DNA of 64,000 bases. Origin: Sphingomonas sp. Leaf357 (GTDB lineage Bacteria > Pseudomonadota > Alphaproteobacteria > Sphingomonadales > Sphingomonadaceae). Location of the stretch: assembly GCF_001423845.1 (NCBI RefSeq), contig NZ_LMPM01000001.1, forward strand, positions 1,567,395 through 1,631,394, in the 5' to 3' direction. The notes beneath the pieces are model-generated. The model was not told the DNA's origin, did no database searches, and worked only from the letters and a program-made list of their open reading frames with translations. Below, piece by piece: positions 1 to 64,000 of this stretch. A program made the position numbers and the translations under genes. The first letter of the stretch is position 1. Each line of letters begins with the position of its first letter.

Positions 1-27
1 ATCAAGGCGCAACCGGGAATATTCTGA
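1..27 (+). CDS. C-terminal end of an upstream gene, possibly YnbE-like lipoprotein
   Basis: Frame 1 reads through the window edge and ends IKAQPGIF followed by TGA at 25-27. This stop overlaps the ATG of the next gene at 27, giving a TGATG junction typical of translationally coupled genes. The downstream gene is a DUF1318/YdbL-type protein, and in proteobacteria ydbL commonly follows ynbE, so a YnbE-like lipoprotein is the natural guess. Only eight codons are visible, so the identity is inferred from context. Confidence 0.45.
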   Translation: MKAQPGIF

Positions 28-416
28 TGATGATTCTATCTGGTGTTCGGGGCAAGGTGATGATGACGGGCGCAATGCTGCTCGCCGGTCTGTCCAGCGC
101 GGCGTTCGCGCAGCGCGATCCGGCCTATGCCGCGGCGCGCGCGGCGGGCCAGGTGGGCGAACAGCCCAACGGCTATCTCGGCGTGGTGAGCGGCGGGGCG
201 AGCGTCCAGGCGATCGTCGACAAGATCAACATCCAGCGCAAGGCGACCTATGCCGAAAAGGCGCAGGCGGCGGGCGTGACGATCAACGATTACGGCGTGA
301 CGTTCGGTTGCAACCTGATCGCGCAGACGAAGCCGGGCGAGAAATACAAGGCGCCGGACGGATCGTGGAAGACGCGGACGGACGCGGCGCCGGAGCGCAG
401 CCCGAGCTGCGTGTGA
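27..416 (+). CDS. YdbL family DUF1318 periplasmic protein
   Basis: This is a 129-residue exported protein of unknown biochemical role. An N-terminal hydrophobic segment ending SAAFAQ looks like a signal peptide with cleavage near residue 29. The mature part carries the DUF1318 pattern: AAGQVGEQPNGYLG, then VDKINIQRKATYAEKA, then a C-terminal TKPGEKYKAPDGSW. The ATG at 27 overlaps the stop of the preceding frame, which supports this start; ATGs at 60 and 63 would give a shorter signal peptide. YdbL usually travels with YnbE and YdbH, the latter an AsmA-like envelope protein, so a role in envelope lipid transport is possible but inferred. Two cysteines, in FGCN and the terminal SCV, could form a disulfide. 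Confidence 0.8.
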   Translation: MMILSGVRGKVMMTGAMLLAGLSSAAFAQRDPAYAAARAAGQVGEQPNGYLGVVSGGASVQAIVDKINIQRKATYAEKAQAAGVTINDYGVTFGCNLIAQTKPGEKYKAPDGSWKTRTDAAPERSPSCV

Positions 417-441
417 TTCGGTGAAGTCTGTACCGCCTATG

Positions 442-664
442 CCGTCATTCCGGACTTGATCCGGGATCCAACGTGCGGCTGGGTAATGCTGTCGTATAGC
501 GCGATAACCCCTCCTCGTTTGCCCTGAGCCTGTCGAAAAGGGTTGCTCGATAGGTGCTTCGACAAGCTCAGTACGGACGGACAAAGTGGGTGCACGGTCC
601 GAATGGACGCGCCAGCGCTTGCGCTTGTGGAACGTTGGATCCCAGATCAAGTCCGGGATGACGG
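442..664. repeat. Inverted repeat (family 1) with a nested family 2 repeat
   Basis: The 355-bp space between the YdbL gene and atpI holds no convincing gene. Arms at 442-473 (starting CCGTCATTCCGGACTTG) and 633-664 (ending CAAGTCCGGGATGACGG) are near-complementary. Inside lies a second, unrelated repeat pair, GCCCTGAGCCTGTCGAA at 521-537 and CTTCGACAAGCTCAG at about 557-571. Both families recur elsewhere in the window. The nesting suggests one element landed inside another. Confidence 0.85.
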
Positions 665-831
665 CGGACGGGGGATTGCCGTCATCCCATTGGTCTAAAG
701 GCCGATCCCACAGCGGTTGACTTGGCGACCCCCCTTTTCTAAACGGGCGCCGCAACGGGGGTGTCGCTCCCATGTCTCTCGTCGCTGCGCCTTTGGCGTG
801 GCGGCGTTTTCTTATCAGGACTTTTCAAGCG

Positions 832-1122
832 TTGGCCGACGATCGCCAGACCGATGACCTGAACAGCCGCATCGCCAGCGCGCGTGCGGCCGAGCAGGCG
901 CGTGCCGGCGGGACCGGGCTGGGCAAGCCGGCCAAGGGCTATTCGCAGGGGTCGCGCGTACTGGCGATGCTGCTGGGCGCCTTGTTCGGCGGGGGCGTGC
1001 TGGGCTGGGCGATCGACCAGTGGTTCGGCACGAGCCCCTGGGGCCTGCTGATCGTGCTGACGCTCGCCGTAATCGGGGCTTTCATGAATATCATCAAGAT
1101 GTCGAAGGAGCGCCCAGAGTGA
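832..1122 (+). CDS. atpI: ATP synthase protein I (AtpI/AtpZ family)
   Basis: This small membrane protein is encoded first in the F0 cluster and in other bacteria helps c-ring assembly. Residues after the hydrophilic N-terminus (DDLNSRIASARAAEQ) form two predicted membrane helices, VLAMLLGALFGGGVLGWAI and GLLIVLTLAVIGAFMNIIKM. The frame is open from an ATG at 772, but that start adds an odd basic-hydrophobic stretch. A TTG at 832, preceded by AGGA at 817-820, gives a 96-residue product of normal size and is preferred. The gene ends in a GTGA overlap with atpB. Start choice is the main uncertainty. Confidence 0.8.
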   Translation: MADDRQTDDLNSRIASARAAEQARAGGTGLGKPAKGYSQGSRVLAMLLGALFGGGVLGWAIDQWFGTSPWGLLIVLTLAVIGAFMNIIKMSKERPE

Positions 1123-1913
1123 GTGGGAATGTGAGCGCCGGCAAAATCGATCCGATGGAGCAGTTCATGGTCGAGCCCTTGCTGGGCCGCCATCTGGAAC
1201 TGTTCGGCTACGACGTGTCGTTCACCAATTCGGCGCTGTTCATGTTCGTCGTGCTGGCGCTGCTGGCCGTGTTCATGGCCGGCGGCATGAAGCGCGCGCT
1301 GATCCCGGGCCGCTGGCAGGTGATGGCCGAGGGCGCGGTGAGCTTCATCGACAATATGGTGACGACCAGCATCGGTTCGGGCGGCAAGAAGTTCGCGCCG
1401 TACATCTTCTCGCTGTTCTTCTTCATTCTGTTCGCCAATTTCGTCGGCATCCTGCCGCTGGCGATCGTGCCGGGGCTGCACACCTTCGCCGTCACCAGCC
1501 ACATTACGCTGACCGCGGTGCTGGCGTTCGTGTCGTTCGGCATCGTGCTGATCGTCGGGCTGGTGAAGCATGGCTTCAAATTCTTCTCCCTGTTCGTGCC
1601 ACACGGCGCGCCGCTGTGGCTGATGCCGGTCATCATCCCGGTCGAGTTCGTGTCGTTCATGGTGCGCCCGTTCAGCCTCGCGCTGCGACTGTTCGTCGCG
1701 ATGACCGCCGGGCACATCCTGCTCGAAGTGTTCGGCAGCTTCGTGGTGCAGGGCCTGAACGCGGGCGGCCCGCTCGGCTGGCTCGTCAGCGCGCTCAGCT
1801 TCGTGATGATCATCGGCGTCAGCGCGCTGGAGCTTCTGGTCTGCGCGATCCAGGCGTACGTCTTTGCACTTCTCACGTCGCTGTACCTGCATGACGCGGT
1901 GCATCTGCACTAG
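1119..1913 (+). CDS. atpB: F0F1 ATP synthase subunit a
   Basis: Subunit a forms the proton half-channels of the F0 motor in the inner membrane. The product of about 264 residues has the family hallmarks: several hydrophobic helices, the segment MVRPFSLALRLFVAMTAGHI containing the essential stator arginine (in LALRLF), and a C-terminal helix ELLVCAIQAYVFALL. The GTG at 1119 overlaps the atpI stop and has AAGGAG at 1105-1110 as ribosome-binding site; an ATG at 1155 is the alternative. The frame stays open further upstream, but that part is out-of-frame atpI sequence. The next gene in the operon is atpE. Confidence 0.95.
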   Translation: MSGNVSAGKIDPMEQFMVEPLLGRHLELFGYDVSFTNSALFMFVVLALLAVFMAGGMKRALIPGRWQVMAEGAVSFIDNMVTTSIGSGGKKFAPYIFSLFFFILFANFVGILPLAIVPGLHTFAVTSHITLTAVLAFVSFGIVLIVGLVKHGFKFFSLFVPHGAPLWLMPVIIPVEFVSFMVRPFSLALRLFVAMTAGHILLEVFGSFVVQGLNAGGPLGWLVSALSFVMIIGVSALELLVCAIQAYVFALLTSLYLHDAVHLH

Positions 1914-1971
1914 AGACATCGAGTTTTAGAGTTTTCTACCAACCACACTGAATTGATTAGGGAGTTTTGAC

Positions 1972-2202
1972 ATGACTGATACGGGTTTGATGTACATCGG
2001 TGCCGGCCTCGCAGCGATCGGCGTCGGCATGGCCGCACTCGGCGTGGGCAATGTGTTCGGTTCGTTCCTTGAGGGCGCGCTGCGCAATCCGGGCGCTGCC
2101 GACGGCCAGCAGGGCCGCCTGTTCATCGGTTTCGCAGCGTCGGAACTGTTGGGCCTGATCGCCTTCGTCGTCGCGATCCTGATCCTGTTCGTCGTCAAGT
2201 AA
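1972..2202 (+). CDS. atpE: F0F1 ATP synthase subunit c
   Basis: The 76-residue c subunit forms the proton-translocating ring. It is a helical hairpin: helix 1 is glycine-rich (YIGAGLAAIGVGMAALGVGN), the polar loop is ALRNPGAADGQQGRL, and helix 2 (FAASELLGLIAFVVAILILF) carries the essential carboxylate as the Glu in ASELLGL. A GGGAG ribosome-binding site lies just before the ATG. The 58-bp gap after atpB is the longest inside the operon. Length and motifs match the family fully. Confidence 0.97.
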   Translation: MTDTGLMYIGAGLAAIGVGMAALGVGNVFGSFLEGALRNPGAADGQQGRLFIGFAASELLGLIAFVVAILILFVVK

Positions 2203-2250
2203 TTCGGGTCAAGTAAACCTGACGACCTAAGTAAGAGAGAGCATCCTCCA

Positions 2251-2745
2251 ATGCCGCAGCTTTCCCAGATCGGTGAGATCTACGCCTCGCAGCTGTTCTG
2301 GCTCGCGATCGTGTTCGCGCTGATCTATTTCGGGATCGGCAAGGCGATGGTGCCCAAGATCGAACGGACGATCGACGATCGTACCGCGCGCGTCTCGGGC
2401 GATCTCGCCGCGGCGGAGGCTGCGCACCAGAGCGCGACCGGGCTCGAGACCAGCTATCAGGCCGGTCTCGACGCGGCGCGGGCGGTGGCGTTCAAATCGG
2501 CCGCCGAGGCCAAGGCGCAGGCATCCGCCCGCGCCGAGGCGACGGTGAAGGCCGGCGATGCGACGGCAGCGGCGAATGTCGCGGCGGCGATGACCCGGAT
2601 CGATGCCGCCAAGGCGACGGCCGCGTCCGACATCGAAGCGGCGACGGTCGATGCCGTGCAGGATATCGTCGCCAAGCTGTCGGGCGTGCAGGTCGATCGC
2701 GTGGCGGTCGAGCAGAAGGTGAAGGCGGAACTGGCGCATGGCTGA
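2251..2745 (+). CDS. atpF': F0F1 ATP synthase subunit b'
   Basis: This is the first of two b-type stator subunits, as in other alphaproteobacteria and photosynthetic lineages. The 164-residue protein has one N-terminal membrane helix (LFWLAIVFALIYFGIGKAMV) followed by a long charged, alanine-rich coiled coil that dimerises with subunit b and reaches to F1. It begins MPQLSQIGEIYASQ, typical of the b' form. Its last codons overlap the start of the b gene by 8 bp, indicating coupling and equal synthesis. Confidence 0.93.
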   Translation: MPQLSQIGEIYASQLFWLAIVFALIYFGIGKAMVPKIERTIDDRTARVSGDLAAAEAAHQSATGLETSYQAGLDAARAVAFKSAAEAKAQASARAEATVKAGDATAAANVAAAMTRIDAAKATAASDIEAATVDAVQDIVAKLSGVQVDRVAVEQKVKAELAHG

Positions 2746-3292
2746 GGGACACCCAATCGAGGCCGTCGCGCAGACTGGCGTGGTCGAGGTTCATCACGAA
2801 CCGGTCGCGTTCGGCATCAGTGCGCCGGGCTATGTCGCGCTGTCGATGCTGGTCGTGATCGGCATCATATTGTGGAAGAAGGTGCCTTCGATGATCGGGC
2901 GGATGCTCGACGCGAAGATCGCCACGATCCGTCACGATCTGGACGAGGCGGCCAAGCTGCGCGCCGAAGCCGAGGCGCAGTTGGCCGAGGCGAAGACGCG
3001 CAATGCGGCGAGCGCGGGCGATGCGGCGGCGATCGTCGCGCATGCCGAGGCCGAGGCGAAGCAACTGCTCGCCCAGGCCGAGGCGGATGCGGCGGAACTG
3101 GTGGCACGGCGCGCCAAGATGGCCGAGGACAAGATCGGTGCAGCGGAACGGCTCGCAATTTCCGAGGTCCGGGCGAAGGCTGCCGATGCGGCTGCGCGCG
3201 CTGCGGCGACGATCATCGCCGAGCGGCATGATGCCGATGCCGACAAGGTGGTGGTGGATCGCACGATCGCCGGACTCGGTCGGCCGAACTGA
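2738..3292 (+). CDS. atpF: F0F1 ATP synthase subunit b
   Basis: This is the second b-type stator subunit, 184 residues. A hydrophilic N-terminal extension precedes the membrane helix ISAPGYVALSMLVVIGIILW; the rest is an alanine- and glutamate-rich coiled coil with ADAAARAAATIIAERHDADA near the end. It overlaps the b' gene by 8 bp. No F1 genes (atpHAGDC) follow, which fits the usual alphaproteobacterial separation of F0 and F1 loci. Confidence 0.93.
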   Translation: MAEGHPIEAVAQTGVVEVHHEPVAFGISAPGYVALSMLVVIGIILWKKVPSMIGRMLDAKIATIRHDLDEAAKLRAEAEAQLAEAKTRNAASAGDAAAIVAHAEAEAKQLLAQAEADAAELVARRAKMAEDKIGAAERLAISEVRAKAADAAARAAATIIAERHDADADKVVVDRTIAGLGRPN

Positions 3293-3340
3293 TCGTTATA
3301 CCCTGATTGCCGACTGTCGGGTCGGCCCAGTCGGTAGTCT

Positions 3341-3409
3341 TCGTCACCCCGGACTTGTTTCGGGATCCTCCGTGCAAGGTCGGCGATTCGTATTCGGATG
3401 ACCGGACTC
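3341..3409. repeat. Degenerate family 1 inverted repeat after atpF
   Basis: TCGTCACCCCGGACTTGTTT at 3340-3359 matches the left arm of the family seen at 5993 and 15189. The right arm (GGATGACCGGACTCC near 3396) is only partly preserved. The remaining sequence between atpF and the gene at 3553 shows no gene or clear terminator. Confidence 0.65.
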
Positions 3410-3552
3410 CAGCACCGATCCGAAGTGGCGGGCGATAAGGAGCGGCTCGTTGCGCCGCTTCCGGCCTTGATCTCACGCATTTCGAATTGCAACCAATCGC
3501 GCTAGACCTACGGCCGATGGCGAATCGTGCCATTGTCCGGAGAGCTTGATCC

Positions 3553-3879
3553 ATGAAATTCATCGTCCTTGCCGCCGTCCTGATGCTGCCTGCCGCCGCT
3601 TCCGCCCAGACCGCGGCGCCTGCGGCTCCGGCGCCTGTTGCCCCCGCCGCGCCCGCTGCCGCGACGGCCAAGTTCACGCTCGACACGCCGATCGAGGCGA
3701 TCGTCGCCGATCCGGCCGGCAAGGCGGTGATCGACAAAGATCTGCCCGGTACCACGACGCACCCGATGTACGACCAGTTCAAGGCGATGAGCCTGAACCA
3801 GGTCGCTCCGATGGCCGCAGACAAGATCACGCCGGCGGTGCTGGCCAAGGTGCAGGCCGATCTGGCGACGATCAAGTAA
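3553..3879 (+). CDS. Small exported protein of unknown function
   Basis: This is a 108-residue protein with a clear signal peptide (MKFIVLAAVLMLPAAASAQ, cleavage after residue 19), then an alanine/proline-rich linker (about residues 20-42) and a compact C-terminal region starting KFTLDTPIEAIVADPAGKAV and ending AKVQADLATIK. The conserved-looking part (IEAIVADPAGKAVIDKDLPG, then MYDQFKAMSLNQV) resembles short exported proteins common in sphingomonads, for which no activity is known to me. No catalytic residues or membrane anchor are visible. It stands alone between two repeat-filled gaps. Confidence 0.75.
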   Translation: MKFIVLAAVLMLPAAASAQTAAPAAPAPVAPAAPAAATAKFTLDTPIEAIVADPAGKAVIDKDLPGTTTHPMYDQFKAMSLNQVAPMAADKITPAVLAKVQADLATIK

Positions 3880-3894
3880 GGCAACCGCCGCTTT

Positions 3895-3991
3895 CCGTCA
3901 TGCCGGACCGGGTCCGGCATCCAACGCGCCGCGAACTCGCCAGCGGATGATACGCGACGCGTTGGACCCCGGATCACGTCCGGGGTGACGG
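3895..3991. repeat. Family 1 inverted repeat before uvrC
   Basis: The left arm CCGTCATGCCGGACCGG begins at 3895 and the right arm ends CGTCCGGGGTGACGG at 3991. It lies between the small exported protein and uvrC. The sequence could fold into a long hairpin in RNA. Confidence 0.8.
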
Positions 3992-4058
3992 CTTCGGTTT
4001 TGGAATTGCGAGCAGCGAAGGGTGGCTTGCTCGCCCGCGAGTCCCTAAATCACCCGCA

Positions 4059-5984
4059 ATGTCCTCTCCCAACGCCCCCGACCGTTTCAACGAAGAGAAG
4101 TCCGCCTTTGCCGTTCGCGGCGGGGGCGATGCACCGGATATCGCGACGGGCGTCGCGGCGATCCGCAACGTGCTCGCGACGCTCCCGACGCGACCGGGCG
4201 TGTATCGGATGCAGGATGCACGTGGGGACGTGCTATACGTCGGCAAGGCGCGCGCGCTGAAGAACCGCGTGACCAACTACACGCAGATCGACCGGCTCTC
4301 GAAACGCCTGCAGCGGATGGTCGCGCAGACGCGATCGATGACGATCGTCACGACCAACAACGAGGCCGAGGCGCTGCTGCTCGAGGCGCAACTGATCAAG
4401 CGCTATCGCCCGCCGTACAACGTGCTGTTGCGCGATGATAAGAGCTTTCCCTTCATCCTGCTGCGCTCCGATCACGAATTTCCGCGCATCCAGAAGCATC
4501 GCGGCGCGCGGCGCGCGAAGGGCAATTATTACGGGCCGTTCGCCAGCGCCGGATCGGTCAACAACACGCTGAACGCATTGCAGAAGCTGTTCCTGCTGCG
4601 ATCATGCACCGACGGCTTCTTCAAGACGCGCGATCGGCCATGCCTGCTGTACCAGATCAAGCGCTGCTCCGCGCCGTGCGTCGGGCGGATCTCGAAGGAG
4701 GATTATGCCGATCTGAACGAGGACGCGAAGGCGTTCCTCGGCGGCAAATCCACGCAGGTGCAGGCGAAGCTCGGCAAGCAGATGGAAGCGGCGGCGGAGG
4801 CGATGGACTTCGAGCTCGCCGCAATCCTGCGCGACCGGCTGCGCGCGCTTACCTTCATCCAGGGCACGCAGGCGATCAATGCCGAGGGCGTGGGCGACGC
4901 CGACATCTTCGCGATGGCCAATGCCAACGGCGTGATGGGCATCCAGGCCTTCTTCATCCGTGGCGGGCAGAATTGGGGGCATCGCAGCTTCTTCCCGGCG
5001 CACACCAACGATGTCGCGGAAGACGAGGTGCTGACCAGCTTCCTGATGCAATTCTACGAGGAAGTGCCGCCGCCGCGCACGATCCTGCTCGATCGCGACC
5101 TGCCCGAGGCTGATTTGCTGGGTGAGGCATTGGGCGGTGCGGTCGGATTCAAGGTGAGCCTTTCGGTGCCGCAGCGCGGCACGCGGCGGCGGCTGCTCGA
5201 ACAGGCGCAACGCAACGCGGTCGAGGCGCTGGAACGACGGCTGGCGGAAAGCACGACACAGGCGAAACTGCTGCGCGAGGTGGCCGAATTGTTCGATCTG
5301 GCCGAACCGCCCGACCGGATCGAAATCTACGACAACAGCCATATCCAGGGCACCAATGCGGTCGGCGCGATGGTCGTCGCGGGGCCCGAGGGCTTTCGCA
5401 AGGGCCAGTATCGCAAGTTCAACATCAAGAATCCGGAGACGCAGCCGGGCGACGATTTCGGCATGATGCGCGAGGTGTTCCAGCGCCGTTTTGCGCGCGC
5501 GCAGGCCGAGGATCCGGATCGCGATGCGGGCGACTGGCCCGATCTGGTGCTGATCGACGGCGGGCGCGGGCAGTTGAACGCGGCCAAGGCGGTGCTGGAG
5601 GATATGGGGATCGAGGATGTGTGTCTGGTCGGCATCGCCAAGGGGCCGATGCACGGGCGCGACGGTCGCGAAGTGTTCCACATGCTCGACGGCCGCGAGT
5701 TCCAGTTGCCGGTGAACGCGCCCGTGCTGTTCTATCTCCAGCGGCTGCGCGACGAGGTGCACCGGTTCGTGATCGGCGCGCATCGCGACAAGCGCTCCAA
5801 GGCGATCGGCGCGTCGCCGCTGGACGAGGTTCCGGGGATCGGGCCGGCGCGCAAGAAGGCGTTGCTGATGCATTTCGGCACCGGCCGCGCGGTGCGCAAC
5901 GCGAGCCTCGCCGATCTGCAACAGGCGCCCGGCGTTTCGGCGGCGGTGGCGCAGCAGGTGTACGATTTCTATCACGGGCGGTGA
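4059..5984 (+). CDS. uvrC: Excinuclease ABC subunit C
   Basis: UvrC makes the dual incisions of nucleotide excision repair once UvrA/UvrB have marked a lesion. The 641-residue protein shows all domains in order: an N-terminal GIY-YIG nuclease (GVYRMQDARGDVLYVGKARAL, about residues 45-65), a cysteine-rich segment (CLLYQIKRCSAPCVGRI), a UVR domain that binds UvrB (AAAEAMDFELAAILRDRLRAL), the RNase H-like second nuclease (IEIYDNSHIQGTNAVGAMV, later DLVLIDGGRGQLNAA) and C-terminal helix-hairpin-helix repeats (LDEVPGIGPARKKALLMHF). The N-terminus is about 20 residues longer than minimal homologs. It is flanked by inverted repeats and appears monocistronic. Confidence 0.97.
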   Translation: MSSPNAPDRFNEEKSAFAVRGGGDAPDIATGVAAIRNVLATLPTRPGVYRMQDARGDVLYVGKARALKNRVTNYTQIDRLSKRLQRMVAQTRSMTIVTTNNEAEALLLEAQLIKRYRPPYNVLLRDDKSFPFILLRSDHEFPRIQKHRGARRAKGNYYGPFASAGSVNNTLNALQKLFLLRSCTDGFFKTRDRPCLLYQIKRCSAPCVGRISKEDYADLNEDAKAFLGGKSTQVQAKLGKQMEAAAEAMDFELAAILRDRLRALTFIQGTQAINAEGVGDADIFAMANANGVMGIQAFFIRGGQNWGHRSFFPAHTNDVAEDEVLTSFLMQFYEEVPPPRTILLDRDLPEADLLGEALGGAVGFKVSLSVPQRGTRRRLLEQAQRNAVEALERRLAESTTQAKLLREVAELFDLAEPPDRIEIYDNSHIQGTNAVGAMVVAGPEGFRKGQYRKFNIKNPETQPGDDFGMMREVFQRRFARAQAEDPDRDAGDWPDLVLIDGGRGQLNAAKAVLEDMGIEDVCLVGIAKGPMHGRDGREVFHMLDGREFQLPVNAPVLFYLQRLRDEVHRFVIGAHRDKRSKAIGASPLDEVPGIGPARKKALLMHFGTGRAVRNASLADLQQAPGVSAAVAQQVYDFYHGR

Positions 5985-5992
5985 ATATGTAT

Positions 5993-6089
5993 CGTCACCC
6001 CGGACTTGTTCCGGGGTCCACCGTGCCGCTTTATCAACGGCCTGATAGCCTGTGGGCCGGTGGACCCCGGAACAAGTCCGGGGTGACGG
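5993..6089. repeat. Family 1 perfect inverted repeat after uvrC
   Basis: The arms CGTCACCCCGGACTTGTTCC (from 5993) and GGAACAAGTCCGGGGTGACG (to about 6088) are fully complementary and continue inward through GGGGTCCACC/GGTGGACCCC. It is the best-preserved copy of this family in the window and would form a very stable hairpin 3' of uvrC, where it could act in transcript stability. Confidence 0.9.
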
Positions 6090-6151
6090 AATAGAAGTTG
6101 CCGCTCATTCGCGCCGCGCTAGACTGACCCCGTCTCTGGGGGGTAAAATTC

Positions 6152-8950
6152 ATGTTTCGGCGTACGATCTTCTTCGCCTTGCTCGCATCGGCCGGGGTGG
6201 CGCATGCGGGGGACAAGCCGCTCTACGCGCCGGTGCCGGATTGGGTGAAGCCCGCGCCGCCGATCGACACGGCGAAGATCAAGGACGATTCGCCGATCTT
6301 CCTGATCCTCGACAGCCAGCAGCGGCTGAAGGATGGCGAGGTGACGGTGTATGCCGAAACGGCGGCGCGCGCCTCATCGCCGCAGGTGCTCGATTCGCTG
6401 GGGACCGTGACGTTGCCGTGGCAACCCGACAAGGGCGATCTGATCATCCACAAGGCGGAGATCGTGCGCGGTGCGGAGCGGATCGACCTGCTGAAGAGCG
6501 GCGAACGCTTCTCGGTCCTGCGCCGCGAGGAACAATTGGAGCAGCGCATGCTGAACGGCATGCTGACCGCGACGATGGCGGTGGAAGGGTTACGCGTCGG
6601 GGACGTGCTGCACCTCGTCTTCTCGACCACGCAGAAGGATACGGCATTGCAGGGCAATGTGCAGGCCTTCGCGCAACTGGCGACCGACCCGGTGCGCGCC
6701 GATTTCGGCCGCGTGCGGATGGTGTGGCCGGAGGGGCGGGACGTGCGCTGGAAGGCGGATGGCAGCGGGGTGACGCCGGTCGTGACCAAGGCGGGTGGCT
6801 ATAACGACCTGACGATCACCGTGCCGCTGTCCAAGCAGCCGGAGATGCCCGCCGATGCCCCGCCGCGCTATCGCCATGCACCGCTTCTGGAAGCGACGAG
6901 CTTCGCCGATTGGGCGGCGATCTCCAAGGTGATGGCGCCGCTATACGAGACCAAAGGGCTGATCGCGCCGGGCAGTCCGCTGGCGGCGGAAGTTGCCAAA
7001 GTTGCCGCGCAAACGCCCGATCCGATGAAGCGGACGGCGCTCGCCTTGCAGCTGGTACAGGACAAAATACGCTATCTTTTCAAGGGGATGGACGGCGGAA
7101 ATTACGTGCCGCAAACGCCGGCCCAGACCTGGACGGTGCGATACGGTGATTGCAAGGCCAAGACCTTGTTACTGCTGGCAATTCTACGAGAGCTGGGAAT
7201 CGAGGCCGAGCCGGTGCTGGCGAACAGCAAGTTCGGCGACTGGGTGCCACAGCGGCTGCCGACGCCGGGTGCGTTCGATCATGTCTTCGTGCGGGCGACC
7301 GTGGCCGGCGAGAGCCTGTGGCTGGACGGCACCGGTGCCGGTGCGCAACTGGCCGACATTCGCGATACGCCGCCGTTCGGCAACGTACTGCCGCTGCGCG
7401 CCGGCGGGACGGGGCTGATGCCGATCCCCTTGCGCGTCAACGCCCGGCCCGATGTCGCGGCCACCCTGACGCGGGACGAATCCGCCGGGGTCAATCTGCC
7501 CGCGCCGTTCACGCTGGCGATGACGATGCGCGGGTCGCTGGCGCAGATCCTGCGATCGGCGCAGGGCCAGGCGAGCAAGGACCAGCTGACCCAGATGGTG
7601 GCGAAGATGAGCGAGGGCTATGTCGGGTCGGGGGCGACGATCGTCGCGCGCACGCTGAAATTCGACGAGGCCAGCGGCACCGCGACCGTCACCGCGTCCG
7701 GCGTGACCTACCCGTCCTGGAACCGCGAGAACGAACGCTATCGCACGAGCGTCGATGCCGCGCTGGACGGGCTGAAATTCGAACCCGATCGCAGTCGCAC
7801 GGCGTGGCGCGACATTCCGGTAAGCAGCGGCGACAAGGCGACATATTCGCTGCGCACCCGCGTGCACCTGCCGGAGGGCGGCAAGGGTTTCACGCTGGAG
7901 GGCAATCCCAAATTGTCCGAAGTCCTCGCCGGTGCGCAGATCGATCGCAACTCGACGCTGGCCGACGGCTGGCTGACCAGCGACGTGATGGTGCAGACGA
8001 CCGGCGCCGAGATCGCCGCCGCCGACATTCCGGCGGCGCGGCAGAAGCTGGCGCAGGCGAAGCAGCATCTGCTCCGCGTGATCGCGCCCGAGGCCTACCC
8101 CGCCGAGTGGCAGGTGATCCAGGCGGGCAAGGCCGCGCATCGGTTCGATCCGATCCTGGCGGTGTACAAGGCCGGAATCGCCGATCAGCCGGACAAGGCC
8201 GAGCCGTTCACCAACCGCGCCTGGTTCCTCGAACGGATCTACGACTGGCGGCCGGCGATCGACGATATCGGCCGCGCGATCGCGACCGATCCGACCGCCG
8301 ACAGCTATTTGTGGCGCGGGCGGCTGTACTGGGCCGTCGGCGAAAAGGACAAGGCGCTGGCCGACATGCTGGAGGCGCGCAAGATCGATCCCGCATCCGA
8401 CACGGTGATCCAGCGGCTCGCCGGCCTGTATGCCGATCGCAAGGAATACGACAAGGCGCTGGCGCTGCTCGACACGCGGATCGAGGATGGCGGCAAGGAC
8501 AAGGCCGATTTCATGCTGGGCAAGGCCGATGTCCTCAGCCGGGCGGGGCGGAAGGACGATGCGATCGCGACGATCGACGCGGCCGTCGCCGCCAAGCCGG
8601 GCGCGCCCGATCTGCTCAACCAGCGCTGCTGGCTGAAGGGGACGCTGAACGTGATGCTCGATACCGCGCTGAAGGATTGCACCAAGGCGATCGCGCTGGC
8701 CGATTCGTCGGAGAAGGTGCTCGACAGCCGGGCGATGGTCTATTTCCGCATGAACCAGATGGAGGATGCGCTGGCGGACCTGAATGCGGCGCTGGATCAG
8801 GATCCGGGCCTTGCCGCGAGCCTGTATATGCGCGGCGTGATCCGCAAGAAGCAGGGCGACGCCAAAGCGGGAGAGATCGACCTGGCCGGGGCGCGACTGA
8901 TGCGGCCGACGATCGACCAGACCTATGCGCAGTTCGGGATCGTGCCTTAA
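6152..8950 (+). CDS. Exported DUF3857 / transglutaminase-like / TPR protein
   Basis: This is a 932-residue protein with a signal peptide (MFRRTIFFALLASAGVAHA). After it comes a DUF3857 beta-domain (about residues 60-250), then a transglutaminase-like domain with the Cys of RYGDCKAKTLLLL at residue 334, the His of AFDHVFVRA and the Asp of WLDGTGAG forming the expected Cys-His-Asp triad. The C-terminal third (from about residue 660) holds several TPR-like helical repeats (e.g. AEPFTNRAWFLERIYDWRPA, DADSYLW-type units). Such proteins are common in Bacteroidetes and sphingomonads, but their substrates are not established. The intact triad suggests an active protease or transglutaminase in the periplasm. 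The gene stands alone between repeats. Confidence 0.85.
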   Translation: MFRRTIFFALLASAGVAHAGDKPLYAPVPDWVKPAPPIDTAKIKDDSPIFLILDSQQRLKDGEVTVYAETAARASSPQVLDSLGTVTLPWQPDKGDLIIHKAEIVRGAERIDLLKSGERFSVLRREEQLEQRMLNGMLTATMAVEGLRVGDVLHLVFSTTQKDTALQGNVQAFAQLATDPVRADFGRVRMVWPEGRDVRWKADGSGVTPVVTKAGGYNDLTITVPLSKQPEMPADAPPRYRHAPLLEATSFADWAAISKVMAPLYETKGLIAPGSPLAAEVAKVAAQTPDPMKRTALALQLVQDKIRYLFKGMDGGNYVPQTPAQTWTVRYGDCKAKTLLLLAILRELGIEAEPVLANSKFGDWVPQRLPTPGAFDHVFVRATVAGESLWLDGTGAGAQLADIRDTPPFGNVLPLRAGGTGLMPIPLRVNARPDVAATLTRDESAGVNLPAPFTLAMTMRGSLAQILRSAQGQASKDQLTQMVAKMSEGYVGSGATIVARTLKFDEASGTATVTASGVTYPSWNRENERYRTSVDAALDGLKFEPDRSRTAWRDIPVSSGDKATYSLRTRVHLPEGGKGFTLEGNPKLSEVLAGAQIDRNSTLADGWLTSDVMVQTTGAEIAAADIPAARQKLAQAKQHLLRVIAPEAYPAEWQVIQAGKAAHRFDPILAVYKAGIADQPDKAEPFTNRAWFLERIYDWRPAIDDIGRAIATDPTADSYLWRGRLYWAVGEKDKALADMLEARKIDPASDTVIQRLAGLYADRKEYDKALALLDTRIEDGGKDKADFMLGKADVLSRAGRKDDAIATIDAAVAAKPGAPDLLNQRCWLKGTLNVMLDTALKDCTKAIALADSSEKVLDSRAMVYFRMNQMEDALADLNAALDQDPGLAASLYMRGVIRKKQGDAKAGEIDLAGARLMRPTIDQTYAQFGIVP

Positions 8951-8968
8951 GGTAAGGTTTCGGTAAAA

Positions 8969-9081
8969 GCCCCTCCCCTTCAGGGGAGGGGTTTGGGGTG
9001 GGGCCGCGCCGCAAATACTAGCGCTGGTCTCTTCGAGAATGGACTGCCCCACCCCAACCCCTCCCCTGAAGGGGAGGGGCT
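8969..9081. repeat. Family 3 inverted repeat (CCCCTCCCC type)
   Basis: The left arm GCCCCTCCCCTTCAGGGGAG starts at 8969 and the right arm CTCCCCTGAAGGGGAGGGGC ends about 9080. Each arm is itself a small palindrome. An outer pairing of TTTGGGGTGGGG with CCCCACCCCAA also exists. It separates the DUF3857 gene from the deacetylase gene. Confidence 0.85.
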
Positions 9082-9143
9082 AAGTAAAATCCAATCCCCC
9101 CATATTGGGGAAATCTTCACCCTCGCGTGGCTAAACCCGCGAG

Positions 9144-10094
9144 ATGACCCCAGTTTTTCTTACCGTGGACACCGAGATCGCGTGGCGTCATCATGCCGCC
9201 GGGCTGGAAATGCCGACATTGTTCGAACGATCGATCGAACCCGCCGGGGTAGGCATCGGCTATCAACTTCGCCAATTGGCGCGATACGGCCTGAAGGCGT
9301 GCTTCTTCGTCGATCCGATGCCGGCCTTGTTGTTCGGGCTCGAGCCGTTCCGCCGCCTGATCGGCACAATCCGCGAGGCGGGGCAGGAGGTGCAGCTTCA
9401 CCTGCACCCCAATTGGACCGGCGCAAGGGCGGACGATCAGGGGCGCTCGCATGCGCGGTTCGAGATGGTCGAATATACCGAGGAAGATCAGGAGGCGCTG
9501 ATCTCCGGCGCGCGCGACCTGCTCGTCGCGGCCGGGGCGGAAGCGCCGGTGGCGTATCGCAGCGGATCCTACGCCGCGAACGACGCGACGCTGCGCGCGC
9601 TGCACCGGCTCGGGCTGAAATACGACAGCAGCCATAACGGCGCGGAACATCCCTGGCCGAGCCTGATCGATCTGCCGGTGCGACAGATCGCGCCGGTCGC
9701 GCGCCACGGCGTGATCGAGGTGCCGGTGACGGTGATCGAGGATCGGCCGGGATCGCTGCGCAACTTCCAGATCTGCGCGCTGTCGAGCGGCGAGATGCAG
9801 GCCGCGCTGGAGCACGCGGCGGAGCAGGATCACGCCGCCGTCACGATCGTCAGCCACAGCTTCGAACTCGCCAACCGATCGGGGACGCGCCCGAACAGCG
9901 TGCATGTGCGCCGCTTCGAGGCGCTGTGCACGATGCTCGCCGAGCGGATGGGCAGCATGCCGACGATGCATTTCGCCGATGCCGATCTGAGGCTCGACAG
10001 CCCGGACGTGCCGCTTGGGCCAAGCCCGCTGCGATCGAGCTGGCGGCAGGCCGAGCAATTGTGGTCGAACGTGATCGAGGAACGCGCCGCTTGA
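9144..10094 (+). CDS. Polysaccharide deacetylase family protein (NodB-like)
   Basis: This 316-residue protein has a carbohydrate esterase 4-like fold. The N-terminus FLTVDTEIAW gives the paired acidic residues of motif 1; GQEVQLHLHPNW supplies the histidines of motif 2 in a variant spacing; VAYRSGSYAAN matches motif 3. No signal peptide or membrane segment is seen, so a cytoplasmic or membrane-associated enzyme is likely. It ends in a TTGA overlap with a FemAB/GNAT-like gene, suggesting the two act on the same glycan or lipid-linked sugar: one removes an acetyl group, the other adds an acyl or aminoacyl group. That joint role is inference. Confidence 0.8.
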   Translation: MTPVFLTVDTEIAWRHHAAGLEMPTLFERSIEPAGVGIGYQLRQLARYGLKACFFVDPMPALLFGLEPFRRLIGTIREAGQEVQLHLHPNWTGARADDQGRSHARFEMVEYTEEDQEALISGARDLLVAAGAEAPVAYRSGSYAANDATLRALHRLGLKYDSSHNGAEHPWPSLIDLPVRQIAPVARHGVIEVPVTVIEDRPGSLRNFQICALSSGEMQAALEHAAEQDHAAVTIVSHSFELANRSGTRPNSVHVRRFEALCTMLAERMGSMPTMHFADADLRLDSPDVPLGPSPLRSSWRQAEQLWSNVIEERAA

Positions 10095-11005
10095 GCGCGC
10101 TTCCGCTACCCTTGCGGTTTCAGATCGGGGCGCGGACGCTGGGATCGATCCAGCGCAATCTGGTGCGCGTGCCGCTCGATCTGGCGGACGTGCTGGGCGG
10201 GCGGCTGCCGATGCTGCCGCCGCTGGGCGATGCGGCCGACGGCTATCAGGTGACGTCGCTGCCGGCCGAGCGGCAGGAGGCGATGGGGTTCGTCGGCTCC
10301 GGCATGATCGCCTTCGTGCGACAGAATTACGTGCGCTATTATGCCGACCTTTCGATCGGTTACGACCGCTATCTCGAAACGCTGTCGGGCAATGCGCGCA
10401 ATGGCTTGAAACGCAAGACCAAGAAGATCGCCGGACTGTCGGGCGGCACGCTCGATGTGCGGGCGTTCCGCACCCCGGGTGAGATGGCCGGGTTCCATGA
10501 GGTGGCACGCGGGATTTCGGCGCGCACCTATCAGGAAAAGCTGCTCGGTTCCGGCCTGCCCGAGGATGCCGGCTTCGTGCAGCGTATGTACGCGATGGCG
10601 GCGGCGGACGATGTGCGCGCGTGGCTGCTGTATATCGGCGGCGAGCCGGCCGCCTATCTCTATTGCCCGATCCACGACGGCACGGTGATCTATCAATTCG
10701 TCGGGCACGATCCGGCGTTCGGCGATCTGTCACCTGGCAGCGTGCTGCATCTGGCGGCGATGAGGGATCTGCAGGACGAGGGTGGCCTGACGCGGTTCGA
10801 TTTCACCGAGGGCGAGGGGCAGCACAAGCGCCAGCTTGCGACCGGCGGGGTGGCGTGCGTCGATCTGCTGCTGCTGCGGCGCTCGATCGCCAATCACGCG
10901 ACGATCGTCGCGCTCGGCACGTTCGACGATTGTACGGCGTTGGCCAAGGCGGCGGTACGGAAATACGGGCTGGGCGATCTGGCGCGGAAGATCCGGCGGG
11001 CGTGA
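10091..11005 (+). CDS. FemAB/CelD-like GNAT-fold transferase
   Basis: This 304-residue protein is related to the peptidoglycan/polysaccharide transferases with a double GNAT fold (Acetyltransf_6, CelD-like). Typical segments are YDRYLETLSGNARNGLKRKT, an AWLLYIGGEPAAYLYCPIH strand-helix unit, and LSPGSVLHLAAMRDLQDEG near the acyl-donor site, followed by RFDFTEGEGQHKRQLATG. The frame is open upstream, but that part is the shadow of the deacetylase gene. The TTG at 10091, overlapping the deacetylase stop, gives a family-sized product and implies translational coupling. The acceptor is unknown; polysaccharide or lipid-linked sugar is suggested by the neighbour. Confidence 0.78.
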   Translation: MSALPLPLRFQIGARTLGSIQRNLVRVPLDLADVLGGRLPMLPPLGDAADGYQVTSLPAERQEAMGFVGSGMIAFVRQNYVRYYADLSIGYDRYLETLSGNARNGLKRKTKKIAGLSGGTLDVRAFRTPGEMAGFHEVARGISARTYQEKLLGSGLPEDAGFVQRMYAMAAADDVRAWLLYIGGEPAAYLYCPIHDGTVIYQFVGHDPAFGDLSPGSVLHLAAMRDLQDEGGLTRFDFTEGEGQHKRQLATGGVACVDLLLLRRSIANHATIVALGTFDDCTALAKAAVRKYGLGDLARKIRRA

Positions 11006-11032
11006 TCGCCGCGCTTCGTGTAAGGCGGGGGC

Positions 11033-11659
11033 ATGCATCTGCGCGCCGAAGCCCTGATCCTTGCCGTCCGTCCGCACGGCGAGAACAATGCGATCGTCCG
11101 CGCGCTGACAGCCGAGCATGGCTTGCAGGCGGGCTATGTGCGCGGCGGGCGGTCGCGACGGATCCGGCCGATCCTGCAACCGGCCAATCTGGTGCTGGGC
11201 CAGTGGCGCGCGCGGACCGAGGAGCAGCTGGCCGGGCTGACGCTGGAGCTGATCCACAGCCGCGCGCCGCTGTATGGCGAGCCGTTGCCCGCAGCGGCGC
11301 TGGAATGGGTGACGGCGCTGACCGCGACGGCCTTGCCCGAGGGGCAGCCCTATCCGCGTCTGTACGGCGCGCTGGACGGGGTGATCGGGGCGATCGAGGC
11401 GGCACCGGCGGCGCGCGGCTGGGCGGTGGCGCTGGCGCGCTACGAACTGCTGGTGTTGGCGGAACTCGGTTACGGGCCGGAGATGGACGACCTGCCCGAC
11501 ATCCTGCGCACCGGCGGCGAGGCGGGCTGGGACGATATCCTGGCGGCGTTGAAGGTGACCGGGCAGGCGCTGGAGGCCGACATTCTGACCGACCGGCGCG
11601 CGGAGACGCTGGCCGGGCGGGCGCGGCTCGTGGAACGGCTGAAAAGGGCGGTTGCGTGA
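11033..11659 (+). CDS. recO: DNA repair protein RecO
   Basis: RecO works with RecR to load RecA onto SSB-coated single-stranded DNA in the RecFOR pathway. The 208-residue protein starts with the OB-fold (LRAEALILAVRPHGENNAIV, then YVRGGRSRRIRPILQPANLV) and continues into the helical C-terminal domain (YELLVLAELGYGPEMDD). The zinc-binding cysteines found in some RecO proteins are absent, as in many alphaproteobacteria. It is a little shorter than the common 230-250 residues. It follows the GNAT-like gene by 27 bp and precedes leuB. Confidence 0.88.
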   Translation: MHLRAEALILAVRPHGENNAIVRALTAEHGLQAGYVRGGRSRRIRPILQPANLVLGQWRARTEEQLAGLTLELIHSRAPLYGEPLPAAALEWVTALTATALPEGQPYPRLYGALDGVIGAIEAAPAARGWAVALARYELLVLAELGYGPEMDDLPDILRTGGEAGWDDILAALKVTGQALEADILTDRRAETLAGRARLVERLKRAVA

Positions 11660-11710
11660 GGGCGGACGGGGCGGCAAAGGCAGCACCACGAATTGGGGTG
11701 GGAATCTGAT

Positions 11711-12781
11711 ATGCCATTGATCGCAATTCTGCCCGGCGACGGGATCGGCCCGGAAGTGACCGCCGAGGCGCGCCGCGTGCTGGATGCGTTGGATGAGAAC
11801 GGGGCGCTCGACCTGACGTTCGAGGAGGCCTTGGTCGGCGGGGCGGCCTATCACGCCACGGGGCATCCGTTGCCGCCCGAGACGCTCGATCTGGCGAAGC
11901 GCGCCGATGCGATCCTGTTCGGGGCGGTCGGCGATCCGTCCTGCGATGCGCTGGAGCGGTCGCTCCGGCCGGAACAGGCGATCCTGGGGCTGCGCAAGGA
12001 ACTGACTTTGTTCGCCAACCTGCGCCCGGCCAAGCTGTTTCCGGGGCTGGAGGACGCCTCCGCGCTCAAGCCCGAGGTCGCGGCGGCGATCGACATGGTG
12101 ATCGTGCGCGAACTGAACGGCGACGTCTATTTCGGCGAGAAGGGGTTCCGCAAGACCCCCGCCGGCCTGCGCGAAGGATATGACGTGATGTCCTATGACG
12201 AAGCCGAGGTGACGCGGATCGCGCATGTCGGGTTCAAGACCGCGCAGAAACGTGGGCGCAAGCTGTGTTCGGTCGACAAGGCCAATGTGCTGGAGACGTC
12301 GCAATTGTGGCGCGACGTGGTGATCGAGATTTCGGCGCACTATCCCGACGTCGCGCTGACCCATATGTATGTCGACAATGCCGCGATGCAGCTGGTGCGC
12401 GATCCCGGGCAGTTCGACGTGATCGTCACCGGCAATCTGTTCGGCGACATCCTGTCCGATCAGGCCAGCATGTGTGCCGGATCGATCGGCATGCTGCCCT
12501 CCGCCAGCCTCGATAGCGCGGGCAAGGGGCTGTACGAACCGATCCACGGCAGCGCCCCGGACATTGCCGGGCAGGGCAAGGCCAACCCTTGTGCCACGAT
12601 CCTGTCGGCGGCGATGCTGTTGCGCCATTCGCTGGGGCTGGACGACGCGGCCGACCGGATCGAGGTGGCGGTGGGCACGGCGCTGACCGGTGGCGCGCGC
12701 ACCGCCGATCTGGGCGGTACGCTGTCGACGCGCGCGATGGGCGACGCGGTGCTGGCCGCTCTTCAGGAAGGACAGGCGTGA
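11711..12781 (+). CDS. leuB: 3-isopropylmalate dehydrogenase
   Basis: LeuB oxidises and decarboxylates 3-isopropylmalate in leucine synthesis, using NAD and a divalent metal. The 356-residue protein starts [16 protein letters not shown] (ATG at 11711; an upstream GTG at 11693 is open but less likely). Family features are [57 protein letters not shown] and the metal/NAD region [19 protein letters not shown] followed by [18 protein letters not shown]. The stop overlaps the GTG of the following glycosyltransferase gene by GTGA. Confidence 0.96.
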
Positions 12782-13878
12782 GCGAACTTCTGGAACTCGC
12801 GGTCGTCATCCCGACCTTCAACGAATCGAAGAACGTGCCGCTGCTCGTCGCCAAGCTCGACGCGGCGCTGGCCGGGCGCAATTGGGAAGCGATCTTCGTC
12901 GACGACAACAGCCCCGACGGCACGGCCGATGCCGCGCGCGCGATCGGGCGGCGCGACCCGCGCGTGCGGGTGATCCAGCGGATCGGCCGGCGCGGCCTGT
13001 CCTCGGCCTGTATCGAGGGGATGTGCGCGACCGCAGCGCCGGTCGTCGCGGTGATCGACGGCGATCTGCAGCATGACGAGACGATCCTGCCCAAGATGCT
13101 CGATGCCCTGCAGGCGGACGAGACGCTGGACGTGGTGATCGGATCGCGTTTCGTCGATGGCGGCGGGACGGGCGACTGGGACAGCGACCGGGTGGCGAAA
13201 TCCGCCTTCGCGACCAAGCTTTCGCGGCAGGTGCTGAAGGCCGACCTCAGCGATCCGATGAGCGGGTTCTTCATGATCCGGGCCGGCATCGTGCGCGACC
13301 TGACGCCGCATCTGAACGCGATCGGCTTCAAGATCCTGCTCGACCTGATGACCGGTTCGCCCCGCCCGCTGAAGTTCCTCGAACTGCCCTACACCTTCCG
13401 GGTGCGGACCGAGGGCGAGAGCAAGCTGGATCACGTCGTGGCGATGGAGTATCTGATCGCGATCTACGACCGGATGTTCGGGCGGATCATTCCCGTCCGG
13501 TTCGCGATGTTCTCGGCGATCGGGGCGCTTGGCGCGCTGGTGCATTTCCTCGTGCTCGGGCCGTTGTTCAAGGAAGGGATCCTCAGCTTCCTGTGGGCGA
13601 CGATCGTGGCGACCGTCGTGGCGATGACGTTCAACTTCTTCCTGAACAACGCGCTGACTTACCGCGACAGCCGGCTGAAGGGTGCGAAGCAGTTGTTCGA
13701 CGGCTGGCTGACCTTCTGTCTGGTCTGCTCGGTCGGAGCGGTGGCAAACATCGGCGTCGCCGCGTTCCTGTACGACGCCAAGGCGGATACCTGGGCGCTC
13801 TCGGCGCTGGCCGGCATCGCGGTGAGCGCGGTGTGGAATTACGCGCTTTCGTCGCGGTTCACCTGGGGCCGGTATTAA
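12778..13878 (+). CDS. DPM1-type polyprenyl-phosphate glycosyltransferase with GtrA-like membrane domain
   Basis: The first 230 residues are a GT2 domain like dolichol-phosphate mannosyltransferase: [20 protein letters not shown], the DDNSPDGT nucleotide-binding motif, [16 protein letters not shown] (DXD-type) and [10 protein letters not shown]. The last 130 residues are a four-helix GtrA-like membrane domain ([34 protein letters not shown]). Such fusions make undecaprenyl-phosphate-linked sugars and flip or present them. The GTG at 12778 overlaps the leuB stop; the frame upstream of it is leuB in another frame. It converges on the GT39-type gene at 13880 with only 1 bp between the two stops. 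Partnership of the two enzymes is a reasonable inference. Confidence 0.88.
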
Positions 13879-13879
13879 T

Positions 13880-15127
13880 TCACGGCCAGGTCGGGAACCA
13901 CATCCAGCGGTGGAAGGCCTGCGGCCCGGACAGCGCCGCGGCCGAGAGGATCGGGTAGAAGAGCAGGAACAGCCCCGCACTGAGGACGAGGAACGCCTCG
14001 TCCCAATGCGGGCGCGTCGCGCGCAGATCGTCGAACGCGGCGGCGAGCGCGAGGCACAGGAAGATCGTCGACGGATAATAATAATAGAAGAAGCCCAGCG
14101 ACTTGGGGATGATCGCCCAGATGAGCAGCGAAGCGAGCCAGACGCCCGCGACGCCGGCCAGCTTCATCGCATCGCGCCGCCACCCCGCCCACGTGCAATA
14201 GCCGACCGCCGCCAGCCCGCCCCACAGGATCGCCGGATTGCCGAGCAGCAGGATGCCGCGCTGCGCGCCGTCGACGGCTTCGTAGAGATACCAGATCGGG
14301 CGGATCATCAGCGGCCAGGTCCACCACGCGGACTGATAGGGGTGGGGCGGCAGGATCTGGGTCTGCTGCTGGTACATGGTCCACTGGTATGGCAGCAGCC
14401 TGCCGAGCGTCAGCGGATCGTTGGCGTAGAAGAAGGCCGGTGCGAAGGTCAGCAGATAGACGAGCACGCTGACCGCGCCGAGCGTCGCCAGCGCCGGGAT
14501 CGCCCGCATGCCGCGCCAATGCGCGCCACCGTTCCGGGCGTCGCGCCATCGCACGAAGAGGAAGGCCATGCCCGCCCACGCCACATAGGGCGCCGCCGCC
14601 CATTTCACCCCGACCGCGAGGCCGAGCAGCACGCTGCCGACGATCCAGTGCCGCCACACCCGATCCGGTGGCGCATAAGCGGAGCGGAGCAGAGCGAGGA
14701 TCGCCAGCACCAGGAACGCGGCCATGAACCCGTCGAGCATCCCGATCCGCGCCTGAATGAACACCGTGAAGTTGAGCATCGCCAGCAGCGCGCCGACCAA
14801 TGCCGGGCGCACGCGGTGGAACAGCACCCACAGGATCCAGAACACGCCCAGCACCACGATCGTCGCGGCGACGGCCGAGGGGATGCGCCAGCCATATTGA
14901 TTGTCGCCGAACAGCAGGATGCCGAGCGCGATCAGCATCTTGCCGAGCAGGGGATGTTCGATGTTGGTCGGCGCATCGAGCGTGAGCAGGATGCGCGCCG
15001 CGCGGACGTAATGCACCTCGTCGAACACCAGGATGCTGGGGCGCGCGATGTCGAGCGTGAACAGGAATTGCGCCGCCGCGCCGATCGCCGTCGCGGTGAG
15101 GATCGGGCGGGGCGGAGATTTGGCCAT
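13880..15127 (-). CDS. GT39/PMT-like membrane glycosyltransferase
   Basis: This 415-residue polytopic protein is related to protein O-mannosyltransferases and other phospholipid-carrier-dependent sugar transferases. Near the N-terminus is ILVFDEVHYVRAARILL, whose DE pair is the catalytic first-loop motif of the GT-C fold, followed by NIEHPLLGKMLIALGILLFG. Many hydrophobic helices follow, with WHPHPYQSAWWTWPLM-type loops characteristic of PMTs. The ATG at 15127 (MAKSPPRPILTATAIGAAAQ) is chosen; the frame is open to 15181 but that part comes from repeat DNA. It uses polyprenyl-phosphate sugars, which the convergent DPM1-like enzyme could supply. The target is unknown. Confidence 0.85.
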   Translation of the reverse strand: MAKSPPRPILTATAIGAAAQFLFTLDIARPSILVFDEVHYVRAARILLTLDAPTNIEHPLLGKMLIALGILLFGDNQYGWRIPSAVAATIVVLGVFWILWVLFHRVRPALVGALLAMLNFTVFIQARIGMLDGFMAAFLVLAILALLRSAYAPPDRVWRHWIVGSVLLGLAVGVKWAAAPYVAWAGMAFLFVRWRDARNGGAHWRGMRAIPALATLGAVSVLVYLLTFAPAFFYANDPLTLGRLLPYQWTMYQQQTQILPPHPYQSAWWTWPLMIRPIWYLYEAVDGAQRGILLLGNPAILWGGLAAVGYCTWAGWRRDAMKLAGVAGVWLASLLIWAIIPKSLGFFYYYYPSTIFLCLALAAAFDDLRATRPHWDEAFLVLSAGLFLLFYPILSAAALSGPQAFHRWMWFPTWP

Positions 15128-15188
15128 CGTTTCGCTATTCCCCCTTAGCCCCTCCCTTTCAAGGGAGCAGTCCTCTCCCATCCGGCCT

Positions 15189-15296
15189 CGTCACCCCGGA
15201 CATGTTCCGGGGTCCACCAAGCGGCTTTCGAAACGAATAGAGGCTCGATCGCCCAGGTTGCGGCCCAGTGGACCCCGGAACACGTCCGGGGTGACA
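15189..15296. repeat. Family 1 inverted repeat between GT39 gene and metZ
   Basis: Arms CGTCACCCCGGACATGTTCC (from 15189) and GGAACACGTCCGGGGTGACA (to about 15295) pair almost perfectly. The element fills much of the divergent promoter region of the GT39 gene and metZ. No SAM-responsive riboswitch signature was recognised in the remaining 70 bp before metZ. Confidence 0.88.
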
Positions 15297-15368
15297 GAGG
15301 AAAGACCGACTCTGCTCCGCCTCACTAGAGGTTGACGTGGCCTCGTCCCTCCCGGCAAAGCGTCCCGC

Positions 15369-16577
15369 ATGAAACGCCGTACCGGACAGAACCGCGAGAT
15401 CACCGCCAACTGGCGCCCGGCCACGCAGGCCGTGCGCGGCGGCACCGCGCGCAGCGAGTTCGGCGAGACGTCCGAGGCGCTGTTCCTGACCTCGGGCTAT
15501 GCCTATGATTGCGCCGCCGACGCCGCGGCGCGCTTCGCCGGCGAACAGGTCGGCATGACCTATTCGCGGTTGCAGAACCCGACCGTGCAGATGCTGGAGG
15601 AGCGCATCGCGCTGCTGGAGGGCGCCGAGGCGTGCCGGACGATGGCCACCGGCATGGCGGCGATGACCGCCGTATTGCTGTGCCAGCTCGAACAGGGCGA
15701 TCATCTCGTCGGCGGGCGCGCCGCGTTCGGTTCGTGCCGCTGGCTGACCGACACGTTGTTGCCCAAGTTCGGCATCCAGACGACGATCGTCGATGCGCGC
15801 GATCCGCAGGCCTTCGCCGATGCGGTGCAGCCGAATACGAAGGTGTTCTTCTTCGAGACGCCGGCCAATCCGACGATGGACGTCGCCGATTTGCAGGCGA
15901 TCTGCGACATCGCGAAACGGCACGGCATCACCACGGTGGTCGACAATGCCTTCGCCACGCCCGCTTTGCAGCGGCCGATGGAGTTCGGCGCGGACGTGAC
16001 CGCCTATAGCGCGACCAAGATGATGGACGGGCAGGGGCGCGTGCTGGCCGGCGCGGTGTGCGGGACGAGCGCGTTCATCGACGACGTGCTGCTGCCCTTC
16101 ACGCGCAACACCGGGCCGACGCTCAGCGCGTTCAACGCCTGGGTCGTGCTGAAGGGGCTGGAGACGCTCGATCTGCGCATCAACCGGCAGAGCGAGAATT
16201 CGCTCAAGGTCGGCCGCTTCCTCGAAACCCGCGTGCCGCGCATCCTGCATCCGGGCCTGCCGAGCCATCCGCAGCACAATCTCGCGATGCGCCAGATGAG
16301 CGCGTGCGGGCCGATCTTCGCATTCGAGGTCGAGGGCGGGCGGAAGCAGGCGCACGGCCTGCTCGATGCGCTGGAGCTGGTCGATATCTCGAACAATATC
16401 GGCGATTCGCGCTCGCTGATGACGCATCCGTCCTCGACCACGCATTACGGCGTCGCCGAGGACAAGCGCATCGAGATGGGGGTGACGGAGAACCTTCTGC
16501 GCCTGAACGTCGGGCTCGAGGATCCGGAGGATGTTATCGCCGATCTCGACCAGGCGCTGACGGCGGTGGGATTGTGA
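15369..16577 (+). CDS. metZ: O-succinylhomoserine sulfhydrylase
   Basis: MetZ forms homocysteine from O-succinylhomoserine and sulfide in methionine synthesis, using PLP. The 402-residue protein has the Cys/Met metabolism PLP enzyme layout: TYSRLQNPTVQMLEERIALLEGAEAC near the N-terminus, ETPANPTMDVADLQAI, VVDNAFATPALQRP and the PLP lysine in AYSATKMMDGQGR. The C-terminus contains SLMTHPSSTTHYG, which binds the substrate carboxylate. The stop is at the left copy of a 15-bp near-direct repeat that recurs at the apaG start, with an inverted repeat between. O-acetylhomoserine use cannot be excluded from sequence. Confidence 0.92.
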   Translation: MKRRTGQNREITANWRPATQAVRGGTARSEFGETSEALFLTSGYAYDCAADAAARFAGEQVGMTYSRLQNPTVQMLEERIALLEGAEACRTMATGMAAMTAVLLCQLEQGDHLVGGRAAFGSCRWLTDTLLPKFGIQTTIVDARDPQAFADAVQPNTKVFFFETPANPTMDVADLQAICDIAKRHGITTVVDNAFATPALQRPMEFGADVTAYSATKMMDGQGRVLAGAVCGTSAFIDDVLLPFTRNTGPTLSAFNAWVVLKGLETLDLRINRQSENSLKVGRFLETRVPRILHPGLPSHPQHNLAMRQMSACGPIFAFEVEGGRKQAHGLLDALELVDISNNIGDSRSLMTHPSSTTHYGVAEDKRIEMGVTENLLRLNVGLEDPEDVIADLDQALTAVGL

Positions 16578-16735
16578 CGATGAGCGCCTCTTCCGTCCTG
16601 CAGCGCTTCCCCGGCGAAGGCCGGGGCCCAGTCGCGGAGCAGAAGATTGCGGGCGCTGCGCTTCATTATTTCGACCTTCGCGACTGGGCCCCGGCCTTCG
16701 CCGGGGAAGCGATTTCTGTCGCGGTGGAATTGTGA
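16563..16735. repeat. Inverted repeat element flanked by 15-bp near-direct repeats (metZ/apaG junction)
   Basis: GCGGTGGGATTGTGA at 16563-16577 and GCGGTGGAATTGTGA at 16721-16735 match at 14 of 15 positions. Between them lies an inverted repeat with arms from 16604 (CGCTTCCCCGGCGAAGGCCG) and to 16711. The left copy contains the metZ stop and the right copy contains the apaG GTG start. This looks like insertion of a short element with target duplication into an overlapping stop/start. Confidence 0.75.
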
Positions 16736-17130
16736 AGGCGCTGTTCCCCAACGTCGCCGAGACGCGGGGGATCGTCGTGCGGGTGTCGGTCAGCTATCTG
16801 CCCGAACAGTCCGAGCCGCAGCGCGGGCGCTGGTTCTGGGCCTATCACGTGCGGCTGGAGAATGAGGGCAATCAGGCGGTGCAGTTGCTCACGCGGCACT
16901 GGATCATCACCGACGGGCGCGGCGCGCGCCATTCGGTCGAGGGTGAGGGCGTGGTCGGCGAGCAGCCGCTGATCCTGCCCGGCGCGAGCTTCGATTACGT
17001 CTCGGGCTGCCCGCTGGCGACGCCGAGCGGCAATATGCAGGGCAGCTATCACATGATGGGGGAGGACGGCGCCGCGTTCGACGTGGACATCCCGAAATTC
17101 GCGCTGCTCGCGCCCGCGGTGGGCGCGTGA
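16732..17130 (+). CDS. apaG: ApaG family protein
   Basis: This 132-residue protein has the ApaG (DUF525) fibronectin-like fold. Recognisable segments are VVRVSVSYLPEQSEP, WAYHVRLENEGNQAVQLLTRHW, the glycine-rich VEGEGVVGEQPLILPGASFD and SGCPLATPSGNMQGSYHM. In enterobacteria ApaG is tied to cobalt resistance and diadenosine tetraphosphate metabolism, but its activity is not settled. The GTG at 16732 lies in the right copy of the direct repeat that ends the inserted element, so the start codon is likely the ancestral one. In many alphaproteobacteria apaG follows metZ directly, matching this order. Confidence 0.92.
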   Translation: MKALFPNVAETRGIVVRVSVSYLPEQSEPQRGRWFWAYHVRLENEGNQAVQLLTRHWIITDGRGARHSVEGEGVVGEQPLILPGASFDYVSGCPLATPSGNMQGSYHMMGEDGAAFDVDIPKFALLAPAVGA

Positions 17131-17138
17131 GCGTCCGT

Positions 17139-17240
17139 GGTCACCCTCACCCTTCGCCGCCTTCGGCGTCTTTTCCCTCTCCCGATGGGAGAGGGAAGGG
17201 GCCCGCTCGGCGCAGCCGAGTGGGAAGGGTGAGGGTGACG
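17139..17240. repeat. Family 3 inverted repeat before the LysR gene
   Basis: The outer arms are TCACCCTCACCCTTC (from about 17141) and AAGGGTGAGGGTGAC (to about 17239), with an inner CCCTCTCCC/GGGAGAGGG hairpin. The right arm ends 3 bp before the LysR ATG, so its purine-rich sequence supplies the only candidate ribosome-binding site. Confidence 0.85.
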
Positions 17241-17242
17241 GC

Positions 17243-18046
17243 ATGAAACGCACGCATCTCCCGCTCAACGGCCTGCGCGTGCTCGACGCCGCCGCGCGGC
17301 ATCTGTCGTTCACCCGCGCGGCCGACGAACTCGCCGTCACGCCCGCCGCCGTCGGGCAGCAGATCCGCGCGCTGGAGGATACGCTGGGCGTCGTGCTGTT
17401 TCGCCGCACCACCAAGGGCCTCGAACTGACGCCGGAGGGCGAGGCTGGCCTCGGCCCGTTGCGCCAGGGGTTCCTCGAATTCGAGGAAGCGGTGCGCGCG
17501 ATGCAGGCGGGGCAGACGTCGAAGTCGCTGACCATTGCCGCGCCGCGCGACCTGACCGAGAAGTGGCTGATGCCGCGTCTCGCCGCGATTGCGCGTGGCG
17601 ACGGCGAACTGCGTTTCGCCCTGGTTTCGGCGGACGACGATATCGACTTCACCGAGGCCAATCTCGATCTCGCAATCCGTTGGGGCGACGGGCCGGGCGC
17701 GCATGAGGGCGAGGCGCTTGAATCGGAGGGCATGGTGACGATCGCGCGGCCCGGCGGCGGGGTGAATACACGGATTTCCTGGCCCGGATGCCTGAACGAC
17801 GATGCCGCGTCGCTGGTCCGCGTCGGCGATGCGGGGCTCGCGCTGGATGCCGCCGCCGAGGGGCTGGGACGTGCGACGGTGCCCGAACTGCTCGCCGCCG
17901 GCGATATCGCCGCCGGGCGCGTTGTCGTGCTGGGCGATCCGCAGCCGTCCGCCAAGGGCTATTGGCTGGTCGCGCCGCTGCCGCAATGGCGGCAGAAGAA
18001 GGTCAAGGCGCTGGTCGACGCGCTGGTCGGGGCGACGACCGCCTGA
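17243..18046 (+). CDS. LysR family transcriptional regulator (GcvA/AmpR-like)
   Basis: This 267-residue regulator starts with the LysR winged helix (LNGLRVLDAAARHLSFTRAA, then VTPAAVGQQIRALEDTLGVVLF), the LPLNGLR opening being typical of the GcvA/AmpR branch. The effector domain is shorter than usual for the family (about 295-305 residues), lacking part of the second lobe, but has no internal stop. The ATG lies directly after an inverted repeat whose end AGGGTGAGGGTGACGGC forms the likely ribosome-binding sequence. Its target is unknown. A class A beta-lactamase-like gene lies 1 kb downstream on the other strand, as in ampR/ampC pairs, but with unrelated genes between. Confidence 0.85.
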   Translation: MKRTHLPLNGLRVLDAAARHLSFTRAADELAVTPAAVGQQIRALEDTLGVVLFRRTTKGLELTPEGEAGLGPLRQGFLEFEEAVRAMQAGQTSKSLTIAAPRDLTEKWLMPRLAAIARGDGELRFALVSADDDIDFTEANLDLAIRWGDGPGAHEGEALESEGMVTIARPGGGVNTRISWPGCLNDDAASLVRVGDAGLALDAAAEGLGRATVPELLAAGDIAAGRVVVLGDPQPSAKGYWLVAPLPQWRQKKVKALVDALVGATTA

Positions 18047-18047
18047 G

Positions 18048-18581
18048 ATGGCCGGCGAGCCGATTCTGGAGAGCGCGCGATTGCGCCTGCGGCCGCAACG
18101 GATCGGGGATGCCGAGGCGCTGTTCGAGGCCTATGGCGACGCCGAGCTGATGCATTACTGGTCGAGCGGACCGCATGCCGACGTGGTCGACACGCGCGAT
18201 TATCTGGCGGCGCGGCTAGACAAGAGCGACTGGCGCGGCTGGGCGATCACGCTGACGGACGACGACCGGGCGATCGGAACGGTCGCGGCGGGCGAGCGGC
18301 GATCGGGCGTGACGGAGATCGGTTATATGCTGGTCCGCTCCGCCTGGGGGCATGGCTATGCACGCGAGGCGGTGTCGCGGGTGATCGACCTGCTGGTGCG
18401 CGAGGAAGGGCATCGCAAGATCTTCGCCGATACCGATCCCGACAATGCGGCGTCCAACGCGCTGCTCGCGTCGCTCGGTTTCCACCGCGAGGGCCTGCTG
18501 CGCGCGGAATGGGAAACGCATATCGGCGTGCGCGACACCGTGGCCTGGGGCCTGCTCGCCGACGAATGGACCAGCCGATGA
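18048..18581 (+). CDS. GNAT family N-acetyltransferase (RimJ/RimL type)
   Basis: This 177-residue GNAT protein of the RimJ/RimL (Acetyltransf_3) type acetylates an amine, possibly a protein N-terminus or small molecule. It shows ESARLRLRPQRIGDAEALFE at the start, EIGYMLVRSAWGHGYAREAV as the acetyl-CoA-binding motif (with the G-x-G-x-A pyrophosphate loop), and NAASNALLASLGFHREG near the end. The ATG at 18048 is 1 bp after the LysR stop, so the two are co-transcribed. The next gene overlaps its stop. The substrate cannot be told from sequence. Confidence 0.85.
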   Translation: MAGEPILESARLRLRPQRIGDAEALFEAYGDAELMHYWSSGPHADVVDTRDYLAARLDKSDWRGWAITLTDDDRAIGTVAAGERRSGVTEIGYMLVRSAWGHGYAREAVSRVIDLLVREEGHRKIFADTDPDNAASNALLASLGFHREGLLRAEWETHIGVRDTVAWGLLADEWTSR

Positions 18582-18838
18582 TGACCCCACCCGATCTGAA
18601 CGACGCGGCGCAGCGTGCCGCGTACCGCCGCGAACTGCGCTACGTCGCGCGGCCGTTGCGGCTGGCCGGACTGGCGTTCGCCCTGCTCGGCGTGCTGCTG
18701 GTCGTCGGACGGCTGCTGTGGTGGCGGGCGATGCCGATCGCCATCCCGGCGGCGGCGTTGGCGCTGGGCGCGTTCAACATGGTGGCGGGGATGGCGATCC
18801 GCACGCTGTATCACGCGCGGCGGATGCGGGGGGAATAG
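18578..18838 (+). CDS. Small two-helix membrane protein
   Basis: This is an 86-residue protein whose ATG overlaps the stop of the acetyltransferase gene (ATGA). A basic N-terminus (DLNDAAQRAAYRRELRYVAR) is followed by two hydrophobic segments, LAGLAFALLGVLLVVGRLLW and MPIAIPAAALALGAFNMVAG, and a short basic tail ending RRMRGE. Two close membrane helices with cytoplasmic ends are predicted. No family is recognised. The coupling suggests co-expression with the LysR and GNAT genes. Confidence 0.7.
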   Translation: MMTPPDLNDAAQRAAYRRELRYVARPLRLAGLAFALLGVLLVVGRLLWWRAMPIAIPAAALALGAFNMVAGMAIRTLYHARRMRGE

Positions 18839-18882
18839 GGGCGGCATCCGTTCGAGTTAGAACGGGTTACCTCATAGCCGTC

Positions 18883-18960
18883 TGTGCTGAGCTCGTCGAA
18901 GCACTGCCTTTCTCATCTGCCGTCGAAAAGAAGGACAGCCCTTCGACAAGCTCAGGGCAG
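18883..18960. repeat. Family 2 inverted repeat (CTTCGACAAGCTCAG type)
   Basis: GTGCTGAGCTCGTCGAAGCA at about 18884-18903 pairs with CTTCGACAAGCTCAG ending near 18955. It lies between two convergent genes. Confidence 0.8.
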
Positions 18961-18995
18961 ACGGGTGGAGGCCATGCGAGCATCCAGAAAAAGGC

Positions 18996-20303
18996 TCAAT
19001 ACCCCGCCGCGAGTTCCACCGCGCGGGTCATCAGGCCGGCGAAGCGGGCATCGTCCACCGCCGCCTCGGTATCGTTCCAGCTGGCCGACATGGCATACCA
19101 GCGTCCGTCCTTCGCCTGCGCGAGGAAGCTCATCGCGATCACGCCGGGTTCGGACCCGCCCTTGTAGCCGAGATATTGCCACTTGCCCGCCGGCCCTGCG
19201 CCGACGCCGGAATTCTTGGCGAGGATCGCGCGGGCGCGAGTTGCGGGGCCGGTTTCGCTGTGGCGGCGGAGCCAGTCCAGCGTGCGGATGATGTCGGCGG
19301 GCGAGGCGAACCATTCCAGCTCGTCGATCCGCACCGGCTTGCCGTCGACGAACAGGCTCTTGTCGATCGCCGCGTTGGGCATCGCCGCGACCTCGCCGTC
19401 GAGCAACGCGCGGCGTCCCGCGATATCGAGTGCCGCCCAGCGCGCGCCCAATGGGCTGCCCTTCAGCTTGAACAGTTCCAGCGGCCCGAGGAATGGCTGC
19501 ATGCCCCTGGGGTTCCTGATTCCCACCACCGGCAGCATCGCCTCCACCTTGTCGCGACCGAGCGCGCGCAGCAGGATGTCGGTCGCGCTGTTGTCGCTGA
19601 CCGAGATCATTCGCTCGGCGAGCTCATAGAGCGACACTTTGGTGCCGACCGGTGCCTGCGTGTAGCCGCCGCCGGGCAGCGGGCGACCGTCCAGGGTGAC
19701 GGTGTCGTCCCAGTGCCGCATCCCCGCCGCGATGCCGCGTACCAGTTCGGCGAGGATGACGAGCTTGAATTCCGATCCGATCGCGAAGACCGTATCGGCG
19801 CCGCGCTGGCTGAGCATTTCGGGCGCGCCGGCACCGAGTTTCGCCAGCGCGAAGCCGGTCCGGCCGGGCAGCTTGGCGAGTCCCGCATCGACGGCGGCGA
19901 GCGAGGCCTCGCTGCTCGACATGCCGGTGATGCGCAGACCGATGATCTGGTGCGTCTGCGGATCGACCGCGATCTGCGCGCTGGCCCGGCCGCGTTCATA
20001 GGCGATGACGATCGCCGCGCTCCACGGATTGACCGGGGCGACGCTTTCGATGCGGATCGCCTTTCCGCCGGTCGCGGTGAGTTGCTTGGCGAATCCGTCG
20101 AAGGCCGTTTTCGGCACCGCGCCGATGAATGTGGGCGAGAAGGCGGCGGTGTAATCGCCGCCGCCGTTGAACAGCGGGATGAGATCTTCGATGCGGCGCT
20201 GCAGCTCGGGGGCGGGCTGGATCGCGGGTGCGGCGGCCGGCACCGTCTGGGCGGTCGCGGGGAGGGCGATCAGGAGGGCAAAGCTGGCGAGGGCGTGGCG
20301 CAT
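18996..20303 (-). CDS. Class A beta-lactamase-like serine hydrolase, exported
   Basis: This 435-residue protein has a signal peptide (MRHALASFALLIALPATAQ). Residues 30-150 form an N-terminal alpha/beta domain of the kind that precedes beta-lactamase-like domains in LpqF-type proteins. The catalytic domain has SEFK at 177-180 (SxxK nucleophile motif), SDN at 236-238 and KGG at 381-383 in place of KTG. A canonical Glu166 omega-loop motif (ExxLN) is not evident, so efficient beta-lactam hydrolysis is doubtful. A D-alanyl peptidase, esterase or other penicillin-binding-like role is equally possible. The last residues (ELAAGY) come just before the family 2 repeat. Confidence 0.82.
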   Translation of the reverse strand: MRHALASFALLIALPATAQTVPAAAPAIQPAPELQRRIEDLIPLFNGGGDYTAAFSPTFIGAVPKTAFDGFAKQLTATGGKAIRIESVAPVNPWSAAIVIAYERGRASAQIAVDPQTHQIIGLRITGMSSSEASLAAVDAGLAKLPGRTGFALAKLGAGAPEMLSQRGADTVFAIGSEFKLVILAELVRGIAAGMRHWDDTVTLDGRPLPGGGYTQAPVGTKVSLYELAERMISVSDNSATDILLRALGRDKVEAMLPVVGIRNPRGMQPFLGPLELFKLKGSPLGARWAALDIAGRRALLDGEVAAMPNAAIDKSLFVDGKPVRIDELEWFASPADIIRTLDWLRRHSETGPATRARAILAKNSGVGAGPAGKWQYLGYKGGSEPGVIAMSFLAQAKDGRWYAMSASWNDTEAAVDDARFAGLMTRAVELAAGY

Positions 20304-20326
20304 GTGGGTCGGTGTCCTTCGAACTG

Positions 20327-20458
20327 ATCCTCCCCGGCACGGGGAGGGGGACCATGAGCATTCAGCGAATGGTGGAGGGGGCTCTCCGCGAGCGAAGCGC
20401 TACTGGCCCGCCCCCTCCGTCAGCCTGCGGCTGCCACCTCCCCGTGCCGGGGAGGAGC
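20327..20458. repeat. Family 3 inverted repeat (CTCCCCGGCACGG type)
   Basis: Arms GATCCTCCCCGGCACGGGGA (from 20326) and TCCCCGTGCCGGGGAGGA (to about 20456) pair well. The element fills the space between parE and the serine hydrolase gene, both on the minus strand. Confidence 0.85.
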
Positions 20459-20465
20459 GCCATCC

Positions 20466-22451
<1,986 letters not shown>

Positions 22452-22615
22452 TCAGCTATAGGGGCGCGAGGGGGCGGGTGCCAAGCGGGCGAAACGCCAT
22501 TCGATCCGGGCCGGTGTGGCCATAATGACACATGACGCGGAAATGTCGGAAGCGATGCGGCTTTATCGCGTTCGCATCGTTCCTGCTGCTGCAACGCACC
22601 ATTTGGAGTATCACG

Positions 22616-23461
22616 ATGCGCAGCCAGTTCTTTCTTTCCCTCGCCGCCGGCACCGCCGCGCTTTCTTTTGCGGCACCCGCCTTTGCCCAGGACGCAGCGC
22701 CGGAGCGCGCTCCGTTCGACGGCCTGTATGTCGGCGGTTCGGTCGGGTTCGATGCCCAGCCCAGCGATGCACGCAGCACGTTGCTGTTCGATCGCAACCT
22801 CGACGGCACGTTCGGTGACACCGTGACGACATCGACCGGCGCCAACGCCTTCTCGCCGGGTTTTTGCAACGGCGCAGCAACGTCGACTGCCCCGGTCGCA
22901 TGCCGTAACGACAAGGATAACATCTCTTACGCCGGCCGTATCGGCATCGATAAGCAGTATGGCAACCTCGTTGCCGGCGTTGTCGGTGAATTCGGCAAGT
23001 CGAAGATCAACGACAGCACGTCGGGTTTCAGCACGACGCCAGCGAGCTACACTTTCTCGCGCTCGATCAAGTATAACGCCAACCTGCGCGCACGCGTTGG
23101 TTATGCAGCCAACACCACGCTGTTCTACGCAACCGCTGGTGGTGCCTATGCGAAGCTGAACCATCGTTTCACGACGTCCAACACCGCCAACGCTTTCGCG
23201 TCGCGCGGCGATCGCGACGTGTGGGGCTACACCGGTGGCGGCGGCATCGAGCAGAAGCTCGGTCGTCATTTCTCGATCGGCCTCGAATATCTGTACACGC
23301 AGTACAAGGACAACGATTATACCGTCCGTGTGACGCAGGGTACGGCACCGGCGACCAACCCGTTCGTGCTCGCACCGAACACCGGCGGTACGGACATCAT
23401 TCGCTCGGACGACAAGTTCCGTTCGCACAGCGTGCGCGCGACGGCGGCGTTCCGCTTCTAA
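22616..23461 (+). CDS. Outer-membrane beta-barrel (porin-like) protein
   Basis: The 281-residue protein begins with a signal peptide (MRSQFFLSLAAGTAALSFAAPAFAQ, ATG at 22616). The mature part has alternating beta-strands typical of the small OmpA/Omp25-like barrels: GLYVGGSVGFDAQ, NLVAGVVGEFG, LRARVGYAANTTLFYATAGG, GRHFSIGLEYLYTQYKDNDY, and it ends with the outer-membrane signature VRATAAFRF, a terminal Phe. Codon use is less GC-rich at third positions than neighbours, as is common for highly expressed envelope proteins. A strong terminator follows at 23602. Function as a structural or immunogenic surface protein is inferred. Confidence 0.85.
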   Translation: MRSQFFLSLAAGTAALSFAAPAFAQDAAPERAPFDGLYVGGSVGFDAQPSDARSTLLFDRNLDGTFGDTVTTSTGANAFSPGFCNGAATSTAPVACRNDKDNISYAGRIGIDKQYGNLVAGVVGEFGKSKINDSTSGFSTTPASYTFSRSIKYNANLRARVGYAANTTLFYATAGGAYAKLNHRFTTSNTANAFASRGDRDVWGYTGGGGIEQKLGRHFSIGLEYLYTQYKDNDYTVRVTQGTAPATNPFVLAPNTGGTDIIRSDDKFRSHSVRATAAFRF

Positions 23462-23601
23462 GAGATGTGCGAAATGTTCCGGTCGTCAGCGGCCGGGACA
23501 TTTTCAGGTCGGGTGTTTGCAGCCCGACCGGCGCGGCCCCGGGATCCATGGCTCGGACAGCAATCTAGTCACCCGGACGACCCACGCTGCCATGCATAAG
23601 A

Positions 23602-23637
23602 AAAACCCCGCCGTGGCAGACGCCGCGGCGGGGTTTT
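23602..23637. terminator. Bidirectional intrinsic terminator between the OMP gene and gcrA
   Basis: AAAACCCCGCCG (23602-23613) pairs perfectly with CGGCGGGGTTTT (23626-23637). The loop contains a further GGC/GCC pairing. The A-run on one side and T-run on the other suit termination of both converging transcripts. Confidence 0.88.
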
Positions 23638-23659
23638 CGTTTGTCGGACTGGCGACCGG

Positions 23660-24397
23660 TCAGCGAACGCGCGCGCCGCCGAAGGGCAGTGGCGGCGGCG
23701 GGCGGCGATCGCGGCGCGGCAGCTGCGCCTGATAGGCGTGGCCGCAATGCGCGACGCAATAGGGGAAGCCCGGATTCACCTTGTCGCCGCAGAAGTGGAA
23801 GTCCGGCTCGCCGGGATGGCCCAGCGGCCATTTGCAGACCTTGTCGTTCAGATCGAGCAGGCTCGTCTTGTCGGCCATCTCGGCCGAGGGCTTGGCGGGA
23901 ACGAGGCGGCGCGGCGGGGCCGGGGTGATCGGCGCCTGCTGTTCGCCAGGCGCCTGACGCAGAAACCCGCCCGGGCCGACCGAGCGCATGATCGGTGGCG
24001 GCGGCGCGGCGGGCGCGGCGACCGCGGCCGGTGCCTCGTCGATCTCGTCCTCTTCCTCGTCGTCGATTTCGGGCTCGGGGGCGGGCGTCGGCGCGGCGAC
24101 ACGCTCGACCGGCTTCGGCGCGGGCGGGGCGGCTTTCGGCACCGGCGGTGCCTTGGCCTCGACCGGCGCGGCGGGGGCCGCCGCCGCCGTTGCTGCTGCG
24201 ACTGGCTTTTCGGCCTTGGGCGCGGCGGGCTCGTTCGGCTTCACCGGCGAAGGACGCGATTGCAGGCCGAGGCGATGCGCCTTGCCGATCACGGCGTTGC
24301 GGCTGACGCCGCCCAGTTCCTCGGCGATCTGGCTGGCGGTGCTGCCGCCTTCCCACATCTTGCGCAGCGTATCGATACGCTCGTCGGTCCAGCTCAT
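23660..24397 (-). CDS. gcrA: GcrA cell cycle regulator
   Basis: GcrA is a sigma70-associated regulator that, in alphaproteobacteria, activates promoters bearing methylated GANTC sites and so links transcription to CcrM methylation. The N-terminal 45 residues are diagnostic: MSWTDERIDTLRKMW, GGSTASQIAEELGGVSRNAV, then GKAHRLGLQSRPSP. The C-terminal sigma-binding part has CKWPLGHPGEPDFHFCGDKV and FPYCVAHCGHAYQ. At 245 residues it is longer than Caulobacter GcrA (about 170) because of a low-complexity Ala/Pro/Glu linker (about residues 55-165). The ABC permease gene lies on the opposite strand, 64 bp away. Confidence 0.93.
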   Translation of the reverse strand: MSWTDERIDTLRKMWEGGSTASQIAEELGGVSRNAVIGKAHRLGLQSRPSPVKPNEPAAPKAEKPVAAATAAAAPAAPVEAKAPPVPKAAPPAPKPVERVAAPTPAPEPEIDDEEEDEIDEAPAAVAAPAAPPPPIMRSVGPGGFLRQAPGEQQAPITPAPPRRLVPAKPSAEMADKTSLLDLNDKVCKWPLGHPGEPDFHFCGDKVNPGFPYCVAHCGHAYQAQLPRRDRRPPPPLPFGGARVR

Positions 24398-24461
24398 TCT
24401 CTCGTCCTCGATTAGCCATGCCGGGTTGCGGGCGGCCCGCCCACGCTTTAGCGCGTGTGCT

Positions 24462-25313
24462 ATGAGCAGCCAGCCCCCTATCGGTCAAATACCTTCGGCG
24501 GTGATGAACGCCCCCGGCGTGCCGGTCATCCGGAACGTCAATTGGGGCGGTCTTCGAACGCTCTATATCAAGGAGGTGCGGCGTTTCTTCAAGGTCCACC
24601 TGCAAACGGTGTGGGCACCGGCGATCACGACGCTGCTGTTCCTGATCGTCTTCAGCATCGCCACCGGCGCGAAATTGCCGGTGCATATCGGCGGCGCGGA
24701 GATTCCGTTCGCCGAATTCATCGCGCCGGGCCTGATCATTTCGCAGGGCATGATGGGACCGGCGTTCGCCAATGCCAGCTTCTCGCTGATGGTCGGCAAG
24801 ATTCAGGGCACGATCGTTGATTACCTGCAGCCGCCGCTGTCGACGATGGAATTGCTCACCGCCTTGCTGGGTGGCGCGATGACGCGCGCGTTCATCGTCG
24901 GCTTCGTCGTGTGGGCGGCGATGATGGTCTATGGCGTGCACCTGATCCCGGCGCATTTCTGGGCGGTTCTGTGGTTTGGGTTCCTCGGCACGATGTTCCT
25001 CGCGCTGCTCGGCGTGCTGACCTCGATCTGGGCGGACAAGTTCGATCATGCCGCCGCCGTCACCAATTTCGTGGTCACGCCGCTCGGGCTGCTGTCGGGC
25101 ACCTTCTACTCGGTCGACAAGCTCGCGCCGTCGTTCCGCGCGTTCAGCCATGCCAACCCGTTTTTCTACATCATCTCGGGCTTCCGGTACGGCTTCCTGG
25201 GGGTCGCCGATTCGCCGATCTGGATCGGCAGCCTGCTGATCTTCGCGATCGACGCGGTGCTGGCGATCGGCTGCTACGCGCTGCTGCGCTCGGGCTGGAA
25301 GATCAAGAACTGA
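24462..25313 (+). CDS. ABC-2 type transporter permease
   Basis: This 283-residue membrane protein belongs to the ABC-2 permease family (NodJ/KpsM-like). After a cytoplasmic N-terminus with GGLRTLYIKEVRRFFKVHLQ come six hydrophobic segments, including APAITTLLFLIVFSIATGA and LIISQGMMGPAFANASFSLM, and the conserved C-terminal NPFFYIISGFRYGFLG. Its partner ATPase is not adjacent, which is common for this family in sphingomonads. The ATG at 24462 is chosen; the longer open frame runs antisense through gcrA. The substrate, perhaps a drug or polysaccharide, is unknown. Confidence 0.88.
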   Translation: MSSQPPIGQIPSAVMNAPGVPVIRNVNWGGLRTLYIKEVRRFFKVHLQTVWAPAITTLLFLIVFSIATGAKLPVHIGGAEIPFAEFIAPGLIISQGMMGPAFANASFSLMVGKIQGTIVDYLQPPLSTMELLTALLGGAMTRAFIVGFVVWAAMMVYGVHLIPAHFWAVLWFGFLGTMFLALLGVLTSIWADKFDHAAAVTNFVVTPLGLLSGTFYSVDKLAPSFRAFSHANPFFYIISGFRYGFLGVADSPIWIGSLLIFAIDAVLAIGCYALLRSGWKIKN

Positions 25314-25338
25314 GGCGGCAAAGCCTGTAGACCTGCTT

Positions 25339-25421
25339 CCTTTTTCTCCTTCGTGGTCTTCGTGGCTTCGTGTGAAATTCGATTTTTCCACACAAAGCCA
25401 CAAAGACACGAAAAGGGAGGA
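25339..25421. repeat. Family 4 inverted repeat (TTCGTGGCTTCGTG type)
   Basis: CCTTTTTCTCCTTCGTGGTC with CTTCGTGGCTTCGTGTG on the left (25339-25374) pairs imperfectly with CACACAAAGCCACAAAGACA and CGAAAAGGGAGG on the right (25389-25420). It is AT-richer than the other families and occurs once in the window. Confidence 0.8.
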
Positions 25422-25477
25422 AGGGCTTAGAGCAGCGGTGTTGCGCTTCTGCAGGGATATCCGTAAAAATGCCCTTC

Positions 25478-25510
25478 GGGCGACCGGATGGGTCGCCCTT
25501 TTGCTTTTTT
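25478..25510 (+). terminator. Intrinsic terminator in the argD leader
   Basis: GGGCGACC (25478-25485) and GGTCGCCC (25491-25498) form a perfect 8-bp GC-rich stem with loop GGATG, followed by TTTTGCTTTTTT. It ends 12 bp before the argD GTG start. It may end the upstream permease transcript or act as an attenuator of the arginine genes. Confidence 0.75.
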
Positions 25511-25522
25511 GGGAGACCCACC

Positions 25523-26716
25523 GTGCCGATCACCCCCCTGATGCCCGTGTACCCGCGTTGCGGCGTACGCCCGGTGCGAGGCGAGGGGGTGTATCTGTTC
25601 GGCGAACGCGGCGAAAAGTATCTCGACTTCGCCAGCGGCATCGCGGTCAACGCGCTCGGCCATGGCCACCCCAAGCTGGTCGAGGCGATCGCGAAGCAGG
25701 CGGCGACCCTGATGCACGTCTCGAACCTCTACGGCAGCCCGCAAGGCGAGAAGTTCGCGCAGCGGCTGGTCGACAACAGCTTCGCCGATACGGTGTTCTT
25801 CACCAATTCGGGCGCGGAGGCGGTGGAATGCGCGATCAAGACCGCGCGGCGCTATCATTTCGCCAACGGCAATCCGCAGCGGCACACGCTGATCACCTTC
25901 AACAACGCGTTCCATGGCCGCACGATCGGCACGATCAGCGCGACCAACCAGCCGAAGATGCGCGACGGGTTCGAACCGCTCCTGCCGGGCTTCAAATACG
26001 CGCCGTTCAACGATCTGGCGGCCGCCTTGGCGCTGGTCGATGACAACACCGCCGGCTTCTTGGTCGAGACGATCCAGGGCGAGGGCGGCGTCACCGCCGG
26101 CACGGACGAGTTCATCCAGGGCCTGCGCAAGGCGTGCGACGATCATGGCCTGCTGCTGGTGCTGGACGAGGTGCAATGCGGCTACGGCCGCACCGGCAAG
26201 ATGTGGGCGTACGAGCATGCCGGCATCACGCCGGACATCATGTCGGTCGCCAAGGGCATCGGCGGCGGCTTCCCGCTGGGCGCGTGCCTCGCCACCGAAG
26301 AGGCGGCCAAGGGCATGGCGATCGGCACGCACGGTTCGACCTATGGCGGCAACCCGCTGGCGATGGCGGCGGGCGAGGCGGTGCTGGACGTGATCCTGGA
26401 GGAGGGCTTCCTCGACCGCGTCGCGGCGATGGGCGAACGGTTGCGCTCGGCACTCGAACAGATGATGCCGAACCATGATACCGTGTTCGACAGCGTGCGC
26501 GGACGCGGCCTGATGACCGGCATCAAGTTGAAGGACGCCGCCGTCGCCCGCGATTTCGTGGCGCATGCGCGCGATCATCACGGTCTGCTGACCGTGGCGG
26601 CGGGCGAGAACGTCGTGCGCGTGCTGCCGCCTTTGGTGATCGAGGAAAGCCATATCGCGGAGTTCGTCGAGAAGCTGAGCGAGGCGGCGCGGACGTATGA
26701 GCCGGTGGATGCGTAG
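25523..26716 (+). CDS. argD: Acetylornithine aminotransferase
   Basis: ArgD makes N-acetylornithine in arginine synthesis and often also N-succinyl-diaminopimelate in lysine synthesis, using PLP. The 397-residue product has LMPVYPRCGVRPVRGEGVYL at the start, VFFTNSGAEAVECAIKTARR, FNNAFHGRTIGTISATNQ, the cofactor aspartate in LVLDEVQCGYGRTGK, and the PLP lysine in SVAKGIGGGFPLGA. The GTG at 25523, preceded by GGGAGA at 25511-25516, is chosen over the ATG at 25469, which lies in the terminator hairpin. It is followed by argF and hslO, a typical alphaproteobacterial order. Confidence 0.93.
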   Translation: MPITPLMPVYPRCGVRPVRGEGVYLFGERGEKYLDFASGIAVNALGHGHPKLVEAIAKQAATLMHVSNLYGSPQGEKFAQRLVDNSFADTVFFTNSGAEAVECAIKTARRYHFANGNPQRHTLITFNNAFHGRTIGTISATNQPKMRDGFEPLLPGFKYAPFNDLAAALALVDDNTAGFLVETIQGEGGVTAGTDEFIQGLRKACDDHGLLLVLDEVQCGYGRTGKMWAYEHAGITPDIMSVAKGIGGGFPLGACLATEEAAKGMAIGTHGSTYGGNPLAMAAGEAVLDVILEEGFLDRVAAMGERLRSALEQMMPNHDTVFDSVRGRGLMTGIKLKDAAVARDFVAHARDHHGLLTVAAGENVVRVLPPLVIEESHIAEFVEKLSEAARTYEPVDA

Positions 26717-26729
26717 CGGCCTGACCATT

Positions 26730-26870
26730 TCCCTCTCCCTTTGGGAGAGGGAAGGGGCCCGCGAGGCGAAGCCGAGTGGGAAGGGTGAGGGCGATATCGC
26801 GTGCCTGCTCACCCTCACCCTCACCCTTCCGTCGCTGCGCTCCTCCCTCCCTCTCCCAAAGGGAAAGGGA
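26730..26870. repeat. Family 3 inverted repeat between argD and argF
   Basis: Arms TTCCCTCTCCCTTTGGGAGA (from 26729) and CCCTCTCCCAAAGGGAAAGG (to 26869) pair, with inner GGGAAGGGTGAGGG/CCCTCACCCTTCC pairing. The right end GGGAAAGGGA directly precedes the argF TTG start. Confidence 0.88.
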
Positions 26871-26872
26871 AT

Positions 26873-27796
26873 TTGACCTACCGCCACTTCCTCGATCTCG
26901 CCGACGCCGGGGGCGACGGTATCGCCGCGATGATCGCCGATGCGCTGGATCGCAAGGCGCTGCGCAAGGGCTGGCCCAAGGGCAAGGCCGATACCGACGC
27001 GCCACTCGCCGGGCACGTTCTCGGCATGGTGTTCGAGAAGAATTCCACCCGCACGCGCGTGTCCTACGACATGGCGATGCGGCAATTGGGCGGCTCCTCG
27101 ATCGTGCTCGACGCCGGCACCACGCAGCTCGGGCGCGGCGAGACGATCGCGGATACCGCGCGCGTCCTGTCCGGTTATTGCGACGCGATCATGATCCGCA
27201 CCGACGATCACGCCAAGATCGTCGAGATGGCCGATTATGCCAGCGTCCCCGTGATCAACGGCCTGACCGACGCCTCGCACCCCAGCCAGATCGTTGCCGA
27301 CCTGCTGACGATCATCGAAAGCGGCAAGGCGCTGCCCGGCCTGAAGGTCGCGTGGCTGGGGGACGGCAACAACGTGCTCGCGTCGATCATGGAGGCCGGC
27401 GGACTGATGCAGTTCGACGTGGTGGCGGCCTGCCCGCAGGGGTTCATGCCGTCGGAAGCGGACGTGGCGCGGGGCGGCGGTCGCGCGCGCGTCGTCGGCA
27501 CGGCGGCGGAGGCGGTCGAGGGGGCGGACGTCGTCGTCACCGACACCTGGATCTCCATGGGCCAGGCGCACGCCGAGACCAAGCTGGCGGCGATGTGGCC
27601 CTATCAGGTCGACGAAGCGCTGATGGCGGCGGCCAAGCCCGACGCGAAGTTTCTCCACTGCCTGCCCGCGCATCGCGGCGAGGAGGTGACCGACGCGGTG
27701 ATGGACGGGCCGCAATCCTTGATCTGGCAGGAAGCGGAGAACCGGCTGCACGCGCAGAAATCGATCCTGCGCTGGTGCTTCGGGCAGATCGGTTGA
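26873..27796 (+). CDS. argF: Ornithine carbamoyltransferase
   Basis: ArgF condenses ornithine with carbamoyl phosphate to citrulline. The 307-residue product has the carbamoyl phosphate motif [29 protein letters not shown], the catalytic [12 protein letters not shown], and the ornithine loop [13 protein letters not shown]. The TTG at 26873 (translation [14 protein letters not shown]) fits the family N-terminus. The ATG at 26801 lies within the inverted repeat and would add 24 unrelated residues. The ribosome-binding sequence GGGAAAGGGA is part of that repeat. Confidence 0.94.
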
Positions 27797-27816
27797 TCGG
27801 AGCTCCGACGCTTCCT

Positions 27817-27907
27817 ATTTCCGTCATGCCAGCGCAGGCTGGCATCTCCCTCCACCTTGCGCACCCGTGCGGCATGAGATCCCAGCCTTCGCTGGGATGA
27901 CGGAAAT
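27817..27907. repeat. Family 1-related inverted repeat between argF and hslO
   Basis: ATTTCCGTCATGCCAGCG (from 27817) pairs with CGCTGGGATGACGGAAAT (to 27908), with inner AGGCTGG/CCAGCCT pairing. The right end lies 3 bp before the hslO ATG. Confidence 0.85.
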
Positions 27908-27910
27908 TAT

Positions 27911-28822
27911 ATGGACGATCCCAAACTCGACGACACCGACCGCGCGCTCGGCTTCACCATTCCCGGCCGCCATGCGCGCGGGCGGGTGGTGCGGCTCGGG
28001 CCGACGCTCGACATCATCCTGGCGGCGCATGCCTATCCGCCGCCGATCGAGGCGCTGCTGGCGGAGGCGCTGACGCTCGCCGCGCTGATCGGATCGACGC
28101 TGAAGGACGCCGGCGGCCAGCTGACTTTGCAGGCGCAGACCGATGGCGGCATCGTCAAGCTGCTGGTGTGCGATTACAAGGGCGGCGAGCTGCGCGGGTA
28201 TGTGCAGTTCGATGCCGATCGTCTGGCGGCCGGGCCGGAGGATCCGAGCCTGTTCGCCCTGTTCGGCACCGGCTATCTCGCGATCACCTTCGATCAGGCG
28301 GCGACGCGCGAGCGCTATCAGGGCATCGTGCCGCTCGACGGCGATACGCTGGCCGAAGCGGCGCAGAGCTATTTCATGCAGTCCGAGCAGATCCCGACGC
28401 TGATCAAGCTCGGCATCCGGCGCCAGCCCGATGGCCGCCACATCGCCGGCGGGCTGTTCCTCCAGCATCTGCCGGAGGGCGAGGACGGGCGTGAGCGGCT
28501 GCACGTGCGGCTCGACCATCCCGAATGGGAGCATGTCGCGATCCTCGGCGGCACGATGGGCGCGGACGAACTCGCCGATCCCGTACTGCCGCTCGAAACG
28601 CTCGTCTGGCGCCTGTTCAACGAGGAGGACGAGGTGCGCCTGCTGGCGCAGGTGTCGATGTCGCGCGGCTGCCGCTGTTCGCCCGATTATATCGCGCAGG
28701 TGCTGGGCCAGTTCCCGCCCGAGGAACAGCGCGAGATGGCCGACGAGAACGGCATGATCGTGGTCGACTGCCAATTCTGCGCGAGCAAGTTTCCCGTCCC
28801 GATTGCGGACGTCGTTTCGTAA
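27911..28822 (+). CDS. hslO: Redox-regulated chaperone Hsp33
   Basis: Hsp33 is a cytoplasmic holdase activated when disulfides replace zinc in its C-terminal redox switch. The 303-residue product shows the N-terminal core (AALIGSTLKDAGGQLTLQAQ, GGIVKLLVCDYKGGELRGYV), the YFMQSEQIPTLIKLG region, and the zinc-binding cysteines in SRGCRCSPDYI and VDCQFCASKF, so all four ligands are present. It is the third gene after argD and argF. The ATG at 27911 follows the end of an inverted repeat, whose GACGGAAAT is the only purine-rich stretch upstream. Confidence 0.94.
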   Translation: MDDPKLDDTDRALGFTIPGRHARGRVVRLGPTLDIILAAHAYPPPIEALLAEALTLAALIGSTLKDAGGQLTLQAQTDGGIVKLLVCDYKGGELRGYVQFDADRLAAGPEDPSLFALFGTGYLAITFDQAATRERYQGIVPLDGDTLAEAAQSYFMQSEQIPTLIKLGIRRQPDGRHIAGGLFLQHLPEGEDGRERLHVRLDHPEWEHVAILGGTMGADELADPVLPLETLVWRLFNEEDEVRLLAQVSMSRGCRCSPDYIAQVLGQFPPEEQREMADENGMIVVDCQFCASKFPVPIADVVS

Positions 28823-28879
28823 GCGTTATTGTCAGCCGGGCGGCGGCTCCCCAGATAAGCGGGGGAAGCTGGGACGGGC

Positions 28880-29272
28880 ATGATGCGGGTACGGGCGATA
28901 TTGACAGGGCTGGGATGTGCTGTCGCGGTGGCCGCACCGGCGCAGGGGCCGTCGCTCGTCGCGCTGAATGGAATCCAGCCGGGCCGGTGGCAGTTGCGCG
29001 ACATGGACGGCGGCGAAAGGACGTCCTTGTGCGTGGCCGATCCCCGCATGCTGATCCAGTTGCGTCATCCCGGCGCGCAATGTTCGCGGTTCGTGGTCGA
29101 GGATCTGCCGAAATCGGCGACGGTGCATTATACCTGCCCCGGCGCGGGCCATGGCCGCACGGTCATTTCGGTCGAAAGCGGGCATCTGATCAGGCTGCGC
29201 ACGCAGGGCATCGCCGATGGCGCACCGTTCGACGTGAATTACGAAGGCCGTCGCACCGGTGCCTGCCGCTGA
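28880..29272 (+). CDS. Exported DUF3617-like protein
   Basis: This is a 130-residue protein with a signal peptide (MMRVRAILTGLGCAVAVAAP). The mature part starts LNGIQPGRWQLRDMDGG and has cysteines in TSLCVAD, AQCSRF, YTCPG and GACR, a pattern like the DUF3617 family of secreted proteins with a W-x-x-R opening and paired cysteines. Two disulfides are plausible. No activity is known for this family. It lies between hslO and the queC leader, and its termination is probably independent of hslO. Confidence 0.7.
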   Translation: MMRVRAILTGLGCAVAVAAPAQGPSLVALNGIQPGRWQLRDMDGGERTSLCVADPRMLIQLRHPGAQCSRFVVEDLPKSATVHYTCPGAGHGRTVISVESGHLIRLRTQGIADGAPFDVNYEGRRTGACR

Positions 29273-29317
29273 GCGATCCCGTTAACGCGTTGTTTATGCG
29301 TGGCGTTCTATAGCGAT

Positions 29318-29405
29318 CAGGTGCCGTCATGGGCATGGAATTCTCCCTGAATTCGGCTTGGACAAGCCAATCCCTGGGTCGCCTTATGGGCGGCCCATTT
29401 TTTTT
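29318..29405 (+). ncRNA. Candidate small RNA or structured leader before queC
   Basis: Three consecutive hairpins occur: GAATTC (29338-29343)/GAATTC (29349-29354) around loop TCCCT; GGCTT (29355-29359)/AAGCC (29364-29368) around GGAC; and a terminator stem GGGTCGCC (29376-29383)/GGCGGCCC (29389-29396, one G-T pair), then ATTTTTTTT to 29405. A -10-like TCTATA lies at 29307-29312, but the spacing to any -35 match is poor. It is 70 bp upstream of queC and could be a free sRNA or a terminated leader. No preQ1 riboswitch consensus was recognised. Confidence 0.5.
29376..29405 (+). terminator. Intrinsic terminator upstream of queC
   Basis: An 8-bp GC-rich stem (29376-29383 with 29389-29396) with loop TTATG is followed by a run of eight T residues at 29398-29405. 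It is one of the three strongest intrinsic terminators in the window and would end transcription from the DUF3617-like gene or from the candidate sRNA. Confidence 0.85.
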
Positions 29406-29474
29406 GGCGCGCACTGATCGCTGGTTCCCCCGGGGTTGCGAAGCGCGCGGCATCGGCCTAGCGCGCGTCACATC

Positions 29475-30161
29475 ATGACATCTCCTGCACCCTTAGCGGT
29501 CGTCCTCGTGTCGGGCGGCCTGGATTCGATGGTTTCCGCCGCGCGCGCGAAGGAGGACGGGTTTCGCCTGCTCGCGCTGTCGATCGACTACAACCAGCGC
29601 CATCAGGTCGAACTCGCCGCCGCGCGCCGCATCGCCGCCAAGCTGGACGCGGACCGCCACATCGTCCTGCCGCTAGATCTGTCGGCATTCGGCGGCTCCG
29701 CGCTGACGGCGGACATCGACGTGCCGAAGGACGGGGTCGGGCCGGGCATTCCCGTGACGTACGTCCCGGCGCGCAACACGATCTTCCTCAGCCTGGCGCT
29801 CGGCTGGGCAGAGGCGATGGGTGCGCGCGATCTGTATATCGGCGTCAACGCGCTGGATTATTCCGGCTATCCCGATTGCCGCCCCGAATTCATCGCCGAG
29901 TTCGAGAAGCTGGCCGAGGTCGCGACCAAGGCCGGCGTCGAAGGACAACCGTTCAAGATCCACGCGCCGCTGCAGGACATGACCAAGGCCGACATCGTGC
30001 GCGAGGCGGCTCGGCTGGGGCTCGACGCCGGGATGAGTTGGTCGTGCTACGATCCGGCACCGGGATCGCTGCATTGCGGCCAGTGCGACAGCTGCCGCTT
30101 GCGCGCCAAGGGGTTCGAGGACGCCGGCCTGCCCGATCCCACGCGCTACGCCGCACTGTAA
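29475..30161 (+). CDS. queC: 7-cyano-7-deazaguanine synthase
   Basis: QueC converts 7-carboxy-7-deazaguanine to preQ0 with ATP and ammonia in queuosine synthesis. The 228-residue product starts with the PP-loop (VVLVSGGLDSMVSAARA), continues with ALSIDYNQRHQVELAAA and PVTYVPARNTIFLSLALGWA, and ends with the zinc-binding cysteines SWSCYDP and LHCGQCDSCRLR. The ATG at 29475 is used. It is followed 1 bp later by queE, which makes its substrate; the pair forms an operon. QueD is not seen here. Confidence 0.95.
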   Translation: MTSPAPLAVVLVSGGLDSMVSAARAKEDGFRLLALSIDYNQRHQVELAAARRIAAKLDADRHIVLPLDLSAFGGSALTADIDVPKDGVGPGIPVTYVPARNTIFLSLALGWAEAMGARDLYIGVNALDYSGYPDCRPEFIAEFEKLAEVATKAGVEGQPFKIHAPLQDMTKADIVREAARLGLDAGMSWSCYDPAPGSLHCGQCDSCRLRAKGFEDAGLPDPTRYAAL

Positions 30162-30162
30162 C

Positions 30163-30795
30163 ATGAGCTACGCGGTCAAGGAGATGTTCCTCACGCTGCA
30201 GGGCGAGGGGGTTCATGCCGGCCGCCGCGCGGTGTTCGTGCGGTTCGCCGGCTGCAATCTGTGGTCGGGCCGCGAGCAGGACCGGGCGAGCGCGGTGTGC
30301 CGGTTCTGCGACACCGATTTCGTCGGCACCGATGGGCTGGGGGGCGGCAAGTTCGCCGATGCGCCGGCGCTGGCCGGGGCGGCGGCGGATTTCTGGGGCG
30401 CGGGCATTGACAGCCGCTTCGTCGTGCTGACCGGGGGCGAGCCGATGCTGCAGGTGGACGACGCGATCGTCGATGCGCTGCATGCGCGCGGTTTCGAGAT
30501 CGCGATCGAGAGCAACGGCACGCTGCCGGTCCATCCCGGTATCGACTGGGTGTGCATCAGCCCCAAGGCGGGCAGCGAGGTGGTGCAGCGTGCGGGCGAC
30601 GAACTGAAGCTTGTCTGGCCGCAGCCGGGCAGCGACGTGCCGGCGATGGAAGGCTGGGACTTCACCCATTTCCTGCTCCAGCCGATGGACGATCCGCACG
30701 CGGCGGACAATCACGCGGCGGCGATCGATCTGGTCATGCAGCGACCGAAATGGCGGCTGACGATCCAGACGCACAAATTGCTGGGGCTGCGGTAA
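30163..30795 (+). CDS. queE: 7-carboxy-7-deazaguanine synthase
   Basis: QueE is a radical SAM enzyme that contracts the 6-carboxytetrahydropterin ring. The 210-residue product begins YAVKEMFLTLQGEGVHAGRR. The cluster cysteines are in FAGCNLWSGR and VCRFCDTDFVGTDG, a widened C-x14-C-x2-C spacing characteristic of this QueE subtype rather than the classical CxxxCxxC. VLTGGEPMLQVDDAIVDAL is the SAM-binding GGEP motif. The C-terminus FTHFLLQPMDDP and WRLTIQTHKLLGLR matches the family. It is co-transcribed with queC. Confidence 0.94.
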   Translation: MSYAVKEMFLTLQGEGVHAGRRAVFVRFAGCNLWSGREQDRASAVCRFCDTDFVGTDGLGGGKFADAPALAGAAADFWGAGIDSRFVVLTGGEPMLQVDDAIVDALHARGFEIAIESNGTLPVHPGIDWVCISPKAGSEVVQRAGDELKLVWPQPGSDVPAMEGWDFTHFLLQPMDDPHAADNHAAAIDLVMQRPKWRLTIQTHKLLGLR

Positions 30796-30838
30796 ATCGT
30801 TCAGCGCAGGCTTGAAGCGCGATGATTTAAAATAGAAC

Positions 30839-30922
30839 CGTTCGTGCCGAGCCTGTCGAAGCACGTGTCCCACCATCTCCGGTCGGCCTCGGACACGTCC
30901 TTCGACAAGCTCAGGACGAACG
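30839..30922. repeat. Family 2 inverted repeat after queE
   Basis: CCGTTCGTGCCGAGCCTGTC (from 30839) with GAAGCACGTGTCC pairs with GGACACGTCCTTCGACAAGC and TCAGGACGAACGG (to 30922). It separates convergent genes queE and the SDR gene. Confidence 0.88.
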
Positions 30923-30975
30923 GAGGGTGGATGGGTCAACCCGACGTGATCATGCGCCAGACCACCCGGGATGGA

Positions 30976-31674
30976 TCAGCGTACGTAACTGGCCCCGTTC
31001 ACGTCGATCACGCCGCCGGTCATCGAGGGCGGAGCTTCCAGCGCGAGGAACTTCGCCGCCGTCGCGACCTCGTCCGGCTGCGCGACGCGGCCCAGCGGAA
31101 TGTCCGCCAGCAATCTGTCGCCACCACGGCTGGCGAGATAGTCGTCGGCCATGCCGGTCATCGTGAAGCCGGGGCAGATCGCGAAGGCCAGGATCCCCTC
31201 GGCCGCGTAGCCACGCGCGATGCTCTTCGTCATCGCGACCATGCCGGCCTTGGACGCGGCATAATGCCAGTGCGCCGGCGAATCGCCGCGATAGGCGGCG
31301 CGACTGGCGATGTTAACGATGCGGCCGCCGTTGCCGCGCGACTGGAAATGCGCGACGGCGAGCCGGCAGAGTTCGGCGCTGGCGGTCAGGTTGATGCGCA
31401 TCGTGCGCTCCCAATCGGCGACCCAATCGTCATGCGGGCGGTCGAGCGGGTTCGCCTCGAACACACCGGCATTGTTGATCAGCACGTCGATCCGGCCGCC
31501 GAGCCGGTCGAGCGCGGCGGCCCACAGCGCCTGCGGGGCCGCCGGATCGGAGAAATCGGCGGGGATGCCGCTGGTCGTGCCATGGCCGATCAGCGTGACG
31601 TCCGGCAGATCGAGCGCCTGCGCGATCGCCGCGCCGATGCCGCGGCTGCTGCCGGTCAGGAGGATATTGGTCAT
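30976..31674 (-). CDS. SDR family oxidoreductase
   Basis: This is a 232-residue short-chain dehydrogenase/reductase. The nucleotide-binding motif is LLTGSSRGIGAAIA, followed by INNAGVFEANPLD, the catalytic serine in RIVNIASRAAYRG and the YxxxK pair in HWHYAASKAGMVAM. The C-terminal ICPGFTMTGM matches FabG-like reductases. The ATG at 31674 (MTNILLTGSS) fits the family; one at 31710 would add 12 residues. The substrate cannot be told. An inverted repeat separates it from the chemoreceptor genes on the same strand. Confidence 0.86.
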   Translation of the reverse strand: MTNILLTGSSRGIGAAIAQALDLPDVTLIGHGTTSGIPADFSDPAAPQALWAAALDRLGGRIDVLINNAGVFEANPLDRPHDDWVADWERTMRINLTASAELCRLAVAHFQSRGNGGRIVNIASRAAYRGDSPAHWHYAASKAGMVAMTKSIARGYAAEGILAFAICPGFTMTGMADDYLASRGGDRLLADIPLGRVAQPDEVATAAKFLALEAPPSMTGGVIDVNGASYVR

Positions 31675-31715
31675 CGGCGTGTGTCTAGTCGTAGCACGAG
31701 AAGCGTTCAACAGAT

Positions 31716-31800
31716 CGTCGCCCCGGCGCAGGCCGGGGCCGCAGTTTCAAGCGATCGTTCTTGCCGGTTACGCGGCGGCCCGGCCTGCGCCGGGGCGACG
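31716..31800. repeat. Family 1-related inverted repeat (GTCGCCCCGGCGCAGGCC type)
   Basis: CGTCGCCCCGGCGCAGGCC (from 31716) pairs with GGCCTGCGCCGGGGCGACG (to 31800). It sits between the soluble chemoreceptor gene and the SDR gene. Confidence 0.85.
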
Positions 31801-31804
31801 CTAT

Positions 31805-33181
31805 TTACGCCGCCGCGCTCTCCGAGAAACTGTCCGCCGCGCCCTTCAGCGAATCGAGCCTGTCGTTGATCTCGGCGAAGTCGCGTTCGAGCGTGTCGAT
31901 CTCGCTTGCCACGGTTTCGGTATCTTCCCGGATCGCGGCGATGGTGTTGGCCATTGAATCCGCCGCCAGCGCGGTTTCGTCCACCGCCGCGGTGATCGCG
32001 GTGACGGTCTGCGCCTGTGCTTCCATCGCGGCGCGGATGCGATCGGCGGAAATCTGGACTTCCGCCACCGTCGCCTTGATGCCGGCATTGGTCTCGACCG
32101 CGGACTGGGTCGCGGACTGGATCGCGGCGATCTTGCCGGCGATGTCGTCGGTAGCGCGCGCGGTCTGGTTGGCGAGGCTCTTCACCTCCTGCGCGACGAC
32201 CGCGAAGCCGCGACCGGCATCGCCCGCACGGGCCGCCTCGATCGTGGCGTTCAGGGCGAGCAGGTTGGTCTGTCCGGCAATGTCGCGGATCAGGCCGAGG
32301 ATCGATTCGATCGACTTGGCGTGATCGCTGAGCGCTTCGGACATGCCCACCGCCACGCCGGCCTGGCCGGAGGCGCGATCAGCGATCTCGCGGGCGGCCT
32401 CGACCTCGCTGCGGGCATCCTCGATCGCGCGGATCAGGCCGGCCGAGGTCTGTGCCGCCTCGCGCATCGCCACCGCCGACTGTTCGGCGGCGGAGGCCAC
32501 GTCGGAGGTCTTGCCGAGCATTCCGCGAGTCGAGGCGGAAGTGCCGCGCGCGCGCACGCGGATGCCGGTGCCGAGCGCGGCGGTACCCTGGATCGATTGC
32601 GCGATATTCTCGCTGAACCGGGCCGAACGTTCGCGGCGTTCCTCGCGCGTGCGGGCCGCATCGCACTGGCCGAGATGCGTGGTCATCGCATCGGCCTCGA
32701 CCAGGGCGAGGCGCTGGATCACGTCGGACAGCCGGCGGAAGCGTGCGCTGTCGTCACCCAGTTTCTCGGCGATGATCTGCAGCGTCTGGCTGTGCGCGAA
32801 GCTGAGCGAAGACAAGAGAGCGGGCAGCGGCACGCCGTTCTGATAGGATTCGCTGGCATGGCCGAACGCCATCATCATCCACGCGTCGGAAAACGGATCG
32901 GCATATTTGGCGTGGGTGTAGCGCGCACTTTTGGCGATGCGCTTGTTCAGGCGCGCCTCGTCGAAAAACGGACGCAGATGCTCGGTCGCGGGCAGATCGA
33001 TGTAATACTTCCAGAAGGCGGCCGAAATCCGCGCCTCCGATCCGGCGATCAGCGCGCAGATGTCCGCGCTGCCGGGGCGGATGCACTGGTCCCAGTCGTA
33101 ATCGGCGACGCGCTGCGCCGCCGATCGGGCCACGCCGATCCATCCGGAGGTGAGATCAGTCGCTTGTGACGCGCGCGCCAT
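31805..33181 (-). CDS. Soluble globin-coupled chemoreceptor
   Basis: This 458-residue protein lacks membrane helices. The N-terminal 150 residues look like a globin-coupled sensor (protoglobin): [19 protein letters not shown], then [19 protein letters not shown], where His108 is the candidate proximal heme ligand. The rest is an MCP signalling domain: [20 protein letters not shown], the hairpin-tip [20 protein letters not shown] and [20 protein letters not shown], then [17 protein letters not shown]. It probably senses oxygen or another gas in the cytoplasm. A paralog with nearly identical signalling domain lies 48 bp upstream on the same strand, so the two form an operon. No cheA or cheW is near. 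Confidence 0.85.
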
Positions 33182-33229
33182 GTCGGGTTATCCTCTCCTG
33201 CGATGCCCCGTCTGCCTTCGGCAGAACGG

Positions 33230-34588
33230 TTATGCGGCAACCTTGGTGACGAATTCTCCAGCGCTGTTCTTCAGCGTGCCGAGCCGGCCCTCGAGCGAAT
33301 CGAAGCCCTGGCCGACGAGATCGATTTCGGAGGCGACGCTCTCGGTATCCTCGCGGATCGCGGCGATCGTGTTGGACATCGAATCGGCCGCCAGGGCGGT
33401 TTCGTCGACCGCGGCGGTGATCGCGGTGACGGTCTGTGCCTGGGCTTCCATCGCGAAGCGGATGCGGTTGGCGCTTTCCTGCACCTCGGCGACGGTCGAT
33501 TTGATGCTCGCATTGGTTTCGACCGTGGAGCGCGTGGCGGACTGGATCGCGGCGATCTTGGCGGCGATGTCGTCGGTGGCGCGCGCGGTCTGGTTGGCGA
33601 GAGATTTCACTTCCTGCGCGACGACCGCGAAGCCGCGTCCGGCATCGCCGGCCCGCGCCGCTTCGATCGTGGCGTTGAGCGCCAGCAGGTTGGTTTGTCC
33701 GGCGATGTCGCGGATCAGCCCGAGGATCGATTCGATCGACTTGGCGTGATCTGACAGGGCTTCGGACATGCCGACCGCGACTCCGGCCTGGCTCGATGCG
33801 CGGGTGGCGATCTCGCGTGCCGCTTCCACTTCGGTGCGCGCATCCTCGATCGCGCGGATCAGGCCGGCGGCGGTGTGCGCCGCCTCGCGCATCGCGACCG
33901 CGGACTGTTCGGCCGCGGCGGCGACTTCGGACGTCTTGCCGAGCATACCGCGCGCGGAACTGGACGTGCGCATCGATTGGCCGCGCAGCACGGCGCTTTC
34001 CTCGGTCGCGTCCTCGACCATCCGGGCGATGCCGTCGCGGAAATCGCCGGCCAGTGCGTCGCGTTCGAGCCGCGCGGTATATTGTCGGAACGCGTTGTAG
34101 ATCTCGACGGTGATCTCACCCTCCAGCGCGGACAGGCGCATCAGCGTGTCGATCATCACCGGCAGATGGGGATCGTCGAACTTGCAACGCTTGAGCAGGA
34201 TATCGAGCGCGGCGCGATCGCTCGCACAGGTCATCGACAGCAATGCCATGGTCGAAACGTTGGCCTGGTATCCCGAGGCGACCGATCGCTCCATCGATTC
34301 GACCCAGGCCACGCCGGTCACGTCGCAGAATCGGTTGCGCAAGAAGGTGACGCCGAGTTCCAGCATCTTGGTCTCTTCGTGCGGCTGCCAGTTGCGTTCG
34401 CCGGGGCTGGCGCGTTTCCACTGGTCCCAGAAGGCCAGGGCCACGTCGCTCGCATCGGGTTCGATGATCTTCCAGACGTCGCGCGCGGCTTCGGCCAGCG
34501 AATTGTCGAAATCGAAGGCGCGCAATCGCGCCCTGATGTCGATGGTCGCCGCGATCGACCCGGGAACGGGCATGTCGGTGATGGTCAA
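33230..34588 (-). CDS. Soluble chemoreceptor, globin-sensor paralog lacking the proximal His
   Basis: This 452-residue protein is the first gene of the tandem chemoreceptor operon. The signalling half, from about residue 220, is almost identical to the downstream paralog ([37 protein letters not shown]). The N-terminal sensor is diverged: [20 protein letters not shown] and [20 protein letters not shown]. In an ungapped match to the paralog, the candidate heme-ligating His108 corresponds to Ser102 here. It may therefore have lost heme or bind another ligand. No membrane helix is seen. The ATG at 34588 ([14 protein letters not shown]) is the only good start. Confidence 0.84.
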
Positions 34589-34758
34589 GGGGACAACTCC
34601 AAATCGAACGCGACCGTGCCGTCCACGCGGAACGGCTTGCCCTCTGGCTAAAGCGATTTGGTTAAGACGCGGTTAGGGGCGCTGAAATGGAACGCGGTGT
34701 CGTGCGCCGCAACGCTTGCATCGCACGGTGTGCCGACTAATACGGCGCGATTGCCCGC

Positions 34759-35190
34759 ATGAGGACTTGCCCCTTGGCCACCAAAGCACCCAGCCGCCCG
34801 ATCTCACCGCATCTGATGCACGTGAAATGGCCGATCAACATGGTCGTCTCGATCGTCCACCGTGCCACCGGCAGCGGCATGGCGACCGTCGGTGCCGGTC
34901 TGCTCGTGTGGTGGCTGGCGGCGCTGGCGGCCGGCAAGGACGCCTATGCGACCTTTGTCGACGTGTTCACGTATTCGGCCGGTGGCCTGAACGCGATCGG
35001 TTACCTGTTCGGGATCGGTCTCACCTGGTCGCTGTTCCAGCATATGGCGACGGGCATCCGCCACTTCTTCCTCGATGCGGGCGCGAATTACGAATTGAAG
35101 AACAACCGTCTGGGCGCGTGGATCACGGTGTCGGCCTCGGCGACGATGACCATCCTGTTCTGGGCATATCTGACGATGGGGAAGCACTGA
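34759..35190 (+). CDS. sdhC: Succinate dehydrogenase cytochrome b556 subunit
   Basis: SdhC anchors complex II in the membrane and binds heme b and ubiquinone with SdhD. The 143-residue product has the family N-terminal motif [23 protein letters not shown], with the conserved Ser and Arg at the quinone site, three membrane helices ([52 protein letters not shown]) and [16 protein letters not shown], which holds the heme histidine. The ATG at 34759 is used. sdhD starts within its stop codon. Confidence 0.93.
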
Positions 35191-35576
35191 TGGGCGCCGG
35201 CACTCGACTCGGTCGCGTTCGCGGCCTCGGCAGCGCCAAGGAAGGCGCGCATCATTGGTGGCACCAGCGCCTGACGGCGGGGGCGAACCTGTTCCTGATG
35301 CTGTGGTTCATGATCGCGGTGGCGCGGCTGAATTCGTACGATTTCGAAACCGTGCGGCTGTGGCTGTCCTCGGCCTGGGTCGCGGTGCCGCTCACGCTGC
35401 TGGTCGCGTCCGTCTGCTACCACTTCCGCCTCGGGCTGCAGGTCGTGATCGAGGATTACCAGCATGGCGCGGATCGCGTGATCGCGATGGTCCTGCTCAA
35501 CTTCTTCACCGCCGGCGTCGCCGCCGTCGCGATCTTCTCGATCCTCAGGGTCGCCTTCACCGGGATGCCGAAGTAA
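35190..35576 (+). CDS. sdhD: Succinate dehydrogenase hydrophobic anchor subunit
   Basis: SdhD is the second membrane anchor of complex II, 128 residues. It begins [20 protein letters not shown], typical of alphaproteobacterial SdhD, followed by three hydrophobic helices ([56 protein letters not shown]). [16 protein letters not shown] contains the heme-binding His and the quinone-proximal Asp-Tyr. The ATG at 35190 overlaps the sdhC stop; its own stop overlaps the sdhA ATG by one base, so translation of all three is coupled. Confidence 0.94.
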
Positions 35577-37378
35577 TGGCCGAAGCTTACAAGATCATCG
35601 ACCATGTCTATGATGCCGTGGTCGTCGGTGCCGGCGGTTCGGGCCTACGCGCCACGATGGGCATCGCCGAAAGCGGCCTGAAGACCGCCTGCATCACCAA
35701 GGTGTTCCCGACGCGCAGCCACACCGTGGCGGCACAGGGCGGCATCGCGGCGAGCCTGGGCAACAATTCGCCCGATCACTGGACGTGGCACATGTTCGAT
35801 ACCGTCAAGGGATCGGACTGGCTGGGCGACCAGGACGCGATCGAATATATGGTGCGCGAGGCACCCGCCGCCGTCTACGAACTCGAACATGCCGGCGTGC
35901 CGTTCAGCCGCAACGAGAACGGCACGATCTATCAGCGCCCGTTCGGCGGCCATATGCAGAACATGGGCGAAGGGCCTCCTGTTCAAAGAACGGCAGCCGC
36001 CGCCGACCGTACCGGCCACGCGATGCTTCACGCTCTTTACCAGCAGAGCCTGAAGTACGACGCCGACTTCTACGTCGAATATTTCGCGCTCGATCTCATC
36101 ATGGAGAACGGCAAGTGCCGGGGCGTGATCGCGCTCTGCATGGAAGACGGGTCGATCCACCGGTTCCGCAGCCATTCCGTCGTGCTGGCGACCGGCGGCG
36201 GCGGGCGGGTCTATCAGTCGGCGACGTCGGCGCACACCTGCACCGGCGACGGCAACGGCATGGTGCTGCGCGCCGGCCTGCCGCTGCAGGACATGGAGTT
36301 CGTGCAGTTCCACCCGACCGGCATCTACGGTGCCGGCGTGCTGATCACCGAAGGTGCACGCGGCGAGGGCGGCTACCTGACCAACTCCGAAGGCGAGAGG
36401 TTCATGGAGCGCTATGCGCCGAGCGCCAAGGATCTGGCCTCGCGCGACGTCGTCGCCCGGTCGATGGCGGCGGAAATGCGCGAAGGCCGCGGCGTCGGCA
36501 AGGACGGCGACTACATCTATCTGCACCTCGACCATATCGATCCCAAGGTGCTGCACGAACGTCTGCCCGGCATCACCGAAACCGGCAAGATTTTCGCCGG
36601 CGTCGATCTGACGCGCCAGCCGTTGCCCGTCACGCCGACCGTGCATTACAATATGGGCGGCATTCCGACGAACTTCCACGGCGAGGTCGTCCATCTGAAG
36701 GATGGCGATCCCGATACGGTCGTGCCGGGCCTGTTCGCGGTGGGCGAGGCGGCGTGCGTCTCGGTGCACGGCGCGAACCGCCTGGGATCGAACTCGCTGA
36801 TCGATCTGGTCGTGTTCGGACGCGCCACCGGCCTGCGGCTCAAGGAGACGCTGAAGCCGAACACGCCGCACAACCCGCTGCCCAAGGATTCGGCCGATCT
36901 GGCGCTCGAACGGCTCGACCATTTCCGCAACGCCAAGGGCGCGACGCCCACCGCCCGGATCCGCGCGGAGATGCAGAAGACGATGCAGAAGCATTGCGCC
37001 GTGTTCCGCGACACCGCTTTGCTGGCCGAGGGCGTCACCAAGATGGACGCGATCTACAAGAGCATGGAGGATGTCGGCATCCAGGATCGCTCGCTGATCT
37101 GGAACACCGATCTGGTCGAGACGATGGAACTCGACAATCTGATCGGCCAGGGCGTCGTGACGATCAAGGGCGCCGCCAACCGCAAGGAATCGCGCGGCGC
37201 GCACATGCACGAGGACTTCCCGGATCGCGACGACAAGAACTGGATGAAGCACACCACCGCGACGTTCGAAGGCTGGGGCGGCAAGGGCGGCGTCACGACG
37301 CTCGATTTCCGCCCGGTGCACGAATACACGCTTACCGACGAGGTGGAGTATATCAAGCCGAAGAAGCGGGTATATTAA
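35576..37378 (+). CDS. sdhA: Succinate dehydrogenase flavoprotein subunit
   Basis: SdhA oxidises succinate to fumarate with covalently bound FAD. The 600-residue product has the dinucleotide fold [15 protein letters not shown], the FAD-linking His in [18 protein letters not shown], substrate-site [37 protein letters not shown], and the C-terminal [18 protein letters not shown]. The region [20 protein letters not shown] differs slightly from the usual GGH-x-x-x-FGEG-x-x motif but keeps the active-site arginine. The ATG at 35576 overlaps the sdhD stop. sdhB is not next but 4.8 kb downstream. Confidence 0.96.
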
Positions 37379-37423
37379 TGCATCACGTTGAACTTCGTTT
37401 TTAACAGCATTGACCGGGTTCGA

Positions 37424-37579
37424 ATGATGCCGGTTGTCCCACGGATTGGTGATATAATTGATTTAGAGGACGATGGTGAAAGCTACGTACTCAAAGTAAA
37501 TTCGCTCGTGATTATTGAGCGTGACGGGGTTTGGTCATTTCACTGTAACTTCCGAACTCAAAAAAGCTGGATTGAATAG
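37424..37579 (+). CDS. Small hypothetical protein in a low-GC patch
   Basis: This open frame encodes 51 residues from the ATG at 37424 (MMPVVPRIGDIIDLEDDG) or 63 from a TTG at 37388. The sequence ends CNFRTQKSWIE. It is clearly AT-richer than everything around it, with rare codons such as ATA, TTA and AAA. The IGDIIDLEDDGESYVLKV pattern could form a small beta barrel. No family is recognised with certainty. The base composition suggests recent acquisition together with the toxin-antitoxin pair that follows. Confidence 0.45.
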   Translation: MMPVVPRIGDIIDLEDDGESYVLKVNSLVIIERDGVWSFHCNFRTQKSWIE

Positions 37580-37639
37580 CGTACTTACAAGCGAGCCGTC
37601 AGATCACGTCGCCGAAGGTATTCATTTACTGATCGATGA

Positions 37640-37960
37640 TCAATTGCCAAACATCGCTACCAGAATGGCTAGTGCCGCCTTCAGCGTCGTAGCATCCAGT
37701 TTGCCCAATCGTTTCACTAACCGCATCTTGTCGATGGTGCGCATTTGATCACATAGGATCAAGCCGTCCTTGCCTTGGAAGTGCGCCGGCACCCGAAAAC
37801 GAGCGGGCCTGCTGCCCGAGGTGAGGGGTGCCACGATGACGGCGCGGAGGTGATCGTTCATCTGGTCCGGTGACACGATCAGGCAGGGGCGGGTCTTCTG
37901 GATCTCGCTGCCGACGGTCGGGTCCAGCGAGACCAGCCAAACTTCGCCCCGCTTCACCAT
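37640..37960 (-). CDS. mazF: MazF/PemK family endoribonuclease toxin
   Basis: MazF-type toxins cut single-stranded mRNA at short sequences and slow growth when the antitoxin is degraded. The 106-residue product shows the family core: KRGEVWLVSLDPTVGSEIQKTRPCLIVSPD (given here across residues 3-32), the AVIVAPLTSGSRPARFRVPA strand, and CDQMRTIDKMRLVKRLGKLD, with the conserved Arg and Thr of the active site. It overlaps the antitoxin gene upstream by 7 bp, the usual coupled order antitoxin-toxin. It lies between sdhA and sdhB and reads opposite to both. Confidence 0.92.
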   Translation of the reverse strand: MVKRGEVWLVSLDPTVGSEIQKTRPCLIVSPDQMNDHLRAVIVAPLTSGSRPARFRVPAHFQGKDGLILCDQMRTIDKMRLVKRLGKLDATTLKAALAILVAMFGN

Positions 37961-38214
37961 TGCAGATCGGCATCACCTTCGTTGCCGAAACCCCGCCAGT
38001 TTGCTTCCTCTTCCGTCGACGTGTCCCGTCCGATTGCGGCGGCATCCTCTGCCCAGCCCGCGCGGATATCGGATACGATCGGCGTCACGATCAGCCGACC
38101 GTCTTCGACCTTCAGATCCATCGTGGCACCGATGGTCGCCCCGATCTCGCCAAGGATCGCGCGCGGCAGAATCATGCCGGTGGAATTGCCCATTTTGCGA
38201 AGCGCGGTTTGCAT
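37954..38214 (-). CDS. mazE: MazE-like AbrB/SpoVT antitoxin
   Basis: This 86-residue protein has the swapped-hairpin DNA-binding fold of MazE: LRKMGNSTGMILPRAILGEI and GATMDLKVEDGRLIVTPIV. The C-terminal tail (TSTEEEANWRGFGNEGDADL) is acidic and extended, as needed to wrap and block the toxin. It would also repress its own promoter, seen at 38221-38249. If that promoter is right, transcription starts at or very near the ATG, giving a leaderless message. It overlaps the toxin gene by 7 bp. Confidence 0.9.
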   Translation of the reverse strand: MQTALRKMGNSTGMILPRAILGEIGATIGATMDLKVEDGRLIVTPIVSDIRAGWAEDAAAIGRDTSTEEEANWRGFGNEGDADLQW

Positions 38215-38220
38215 GGCATG

Positions 38221-38249
38221 CCTATATCATGACGAACACGTTGGTACAA
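38221..38249 (-). promoter_or_regulatory. Candidate promoter of mazEF
   Basis: On the minus strand TTGTAC (38249-38244) and TATAGG (38226-38221) are spaced by 17 bp, a good sigma70 match. The expected start point falls at the mazE ATG. A perfect palindrome GTTATAAC at 38251-38258 lies just upstream and could be the MazE operator; it also resembles a -10 for the divergent peptidase gene. Confidence 0.45.
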
Positions 38250-38272
38250 TGTTATAACTTCGAGATTTGCGC

Positions 38273-39154
38273 GTGCGAATGATATCTACAGCCTTGGCGG
38301 GTGCTGCCCTGGTTTTGTCCGCTATATGCTTCGCGCAATCGCCGTCGATCACCGCGCCCCCGCCGGTCCTCCACCTCGATCCGTTCTACACCCGCTATCT
38401 CGACGCCGCCGGCATTCCCATCGTGTCTTCCGCCAAGGTGCCGGACGAGGCGCTCGTCAAGGCGCGGGACATCGTCGTCGCGATGCTCTCCTACCGCCCG
38501 GATCTCGCCCGCACGCTCGTCGCACGTGGGCAGCGGGTGGCGGTGATCGCGGCCGAGGAGGGGACGGTGGACATTCCCGAGCAGCGCGACTGGAAGAAGC
38601 CCGCCCGGGGCGATCCGCGGCTCACGTTCTGCGAATCGAAGCATTACGACGAGCGGATCGGGCGGCTGAGCGATGCCGCATACTGGAACGCGCGGGCGCG
38701 GGGCATGTCCGGCCTGCTCACCACGGGGGCGGTCGAGAATCTGCTCGGCTGGCAGAGCTCGCGCTATTACGGCGAGAACATCTTCGTCCACGAATTCGGC
38801 CACAACGTGCTGAACGCGATCCAGACCGCCGATCCGAAGCTCTATGCGCGGGTCGGCAAGGCCTATGCCGATGCGCTGCGGAAAGGCCTGTGGAAGGGCG
38901 AATATACCGCCACGACGATCGACGAATATTGGGCCGAGGGCACGCAATTCTGGTTCGATTCGAACAAGGTGGCGACGTTCGACGGCCGCGTCGTCCTCTC
39001 GCACGACGATCTGAAGGCCTATGATCCGGCGCTCTACGAGGTGCTCGGCGCGGCGTATGGCAGCAATCATCATATCGGCGCCGACGTCTTCTATCTCTCC
39101 GCCGCGCGCGTGCCGCCGGGGCCGCTGCCGAAATTCACCGCCGAAGTGTGCTGA
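38273..39154 (+). CDS. Exported putative zinc peptidase with HExxH motif
   Basis: This is a 293-residue protein with a signal peptide (ISTALAGAALVLSAICFAQ). The central motif HEFGHNVLNAIQ (about residue 178) is an HExxH zinc site, and DEYWAEGTQFWFDSN downstream offers a Glu as third ligand, as in gluzincins. The region after it (HIGADVFYLSAARVPPG) ends without further domains. No specific family is recognised. Starts at TTG 38267, GTG 38273 and ATG 38279 are possible; the GTG has a CGAG 8 bp upstream. It is divergent from mazE and followed by a C13 peptidase gene, suggesting a periplasmic proteolytic pair. Confidence 0.72.
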   Translation: MRMISTALAGAALVLSAICFAQSPSITAPPPVLHLDPFYTRYLDAAGIPIVSSAKVPDEALVKARDIVVAMLSYRPDLARTLVARGQRVAVIAAEEGTVDIPEQRDWKKPARGDPRLTFCESKHYDERIGRLSDAAYWNARARGMSGLLTTGAVENLLGWQSSRYYGENIFVHEFGHNVLNAIQTADPKLYARVGKAYADALRKGLWKGEYTATTIDEYWAEGTQFWFDSNKVATFDGRVVLSHDDLKAYDPALYEVLGAAYGSNHHIGADVFYLSAARVPPGPLPKFTAEVC

Positions 39155-39202
39155 GCGGAGATTGACACGCCCGCGCGCGCCGTCACACTTCGCGCCTCGG
39201 GG

Positions 39203-40201
39203 GTGAATATGGGTCGTGTCGCCGGTGTCTTGAAATGGCTGACGGCGTTCGGCGTGGCGCTGGCCGGGGCGGGATCGTCGGCGCAGCAATACCAGCCGCC
39301 GCAGCATACCCAGGGGCCGCCCTTCTACGGCAATATCACGCCCGAGCAGGGCGCGATGCTCGCCGATATGGGCCTGTCGTCGGAGCGCGACCGGACGGCG
39401 CGATGGACGCTCGCCGAACATCGCCGGCTCGATCACACGCTCGCCGCGGTGCAGCCGCAGCGCAAGGGCGTGGTCGACGCCTATGTCGTCGCGGTCGCGC
39501 TGGACAGCGATCCGGTGTTCGGGCGCGAGGCGCGCGAGGCGGGCAAGGTGCTGGCGCGCCGCTACGATGCCGCCGGACGCACGATCGTGCTGGCCGGGAC
39601 GGACGGCAGCGGCGACAGCACGTTGCCGCGCGGATCGCCCGACAACATCGCCGCCGCGCTCGCCCGCGTGGCCGAGGTGATGGACCCCAAGGAGGACGTG
39701 CTGATCCTCTACACGACGAGTCACGGCGCGCCGATGGGCATCGTCTATAACGACGGCGATCAGGGCTATGGCATGATCTCGCCGCAGCGCCTGTGGACGA
39801 TGCTCGGCGCGCTCGGGATCGAACGGCGCATGGTGCTGGTCAGCGCGTGCTTCTCGGGCGTGTTCGTGCCGTTACTGTCGAACGTGGACAGCGTGGTCAT
39901 CACCGCATCGTCGGACGATCGCACCTCGTTCGGCTGCCAGGCGGACAGCGACTGGACGTTCTTCGGCGATGCGCTGATCAACCACGCATTGCGCAAACCG
40001 CAGGATATCGCGGCGGCGGGCGCGGAGGCGGTGCGGCTGATCGGCGAATGGGAAACGCGGGGGCAGTTGAAGCCGTCTCAGCCGCAGGTCTCGATCGGCG
40101 CGAATGCGGGCGTGTGGCTGGCGGCGCTGGACCGGCGGCGGCCGAAGGAGGTCACAGCACCGGTGGGCAAGCCGGCGGTGTCGCTGCTCGACGCCAAGTA
40201 A
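39203..40201 (+). CDS. Exported C13 (legumain-like) cysteine peptidase
   Basis: This is a 332-residue protein with an N-terminal hydrophobic signal (KWLTAFGVALAGAGSSAQ). The catalytic core matches peptidase family C13: LILYTTSHGAPMG gives the His in an SHG motif and RRMVLVSACFSGVFVPLL the Cys in SAC, the same dyad layout as legumain and GPI transamidase. SVVITASSDDRTSFGCQADS and the acidic DWTFFGDALIN follow as in other bacterial C13 proteins. The GTG at 39203 and ATG at 39209 are possible starts. Bacterial members are poorly studied, so the substrate is unknown. Confidence 0.83.
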   Translation: MNMGRVAGVLKWLTAFGVALAGAGSSAQQYQPPQHTQGPPFYGNITPEQGAMLADMGLSSERDRTARWTLAEHRRLDHTLAAVQPQRKGVVDAYVVAVALDSDPVFGREAREAGKVLARRYDAAGRTIVLAGTDGSGDSTLPRGSPDNIAAALARVAEVMDPKEDVLILYTTSHGAPMGIVYNDGDQGYGMISPQRLWTMLGALGIERRMVLVSACFSGVFVPLLSNVDSVVITASSDDRTSFGCQADSDWTFFGDALINHALRKPQDIAAAGAEAVRLIGEWETRGQLKPSQPQVSIGANAGVWLAALDRRRPKEVTAPVGKPAVSLLDAK

Positions 40202-40230
40202 CGCGCCTTTGCACGCTTCCCGGCGTTACA

Positions 40231-40337
40231 GCTTCCCCAGCGAAGGCCGGGCCCCAGTCGGCGAGGCCAATGTAACTGCGCGGGGTGCTCGCCAACTATC
40301 GTTTCGCGACCGGGCCACGGCCTCCCCCGGGGGAGCG
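40231..40337. repeat. Degenerate inverted repeat before the ClpP-like gene
   Basis: CTTCCCCAGCGAAGGCCGGG (from 40232) pairs weakly with CGGGCCACGGCCTCCCCCGG (about 40311-40330). It resembles the element at the metZ/apaG junction but with several mismatches, suggesting an old copy. Confidence 0.6.
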
Positions 40338-40410
40338 TATAGGGAGCAGTTCGAGCAAACTATTCGCCCCGCGCACGGAACCTCACCCCTGCGCATCTGT
40401 TCCGACGCGC

Positions 40411-40974
40411 ATGCCCCAAGCCACCAAATATCCGCTTCTCGCCAAGCCGAACATCCGCCTGTCCGGACCGGTCGATCAGTTCATGTATCAGAGCTTCCGC
40501 CAGCAGCTCGAAGCCTGCCCGGAAAGCGGCACGCTGGTCATCGCGCTCACCACCTTGGGCGGCGATCCCGAGGTCGCGCGTACGATGGCCGACGATATCC
40601 GCCTGTTGGAGGATCATGACGATCGCGAGATCCTGTTCCTCGGCAAGGTCGCGGTCTATTCCGCCGGCGCGACCTTCATGGCGGCGTTCCCGGTCGATCG
40701 CCGCTTCCTGACGCGGCACACGCGGCTGATGATCCACGAACGCAAGATCTCGAAACAGATCAATCTCGACGGCCCGCTGCGCATGGTCGTCGCCTCGATC
40801 AAGGCGGCGCTGCACGAGGTGGAGCATTCGATCCTGATCGAGGAAGAGGGCTTCCGCGACATCGTAAAGGGCAGTCGCGTCGATTTCGAGGATCTGCGCG
40901 AACGCGCGCCCGCCAATTGGTACATCGAGGCGGAGCAGGCGCGCGATCTGGGTCTGGTGCTGGACGTGATCTGA
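40411..40974 (+). CDS. ClpP-like serine peptidase (S14 family)
   Basis: This 187-residue protein has the ClpP/crotonase fold: NIRLSGPVDQFMYQSFRQQL, LTTLGGDPEVARTMADDIRL, the catalytic serine in GKVAVYSAGATFMAAFP, and the histidine within RHTRLMIHERKISK. The acidic third residue is probably the Asp in VDFEDLRERA. It lacks the N-terminal axial-loop sequence and the MIHQP motif of true ClpP, so it is a paralog of the ClpP/SDH-sohB superfamily and may not bind ClpX or ClpA. The ATG at 40411 gives a family-sized protein; the frame is open earlier through repeat DNA. It follows two exported peptidase genes but itself has no signal peptide. Confidence 0.82.
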   Translation: MPQATKYPLLAKPNIRLSGPVDQFMYQSFRQQLEACPESGTLVIALTTLGGDPEVARTMADDIRLLEDHDDREILFLGKVAVYSAGATFMAAFPVDRRFLTRHTRLMIHERKISKQINLDGPLRMVVASIKAALHEVEHSILIEEEGFRDIVKGSRVDFEDLRERAPANWYIEAEQARDLGLVLDVI

Positions 40975-41012
40975 GGGCGGGGCGGTCGTATGTCCGCCCT
41001 CGACCTTGCGAT

Positions 41013-41122
41013 ACCGTCATGCTGAACTTGTCTCAGCATCCATGCGCGGTCATCTGTCCGACGGACACCGTCCCCGTGGCGAGTGACCGCGCCTGAATCC
41101 TGAAACGGGTTCAGGATGACGG
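41013..41122. repeat. Family 1-related inverted repeat (GTCATGCTGAACTTG type)
   Basis: ACCGTCATGCTGAACTTGTC (from 41013) with TCAGCATCCATG pairs with CGCCTGAATCC and GTTCAGGATGACGG (to 41122). It lies between convergent genes. Confidence 0.8.
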
Positions 41123-41133
41123 AAGTGCGCGCA

Positions 41134-41877
41134 TTACAACGAGAAACCGCCGTCGATGTCGATCGCCGCGCCGGTGATGAACGACGCCTCCTCGCTCGCC
41201 AGGAAGGCGGCGAGCGCGGCAACTTCCTCGGCGCGGCCGTAGCGGCCCAGCGCGATCCCCGGGATCAGCGTCTTGGCCCAATCGCCATCGGCCGGGTTCA
41301 GGTCGGTATCGATCGGCCCCGGCTGGATCACGTTGACCAGAATGCCGCGCTGGCCGAGATCGCGCGCCCAGCCGCGCACCAGGCCGGCCACCGCCGCCTT
41401 GGTCGCGCCATAGATCGCGCCGCCGGGGATCGGCATCGTATGCGCGTTGACGCTGCCGATCACGATGATCCGCCCGCCATCCGCCATCAAGGGCACCGCC
41501 GCCGCCGTGCCGGCGAACACGCCGTCCACGTTGACGCCGAACTGCTTGGCGTAGGAATCCGCCGGGTCGGTTTCGATCGAGGCGAAATCGGCGATGCCGG
41601 CATTGTGGACGAGGATGTCGAGCCCGCCGAGCGTCTTCGCCGCTTCGGCGATCGCCGCGCGTTGCGCCGTCGCATCGGCGCTGTCGGCCTGGATCGCATG
41701 GCCGCTACGCCCCGCCGCGCTGATCGCGGCCACGATCTGCTGCGCGGCGTCCTTGTTGCCGGCATAGGTGATCACGACGTCCGCGCCCTCCGCCGCCAGC
41801 CGCCTGGCGATCGCCGCGCCGATGCCGCGCGATCCGCCGGTGACGATCGCCTTCTTGCCCTCGAGTCTGTTGCTCAT
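41134..41877 (-). CDS. SDR family oxidoreductase (FabG-like)
   Basis: This is a 247-residue short-chain dehydrogenase. The NAD(P)-binding motif is IVTGGSRGIGAAIARRL, followed by LVHNAGIADFASI, the catalytic GRIIVIGSVNAHTM and YGATKAAVAGLVRG, and the C-terminal FLASEEASFITGAAIDIDGG. These are typical of glucose/3-oxoacyl reductases of broad function. No pathway context is visible; the neighbours are the ClpP-like gene and sdhB. The start MSNRLEGKKAIVTGG at 41877 is unambiguous. Confidence 0.88.
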   Translation of the reverse strand: MSNRLEGKKAIVTGGSRGIGAAIARRLAAEGADVVITYAGNKDAAQQIVAAISAAGRSGHAIQADSADATAQRAAIAEAAKTLGGLDILVHNAGIADFASIETDPADSYAKQFGVNVDGVFAGTAAAVPLMADGGRIIVIGSVNAHTMPIPGGAIYGATKAAVAGLVRGWARDLGQRGILVNVIQPGPIDTDLNPADGDWAKTLIPGIALGRYGRAEEVAALAAFLASEEASFITGAAIDIDGGFSL

Positions 41878-42183
41878 GTTCCGTGTCCTTGTCGCGCGGC
41901 CCGCGATTGCGGGTCTTCGGCGCTGGTCCGGGCAGATGGGGGCGGGGGCGGGGCTTTCAATCGCCGGTTCGGACGGCCCGTCCCGCTTGGAGCAAGGAGT
42001 TGCGAAGTTTCAATGGCTTGCAGGCATGGATAGTTCTTGTTTGTCGGCTGCAAGGTCTTACCTGTGATCGATGTGGGGTGCGCAGCCTTGCTTTGCTGCA
42101 CTGCGCAAACGGGGTTGCACGGCGGCCCTGAAAGGCATAGCCGGATTTCATCCCACGCCGCCGCCATGAAGGATCAACGGGCA
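41878..42183. other. 306-bp non-coding space upstream of sdhB
   Basis: This stretch separates the divergent SDR gene from sdhB. It has lower GC than its surroundings in its middle (about 42000-42070) and no repeat family member. It probably carries the sdhB promoter, but I cannot place -35/-10 elements with confidence. ATG 42166, in frame with sdhB, would add six residues (MKDQRA). Confidence 0.5.
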
Positions 42184-42969
42184 ATGGCCGAATTCTCCCT
42201 GCCGAAGAACAGCAAAGTCAAGAAGAACGGCAAGGTCCATAAGGCGCCTGCGGGGTCTGGAGCGATCCGGAATTTCAAGGTCTATCGCTACGATCCCGAT
42301 AGCGGCGAGAACCCGCGTTACGACACGTTCGAGATCGATACCGAGAATTGCGGCCCGATGGTGCTCGATGCGCTGATCAAGATGAAGTCGGAGCAGGACA
42401 GCTCGCTGACCTTCCGCCGCTCCTGCCGCGAGGGCATTTGCGGCTCCTGCTCGATGAACATCGACGGCAAGAACGGCCTCGCCTGCACCACCGCGATCGA
42501 GGACGTGAAGGGCGACGTGACGATCACGCCGCTGCCGCACATGGAAGTGATCAAGGATCTCGTTCCCGATTTCACGCATTTCTACGCGCAGTACAGCTCG
42601 ATCAAGCCGTGGCTGCAGACCGTCACGCCGCCGCCCTCGGGCAAGGAGCGGCTGCAGTCGCCGGCCGACCGCGAGAAATTGGACGGGCTGTACGAGTGCA
42701 TCCTGTGCGCCTGCTGCTCGACCTCGTGCCCGAGCTATTGGTGGAACAGCGACAAGTTCCTTGGCCCCGCGATCCTGTTGCAGGCCTATCGCTGGCTCGC
42801 CGACAGCCGCGACGAGATGACCGGCGAGCGGCTCGACGAGCTGGAGGATCCGTTCCGCCTCTATCGCTGCCACACGATCATGAACTGCGCCAACGTCTGC
42901 CCCAAGGGCCTGAACCCGGCCAAGGCGATCGCCGAGATCAAGAAGATGGAAGTCGAGCGGGTCGTCTGA
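42184..42969 (+). CDS. sdhB: Succinate dehydrogenase iron-sulfur subunit
   Basis: SdhB carries electrons from SdhA to quinone through three clusters. The 261-residue product has the 2Fe-2S ligands in [16 protein letters not shown] and GLACTT, then 4Fe-4S and 3Fe-4S ligands in [17 protein letters not shown] and [17 protein letters not shown]. The quinone-site residues [18 protein letters not shown] are conserved. ATG 42184 follows a weak GGGCA sequence. Unlike the tightly coupled sdhCDA genes, it stands 4.8 kb away with its own upstream region, so it must have a separate promoter. Confidence 0.96.
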
Positions 42970-42975
42970 TCCTTC

Positions 42976-43104
42976 CTCCCTCTCCCATCGGGAGAGGGAA
43001 GGGGCCCGCCGCGTTGCGGTGGGAAGGGTGAGGGTGACACCTAGTCCCCCCGATCACCCTCATCCGGCGCTGCCGCGCCACCTTCTCCCGATGGGAGAAG
43101 GAAA
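42976..43104. repeat. Family 3 inverted repeat after sdhB
   Basis: CCTCCCTCTCCCATCGGGAG (from about 42975) pairs with CTTCTCCCGATGGGAGAAGG (to 43101); an inner GGGTGAGGGTGA/TCACCCTCATCC pairing also exists. The right end GGGAGAAGGAAAGAAGGG precedes the thioesterase TTG start. Confidence 0.85.
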
Positions 43105-43121
43105 GAAGGGATCATTGTTCC

Positions 43122-43583
43122 TTGACCAGCCCCCTCTTCTCCTTCGACGACGATCCCGACCTTCCCGGCTGGAAACGCTGGCAGTTCCGCGATCCGACGC
43201 GGTACAATTCCTTCATCGAGCCGCTTCAGGTGCGCATCGACGGCGATCTGGCGCGCGTGCGGATGGTGCCGCGGCGCGAGCATTCGAACATGCGCGATGC
43301 GGTGCATGGCGGCGCTCTGCTCGGCTTCATGGACGTCGCCCTGTTCGCCGCCGCGCGCGCGTTCGGGGTGCTGTCGGCGGGCGGCGCTGTGACGCTCGAT
43401 CTGTCGGCGCAGTTCATCGGCGCGGGCACGATCGACGAGCCGCTGGAGGCGCATATCGAACTGCTGCGCGAGACCAAACGCATGCTGTTCCTGCGCGGGC
43501 TGATCGTACAGAAGGGCCTGCCGACGATCGCGAGCTTTACGGGCACGTTGCGGAAGGCGTCACCGACGGGCGGGGCGGCGTGA
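43122..43583 (+). CDS. PaaI family thioesterase
   Basis: This 153-residue hotdog-fold protein probably hydrolyses an acyl- or aryl-CoA thioester. It has the PaaI-type motif REHSNMRDAVHGGALLGFMD, with the HGG preceding the hotdog helix, then GAVTLDLSAQFIGAGTIDEP and RMLFLRGLIVQKGLPTIASF. The TTG at 43122, after GAAAGAAGGG, is the likely start; the purine-rich sequence is the end of an inverted repeat. No pathway partner is visible. Confidence 0.85.
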   Translation: MTSPLFSFDDDPDLPGWKRWQFRDPTRYNSFIEPLQVRIDGDLARVRMVPRREHSNMRDAVHGGALLGFMDVALFAAARAFGVLSAGGAVTLDLSAQFIGAGTIDEPLEAHIELLRETKRMLFLRGLIVQKGLPTIASFTGTLRKASPTGGAA

Positions 43584-43592
43584 CCCTCCCCT

Positions 43593-43777
43593 CCGTTCGC
43601 CCTGAGCTTGTCGAAGGGCAAGCGCAGCGCTTGGGCTTCGACAGGCTCAGCCTGAACGGATGTGGTTCGGCCGTGACGGAATTCCAGAACACCGTCTGTC
43701 CTGAGCCTGTCGAAGGACGGCTTTTTCTTTTCGACGGCAAGGAAAGGCAGTGCTTCGACAGGCTCAGCACGAACGGG
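43593..43777. repeat. Two tandem family 2 inverted repeats
   Basis: The first pair is GTTCGCCCTGAGCTTGTCGA (about 43594) with TCGACAGGCTCAGCCTGAAC (to 43658). The second is CCTGAGCCTGTCGAAGGAC (about 43700) with CTTCGACAGGCTCAGCACGA (to about 43772). Together they fill the gap between the thioesterase gene and zapE. Confidence 0.88.
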
Positions 43778-43816
43778 CCTCGGACACGGACGGGACTTGG
43801 GGCGGTTGCATGAACC

Positions 43817-44938
43817 ATGACTAAAGTCCTCGCCGCCTACACCGCGCTTGTCGCCTCGAACGAACTGCGCGCCGATCCCGAACAGGCCGCCGCCGCCGCT
43901 CGGCTCGACGCGCTCGCCGCCGAACTCGAAGCCACGCCGAAGCGCGGCAGCATCTTGTGGAAGGTGCTGGGCAAGACGCCCGAGGCGCCGCGTGGCGTCT
44001 ATATGTGGGGCGGGGTGGGGCGCGGCAAATCGATGCTGATGGACCTGTTCTTCGGCTGCCTGGCCATCACCCGCAAGCGCCGCGTCCATTTCGGCGAATT
44101 CATGCTGGAAGTGCATCAGCGCATCGCGGTCGAGCGCGCCAAGGAGTTGGGCGACCCGATCCCGCCGGTCGCCATAGCCTTGGCGGAGGAAGCGCGGCTG
44201 CTCGCGTTCGACGAGATGATGGTGACCAACAGCCCCGACGCGATGATCCTGTCGCGGCTGTTCACCGAACTCATGGCACGCGGCGTGACGGTGGTGACGA
44301 CGTCCAACCGCGCGCCGGCCGATCTCTACAAGAATGGGCTGAACCGCGAGCATTTCCTCCCCTTCATCGCGTTGCTGGAACAGAAGCTCGACGTGCTGAC
44401 GCTGAACGGCCCGGTCGATTATCGCCGCGACCGGCTCGGCAACCAGCCGACCTGGCTGGTGCCGAACGGGCCGGAGGCGACGCGGCAATTGTCCGACGCC
44501 TTCTTCCGCCTGACCGATTTTCCGGTCGAGGACCGCGCGCATGTGCCGAGCGAGGAGATCGTCGTGCAGGGCCGCGCGCTGCACGTACCCAAGGCGCTCA
44601 AGGGCGTCGCGGTGTTCAGCTTCAAGCGGCTGTGCGAGGCCAATCGCGGTACGGCGGACTATCTCGCGATCGCGCGGCGTTTCCACACCGTGATTTTGGT
44701 CGGCATCCCCAAGCTCGGGCCGGAGAATCGCAACGAGGCGGCGCGCTTCATCTCGCTGATCGACGCATTGTACGAACACAAGGTCAAGTTGCTCGTCGCC
44801 GCCGATGCCGAACCCGATCAACTCTACGAGAAGGGCGATGGCCGTTTCGAGTTCGATCGCACCGTCAGCCGCTTGGAAGAGATGCGGTCCGAGGAGTATC
44901 TGTCGGCGGGCCATGGCTCTAATGCAATTGCGAATTAG
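43817..44938 (+). CDS. zapE: AFG1/ZapE family ATPase
   Basis: ZapE is a cell-division-associated ATPase in E. coli; mitochondrial homologs (AFG1/LACE1) help complex IV turnover. The 373-residue product has Walker A in GVYMWGGVGRGKSMLMDLFF, Walker B in ARLLAFDEMMVTN, the sensor TTSNRAPADLYKNGLNREHF and LARRFHTVILVGIPKLGPE-type C-terminal segments (seen as YLAIARRFHTVILVGIP). Its last codons overlap a TTGC-N9-GCAA dyad. It is followed by mdh, a common order in alphaproteobacteria. Confidence 0.9.
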   Translation: MTKVLAAYTALVASNELRADPEQAAAAARLDALAAELEATPKRGSILWKVLGKTPEAPRGVYMWGGVGRGKSMLMDLFFGCLAITRKRRVHFGEFMLEVHQRIAVERAKELGDPIPPVAIALAEEARLLAFDEMMVTNSPDAMILSRLFTELMARGVTVVTTSNRAPADLYKNGLNREHFLPFIALLEQKLDVLTLNGPVDYRRDRLGNQPTWLVPNGPEATRQLSDAFFRLTDFPVEDRAHVPSEEIVVQGRALHVPKALKGVAVFSFKRLCEANRGTADYLAIARRFHTVILVGIPKLGPENRNEAARFISLIDALYEHKVKLLVAADAEPDQLYEKGDGRFEFDRTVSRLEEMRSEEYLSAGHGSNAIAN

Positions 44939-44944
44939 TTGCAA
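44928..44944. promoter_or_regulatory. Possible Fur-like operator upstream of mdh
   Basis: TTGCGAATTAGTTGCAA is a partial dyad resembling alphaproteobacterial Fur-type boxes (TTGC-A-A-T-N-GCAA). It overlaps the zapE stop and lies 94 bp before mdh. The match is imperfect and single, so this is only a candidate. Confidence 0.25.
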
Positions 44945-44999
44945 TAATAGGGCGAGCGGTCTCCTTTTAGCGGTTGCCCCTGAGCCGAATCGAGCCTAA

Positions 45000-46001
<1,002 letters not shown>

Positions 46002-46036
46002 TTTCGATACCTTGCGGAACGTGATACTGAGGTCGC

Positions 46037-46507
46037 ATGGCTGAGCGCGAACATATCGGCGGTCTTCGGCGACGGTCCCCGGGTTACGCCGAGGATTATG
46101 CCGCATGGCTGCAGTATCAGGTCGGTCTGATGAAGGCCGGGCGCTGGGTTGAACTCGACGCCGAGCATCTGATCGACGAGGTCGAGGATTTGGGCAAATC
46201 GGAATTCAGCGCATTTGTCAGTGCGATCGAAATCATCCTCGTCCATATGCTGAAGTGGGACTGTCAGCCCGAACGGCGCAGCCGGAGTTGGGTTGGATCG
46301 ATCGTGGAACACCGGCGGCGTCTTGCGCAGGCGCTTGAGGACAGCCCAAGTTTCAAATCGCGTCGCGACGTTGCGGTGGCCCGGGCTTTCGATGTCGCCA
46401 CCGCGCGGGCGGCGGCGGAGACCAACCTGCCGCTTACTTCGTTTCCTGCCGAGAACCCATTCGATTGGGATGCCATAACGTCGCGCGAATACTCGCTCGA
46501 CGCATAA
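46037..46507 (+). CDS. DUF29 family protein
   Basis: This is a 156-residue protein with the DUF29 pattern: DYAAWLQYQVGLMKAGRWVE, then LDAEHLIDEVEDLGKSEFSA, LVHMLKWDCQPERRSRSWVG and a C-terminal FPAENPFDWDAITSREYS. Members are small helical proteins common in cyanobacteria and proteobacteria with no known function. It sits between mdh and sucD, where sucC would be expected in many relatives. Its codon use is less GC-biased than its TCA-cycle neighbours, suggesting later arrival. Confidence 0.85.
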   Translation: MAEREHIGGLRRRSPGYAEDYAAWLQYQVGLMKAGRWVELDAEHLIDEVEDLGKSEFSAFVSAIEIILVHMLKWDCQPERRSRSWVGSIVEHRRRLAQALEDSPSFKSRRDVAVARAFDVATARAAAETNLPLTSFPAENPFDWDAITSREYSLDA

Positions 46508-46536
46508 CCCGCCCATAGAGACGGAGCAGTTTTTCA

Positions 46537-47421
46537 ATGTCCATCCTCGTCGACAAGAACACCAAGGTCATCACCCAGGGGATGACCGGCAAAACCGGCA
46601 GCTTCCATACCGAGGCAGCGCTGGCGTACGGCACGCAGATGGTCGGCGGCGTGACGCCGGGCAAGGGCGGGACGACGCATCTCGGCCTGCCGAACTTCGA
46701 TACCGTGCATGAGGCGGTGCAGGCGACCGGCGCGACCGCCAGCGTGATCTACGTGCCGCCGCCCTTCGCGGCGGACTCGATCCTCGAGGCGATCGACGCC
46801 GAAGTGCCGCTGATCGTGTGCATCACGGAGGGTGTTCCGGTGCTCGACATGGTCAAGGTGAAGCGCGCGCTCAGCGGTTCCAAGTCGCGGCTGATCGGGC
46901 CGAACTGCCCCGGCGTGCTGACGCCGAACCAGTGCAAGATCGGCATCATGCCCGGCAGCATCTTCAAGGAAGGGTCCGTCGGCGTCGTCTCGCGCTCCGG
47001 CACGCTGACCTACGAGGCGGTGTTCCAGACGTCGAACGCCGGTCTCGGCCAGACGACCGCGGTCGGCATCGGCGGCGATCCGGTCAACGGCACGAACTTC
47101 ATCGACGTGCTGGAGCTGTTCCTGGCCGACGAGGCGACCAAGTCGATCATCATGATCGGCGAGATCGGCGGCGATGCCGAGGAACAGGCCGCGCAATTCC
47201 TGATCGACGAAGCGAAGCGTGGCCGCAAGAAGCCGATGGCCGGCTTCATCGCCGGTCGCACCGCGCCTCCGGGCCGCCGCATGGGCCATGCCGGCGCGAT
47301 CGTGTCGGGCGGCAAGGGCGACGCGGAAAGCAAGATCGCGGCGATGGAAGCGGCCGGCATCAAGGTGTCGGCCAGCCCGTCCGAATTGGGCACCACGTTG
47401 CTCGCGGTACTGAACGGTTAA
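46537..47421 (+). CDS. sucD: Succinyl-CoA ligase alpha subunit
   Basis: SucD, with SucC, makes ATP or GTP from succinyl-CoA. The 294-residue product has the CoA-binding N-terminus ([40 protein letters not shown]), [20 protein letters not shown] and the phosphohistidine in [30 protein letters not shown] supplies the adjacent power-helix contact. Its obligate partner sucC is not encoded in this window, so the beta subunit must be made elsewhere. It is followed by sucA after 70 bp containing a small CCCGC/GCGGG hairpin. Confidence 0.96.
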
Positions 47422-47491
47422 CAATATCCCGCTTATGCGCGGGACCAAGAGCATCGTCTGACCTCCCCAGGGATGCGCCGAGGAACAGCCA

Positions 47492-50428
47492 ATGGGCTAT
47501 GAAGGCCAGGATTTCGCGGATATCGCCGGGGGTGTTTCCCCGGCGTTTATCGAGACGTTGTACGCCCGCTTCAAGGATTCGCCCGAGAGCGTCGAGCCGG
47601 CCTGGCGGTCGTGGTTCGAAGGGCTGGAAGGCTCCGCGCAGGGGCCGAGCTGGGAGCAGGCGAGCTGGCCGCTGACCAGCACCGACGATCTGACATCGGC
47701 GCTCGATCCGACGCAGATGGAGCCGGCCCCGAAGCCCGCAAAGGGCGGCGCGAAGCCGGCCGCGGCCGCGGCGCCACCCCCGTCGCAGGACGCGATCGTC
47801 AAGGCGGCGGCGGATTCGATCCGCGCGATGCTGCTGATCCGCACCTACCGTGTGCGCGGGCATCTCGCCGCCAATCTCGATCCGCTCGGTCTGAACGCGA
47901 CGCGCGAACTGCCGTCGGATCTCAAGACCGAATATCACGGCTTTTCCGACGCCGATATCGATCGCCCGGTCTATCTCGGCGGCACGATGGGCCTGCAATG
48001 GACCACCGTGCGCGAGCTGGTCGACATCCTGCGCGCCAATTATTGCGGCAATGTCGGCCTCGAATACATGCACATCGCCGATGTCGACGAGCGCCGCTTC
48101 CTGCAGGATCGCATGGAAGGCAAGGACAAGGCGATCGAGTTCAGCCCGCTCGGCAAGAAGGCGATCCTGAACAAGGTGATCGAGGCCGAGCAGTGGGAAC
48201 GCTTCTGCGGCAAGAAGTTCGTCGGCACCAAGCGCTTCGGCCTCGACGGCGGCGAGAGCATGATTCCGGCGCTGGAAAGCGTGATCAAATATGGCGGCCA
48301 GCTGGGCGTCAACGAGATCGTGTTCGGCATGGCGCATCGCGGCCGCCTGAACGTGCTGACCAACGTGATGGCCAAGCCGTATCGCATCATCTTCCACGAA
48401 TTCGGCGGCGGATCGGATAATCCCGACGACGTGGCCGGTTCGGGCGACGTGAAATATCACCTCGGCACCAGCACCGATCGCGAGTTCGACGGCATCAGCG
48501 TACACATGTCGCTGGTCGCCAACCCCTCGCATCTCGAGGCCGAAGATCCGGTCGTGCTCGGCAAGGTTCGGGCGATCCAGACCATCGCGAACGATCTCGA
48601 AACGCACAGCGCCTCACTGCCGGTGCTGATCCACGGCGACGCGGCGTTCGCGGGGCAGGGGATCGTGTGGGAATGCCTCGGCTTCTCCGGCATCCGCGGC
48701 TACAATACCGGTGGCTGCCTGCACTTCGTGATCAACAACCAGATCGGCTTCACGACCAGCCCGCAATTCGCGCGGTCTTCGCCGTATCCCAGCGACGTGG
48801 CCAAGGGCGTCCAGGCACCGATCTTCCACGTCAACGGCGACGATCCCGAGGCGGTGACCTTTGCGTGCAAGATGGCGATCGAATATCGCCAGACCTTCCA
48901 CCGCGACGTCGTGATCGACATGTGGTGCTATCGCCGCAACGGCCATAACGAAGGCGACGAGCCGAGCTTCACGCAGCCGCTGATGTACGATCGCATCCGG
49001 TCGCATCCGCCGGTCAGCGAAGTGTATGCCGCCAAGCTGATCGAGCAGAAGGTGATCGATCGCGCCTGGATCGACGACAACGTCAAGCAGTTCACGACCC
49101 TGCTCGAAGGCGAGTTCGAGGCGGGTGCCAACTACAAGCCGAACAAGGCGGATTGGTTCGCCGGTCGCTGGTCCGGCCTGCACGCGCCGGCCGACGGCGG
49201 TTCGTCGCGCCGCAATGTCGAGACGGGCATCGAGCAGAAGTTGTTCGATTCGCTCGGCCGCACGCTGACCACGGTTCCGGAAGGCCTGACCGTCCACAAG
49301 ACGCTGAACCGCGTGCTGGATGCCAAGCGCGAGATGTTCAAGTCGGGCGCCAACTTCGATTGGGCGACCGGCGAGGCGCTGGCCTTCGGCTCGTTGCTGT
49401 CGGAAGGGTACGGCGTGCGTCTGTCGGGCCAGGATTCGGGCCGCGGCACGTTCAGCCAGCGTCATGCGGTGTGGGTCGACCAGACCGACGAGCATAAATA
49501 CGTACCGCTGTGGACCGTCGAGCATGGCAGCTTCGAGGTGCTGGACAGCCCGTTGAGCGAGTATGGCGTGCTCGGGTTCGAATATGGCTACGCACTCGCC
49601 GACCCCAAGACCCTGGTTCTGTGGGAGGCGCAGTTCGGCGACTTCATGAACGGCGCGCAGATCATGATCGATCAGTTCATCGCCAGCGGTGAAGCCAAGT
49701 GGCTGCGCGCCAACGGCCTCGTCATGCTGCTGCCGCACGGATACGAAGGGCAGGGGCCGGAGCATTCGTCCGCCCGTCCCGAACGCTTCCTGCAACTCTG
49801 CGCGCAGGACAACATGCAGGTCGCCAACTGCACCACGCCGGCCAATTTCTTCCACCTGCTGCGCCGGCAGATGCATCGCTCGTTCCGCAAGCCACTCATC
49901 GTGTTCACGCCCAAGTCGCTGCTGCGCCACAAGCTGGCGGTGTCGAAGGCATCGGACTTCCTCGGCGACAGTCACTTCCGGCGCATCCTGAGCGATCCTT
50001 CGGCCCCGGCCGATGCCGACGTGAAGCGGCTCGTTCTGTGCACCGGCAAGGTCGCCTACGACCTGATGGAAGCGCGCGACGCGGCCGGCGACACCGGCAC
50101 CGCGGTCGTCCGGCTCGAACAGCTCTATCCGTTCCCGGGCGAACCTTTGGTCGCGCGGCTCAAGCGGATGACGAATGTCGAGGAAGTCGTCTGGGCGCAG
50201 GAGGAACCGCGCAACAACGGTGCCTGGACGTTCGTCGAGCCGTTCATCGAGGAGTGTCTGGTCGAGGCCGGCTGCAAGGCGCAGCGTCCGCGTTACGCGG
50301 GTCGTGCGGCGTCGGCCTCTCCGGCGACCGGCCTGATGAAGCGGCACCAGCTCGAACAGGCGGCGTTGATCGCGGATGCGCTCGGCCACAATGTGCGCGA
50401 GGAATTCCGCCGCACGAAGAAGAACTAG
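47492..50428 (+). CDS. sucA: 2-oxoglutarate dehydrogenase E1 component
   Basis: SucA is the thiamine-diphosphate decarboxylase of the 2-oxoglutarate dehydrogenase complex. The 978-residue product has the short N-terminal E2-binding segment ([20 protein letters not shown]), a proline/alanine linker, the substrate-site [14 protein letters not shown], the ThDP motif GDAAFAGQG to [15 protein letters not shown], and the C-terminal transketolase-like domain ([44 protein letters not shown]). It has the normal length. It heads the sucA-sucB-lpd series that forms the complex. Confidence 0.97.
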
Positions 50429-50435
50429 CGCCGAA

Positions 50436-50467
50436 TCCCTGGGTTCCTGCGCAGGCAGGAACCCAGG
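50436..50467. repeat. Perfect 14-bp palindromic hairpin between sucA and sucB
   Basis: CCCTGGGTTCCTGC (50436-50449) pairs with GCAGGAACCCAGGG (50454-50467) around loop GCAG. No T-run follows, so this is a REP-like or RNA-stability hairpin rather than a terminator. Confidence 0.85.
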
Positions 50468-50528
50468 GCGCCGGCAACGCAACTCTAGGCTCCCGCGGTC
50501 GCAGGGGCACAGTAGGAAGACCCAAGAG

Positions 50529-51794
50529 ATGGCAACCGAAGTAACAGTCCCCGTTCTGGGCGAATCGATCACCGAGGCGACGCTCGGCGAGTGGCTCAAG
50601 CAGCCGGGCGACAAGGTCGCGATGGATGAGCCGATCGCGAGCCTCGAGACCGACAAGGTCTCGGTCGAGGTGCCGTCGCCCGTCGCCGGCGTGATGGGCG
50701 CGCATGCCGTTCAGGTCGGCGATACGGTGCTGGTCGGCGCGATGATCGCGACGATCGATGCCGGAGACGGCGCGCCCGCGACGGCCGCAGCGCCTCAGCC
50801 CGCCGTGACGGAGTCGCCCAAGGCCGCCGAGCCGGCACCGGCCGCGACCGCCGGCCAGCAAGCCCCCGCCGCACCGTCTTCCGCGCCGTCCGACGACGGC
50901 CCGGCCGCGCTCAGCCCGTCGGTGCGCCGCGCGGTACTCGAATTCGGCGTCGATCCGGCGACCGTGAAGGGCACCGGCAAGGATGGCCGCATCACCAAGG
51001 AAGACGTGACCGCCGCCGCCTCGGCCAAGCCCGCCGCTGCCCCCGCCGCACCCGCCGAGCCGGCCGTAGCGCCTTCGGTCGCCGCCGCTTCGGGTCGAAA
51101 GGAGGAGCGGGTGCGCATGACGCGCCTGCGCCAGACGATCGCCAAGCGCCTGAAGGAAGCGCAAAACACCGCCGCGATGCTGACGACGTTCAACGACGTC
51201 GACATGACCGCGGTGATCGAGGCGCGCGCCAAGTACAAGGATCTGTTCGAGAAGAAGCATGGCGTCCGCCTCGGCTTCATGGGCTTCTTCGCCAAGGCCG
51301 CGTGCATGGCGCTGAAGGACGTGCCGAGCGTCAACGCCTCGATCGAGGGCGATGAGATCGTCTATCACGATTATGCCGATATCTCGGTCGCCGTGTCCGG
51401 CGCGGGCGGTCTGGTCGTCCCGGTGGTGCGCGATGCCGACCAGATGTCGGTCGCGCAGATCGAACGCACGATCGGCGATTTCGGCAAGCGCGCCAAGGAC
51501 GGCACGCTGAAGATGGACGAGATGAAGGGCGGCACCTTCACGATCTCCAACGGCGGCGTGTTCGGATCGCTGATGTCGACCCCGATCATCAACCCGCCGC
51601 AGAGCGCCGTGCTCGGCCTGCACCGCATCGAGGACCGCGCCGTGGTGGTGAACGGCCAGATCGTGATCCGCCCGATGATGTACCTCGCGCTCAGCTACGA
51701 TCACCGCCTGATCGACGGTCGCGAGGCCGTGACGTTCCTGGTCGCGCTGAAGAACGCGATCGAGGATCCGACGCGGATTTTGATCGACCTGTAA
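50529..51794 (+). CDS. sucB: 2-oxoglutarate dehydrogenase E2 component (dihydrolipoyl succinyltransferase)
   Basis: SucB is the core of the complex and moves succinyl groups to CoA. The 421-residue product has one lipoyl domain with the lipoylated Lys in [14 protein letters not shown], an Ala/Pro linker, the E3-binding domain ([37 protein letters not shown]) and the catalytic domain ending with the His-Asp motif [20 protein letters not shown]. The linker between E3-binding and catalytic domains (about residues 160-190) is particularly alanine/proline-rich. ATG 50529; the frame upstream overlaps sucA and is not coding. Confidence 0.96.
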
Positions 51795-51817
51795 GTTCCT
51801 TACCGAATACCCATATT

Positions 51818-51901
51818 CCGTTCGTGCTGAGCTTGTCGAAGCACCGTTCTTTCTCGAACGGAAGAAAAGTGCAGCCCTTCGACAAGCTCAGGGCGAACGG
51901 A
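51818..51901. repeat. Family 2 inverted repeat between sucB and lpd
   Basis: CCGTTCGTGCTGAGCTTGTC (from 51819) with GAAGCAC pairs with GTGCAGCCCTTCGACAAGCT and CAGGGCGAACGG (to 51900). The right end reads into CGGAG, which is the likely lpd ribosome-binding site. Confidence 0.88.
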
Positions 51902-51908
51902 GTGTGTG

Positions 51909-53300
51909 ATGGCTGACTATGATTTCGACGTTCTGGTGATCGGCTCCGGCCCCGGCGGCTATGTCGCCGCGATTCGGGCGGCGCAGCTCGGGCTGCGCAC
52001 CGCGTGCGTCGAGAGCCGCGAGACGCTGGGCGGGACGTGCCTCAACGTCGGATGCATTCCGTCCAAGGCGATGCTGCACGCGTCCGAATTGTTCGATCAT
52101 GCCGCGAACGGCACGATGGCCAAGCTCGGCATCAAGGTCACGCCGGAGCTCGATCTGCCGACGATGCACGGCCAGCGCATCGATGCGGTCAAGCAGCTGA
52201 CCGGCGGCATCGCGTTCCTGTTCAAGAAGAACAAGGTCGAATGGATCAAGGGCCGCGGAGCGTTCGTCGATGCGCACACCGTGCAGGTCGGTGACAAGAC
52301 CGTCACCGCCAAGGATATCGTCATCGCCACCGGATCGTCGGTCACGCCGTTGCCCGGCGTCGAGATCGATCAGAAGATCGTGGTCGATTCCACCGGCGCG
52401 CTGGAGCTGGAGAAGGTGCCGGAGCACATGGTCGTGATCGGCGGCGGCGTGATCGGCCTCGAACTCGGCAGCGTGTGGCGCCGTCTGGGGGCGAAGGTGA
52501 CCTGCGTCGAATTCCTCGACCAGATCCTGCCCGGCTTCGATGGCGAGATCCGCAAGGAATCGAACAAGATCTTCAAGAAGCAGGGGATCGAGTTCAAGCT
52601 GTCGACCAAGGTGACCGGCGTGGCCGTGAACGGTGACAAGGCCACGCTGACGCTGGAGCCTGCTGCCGGTGGCGAGGCGACCACGCTCGAGGCCGATGTG
52701 GTGCTGGTCTCGATCGGCCGCCGCCCGAACACGGATGGCCTCGCGCTCGACAAGGCCGGGCTGTCCACCAACCCGCGCGGTCAGATCGAGATCGATCACG
52801 AGTTCCGCACGTCGGTCGACGGCGTGTGGGCGATCGGCGATGTCGTCCCCGGCCCGATGCTGGCGCACAAGGCCGAGGACGAGGGCATCGCGGTGGCCGA
52901 GAACATCGCCGGGCTGACCGGCATCGTGAACCACGATATCATCCCCAGCGTCGTATACACTTGGCCCGAGATCGCCGGCGTCGGCCTGACCGAGGAAGCC
53001 GCGCGCGAGAAGGGCGAGGTGAAGGTCGGCAAGTTCCCGATGGCCGGCAACAGCCGCGCCAAGACCAATCACGAGCCGGACGGTTTCGTGAAGGTCATCT
53101 CGGACGCTAAGACCGATCGCGTACTCGGCGCGTGGATCATCGCCGTGCCTGCCGGCACGATGATCGCCCAGGTCGCGCAAGCGATGGAGTTCGGCGCGAC
53201 GAGCGAGGACATCGCCTATACGTGCCATGCGCATCCGACGCACAGCGAAGCGATCAAGGAAGCCGCGATGGCGGTGCGGGGCAAGGCCATTCATATCTGA
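51909..53300 (+). CDS. lpdA: Dihydrolipoyl dehydrogenase (E3)
   Basis: E3 reoxidises dihydrolipoamide with FAD and NAD. The 463-residue product has the FAD-binding DVLVIGSGPGGYVAAIRA, the redox disulfide in GGTCLNVGCIPSKAML, the NAD-binding VIGGGVIGLELGSVWRRLGA, the AIGDVVPGPMLAHKAEDEG flavin contact and the C-terminal catalytic His-Glu pair in HAHPTHSEAIKEAAM. ATG 51909 is preceded by GGAG at 51899-51902, just at the end of a family 2 repeat; an in-frame GTG at 51906 is the alternative. It completes the 2-oxoglutarate dehydrogenase set. Confidence 0.96.
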   Translation: MADYDFDVLVIGSGPGGYVAAIRAAQLGLRTACVESRETLGGTCLNVGCIPSKAMLHASELFDHAANGTMAKLGIKVTPELDLPTMHGQRIDAVKQLTGGIAFLFKKNKVEWIKGRGAFVDAHTVQVGDKTVTAKDIVIATGSSVTPLPGVEIDQKIVVDSTGALELEKVPEHMVVIGGGVIGLELGSVWRRLGAKVTCVEFLDQILPGFDGEIRKESNKIFKKQGIEFKLSTKVTGVAVNGDKATLTLEPAAGGEATTLEADVVLVSIGRRPNTDGLALDKAGLSTNPRGQIEIDHEFRTSVDGVWAIGDVVPGPMLAHKAEDEGIAVAENIAGLTGIVNHDIIPSVVYTWPEIAGVGLTEEAAREKGEVKVGKFPMAGNSRAKTNHEPDGFVKVISDAKTDRVLGAWIIAVPAGTMIAQVAQAMEFGATSEDIAYTCHAHPTHSEAIKEAAMAVRGKAIHI

Positions 53301-53441
53301 TCGCGCCGAGCTTGAGCGAAGCCAACGCTCGACTTTACGCGATGAGATCGGCCGGCGGCGCTTCAGCGCCGACCGACGGCGCGGCCTTTGCCCGCGATGC
53401 CGTTGCGGGCGTAGATGGCTGATCGAGCGCAACTCCCACCT

Positions 53442-53510
53442 CCGTTCGCGCTGAGCTTGTCGAAGCACATGCGCCGAACACGCCCTTCGACAGGCTCAGG
53501 GCGAAGGGGG
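53442..53510. repeat. Family 2 inverted repeat after lpd
   Basis: CCGTTCGCGCTGAGCTTGTC (from 53442) pairs with CCTTCGACAGGCTCAGGGCG (to about 53506). The remainder of the 224-bp gap between lpd and the LysR gene shows no gene; it is GC-rich with short dyads near 53350-53410. Confidence 0.85.
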
Positions 53511-53524
53511 CTGAGGAGATTGAT

Positions 53525-54415
53525 TTAGCCAGAGGTTCTGGCCAGCGCCGTCAATCGCGCCGCCAGGAAATCCACCACGACCCGCACGCGCGGCGTATGA
53601 CGAAGTCGCTCGTGCGTCAGCAGCCACAATCCCCGCTCTTCGCCGCGCATCGGCGGCAGGCAGCGCAACAGGTCGGGATCGTTGTCCGCCGCAATGCACG
53701 GCAGCACCGCGAGCCCGAACCCGGAGCGCACCGCGGCGAGCAGGCCGGTGGCGGAACTGTTGTGCATCGCCACGCCGCCTTCCAGCCCGTTCGTCACCAG
53801 CCAGGCGCGATACAATTCCCACAAGAGCCGTTCGCCGCCGCCGATCAGCGGATGCCCGGCCAGCTCGTCGCGGCGCGTCGGGTGGCCGTGTTCGGCGGCA
53901 TAGGCACGGCTGCAATAGAGCGTCCACGCATCGTCGGCGATGCGTCGCCCGACCAGCCCGCCGCCGGACGGCCGCACGGCATTGCGCAGCGCGACGTCCG
54001 CCGCGCCGCTGGCCAGATCGCGGATCGCCTCGCTGGTATCCAGATCGATCCGGATCGACGGATAGGCGGCGTGCAGATCGCGCAGGATCGGCGTCAGGAT
54101 CGTCACCGCATGGATCTCCTGGCACGTCACGCGCACCGTTCCGCTCACCTCGCGGCCCTGCGCGGCGGCGGTATCGGTCAACGCGTGAATGGAGCGCTCG
54201 ACCGCCCGGGCATGCGGTAACAGGTCGGCACCGGCTTCGGTCAGCCGATATCCTGCCGGGCTGCGTTCGAACAGGGTCAGCCCCAGCGCGTCCTCCAGCG
54301 CTGCCACCCGCCGCGCCGTCGTCGTCTGGCTGACCCGCAACATGCGCCCCGCGGCGAGCGTGCTGCCGCTTTCCGCCACAGCCAGGAAGTGGCGCAGGTC
54401 GTTCCAGTCGATCAT
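53525..54415 (-). CDS. LysR family transcriptional regulator
   Basis: This 296-residue regulator has the LysR winged helix MIDWNDLRHFLAVAESGSTL, AAGRMLRVSQTTTARRVAAL and EDALGLTLFERSPAGYRLT, and a full effector domain (VRVTCQEIHAVTILTPILRD, GGLVGRRIADDAWTLYCSRA, GLAVLPCIAADNDPDLLRC). The ATG at 54415 is set by the family start; the frame extends upstream antisense to the UrcA gene. It is divergent from that gene, with a TTGC-N11-GCAA dyad in the shared region, the classic LysR box layout. The effector is unknown. Confidence 0.9.
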   Translation of the reverse strand: MIDWNDLRHFLAVAESGSTLAAGRMLRVSQTTTARRVAALEDALGLTLFERSPAGYRLTEAGADLLPHARAVERSIHALTDTAAAQGREVSGTVRVTCQEIHAVTILTPILRDLHAAYPSIRIDLDTSEAIRDLASGAADVALRNAVRPSGGGLVGRRIADDAWTLYCSRAYAAEHGHPTRRDELAGHPLIGGGERLLWELYRAWLVTNGLEGGVAMHNSSATGLLAAVRSGFGLAVLPCIAADNDPDLLRCLPPMRGEERGLWLLTHERLRHTPRVRVVVDFLAARLTALARTSG

Positions 54416-54432
54416 CCGCGCATTCTGCACTT

Positions 54433-54451
54433 TTGCATAACGGCAGCGCAA
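54433..54451. promoter_or_regulatory. Candidate LysR-type binding site
   Basis: TTGC (54433-54436), 11 bp, then GCAA (54448-54451) form a T-N11-A dyad 18 bp from the LysR start and about 80 bp from the UrcA start. This is the expected position for an autoregulatory LysR site in a divergent region. Confidence 0.5.
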
Positions 54452-54533
54452 CATCGTTGTTCGTCGAACCGGGCGAGCGGGCCTATCTGAGCTCACGCAC
54501 CGGTGCCGAATCTCACCCATTCGGAGACATGAC

Positions 54534-54872
54534 ATGAAGATCGTTTTCACGCTGGCGGCCGTGGTTGCCGGAACCCTCGTCACGCCCGCGTTCGGCCAGG
54601 AGATCACGCCGGCACCACGGAGCCAGATCGTCCGCCATGCCGATCTCGATCTGCGCCGGGCGAGCGATATTCGTCGGCTCGATCGCCGCATCGGCATCGC
54701 CGTCCGCGCCGCCTGCGGCACGGCATCCGATCTCGATCTGGCGGGGCAGAATGCGGTGACGCGCTGCCGAAAAGACACGGAAGCAATGCTTTCCGCTCGA
54801 CGGGCTCGGGCGATCGCCACAGCGAAAGGCGATACGAGCATGGCTCTTGCGGAGGTTCAGGACCGGCCATGA
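54534..54872 (+). CDS. UrcA family exported protein
   Basis: This is a 112-residue protein with a signal peptide (KIVFTLAAVVAGTLVTPAFGQ). The mature part matches the UrcA family: RHADLDLRRASDIRRLDRRI, then GIAVRAACGTASDLDLAGQN and CRKDTEAMLSARRARAIATA, with two cysteines likely in a disulfide. UrcA proteins are numerous in sphingomonads and caulobacters; their function is not known. It is divergent from a LysR gene and is followed by the sRNA candidate. Confidence 0.8.
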   Translation: MKIVFTLAAVVAGTLVTPAFGQEITPAPRSQIVRHADLDLRRASDIRRLDRRIGIAVRAACGTASDLDLAGQNAVTRCRKDTEAMLSARRARAIATAKGDTSMALAEVQDRP

Positions 54873-54924
54873 GGGCCTGGCAGCCGGAAAAGTATTGCTG
54901 CTACATTTCGCGACATTTATTCCC

Positions 54925-54953
54925 TTGAACCGCGAAATCCGCTCTCCTATATC
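54925..54953 (+). promoter_or_regulatory. Promoter of the candidate sRNA
   Basis: TTGAAC (54925-54930) and TATATC (54948-54953) are spaced by 17 bp, a strong sigma70-type match. Transcription would start near A54960, one base before the first hairpin of the candidate sRNA. Confidence 0.65.
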
Positions 54954-54959
54954 GGTTTT

Positions 54960-55064
54960 ACAAGGCTCGTGTCCCCCCCTTTCGCGGGCCTTGCGGTACG
55001 CTTTCAGCGTACCTCCTCCCTGAACCTTGGCCACCTCGTGCGTAAGCGCGAGGTGGTTTTTTTT
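54960..55064 (+). ncRNA. Candidate small RNA with CCUCCUCCC motif
   Basis: About 105 nt with three hairpins. Hairpin 1 is 54961-54969 with 54985-54993 (9 bp, one G-T pair) and has a C-rich loop with seven C residues. Hairpin 2 is GGTACGC (54995-55001)/GCGTACC (55007-55013) with loop TTTCA. It is followed by CCTCCTCCC at 55012-55020. Hairpin 3 is an intrinsic terminator (55031-55041 with 55046-55056) and eight T residues. The anti-Shine-Dalgarno CCUCCUCCC motif is a known hallmark of several alphaproteobacterial sRNAs, such as CcsR of Rhodobacter. The product probably pairs with ribosome-binding sites of target mRNAs. Confidence 0.72.
55031..55064 (+). terminator. Intrinsic terminator of the candidate sRNA
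   Basis: CCACCTCGTGC (55031-55041) pairs with GCGCGAGGTGG (55046-55056) with one G-T pair and loop GTAA, followed by T8 (55057-55064). It lies 3 bp past the end of the convergent amidohydrolase gene. Confidence 0.9.
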
Positions 55065-55066
55065 GG

Positions 55067-55927
55067 TTATTCCGCCGCCAGTGTCGCGGGCAGCGCGAGC
55101 GCCTCGTCGGCCAGTGCATCGATCATGCGCCGCAGCAACTTCGCCACCGCATCCAGCCCCGGCCCGGGTGCGTCGCGTGCCGCGTCCAGATACAGCGCGC
55201 GATCGAATTCCAGCTGCACCGCGTGCACGCCCTTGCCCGGCGCGCCGTGCCGATCGAGGATATGGCCGCCGGCATAGGGCGTGTTGATCGCGCTGCTCAG
55301 CCCGGCGCCGCGCGCCTCCGCTTCGAGCCGGTGGACGAACCGCCCCCCGGCCGATTGCCCGAACCGGTCGCCCAGCACGATCTGTGCGCCACTCGCCAGC
55401 GACGGCATCGAATGTACGTCGAGCAGCACCGCCACGCCGAACCGGCCCCGCGCCGCCGTCAGTGCGGCTCCCAGCGCGGCATGATAGGGGCGGTGATCCC
55501 CGGCAATGCGCGCCATCACCTCCTCGCCATCGAGCTTGCGCCGCCAGATCTCGCCCGCGCTGGCGATGCGTCGTGGGATCAGCCCAAGCCCGCCGCGCAC
55601 CTTGGCGGATTGCAGCCCCAGCGCGCGCCGGTCCGCGCCGCCGTCGATATGCGGATCTCGCTCGTTCTCGGCCCGGTTGAGGTCGATCCAGGCGCGTGCG
55701 CGGCGCTGCACCAGCATCGTCTCGCCGCCGATCGCTGCCAGCGCCAGCGTATCGATATGACGATCCTCCAACGGCCGGAGTGCCTCGACCGGCACGCGCA
55801 GCGCCGCCCGGAGCGCCAGCGGATAATCGCGCCCGCCGTGCGGCACGGACAGGATCACCGGGCTGGCCGGTTCGCTTGCGCCGTAAATGTCGAAAGAGGC
55901 TGGGGGATGGGAGGCGGGGGGGTGCAT
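55067..55927 (-). CDS. N-formylglutamate amidohydrolase family protein
   Basis: This 286-residue protein is related to N-formylglutamate deformylase (HutG-like). It has VILSVPHGGRDYPLALRAAL, ARAWIDLNRAENERDPHID (metal/substrate residues), GDHRPYHAALGAAL, and VLLDVHSMPSLASGAQIVLG, plus HAVQLEFDRALYLD near the end, which match the FGase family. No other histidine-utilisation gene is nearby, so the substrate could be another N-acyl amino acid. It is divergent from cpdR, a recurrent pairing in alphaproteobacteria. Confidence 0.87.
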   Translation of the reverse strand: MHPPASHPPASFDIYGASEPASPVILSVPHGGRDYPLALRAALRVPVEALRPLEDRHIDTLALAAIGGETMLVQRRARAWIDLNRAENERDPHIDGGADRRALGLQSAKVRGGLGLIPRRIASAGEIWRRKLDGEEVMARIAGDHRPYHAALGAALTAARGRFGVAVLLDVHSMPSLASGAQIVLGDRFGQSAGGRFVHRLEAEARGAGLSSAINTPYAGGHILDRHGAPGKGVHAVQLEFDRALYLDAARDAPGPGLDAVAKLLRRMIDALADEALALPATLAAE

Positions 55928-56042
55928 CTGCGCTACAGCCTATGCCCGTGGGCGTGCGGCTGCAAATGCTTACGTTGCGGCTGGAAATTCTTAAGGGCTT
56001 TGCGCATAAGACACGCACACGAAAAATCGGGTGTCGCATTAC

Positions 56043-56420
56043 ATGATCAGGATCCTGCTGGCCGAAGATGACCGCGTTATGCGCGAATATCTGACGCGCG
56101 CGCTCGAACGCTCCGGCTATGCGGTCAGCGCGGTGGATCGCGGCACGGCGGCGATTCCGCTGCTCGAGACCGAGCATTTCGATCTGCTGCTCACCGATAT
56201 CGTCATGCCCGAAATGGACGGCATCGAACTGGCGCAGAAGGCCGGCGAGATGGTGCCCGATCTGCGCGTGATGTTCATCACCGGATTCGCCGCCGTCACG
56301 CTGAAGGCCGGCAAGCAGATGCCGCAGGCGCGCGTCCTTTCCAAGCCGTTCCACCTGCGTGATCTGGTGCTGGAGGTGGACCGCATGTTCGAAACGGAGA
56401 GCGCCACCGGCGGCCTGTAG
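56043..56420 (+). CDS. cpdR: Single-domain response regulator CpdR
   Basis: CpdR, when unphosphorylated, primes the ClpXP protease at the cell pole for cell-cycle proteolysis in Caulobacter. The 125-residue product is a lone receiver domain: ILLAEDDRVMREYLTRALER with the acidic pair, the phosphoacceptor Asp52 in LLLTDIVMPEMDGIELAQ, the conserved Thr in VMFITGFAAVTL and the Lys in VLSKPFHLRDL. The phrase MFITGFAAV is characteristic of CpdR. ATG 56043 matches the family start; GTG 56031 would add four residues. CckA/ChpT would be the expected phosphate source. Confidence 0.9.
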   Translation: MIRILLAEDDRVMREYLTRALERSGYAVSAVDRGTAAIPLLETEHFDLLLTDIVMPEMDGIELAQKAGEMVPDLRVMFITGFAAVTLKAGKQMPQARVLSKPFHLRDLVLEVDRMFETESATGGL

Positions 56421-56502
56421 AAGGGGCTGGCGATAAAAGCGCATCGCGGCGCGTAACCGCCTTGCGTCCCCGCCAAACCCCGGCTAGAGGCACCCTCCTC
56501 GT

Positions 56503-56577
56503 GGGCGTGTAGCTCAGTGGTAGAGCACTGTGTTGACATCGCAGGGGTCGCAAGTTCAATCCTTGCCACGCCCACCA
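56503..56577 (+). tRNA. tRNA-Val (anticodon GAC)
   Basis: The cloverleaf is complete: acceptor GGGCGTG/CACGCCC, D arm GCTC/GAGC, anticodon stem CTGTG/CGCAG with loop TTGACAT giving anticodon GAC, T arm GCAAG/CTTGC with TTCAATC loop, discriminator A and encoded CCA at 56575-56577. It is 75 bases long including CCA and is followed directly by a strong terminator. Confidence 0.96.
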
Positions 56578-56580
56578 TTA

Positions 56581-56615
56581 AAAGCCCGCCATCTCTTCGA
56601 GATGGCGGGCTTTTT
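56581..56615 (+). terminator. Intrinsic terminator of tRNA-Val
   Basis: AAAGCCCGCCATCTC (56581-56595) pairs perfectly with GAGATGGCGGGCTTT (56599-56613), with a TTC loop closed by C-G, and is followed by TTTTT. It starts three bases after the CCA end. Confidence 0.95.
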
Positions 56616-56708
56616 CGTATGATCGCCAATCGTCACTGTGGCGCGGTGCGCTGGGATCGGCGTTCAAGTCTTTGCGTGTGATGTGAAAAAGGTCTGAACC
56701 CGCCGGGC

Positions 56709-58043
56709 CTAGAAAACCGGACCGACCTCTCCGTCGGGCAATTGCACGCCGAGCACCCGCGCGATCGAGGGTGCCACCGCGCGCATGTCGACGATTCCGA
56801 GGTCGCGGTGCGCAATACCTGGGCCGGCGACGATCAGCGTCGATCGCATCGCGGGATCGCTCGGCAGATAACCGTGCATCCCCTTGTATGTCGATGGTTT
56901 CGAGACGGGGGCGGCGGGATCGCGTCCGGTTTCGAAGCCGGGCTGTAGCGCGATGAAGAAGCTCGCCTCGCTCGCGCCGCCGGCCCTAGCGATCGCGCTG
57001 CGGTCGAGAACCTGCGTGATGTGATAGGCCGGGTCGGTCGCCATCGTCCCCAGCACGCCGCGCACCTTCTCCACCAGCGTAGCATCGTCGGGGCGGGCCA
57101 GCCGGATTGCCGCGGTGCCGCCGGCCAGCCAGGGCATCGCCTGCCACGCAGTGGGCTTGCCGTCCGGCCCGAGCGTGATGAGGCCGGCGTCGATGAACGG
57201 CTTGAACAGGTTGATATCGGTCGCGACCGACTGGAAACCGTGATCGGAGACCAGCACGATCGTCACGTCCGGCATCGCCGCACGGGCGGCCGAGACCAGC
57301 TGCCCGACCAGCGAATCGGTCCGCTCGATCGCGGCATTGGCGGCGGCCGAGCCGGGACCGCTGCCATGCTCCTCGTGATCGATCCCGGCGAGATACACCG
57401 TCATGAACGCGGGCTTGCGCGTCGCCAGGATCGCGGCGGCGAAGCGGACGCGGTTGGCGTCGCCCTCGACGCTCTCGTCGATCCCCTGCGCATAGGGTTC
57501 GCCGACACGCCGCTGCAGATCCGCCAAGAGCCCCGGCGTCGCGAGCGCGGCGAGCAGCTTGGCGTCGTCGGCGGTGCCCGTCCGCCAGATCTGCGGCAGG
57601 TTCGCATCCACGTCACGGGCGCCGACGGAGACCGGCCAATGGACGTTGGCGGTCGTCAGCCCCTTGGCGTGCGCCGCCGTCCACAGGGTCGGCACGCACA
57701 CGTCGCTGGCGTACCAATACCAGCCGGTCTGGTTCTTCGCGTCGGGATCGAAGGTCAAATTGTTCGATATGCCGTGCTTTGCCGGCGAGACCCCGGTGAT
57801 CAGCGTCGTGTGGCTGGGATAGGTCAGCGTCGGCAGCACGCCGGTCACGCCCCGTGCCGACGCGCCGTGTTCGGCGAGCCCGGACAGCACCGGCATGTTC
57901 AGCCCGCGCGCCTTCGCTTCGCGCACGTCGTCGGGCCGCAGCCCGTCGAGCGAGATCAGCAGCACCGGCGAGGCGGAGGCCTCGCCGATCGCCGGTACGC
58001 CCGCCACCAGTCCGGCGATCGCAATCGTGATGGCGCGCAGCAT
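56709..58043 (-). CDS. Nucleotide pyrophosphatase/phosphodiesterase (alkaline phosphatase superfamily), exported
   Basis: This is a 444-residue protein with a signal peptide (MLRAITIAIAGLVAGVPAIG). The zinc site and nucleophile are those of the NPP family: LLISLDGLRPDD (metal Asp), TLTYPSHTTLITGVSPAKHG (nucleophile Thr), YLAGIDHEEHGSGPGS and VLVSDHGFQSVA (metal ligands), with YKGMHGYLPSDPAMR at the C-terminus giving the last His. It hydrolyses phosphodiester or pyrophosphate bonds in the periplasm. It starts 2 bp after the stop of a TonB-dependent receptor gene, suggesting that the receptor imports the substrate or that the enzyme releases phosphate or nucleoside from it. Confidence 0.9.
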   Translation of the reverse strand: MLRAITIAIAGLVAGVPAIGEASASPVLLISLDGLRPDDVREAKARGLNMPVLSGLAEHGASARGVTGVLPTLTYPSHTTLITGVSPAKHGISNNLTFDPDAKNQTGWYWYASDVCVPTLWTAAHAKGLTTANVHWPVSVGARDVDANLPQIWRTGTADDAKLLAALATPGLLADLQRRVGEPYAQGIDESVEGDANRVRFAAAILATRKPAFMTVYLAGIDHEEHGSGPGSAAANAAIERTDSLVGQLVSAARAAMPDVTIVLVSDHGFQSVATDINLFKPFIDAGLITLGPDGKPTAWQAMPWLAGGTAAIRLARPDDATLVEKVRGVLGTMATDPAYHITQVLDRSAIARAGGASEASFFIALQPGFETGRDPAAPVSKPSTYKGMHGYLPSDPAMRSTLIVAGPGIAHRDLGIVDMRAVAPSIARVLGVQLPDGEVGPVF

Positions 58044-58045
58044 GC

Positions 58046-60379
58046 TCAGAACCCCTTGCGCAGCGTGACGAAGACCTGCCGCGGTGCACCCGCCAGCAGC
58101 GTCTGGTTGTCGCCGCTGGCGCCATAGCCGTTCGAACCGATGGTCGAGATGTATGACTTGTCGGTCAGGTTCGTCACGCTGCCCTCGATCGCCAGCCCGC
58201 CGAGCGTCGGGAAGCGATAGCCTATGCTGGCATCGACCAGCACGCGCGCGCCGACCGACTGGTCGTTGAGATAAGTGAAATAGCGCTTCGACATATAATC
58301 CGCACCGGCGCGCGCGAAGAAGCGTTTGTCGTCATAGACCAGCTCGCCCTTCGCCATGCTCTCGGGCGTATCGACGACGGTCTTGCCCTTCGTCGCGGTC
58401 AGCACCGCGCCGGCGACACTGCGCACGTCGTCGCGATAGGTCGCCTTGTTGTAGGAATAGCTGGCGAAGACGGAGAAGGCGCCGGCGATCCGGTAATAGG
58501 CCGACAGTTCCGCGCCGTAGCTTCGCACGCTGCCCGCATTGTTCAGCGTGGGCGGGTTGCCGATGATCCCGGCACCGTTGGCGAAGGTGAGCAGGCGGTT
58601 GGAGAAATCGACGTAATAGCCGACCGCCGACACTTGCAGCGCGCCGCTGCGCAGGCGGAGGCCACCCTCGACGGTCTTCGACGTTTCGGGCTTCAGCGTC
58701 GATCGGATCGCGTTGAAGCCGGCCTGGGTGATCGAGAAGGGGCCGGTGGTCGCCGACGAGACGAAGGCGCGCATATTCTCGGTATAGCTGGCGAACACCT
58801 CCGCGCCGCCGTCCAGGCGGTACACCGCGCCGATTTGCGGCAGGAACCAGTCCTTCGCCTCGATCTTGCCCGCGACGAGCGTACCGGTCGTCAGGTTCGC
58901 GCTGTTCTGGACCCGCATGCCCTTCCATCCGCCATTGATCGTCAGGTCGCCCAGCGTCAGCGTGTCGGCGACGTAATATTGCAGCGTGAACGTGTCGTAC
59001 TTGCCGGCCCATTGGGTGAAGAACGGATCCTTCTGATAGGCCAGGGTGTCGCGGTTCGGCGTCGCCGCGTCGGCCATGCCGTAGAAGCGGCGCGCTTGGG
59101 TGAAGCTGTTGCTCTCGACCCAGCCGCCGAGTTCGAGGCGGTTGACACCCGTCTCGTACGCGAGCCGGGTAAGGTTGCCCGCGCGATCGATCCCGTATTC
59201 GGTGGTGCGGAACGACAGCGGCGATGCCGTCGCGATCGTACCGCCATTACCGTCCGGTGCGCCCGCCGGGGTGCCGACATAGGGCGTGATCCACGATCCC
59301 TGGCCCTTGTTCTTGTGGTAATAGCTGGTCGAGGTGAGCGAAAGCTCGGGGGTCAGCGTCGCGTCGAACGTGACCCCGCCGAGCCAGTCTCGGCGCAGGC
59401 CGCCAGCGTCGAAATAGACATCGTCGACGGTGCCGATACCGGCCGGGAAGACCACGCCAGCCGTCGGATACGGCCGGGTCGCGGCGCTCGTGGCGTTCTG
59501 GTTGGCGTAGACCTTCGCGATCTGCAGCGCGAGCGCGTAATTGTCGCCGATATTGTCATTGGTCAGCCCGCGACGGCGGATGATGTCGTAGCTGAGATCC
59601 TGGTAATCGGTCTCGCGCCGATCGGAGAAGTTCAGGAAGGCGGTGATGCTGCCCAGCGCATTGATCTCCTTGACGAGCTTCGCATTCGCCTGATGCTGGC
59701 GCTGGTTGCCATAGCCCTTCCACTTGTCGGTCTGGAGGAAGCCGTAGCTGATATAGCCTTTGAGCCCGTCGCCGAGATCGCCGGTGTCGAGGCGGGCGAA
59801 GCCGCGATAGGTCCGGTCGCTGCCATAGGTGCCCGAGCCGACCACATCGAACGTGTCCGACGGCGCGCGGCTGACGAACTGGAGCGTACCGCCGAGGTTG
59901 CTGGTGGAGGCGGTGCCGATCGCGCCCGCACCCTGCGCGACCGTGGTGGAGGCGAGATTTTCCGAGATGACGGCGCGGCTGACATGCAGCCCGTTGACGT
60001 TGCCATAGCTCATGTCGCCCAGCGGCACGCCGTCCAGCGTAAAGCCCAACTGGTTCTGATTGAACCCGCGCAGGCTGATCCGCGTCGACCATTCATACGC
60101 GCCGAACGCGTCGGACGACTGGAAATTGACGCCGGGCAGCTTGGCGATGGCCTTTAGCGGCGAGGTGCCGGGTGTGAGACGCTCCATGTCGATCGCGCTG
60201 ACGGTCTGCACCTGGCGGCTCTGTCCGAAGCCGAGCACGACGATCTCCTCGCTCGTGCCGCCATCGTCCTGCGGGGCGGCGGCAACCGCGATCGGGTCAG
60301 GCGTATCCTGCGCCTGCGCGACCTGCACGGAGAGGGCCGCAGGCGCTGCGCCTGCGAGCATCAGAAACTTCGCGATCAT
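58046..60379 (-). CDS. TonB-dependent outer-membrane receptor
   Basis: This 777-residue protein starts with a signal peptide (MIAKFLMLAGAAPAALSVQV). EEIVVLGFGQSRQVQTVSA resembles a TonB box region; the plug domain has PLKAIAKLPGVNFQSSD, WSTRISLRGFNQNQLGFTLD and GVPLGDMSYGNVNGLHVSRA. The barrel ends GAPRQVFVTLRKGF with a terminal Phe. It forms an operon with the downstream NPP phosphodiesterase. The ATG at 60379 is used; an inverted dyad GGTTTTC/GAAAACC lies just upstream. The substrate may be a phosphodiester or nucleotide-linked compound, by inference. Confidence 0.92.
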   Translation of the reverse strand: MIAKFLMLAGAAPAALSVQVAQAQDTPDPIAVAAAPQDDGGTSEEIVVLGFGQSRQVQTVSAIDMERLTPGTSPLKAIAKLPGVNFQSSDAFGAYEWSTRISLRGFNQNQLGFTLDGVPLGDMSYGNVNGLHVSRAVISENLASTTVAQGAGAIGTASTSNLGGTLQFVSRAPSDTFDVVGSGTYGSDRTYRGFARLDTGDLGDGLKGYISYGFLQTDKWKGYGNQRQHQANAKLVKEINALGSITAFLNFSDRRETDYQDLSYDIIRRRGLTNDNIGDNYALALQIAKVYANQNATSAATRPYPTAGVVFPAGIGTVDDVYFDAGGLRRDWLGGVTFDATLTPELSLTSTSYYHKNKGQGSWITPYVGTPAGAPDGNGGTIATASPLSFRTTEYGIDRAGNLTRLAYETGVNRLELGGWVESNSFTQARRFYGMADAATPNRDTLAYQKDPFFTQWAGKYDTFTLQYYVADTLTLGDLTINGGWKGMRVQNSANLTTGTLVAGKIEAKDWFLPQIGAVYRLDGGAEVFASYTENMRAFVSSATTGPFSITQAGFNAIRSTLKPETSKTVEGGLRLRSGALQVSAVGYYVDFSNRLLTFANGAGIIGNPPTLNNAGSVRSYGAELSAYYRIAGAFSVFASYSYNKATYRDDVRSVAGAVLTATKGKTVVDTPESMAKGELVYDDKRFFARAGADYMSKRYFTYLNDQSVGARVLVDASIGYRFPTLGGLAIEGSVTNLTDKSYISTIGSNGYGASGDNQTLLAGAPRQVFVTLRKGF

Positions 60380-60392
60380 GGTGGTGCCCTTT

Positions 60393-60414
60393 GGTTTTCT
60401 CTTACCGGAAAACC
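60393..60414. promoter_or_regulatory. Dyad just upstream of the TonB receptor start
   Basis: GGTTTTC (60393-60399) and GAAAACC (60408-60414) form a 7-bp dyad with 8-bp spacer, ending 14 bp before the receptor ATG. It may be an operator or a 5' UTR hairpin; no known regulator motif is matched. Confidence 0.35.
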
Positions 60415-60567
60415 TCCCGTGGCCGAGGGCCGTTACGGGCTCGTGACCCATCCGTTACGCAGCCGTGACATCCGGCGAGAAATTACCGGTTCGGCCCGAA
60501 CGCCCGGGCAAGGTCACGAGGCGAGCCGGCATCGTCACGATGCCCCCCGGTCACATCATCCCGCCGG

Positions 60568-62001
60568 TCACACCATATGGACGGTCTTGGTGACGAGATG
60601 CGCGGCGACGCCTTCGGGGCCATCTTCCGATCCGTGGCCACTATCCTTGATGCCGCCGAACGGGCTGTCGGGCGCGCTGAGCTTCACCGAATTGATCCCG
60701 ATCATCCCGGCCTCGATCGCGTCGCCGAGCAGGTTCTGCCGCCGGCCATTCTCGGTGAAGCAATAGGCGGCCAGGCCGAATGGCAGTCGGTTGGCCTGCT
60801 CGATCGCATCGTCGACCGTCGCGAACGGGCGAAGCAGGGCGACCGGGCCGAACGGCTCCTCGTTCATCGCCCGCGCGTCCAGCGACACATCGGCCAGCAC
60901 TGTGGGGTTGTAGAAGAAGCCGCTGCCTGCGCCGGCATCCCCGCCGGCCAGCACGCGCGCGCCCCTCGCCCGGGCGTCCTCGACCAGCGCGCCGATCGCC
61001 TCGGGCCGGCGGGGATTGGCCATCGGACCCATCTGGCTATCCGCCGCCATGCCGTCGCCGACCTTCAGCGCCCTGGTCCGCTCGGCGAACCCGGCGGCGA
61101 AGCGGTCGTAGATCCCCTCCTGCACGTGGAAGCGCGTCGGCGCGACGCAGACCTGCCCGGCATTGCGGAACTTGTGCGCGACGAGCAGGTCCAGCGTCTT
61201 GTCCAGATCGCAATCGTCGAACACCAGTACCGGTCCGTGCCCGCCCAGTTCCATGGTCGTCTTCATCATCGTGTCGGCGGCGAGCTTCATCAAATGCTTG
61301 CCGACCGGCACCGATCCGGTGAAGCTCAGCTTGCGCGTGATCGGCGAGGCGAGCAGCTGGCGCGAGACCATGTCGGGCACGCCGAACACGCATTGCGCGA
61401 CCTCGCCGGGCAAGCCGGCATCCTGGAAGCAGCGCATCACCTCGACCGCGGAACCGGCGGTCTCCTCGCTCGGCTTGAGAATGATCGAACAGCCTGCCGC
61501 CAGCGCGGGGGCGATCTTGCGCACCACGTTCATGATCGGGAAGTTCCACGCGCAGAAAGCCGCCACCGGCCCGACCGGCTGGTGCAACACCAAGCTGCGG
61601 CTGCCCGGCGCGCGCGGCAGGACGCGGCCGTAGATCCGCACCGCTTCCCCTGCGTGGAAATCGAGCAACGCGGCGGCGAACAGCGCCTCGCCCTTGGCCT
61701 CGGCCTGGATCTTGCCCTGTTCCAGAGTGGCGACGCGGGCGAGATGATCGGCGCGCTCGCGGATCAGCGCCGCCGTCTTCGTCAGGATCGCCGCGCGCGC
61801 TTCGGGCGCGGTCGCGCGCCACAGCAGGAAGCCGCGCTGCGCCGCGTCCAGCGCCGCGTCGAGATCGGCGGCGGTCGCCAGCGGCAACGCCGCCTGCACC
61901 GCACCGGTCGCCGGATTGCGCACGTCCTGCGTGTCACGCCCCTCGCCGGTCAGCCAGCTGCCGTCGATATAGAGGCCGAGCTTCGCGTCATATGCCGTCA
62001 T
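60568..62001 (-). CDS. NAD(P)-dependent aldehyde dehydrogenase
   Basis: This 477-residue ALDH-superfamily enzyme is closest in style to succinate-semialdehyde dehydrogenases. The cofactor site is FCAWNFPIMNVVRKIAPALA with LSFTGSVPVGKHLM; the general-base Glu is in TMELGGHGPVLVFDDCDLDK and the nucleophile Cys in FRNAGQVCVAPTRF. GMIGINSVKLSAPDSPFGGI matches GabD-type enzymes near the C-terminus. The ATG at 62001 (MTAYDAKLGLYIDGSWL) is preferred over 62067. It follows the hydantoinase-B gene on the same strand after about 90 bp and may act on a product of that pathway, by inference. Confidence 0.9.
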   Translation of the reverse strand: MTAYDAKLGLYIDGSWLTGEGRDTQDVRNPATGAVQAALPLATAADLDAALDAAQRGFLLWRATAPEARAAILTKTAALIRERADHLARVATLEQGKIQAEAKGEALFAAALLDFHAGEAVRIYGRVLPRAPGSRSLVLHQPVGPVAAFCAWNFPIMNVVRKIAPALAAGCSIILKPSEETAGSAVEVMRCFQDAGLPGEVAQCVFGVPDMVSRQLLASPITRKLSFTGSVPVGKHLMKLAADTMMKTTMELGGHGPVLVFDDCDLDKTLDLLVAHKFRNAGQVCVAPTRFHVQEGIYDRFAAGFAERTRALKVGDGMAADSQMGPMANPRRPEAIGALVEDARARGARVLAGGDAGAGSGFFYNPTVLADVSLDARAMNEEPFGPVALLRPFATVDDAIEQANRLPFGLAAYCFTENGRRQNLLGDAIEAGMIGINSVKLSAPDSPFGGIKDSGHGSEDGPEGVAAHLVTKTVHMV

Positions 62002-62094
62002 TGCCACAATCCTTGTAGGTCGCCGGAAGGCCGTTGCCGCAACGGCAATGGCGGCGCAACCCCGCAAATCCGCTGCATCCCGCCGACCGGACGC

Positions 62095-63975
62095 TCACTC
62101 GGCGGCGATGGCATAGCTCGGCTGGCGGACGGGCGGCTTGGGGGCCTCGAGCCCGGTTTCGGCCAGTGCGTTGGCGCGCAATGCTTCGATACCGGGGCCA
62201 TAGTTGAACAACGGGATCGCATCGCCGCGTGCGCTGCGCATCTCGGCCCGGAGCGCTTCGGTCGCGCGCTCATCCACCGCGCGCTCGGCGATCACCACGC
62301 CGTAGGCGCGTGCCCCGTCCACCGTCACCAAGCCCTGGCGCACTTCCTTCGCCACCAAGGCCGGATCACGCTCCAGCGGATCGCCCCAGCCGCCACCGCC
62401 CCAGGTGATGAAGTCGAGTTCGTCGCCCGCCTCGACGGTCATGTCCTCGCGCTTGTTGCCGACGATCTCCTCGGTCCCGTCCGCCCGGCGCAGCACCTTG
62501 CGCGCCCGTGCGCCCGGCGCGCCGCCATTCACGCCCCAGGGATAGGTCAGCCAGCGATCGTCGTGGATCGCGATCAGCCCGGGTTCGAGGAACTTGTACG
62601 TCATCAAAATGCCGTTGCCGCCCCGATGCAGCCCGGCGCCGCCACTGTCCGGCACCGTCTCGTAGCGCTCGATCATCAGCGGGAAATAGCGTTCGAGAAA
62701 CTCGTTCGGTACGTTGGTGAAATTGGGCCACAGCGAATGCCCGTCGGGTCCGTCGCCCAGCGGCCGGCCGGGGATGCCGCCGAAGCCGATCTGGAACAGC
62801 TGGAACCACTCGCCCTTCGCGTCGCGCCCCGAATAGAACAGGTGCGGCGAGGACGAGAAGCCGGCGGCGTTGAGGAATTCCGGCGTCTTCTGTCCCAGCA
62901 GCCCGCCGAGGATGTCGAACAACCGCCCCAGCGCATGGGTGCGGCCGGACAGCGCCGCCGGGAAGGCGGGCTTGAGCAGCGACCCCTCAGGGATGCGGAT
63001 GTCGATCAGGTCGTAATAGCCATCGTTGAACAGGATCTGCGGATCGAACACCATGATCATGTAGATGCCGAAGAACATCCGCATCATGTTCTCGTTGAGC
63101 AGGAAGTTGATCGAGCCGTTGGACTGCGGATCGGTGCCGTCGAAATCGAGCACGACGCGCCCGTCCTCGCGCCACATCGTGCACTTGATCTTGTACGGGC
63201 CGTAACCCAGCCCGTCGTCGCAGATATAATCCTCGAAGCTGACCGGGGCCTCGCCGATCGCGCTTTCGATCAGCGCCTTCATCGCGCGGTGGTTGCGCGC
63301 CAGCAGGTCTTCGCAGGCCGAGACGAATACGTCGTCGCCGAACCGCTCGGCCATCTCGATCACCCGGCGCGAAGCGACGCGGCACGAGGCGATCAGCGCG
63401 TTCAGATCGGCCTTGCACCATTCCGGCGATCGCGTCTGGTGCATCACCAGCTTGATCAGATCCTCGTTATAGACGCCCTTCTTCCAGATCTTGACCGGCG
63501 GAATGCGCACACCTTCCTGGAAGATGCTCGTCGCATCGATCGGCATCGATCCCGCCACTTTGCCGCCGATGTCGCTCTGGTGCCCGAACATCGACGTGTA
63601 GGCGATGATCCGCCCGTCCTTGAACACCGGCAGCAGCACGAGCCAGTCGTTCAGATGGCTGATCGCGCCCTGCACCGAATAGGGATCGCTGAGGAAGATC
63701 ATGTCGCCTTCCTCGACCGTGCCGTCATAGCCATCGAGGAACGGGCCGATATAGCTGCCGAACTGGCCGACGATCATCCGGCCCTTGTGATCGGCGATCA
63801 GCGGGAAAGCGTCGCCCTGTTCGCGGATGCCGGGCGACATCGCCGTGCGCACGAGCGTCGCATCCATCTCGATGCGGGCGTTGCGCAGCGCATTCTCGAT
63901 GATGTCGAGCGTGACCGGATCGATCGGCACCTGCTTGAACGGCTTGGCGTTGGTCTGGACGATCGTTGCGGGCAT
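62095..63975 (-). CDS. Hydantoinase B/oxoprolinase family subunit
   Basis: This 626-residue protein belongs to the HyuB family, which with HyuA performs ATP-dependent hydrolysis or carboxylation of cyclic amides and ketones. Recognisable parts are IDPVTLDIIENALRNARIEM, ATLVRTAMSPGIREQGDAF, IFLSDPYSVQGAISHLNDW, MFGHQSDIGGKVAGSMP (metal-site histidines) and GGAGLHRGGNGILMTYKFLE. TWGGGGWGDPLERDPALVAK is the typical C-terminus. The HyuA partner is not in the window but would lie just past its right edge if in the usual order. The exact substrate cannot be told. Confidence 0.9.
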   Translation of the reverse strand: MPATIVQTNAKPFKQVPIDPVTLDIIENALRNARIEMDATLVRTAMSPGIREQGDAFPLIADHKGRMIVGQFGSYIGPFLDGYDGTVEEGDMIFLSDPYSVQGAISHLNDWLVLLPVFKDGRIIAYTSMFGHQSDIGGKVAGSMPIDATSIFQEGVRIPPVKIWKKGVYNEDLIKLVMHQTRSPEWCKADLNALIASCRVASRRVIEMAERFGDDVFVSACEDLLARNHRAMKALIESAIGEAPVSFEDYICDDGLGYGPYKIKCTMWREDGRVVLDFDGTDPQSNGSINFLLNENMMRMFFGIYMIMVFDPQILFNDGYYDLIDIRIPEGSLLKPAFPAALSGRTHALGRLFDILGGLLGQKTPEFLNAAGFSSSPHLFYSGRDAKGEWFQLFQIGFGGIPGRPLGDGPDGHSLWPNFTNVPNEFLERYFPLMIERYETVPDSGGAGLHRGGNGILMTYKFLEPGLIAIHDDRWLTYPWGVNGGAPGARARKVLRRADGTEEIVGNKREDMTVEAGDELDFITWGGGGWGDPLERDPALVAKEVRQGLVTVDGARAYGVVIAERAVDERATEALRAEMRSARGDAIPLFNYGPGIEALRANALAETGLEAPKPPVRQPSYAIAAE

Positions 63976-64000
63976 CGGTTTCTTCCTGCGTTCCTCCCCG

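Follow-up and report, generated by a model that had tools for sequence, protein, structure and literature searches.

An FGase-linked small RNA of Sphingomonas, probably a lineage-specific alpha-r8 (suhB/mmgR) form with a C-rich 5' loop

In Sphingomonas sp. Leaf357, a UrcA family gene is followed by a convergent N-formylglutamate amidohydrolase (FGase) family gene, and the interval that separates the two raises the question of which kind of RNA gene, if any, it contains, and to which known lineage such a gene would belong. The window, i.e. the whole stretch of DNA that was analysed, has a length of 64,000 nucleotides. The initial annotation proposed an unannotated small RNA (sRNA) gene that has a promoter, ends in a terminator and contains two C-rich elements, placed it beside CcsR on account of an exact nonamer, and considered its genomic context to be new. 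The features of the locus are the following:

54534..54872, plus strand: UrcA family gene, upstream of the sRNA (TIGR04433, 53.1 bits, cut-off 25)
54925..54930, plus strand: -35 element TTGAAC, read directly, with a 17-base spacer to TATATC
54947..54953, plus strand: -10 element CTATATC, its TATATC part at 54948-54953
54960..55064, plus strand: sRNA gene, probable FGase-linked copy of the alpha-r8 (suhB/mmgR) lineage, with the 5' end placed from the promoter spacing
54961..54993, plus strand: hairpin 1, 11 bp, with the 11-nt loop UCCCCCCCUUU at 54972-54982 (fold)
54995..55013, plus strand: hairpin 2, 8 bp (fold), counterpart of the weak hairpin of the alpha-r8 model (RF00519 alignment)
55014..55028, plus strand: UCCUCCCUGAACCUU, unpaired in the centroid fold, putative anti-Shine-Dalgarno seed
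55029..55064, plus strand: intrinsic terminator, a 13-bp stem at 55029-55058 followed by the T tail, a likely Hfq site
55067..55927, minus strand: FGase family gene (PF05013, 201 bits), convergent, stop codon 3 nt beyond the T run
56031..56420, plus strand: cpdR, response regulator (NF046022 CpdR, 191.7 bits, cut-off 180)

The fold of 54960-55064 (plus strand) consists of three hairpins and an unpaired C-rich linker, and the elements proposed at the outset are all located where they had been placed: a run of seven C (54973-54979) lies inside the loop of hairpin 1, the nonamer CCTCCTCCC is present at 55012-55020, with its first two C paired within hairpin 2, and the GC-rich terminator with its T run is also picked up by a consensus scan; the second hairpin exists as well, with eight pairs in the fold and not the seven that had been counted. 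Among the six neighbouring proteins, Pfam recognises the FGase, a response regulator, a LysR protein, a protein of the lipoamide-dehydrogenase type and a phosphodiesterase, and finds no match for the UrcA gene product. The FGase scores far under the cut-off of the NCBIfam model hutG_amidohyd (85 of 279 bits). A tRNA gene is located downstream of cpdR, at 56503-56574 (Rfam, 68.6 bits).

The fold energy of the sRNA is -55.8 kcal/mol, against a mean of -31.8 kcal/mol for shuffled sequences (z = -7.38), and none of the 200 shuffles folds as low. Of 61 genomes searched by blastn, 37 belong to the same genus (the source genome counted), and 34 of these contain the sRNA, with E values no higher than 1.1e-7; the other three have a completeness of 83-86%. 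Outside the genus, the 24 genomes give no match that reaches E 0.001. All three hairpins are recovered by RNAalifold from the 34 orthologues and all three helices covary, with two-sided changes in 21 of the 34 pairs: 8/13 alignment pairs in hairpin 1, 6/8 in hairpin 2, where 100% of the cells are paired, and 7/13 in the terminator helix. Overall, 97.8% of the cells are paired, compared with 87.4% in shuffles and 34-55% when the structure is slid by 1-3 columns. The single-stranded parts are conserved in a different manner: CUCCUCCCUGAACCU is identical in all 34 orthologues, as is CTCCTCCCTGAACCT within the seed region, and the loop of hairpin 1 carries five to eight C, followed by TTTC, in every one of them. 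The hairpins and both C-rich elements are thus conserved across sphingomonads, as the initial annotation had asked to be checked, and by fold, covariation and orthologues the locus looks like a genuine gene for a small regulatory RNA, one that is strongly conserved in Sphingomonas.

With respect to the family of this RNA, a search in Rfam for a CCUCCUCCC-type family, as first suggested, has returned another family as its best match: RF00519 (suhB/mmgR), with 31.3 bits at 54991-55070 against a cut-off of 41 (E 7.2e-05, 301-base search). RF00519 is not reported at the sRNA by the scan at gathering threshold, and the window copy is not among the matches listed by a lenient RF00519 search of its own genome; other C-rich families stay far below their gathering scores (6C RNA, 19.1 of 47; ar7, 17.9 of 60; ar14, 12 of 58.8; anti-hemB, 19.1 of 49.5 bits). 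The alignment to RF00519 contains a hairpin, CUCCCU, A-ACUU and the terminator in the same order as the model, which is the alpha-r8 order of hairpin, C-rich linker and Rho-independent terminator. Members of alpha-r8 are further recognised by the 10-mer UUUCCUCCCU, unpaired and downstream of a weak hairpin (PMC12559287); here, the corresponding stretch is CCUCCUCCCU, identical at 8 of 10 positions, and it is located downstream of the weak hairpin, but its first two bases pair in hairpin 2. The score probably falls under the cut-off because the lineage has altered the 10-mer; orthologues from other species of the genus score 28-40 bits, none of them above the cut-off among the matches listed.

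The link to the family is carried by intermediate loci. A model built from the 34 genus sequences (R1) matches 54960-55063 with 102 bits and, at E 0.01, has matches in 180 of 246 genomes of the order. L153, L157, L159 and L163, four loci that come from its other families, score 55.6, 53.9, 59.5 and 58.1 bits to RF00519 and also match R1 with 37-45 bits, thereby bridging the Sphingomonas sRNA to suhB/mmgR. For four loci from other genera of its own family, RF00519 gives 38.0 and 32.8 bits for two, and no Rfam family matches the others (L113 and L118) at E 0.01.

The position of the gene points in the same direction. The alpha-r8 copy adjoins the FGase gene in most species (PMC12559287), so that the context described as new is the usual one for these sRNAs; FGase and cpdR are found within the fetched flanks of 31 of the 34 orthologues, while three (L010, L011 and L017) have no FGase within 1.5 kb. 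Among the 30 above-cut-off suhB loci listed, an FGase gene lies within 1.5 kb of 12/16 outside the genus and of 0/14 inside it. The genome itself has two further suhB copies above the cut-off, C2:432200-432279 (53.6 bits) and C1:261061-261137 (47.9 bits); of the nine RF00519 matches listed in it, the six viewed are these two paralogues and four below the cut-off that resemble ordinary terminators. The paralogues have the core GGCATCCTCTCCTAAAACTTT in common and also the upstream sequence CGCACTTGCAC, in which they differ from the promoter of the window copy.

The top Rfam match, the bridging loci and the FGase-cpdR locus together identify the sRNA as the usual-locus alpha-r8 copy; since its score lies below the cut-off and the exact 10-mer is absent, we class it as a variant derived from alpha-r8 rather than a strict RF00519 member. 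It is a known kind of sRNA at a known locus, in a lineage-specific form below the standard annotation cut-off. With good confidence, we regard it as the FGase-linked alpha-r8 sRNA (MmgR/SuhB/SisA lineage) of Sphingomonas, with a predicted length of about 105 nt, its own promoter and an intrinsic terminator, which would act as an Hfq-assisted anti-Shine-Dalgarno repressor in trans.

The characterised relatives are similar in plan and different in their 5' part. MmgR of Sinorhizobium meliloti (RF00519) is laid out in the same way, with a hairpin, a C-rich unpaired stretch, A-ACUU and a terminator in succession, and belongs to a family whose usual neighbourhood, next to FGase, is shared by the Sphingomonas sRNA (PMC12559287); the latter differs by an additional 5' hairpin with a C-rich loop, by the altered 10-mer, by its Rfam score and by its predicted length, of about 105 nt as opposed to the 77 nt given for MmgR in the accessible part of PMC8401924. 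As the Rfam model covers nothing 5' of hairpin 2, and in view of the 77 nt of MmgR, the 5' hairpin is an extra element. The alpha-r8 siblings SisA-D of Caulobacter crescentus likewise occur as several copies per genome (three here, the window copy included), SisA adjoining FGase, and likewise have an anti-Shine-Dalgarno seed, which is UUUCCUCCCU in SisA-D and CCUCCUCCCU here; the accessible sections of PMC12559287 mention no C-rich 5' hairpin for them. SisA represses a TonB-dependent receptor mRNA through this seed, as established by compensatory mutations, and also represses four further reporters (PMC12559287). SuhB of Sphingopyxis granuli TFA, which also comes from a sphingomonad and bears the name of the same family, is described in the available text of PMC6563040 as binding the thnR leader and lowering its translation with Hfq. 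SuhB is reported to be 61 nt long; it would therefore be without a 5' hairpin of the Sphingomonas kind, unless it is processed.

The FGase neighbourhood also suggests a different reading, in which the sRNA is mainly a cis-antisense element: the FGase mRNA would read through the sRNA gene and pair with its product from end to end, as a decoy or for the control of FGase. The two genes are convergent in 124 of the 124 loci that have both (of the 153 loci examined, 9 went unread by the script and 20 lacked an FGase gene in their stretch; the loci are not all independent, some of one genome being counted under two ids), the distance from the T run to the FGase stop codon has a median of 11 nt, is at most 63 nt in 117/124, and becomes a one-base overlap in 23. 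On the minus strand of the 31 FGase-linked genus orthologues, no terminator-like site occurs in the gap or inside the sRNA, and one occurs within 280 nt beyond the sRNA in 5/31; a similar script detects the terminator of the sRNA itself in 31/31. The FGase mRNA thus probably runs through the sRNA gene, or else Rho ends it, and it may be antisense to the sRNA. Nevertheless, antisense pairing alone would not conserve structure, and the combination of an invariant unpaired seed with freely covarying stems favours pairing in trans; orthologues persist away from FGase (L010, L011 and L017); and in the family genomes without an R1 match (20 listed of 66) FGase is present in 20/20 and the sRNA is recognisable in one, so that FGase does not need the sRNA. 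We therefore consider a mainly cis-antisense role to be improbable, and retain the alpha-r8 repressor acting in trans. Because the convergence with FGase is fixed, the cause of the synteny can be put to the test.

A second alternative is the assignment that was made first. CcsR represents a type of sRNA with several hairpins, each presenting CCUCCUCCC in its loop, and is linked to a DUF1127 gene. One CCTCCTCCC and one C-rich hairpin loop are indeed present here, but the nonamer occupies a position between hairpins and starts with two paired C, and its exact form CCUCCUCCC occurs in 11 of the 34 orthologues only; in the genome it has 21 copies, compared with 27 for the reversed control, and is not over-represented. 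The genome count and the orthologues lead us to reject the nonamer as the functional unit; what is conserved is CUCCUCCCUGAACCU. Among the matches that the Rfam searches gave, none belongs to a family of the CcsR name, and none of the six neighbouring proteins has a DUF1127 domain. The Rhizobiales sRNAs SmelA075 and SmelA099, which have an anti-Shine-Dalgarno C-rich stretch as the Sphingomonas sRNA does, carry similar CCUCCUCCC motifs in each of three or four loops, according to the part of PMC3927594 that is accessible, whereas the Sphingomonas sRNA has one unpaired linker and a pure C run in a single loop. Membership in the CcsR type is rejected on the linker position, the poorly conserved nonamer and the neighbourhood, and has in our judgement very little probability.

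The promoter-like elements are kept in the orthologues: a TTG-type -35 is present in 34/34 (exact TTGAAC in 15/34), the -10 is CTATAT in 11/34 and a related hexamer in the remainder, and at least 9 of the 12 positions of TTGAAC/CTATAT are matched in 30 of the 34 upstream stretches, compared with 3% of base shuffles, although this consensus is derived from the same sequences. A strict E. coli sigma-70 consensus scan does not pick up this promoter, which diverges too much from that consensus. In 28/34 orthologues, 7 nt lie between the end of the -10 and hairpin 1, a constant spacing by which hairpin 1 should form the 5' end of the primary transcript. That the region holds no RNA regulator, and is instead a short reading frame (a 58-aa plus-strand frame at 54847-55023 and a 53-aa minus-strand frame overlap it) or the bare terminator of the UrcA gene, is scarcely credible in view of the stem covariation, the indels in stems and loops, the conservation of promoter-like elements in the interval from UrcA to the RNA, and the presence of the RNA where the 112-aa UrcA is unrecognised by tblastn (UrcA in 2/34 stretches, although a fast-evolving small protein could escape).

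The C-rich 5' loop was initially taken for a layout without described counterpart; the loop itself is conserved and is additional to the RF00519 model, while its novelty can be stated in weaker terms, as a part that may be undescribed. Our literature search has found no description of the Sphingomonas RNA or of the 5' hairpin; a 2016 phylogenetic survey of the alpha-r8 family, reportedly by Lagares, Roux and Valverde, and a 2018 SuhB paper, said to be by Garcia-Romero and others, are known from reference lists only and may mention the hairpin. A paper on the Zymomonas Zms sRNAs has offered no usable link to the motif, FGase or suhB.

Beyond the genus, we have compared 37 loci that represent other genera of the family, chosen from a longer R1 list and mostly one per genus; as R1 includes the loop and the selection was by hand, these loci lean towards having a C-rich loop. 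A run of at least three C upstream of hairpin 2 is found by script in 36/37 and by eye in the remaining one (L149), a run of at least four by script in 29/37, and the loops are mostly CCCCUCAU, CCCUCAU or CCCCCCUUU; of 12 loci that belong to other families, 7 have a run of three C there and 2 a run of four. The exact 10-mer UUUCCUCCCU, on the other hand, occurs in 0/34 genus orthologues, 1/37 other-genus loci and 12/12 loci of other families; together with the C-run counts, this indicates that an altered linker seed and a C-rich loop largely occur together in Sphingomonadaceae. The association is not strict, since 5 of 70 named loci have the exact 10-mer as well as a C run. Of 80 named loci, taken from at least 120 stretches, these 70 match R1, with Sphingomonas, Sphingobium, Novosphingobium, Erythrobacter and Qipengyuania among them, and 10 are chance pattern matches (Bacteroidota, Clostridia-type and Fermentibacteraceae MAG titles). 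The named loci were chosen by a pattern that demands a C-rich loop, hence their 70/70 C runs are no evidence for it; FGase lies within 700 nt in 61/70, and 9 have no FGase match in the stretch examined.

Some loci depart from the common plan. In L149 (G140), the C-rich hairpin 1, the CUUCCCUGAACC seed and the terminator are kept and hairpin 2 is absent by eye; in L347 and L350 (genus g39), CCCCCC persists next to FGase, in L347 within what is by eye the loop of a hairpin, and the CUCCCUGAACC seed is gone, which gives the impression that the 5' hairpin has outlived the seed.

The C-rich loop could be a second seed, a contact for Hfq or another protein, or a stabilising cap. It is invariant while its stem changes, which argues against a pure cap, and a second contact site seems to us more likely than a mere cap. 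More tentatively, we may combine these observations with the convergence: Sphingomonadaceae would have made a one-seed alpha-r8 sRNA into a two-seed one, the loop (in Sphingomonas CCCCCCUUU, but CCCCUCAU in several of the other genera) having its own targets and being re-tuned alongside the linker (UUUCCUCCCU to CUCCUCCCU), with the FGase mRNA as an antisense decoy, so that the free level of the sRNA would depend on FGase transcription. We hold this joint reading to be possible, and on balance doubtful.

For the linker seed, Hfq-assisted anti-Shine-Dalgarno repression is the most likely mode of action, judged by descent and anatomy. An RNA of about 105 nt would be transcribed from its own promoter and ended by the intrinsic terminator; the exposed UCCUCCCUGAACCUU would, with Hfq, pair to the purine-rich ribosome-binding sites of several mRNAs and repress their translation, by analogy to SisA in Caulobacter and SuhB in Sphingopyxis, and the invariant GAACCU 3' of the seed may give specificity past the ribosome-binding site. 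Hfq is encoded in the genome, as two Hfq domains in a single 253-codon open frame (C1:2521070-2521501).

Candidate targets were sought with a pattern for extended perfect pairing upstream of start codons, which consists of TTCAGGGAGG followed by ATG within 3-14 bases. The pattern has no match in the genome itself; over 41 same-genus genomes it matches 58 times, in 25 of them, and the reversed control matches 44 times. All of the 20 rows viewed out of these 58, some of which share one site, are inside a dispersed palindrome, TCCCYTTCAGGGAGGRG, with a frame of fewer than 100 codons behind the ATG in 15 of them; some other rows are the minus strand of the sRNA gene itself. We take none of these matches as a target. 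The palindromic repeat TCCCYTTCAGGGAGGRG recurs, as a dispersed element, in some Sphingomonas genomes (sites in G010, G018, G026 and G034).

For the annotation of the family, the alpha-r8 copy at the usual locus is the one that the Rfam cut-off misses here, while the two other copies are caught; surveys of alpha-r8 that are based on the cut-off would thus give a wrong picture in Sphingomonas. Three suhB copies have been annotated via Rfam in Novosphingobium PP1Y, as stated in the accessible portion of PMC4059872. For the biology of the organisms, the alpha-r8 members studied so far influence carbon storage, uptake and catabolite repression, processes of relevance to pollutant-degrading and plant-associated sphingomonads, and the differing C-rich loops offer a natural experiment on how an sRNA acquires a second targeting element.
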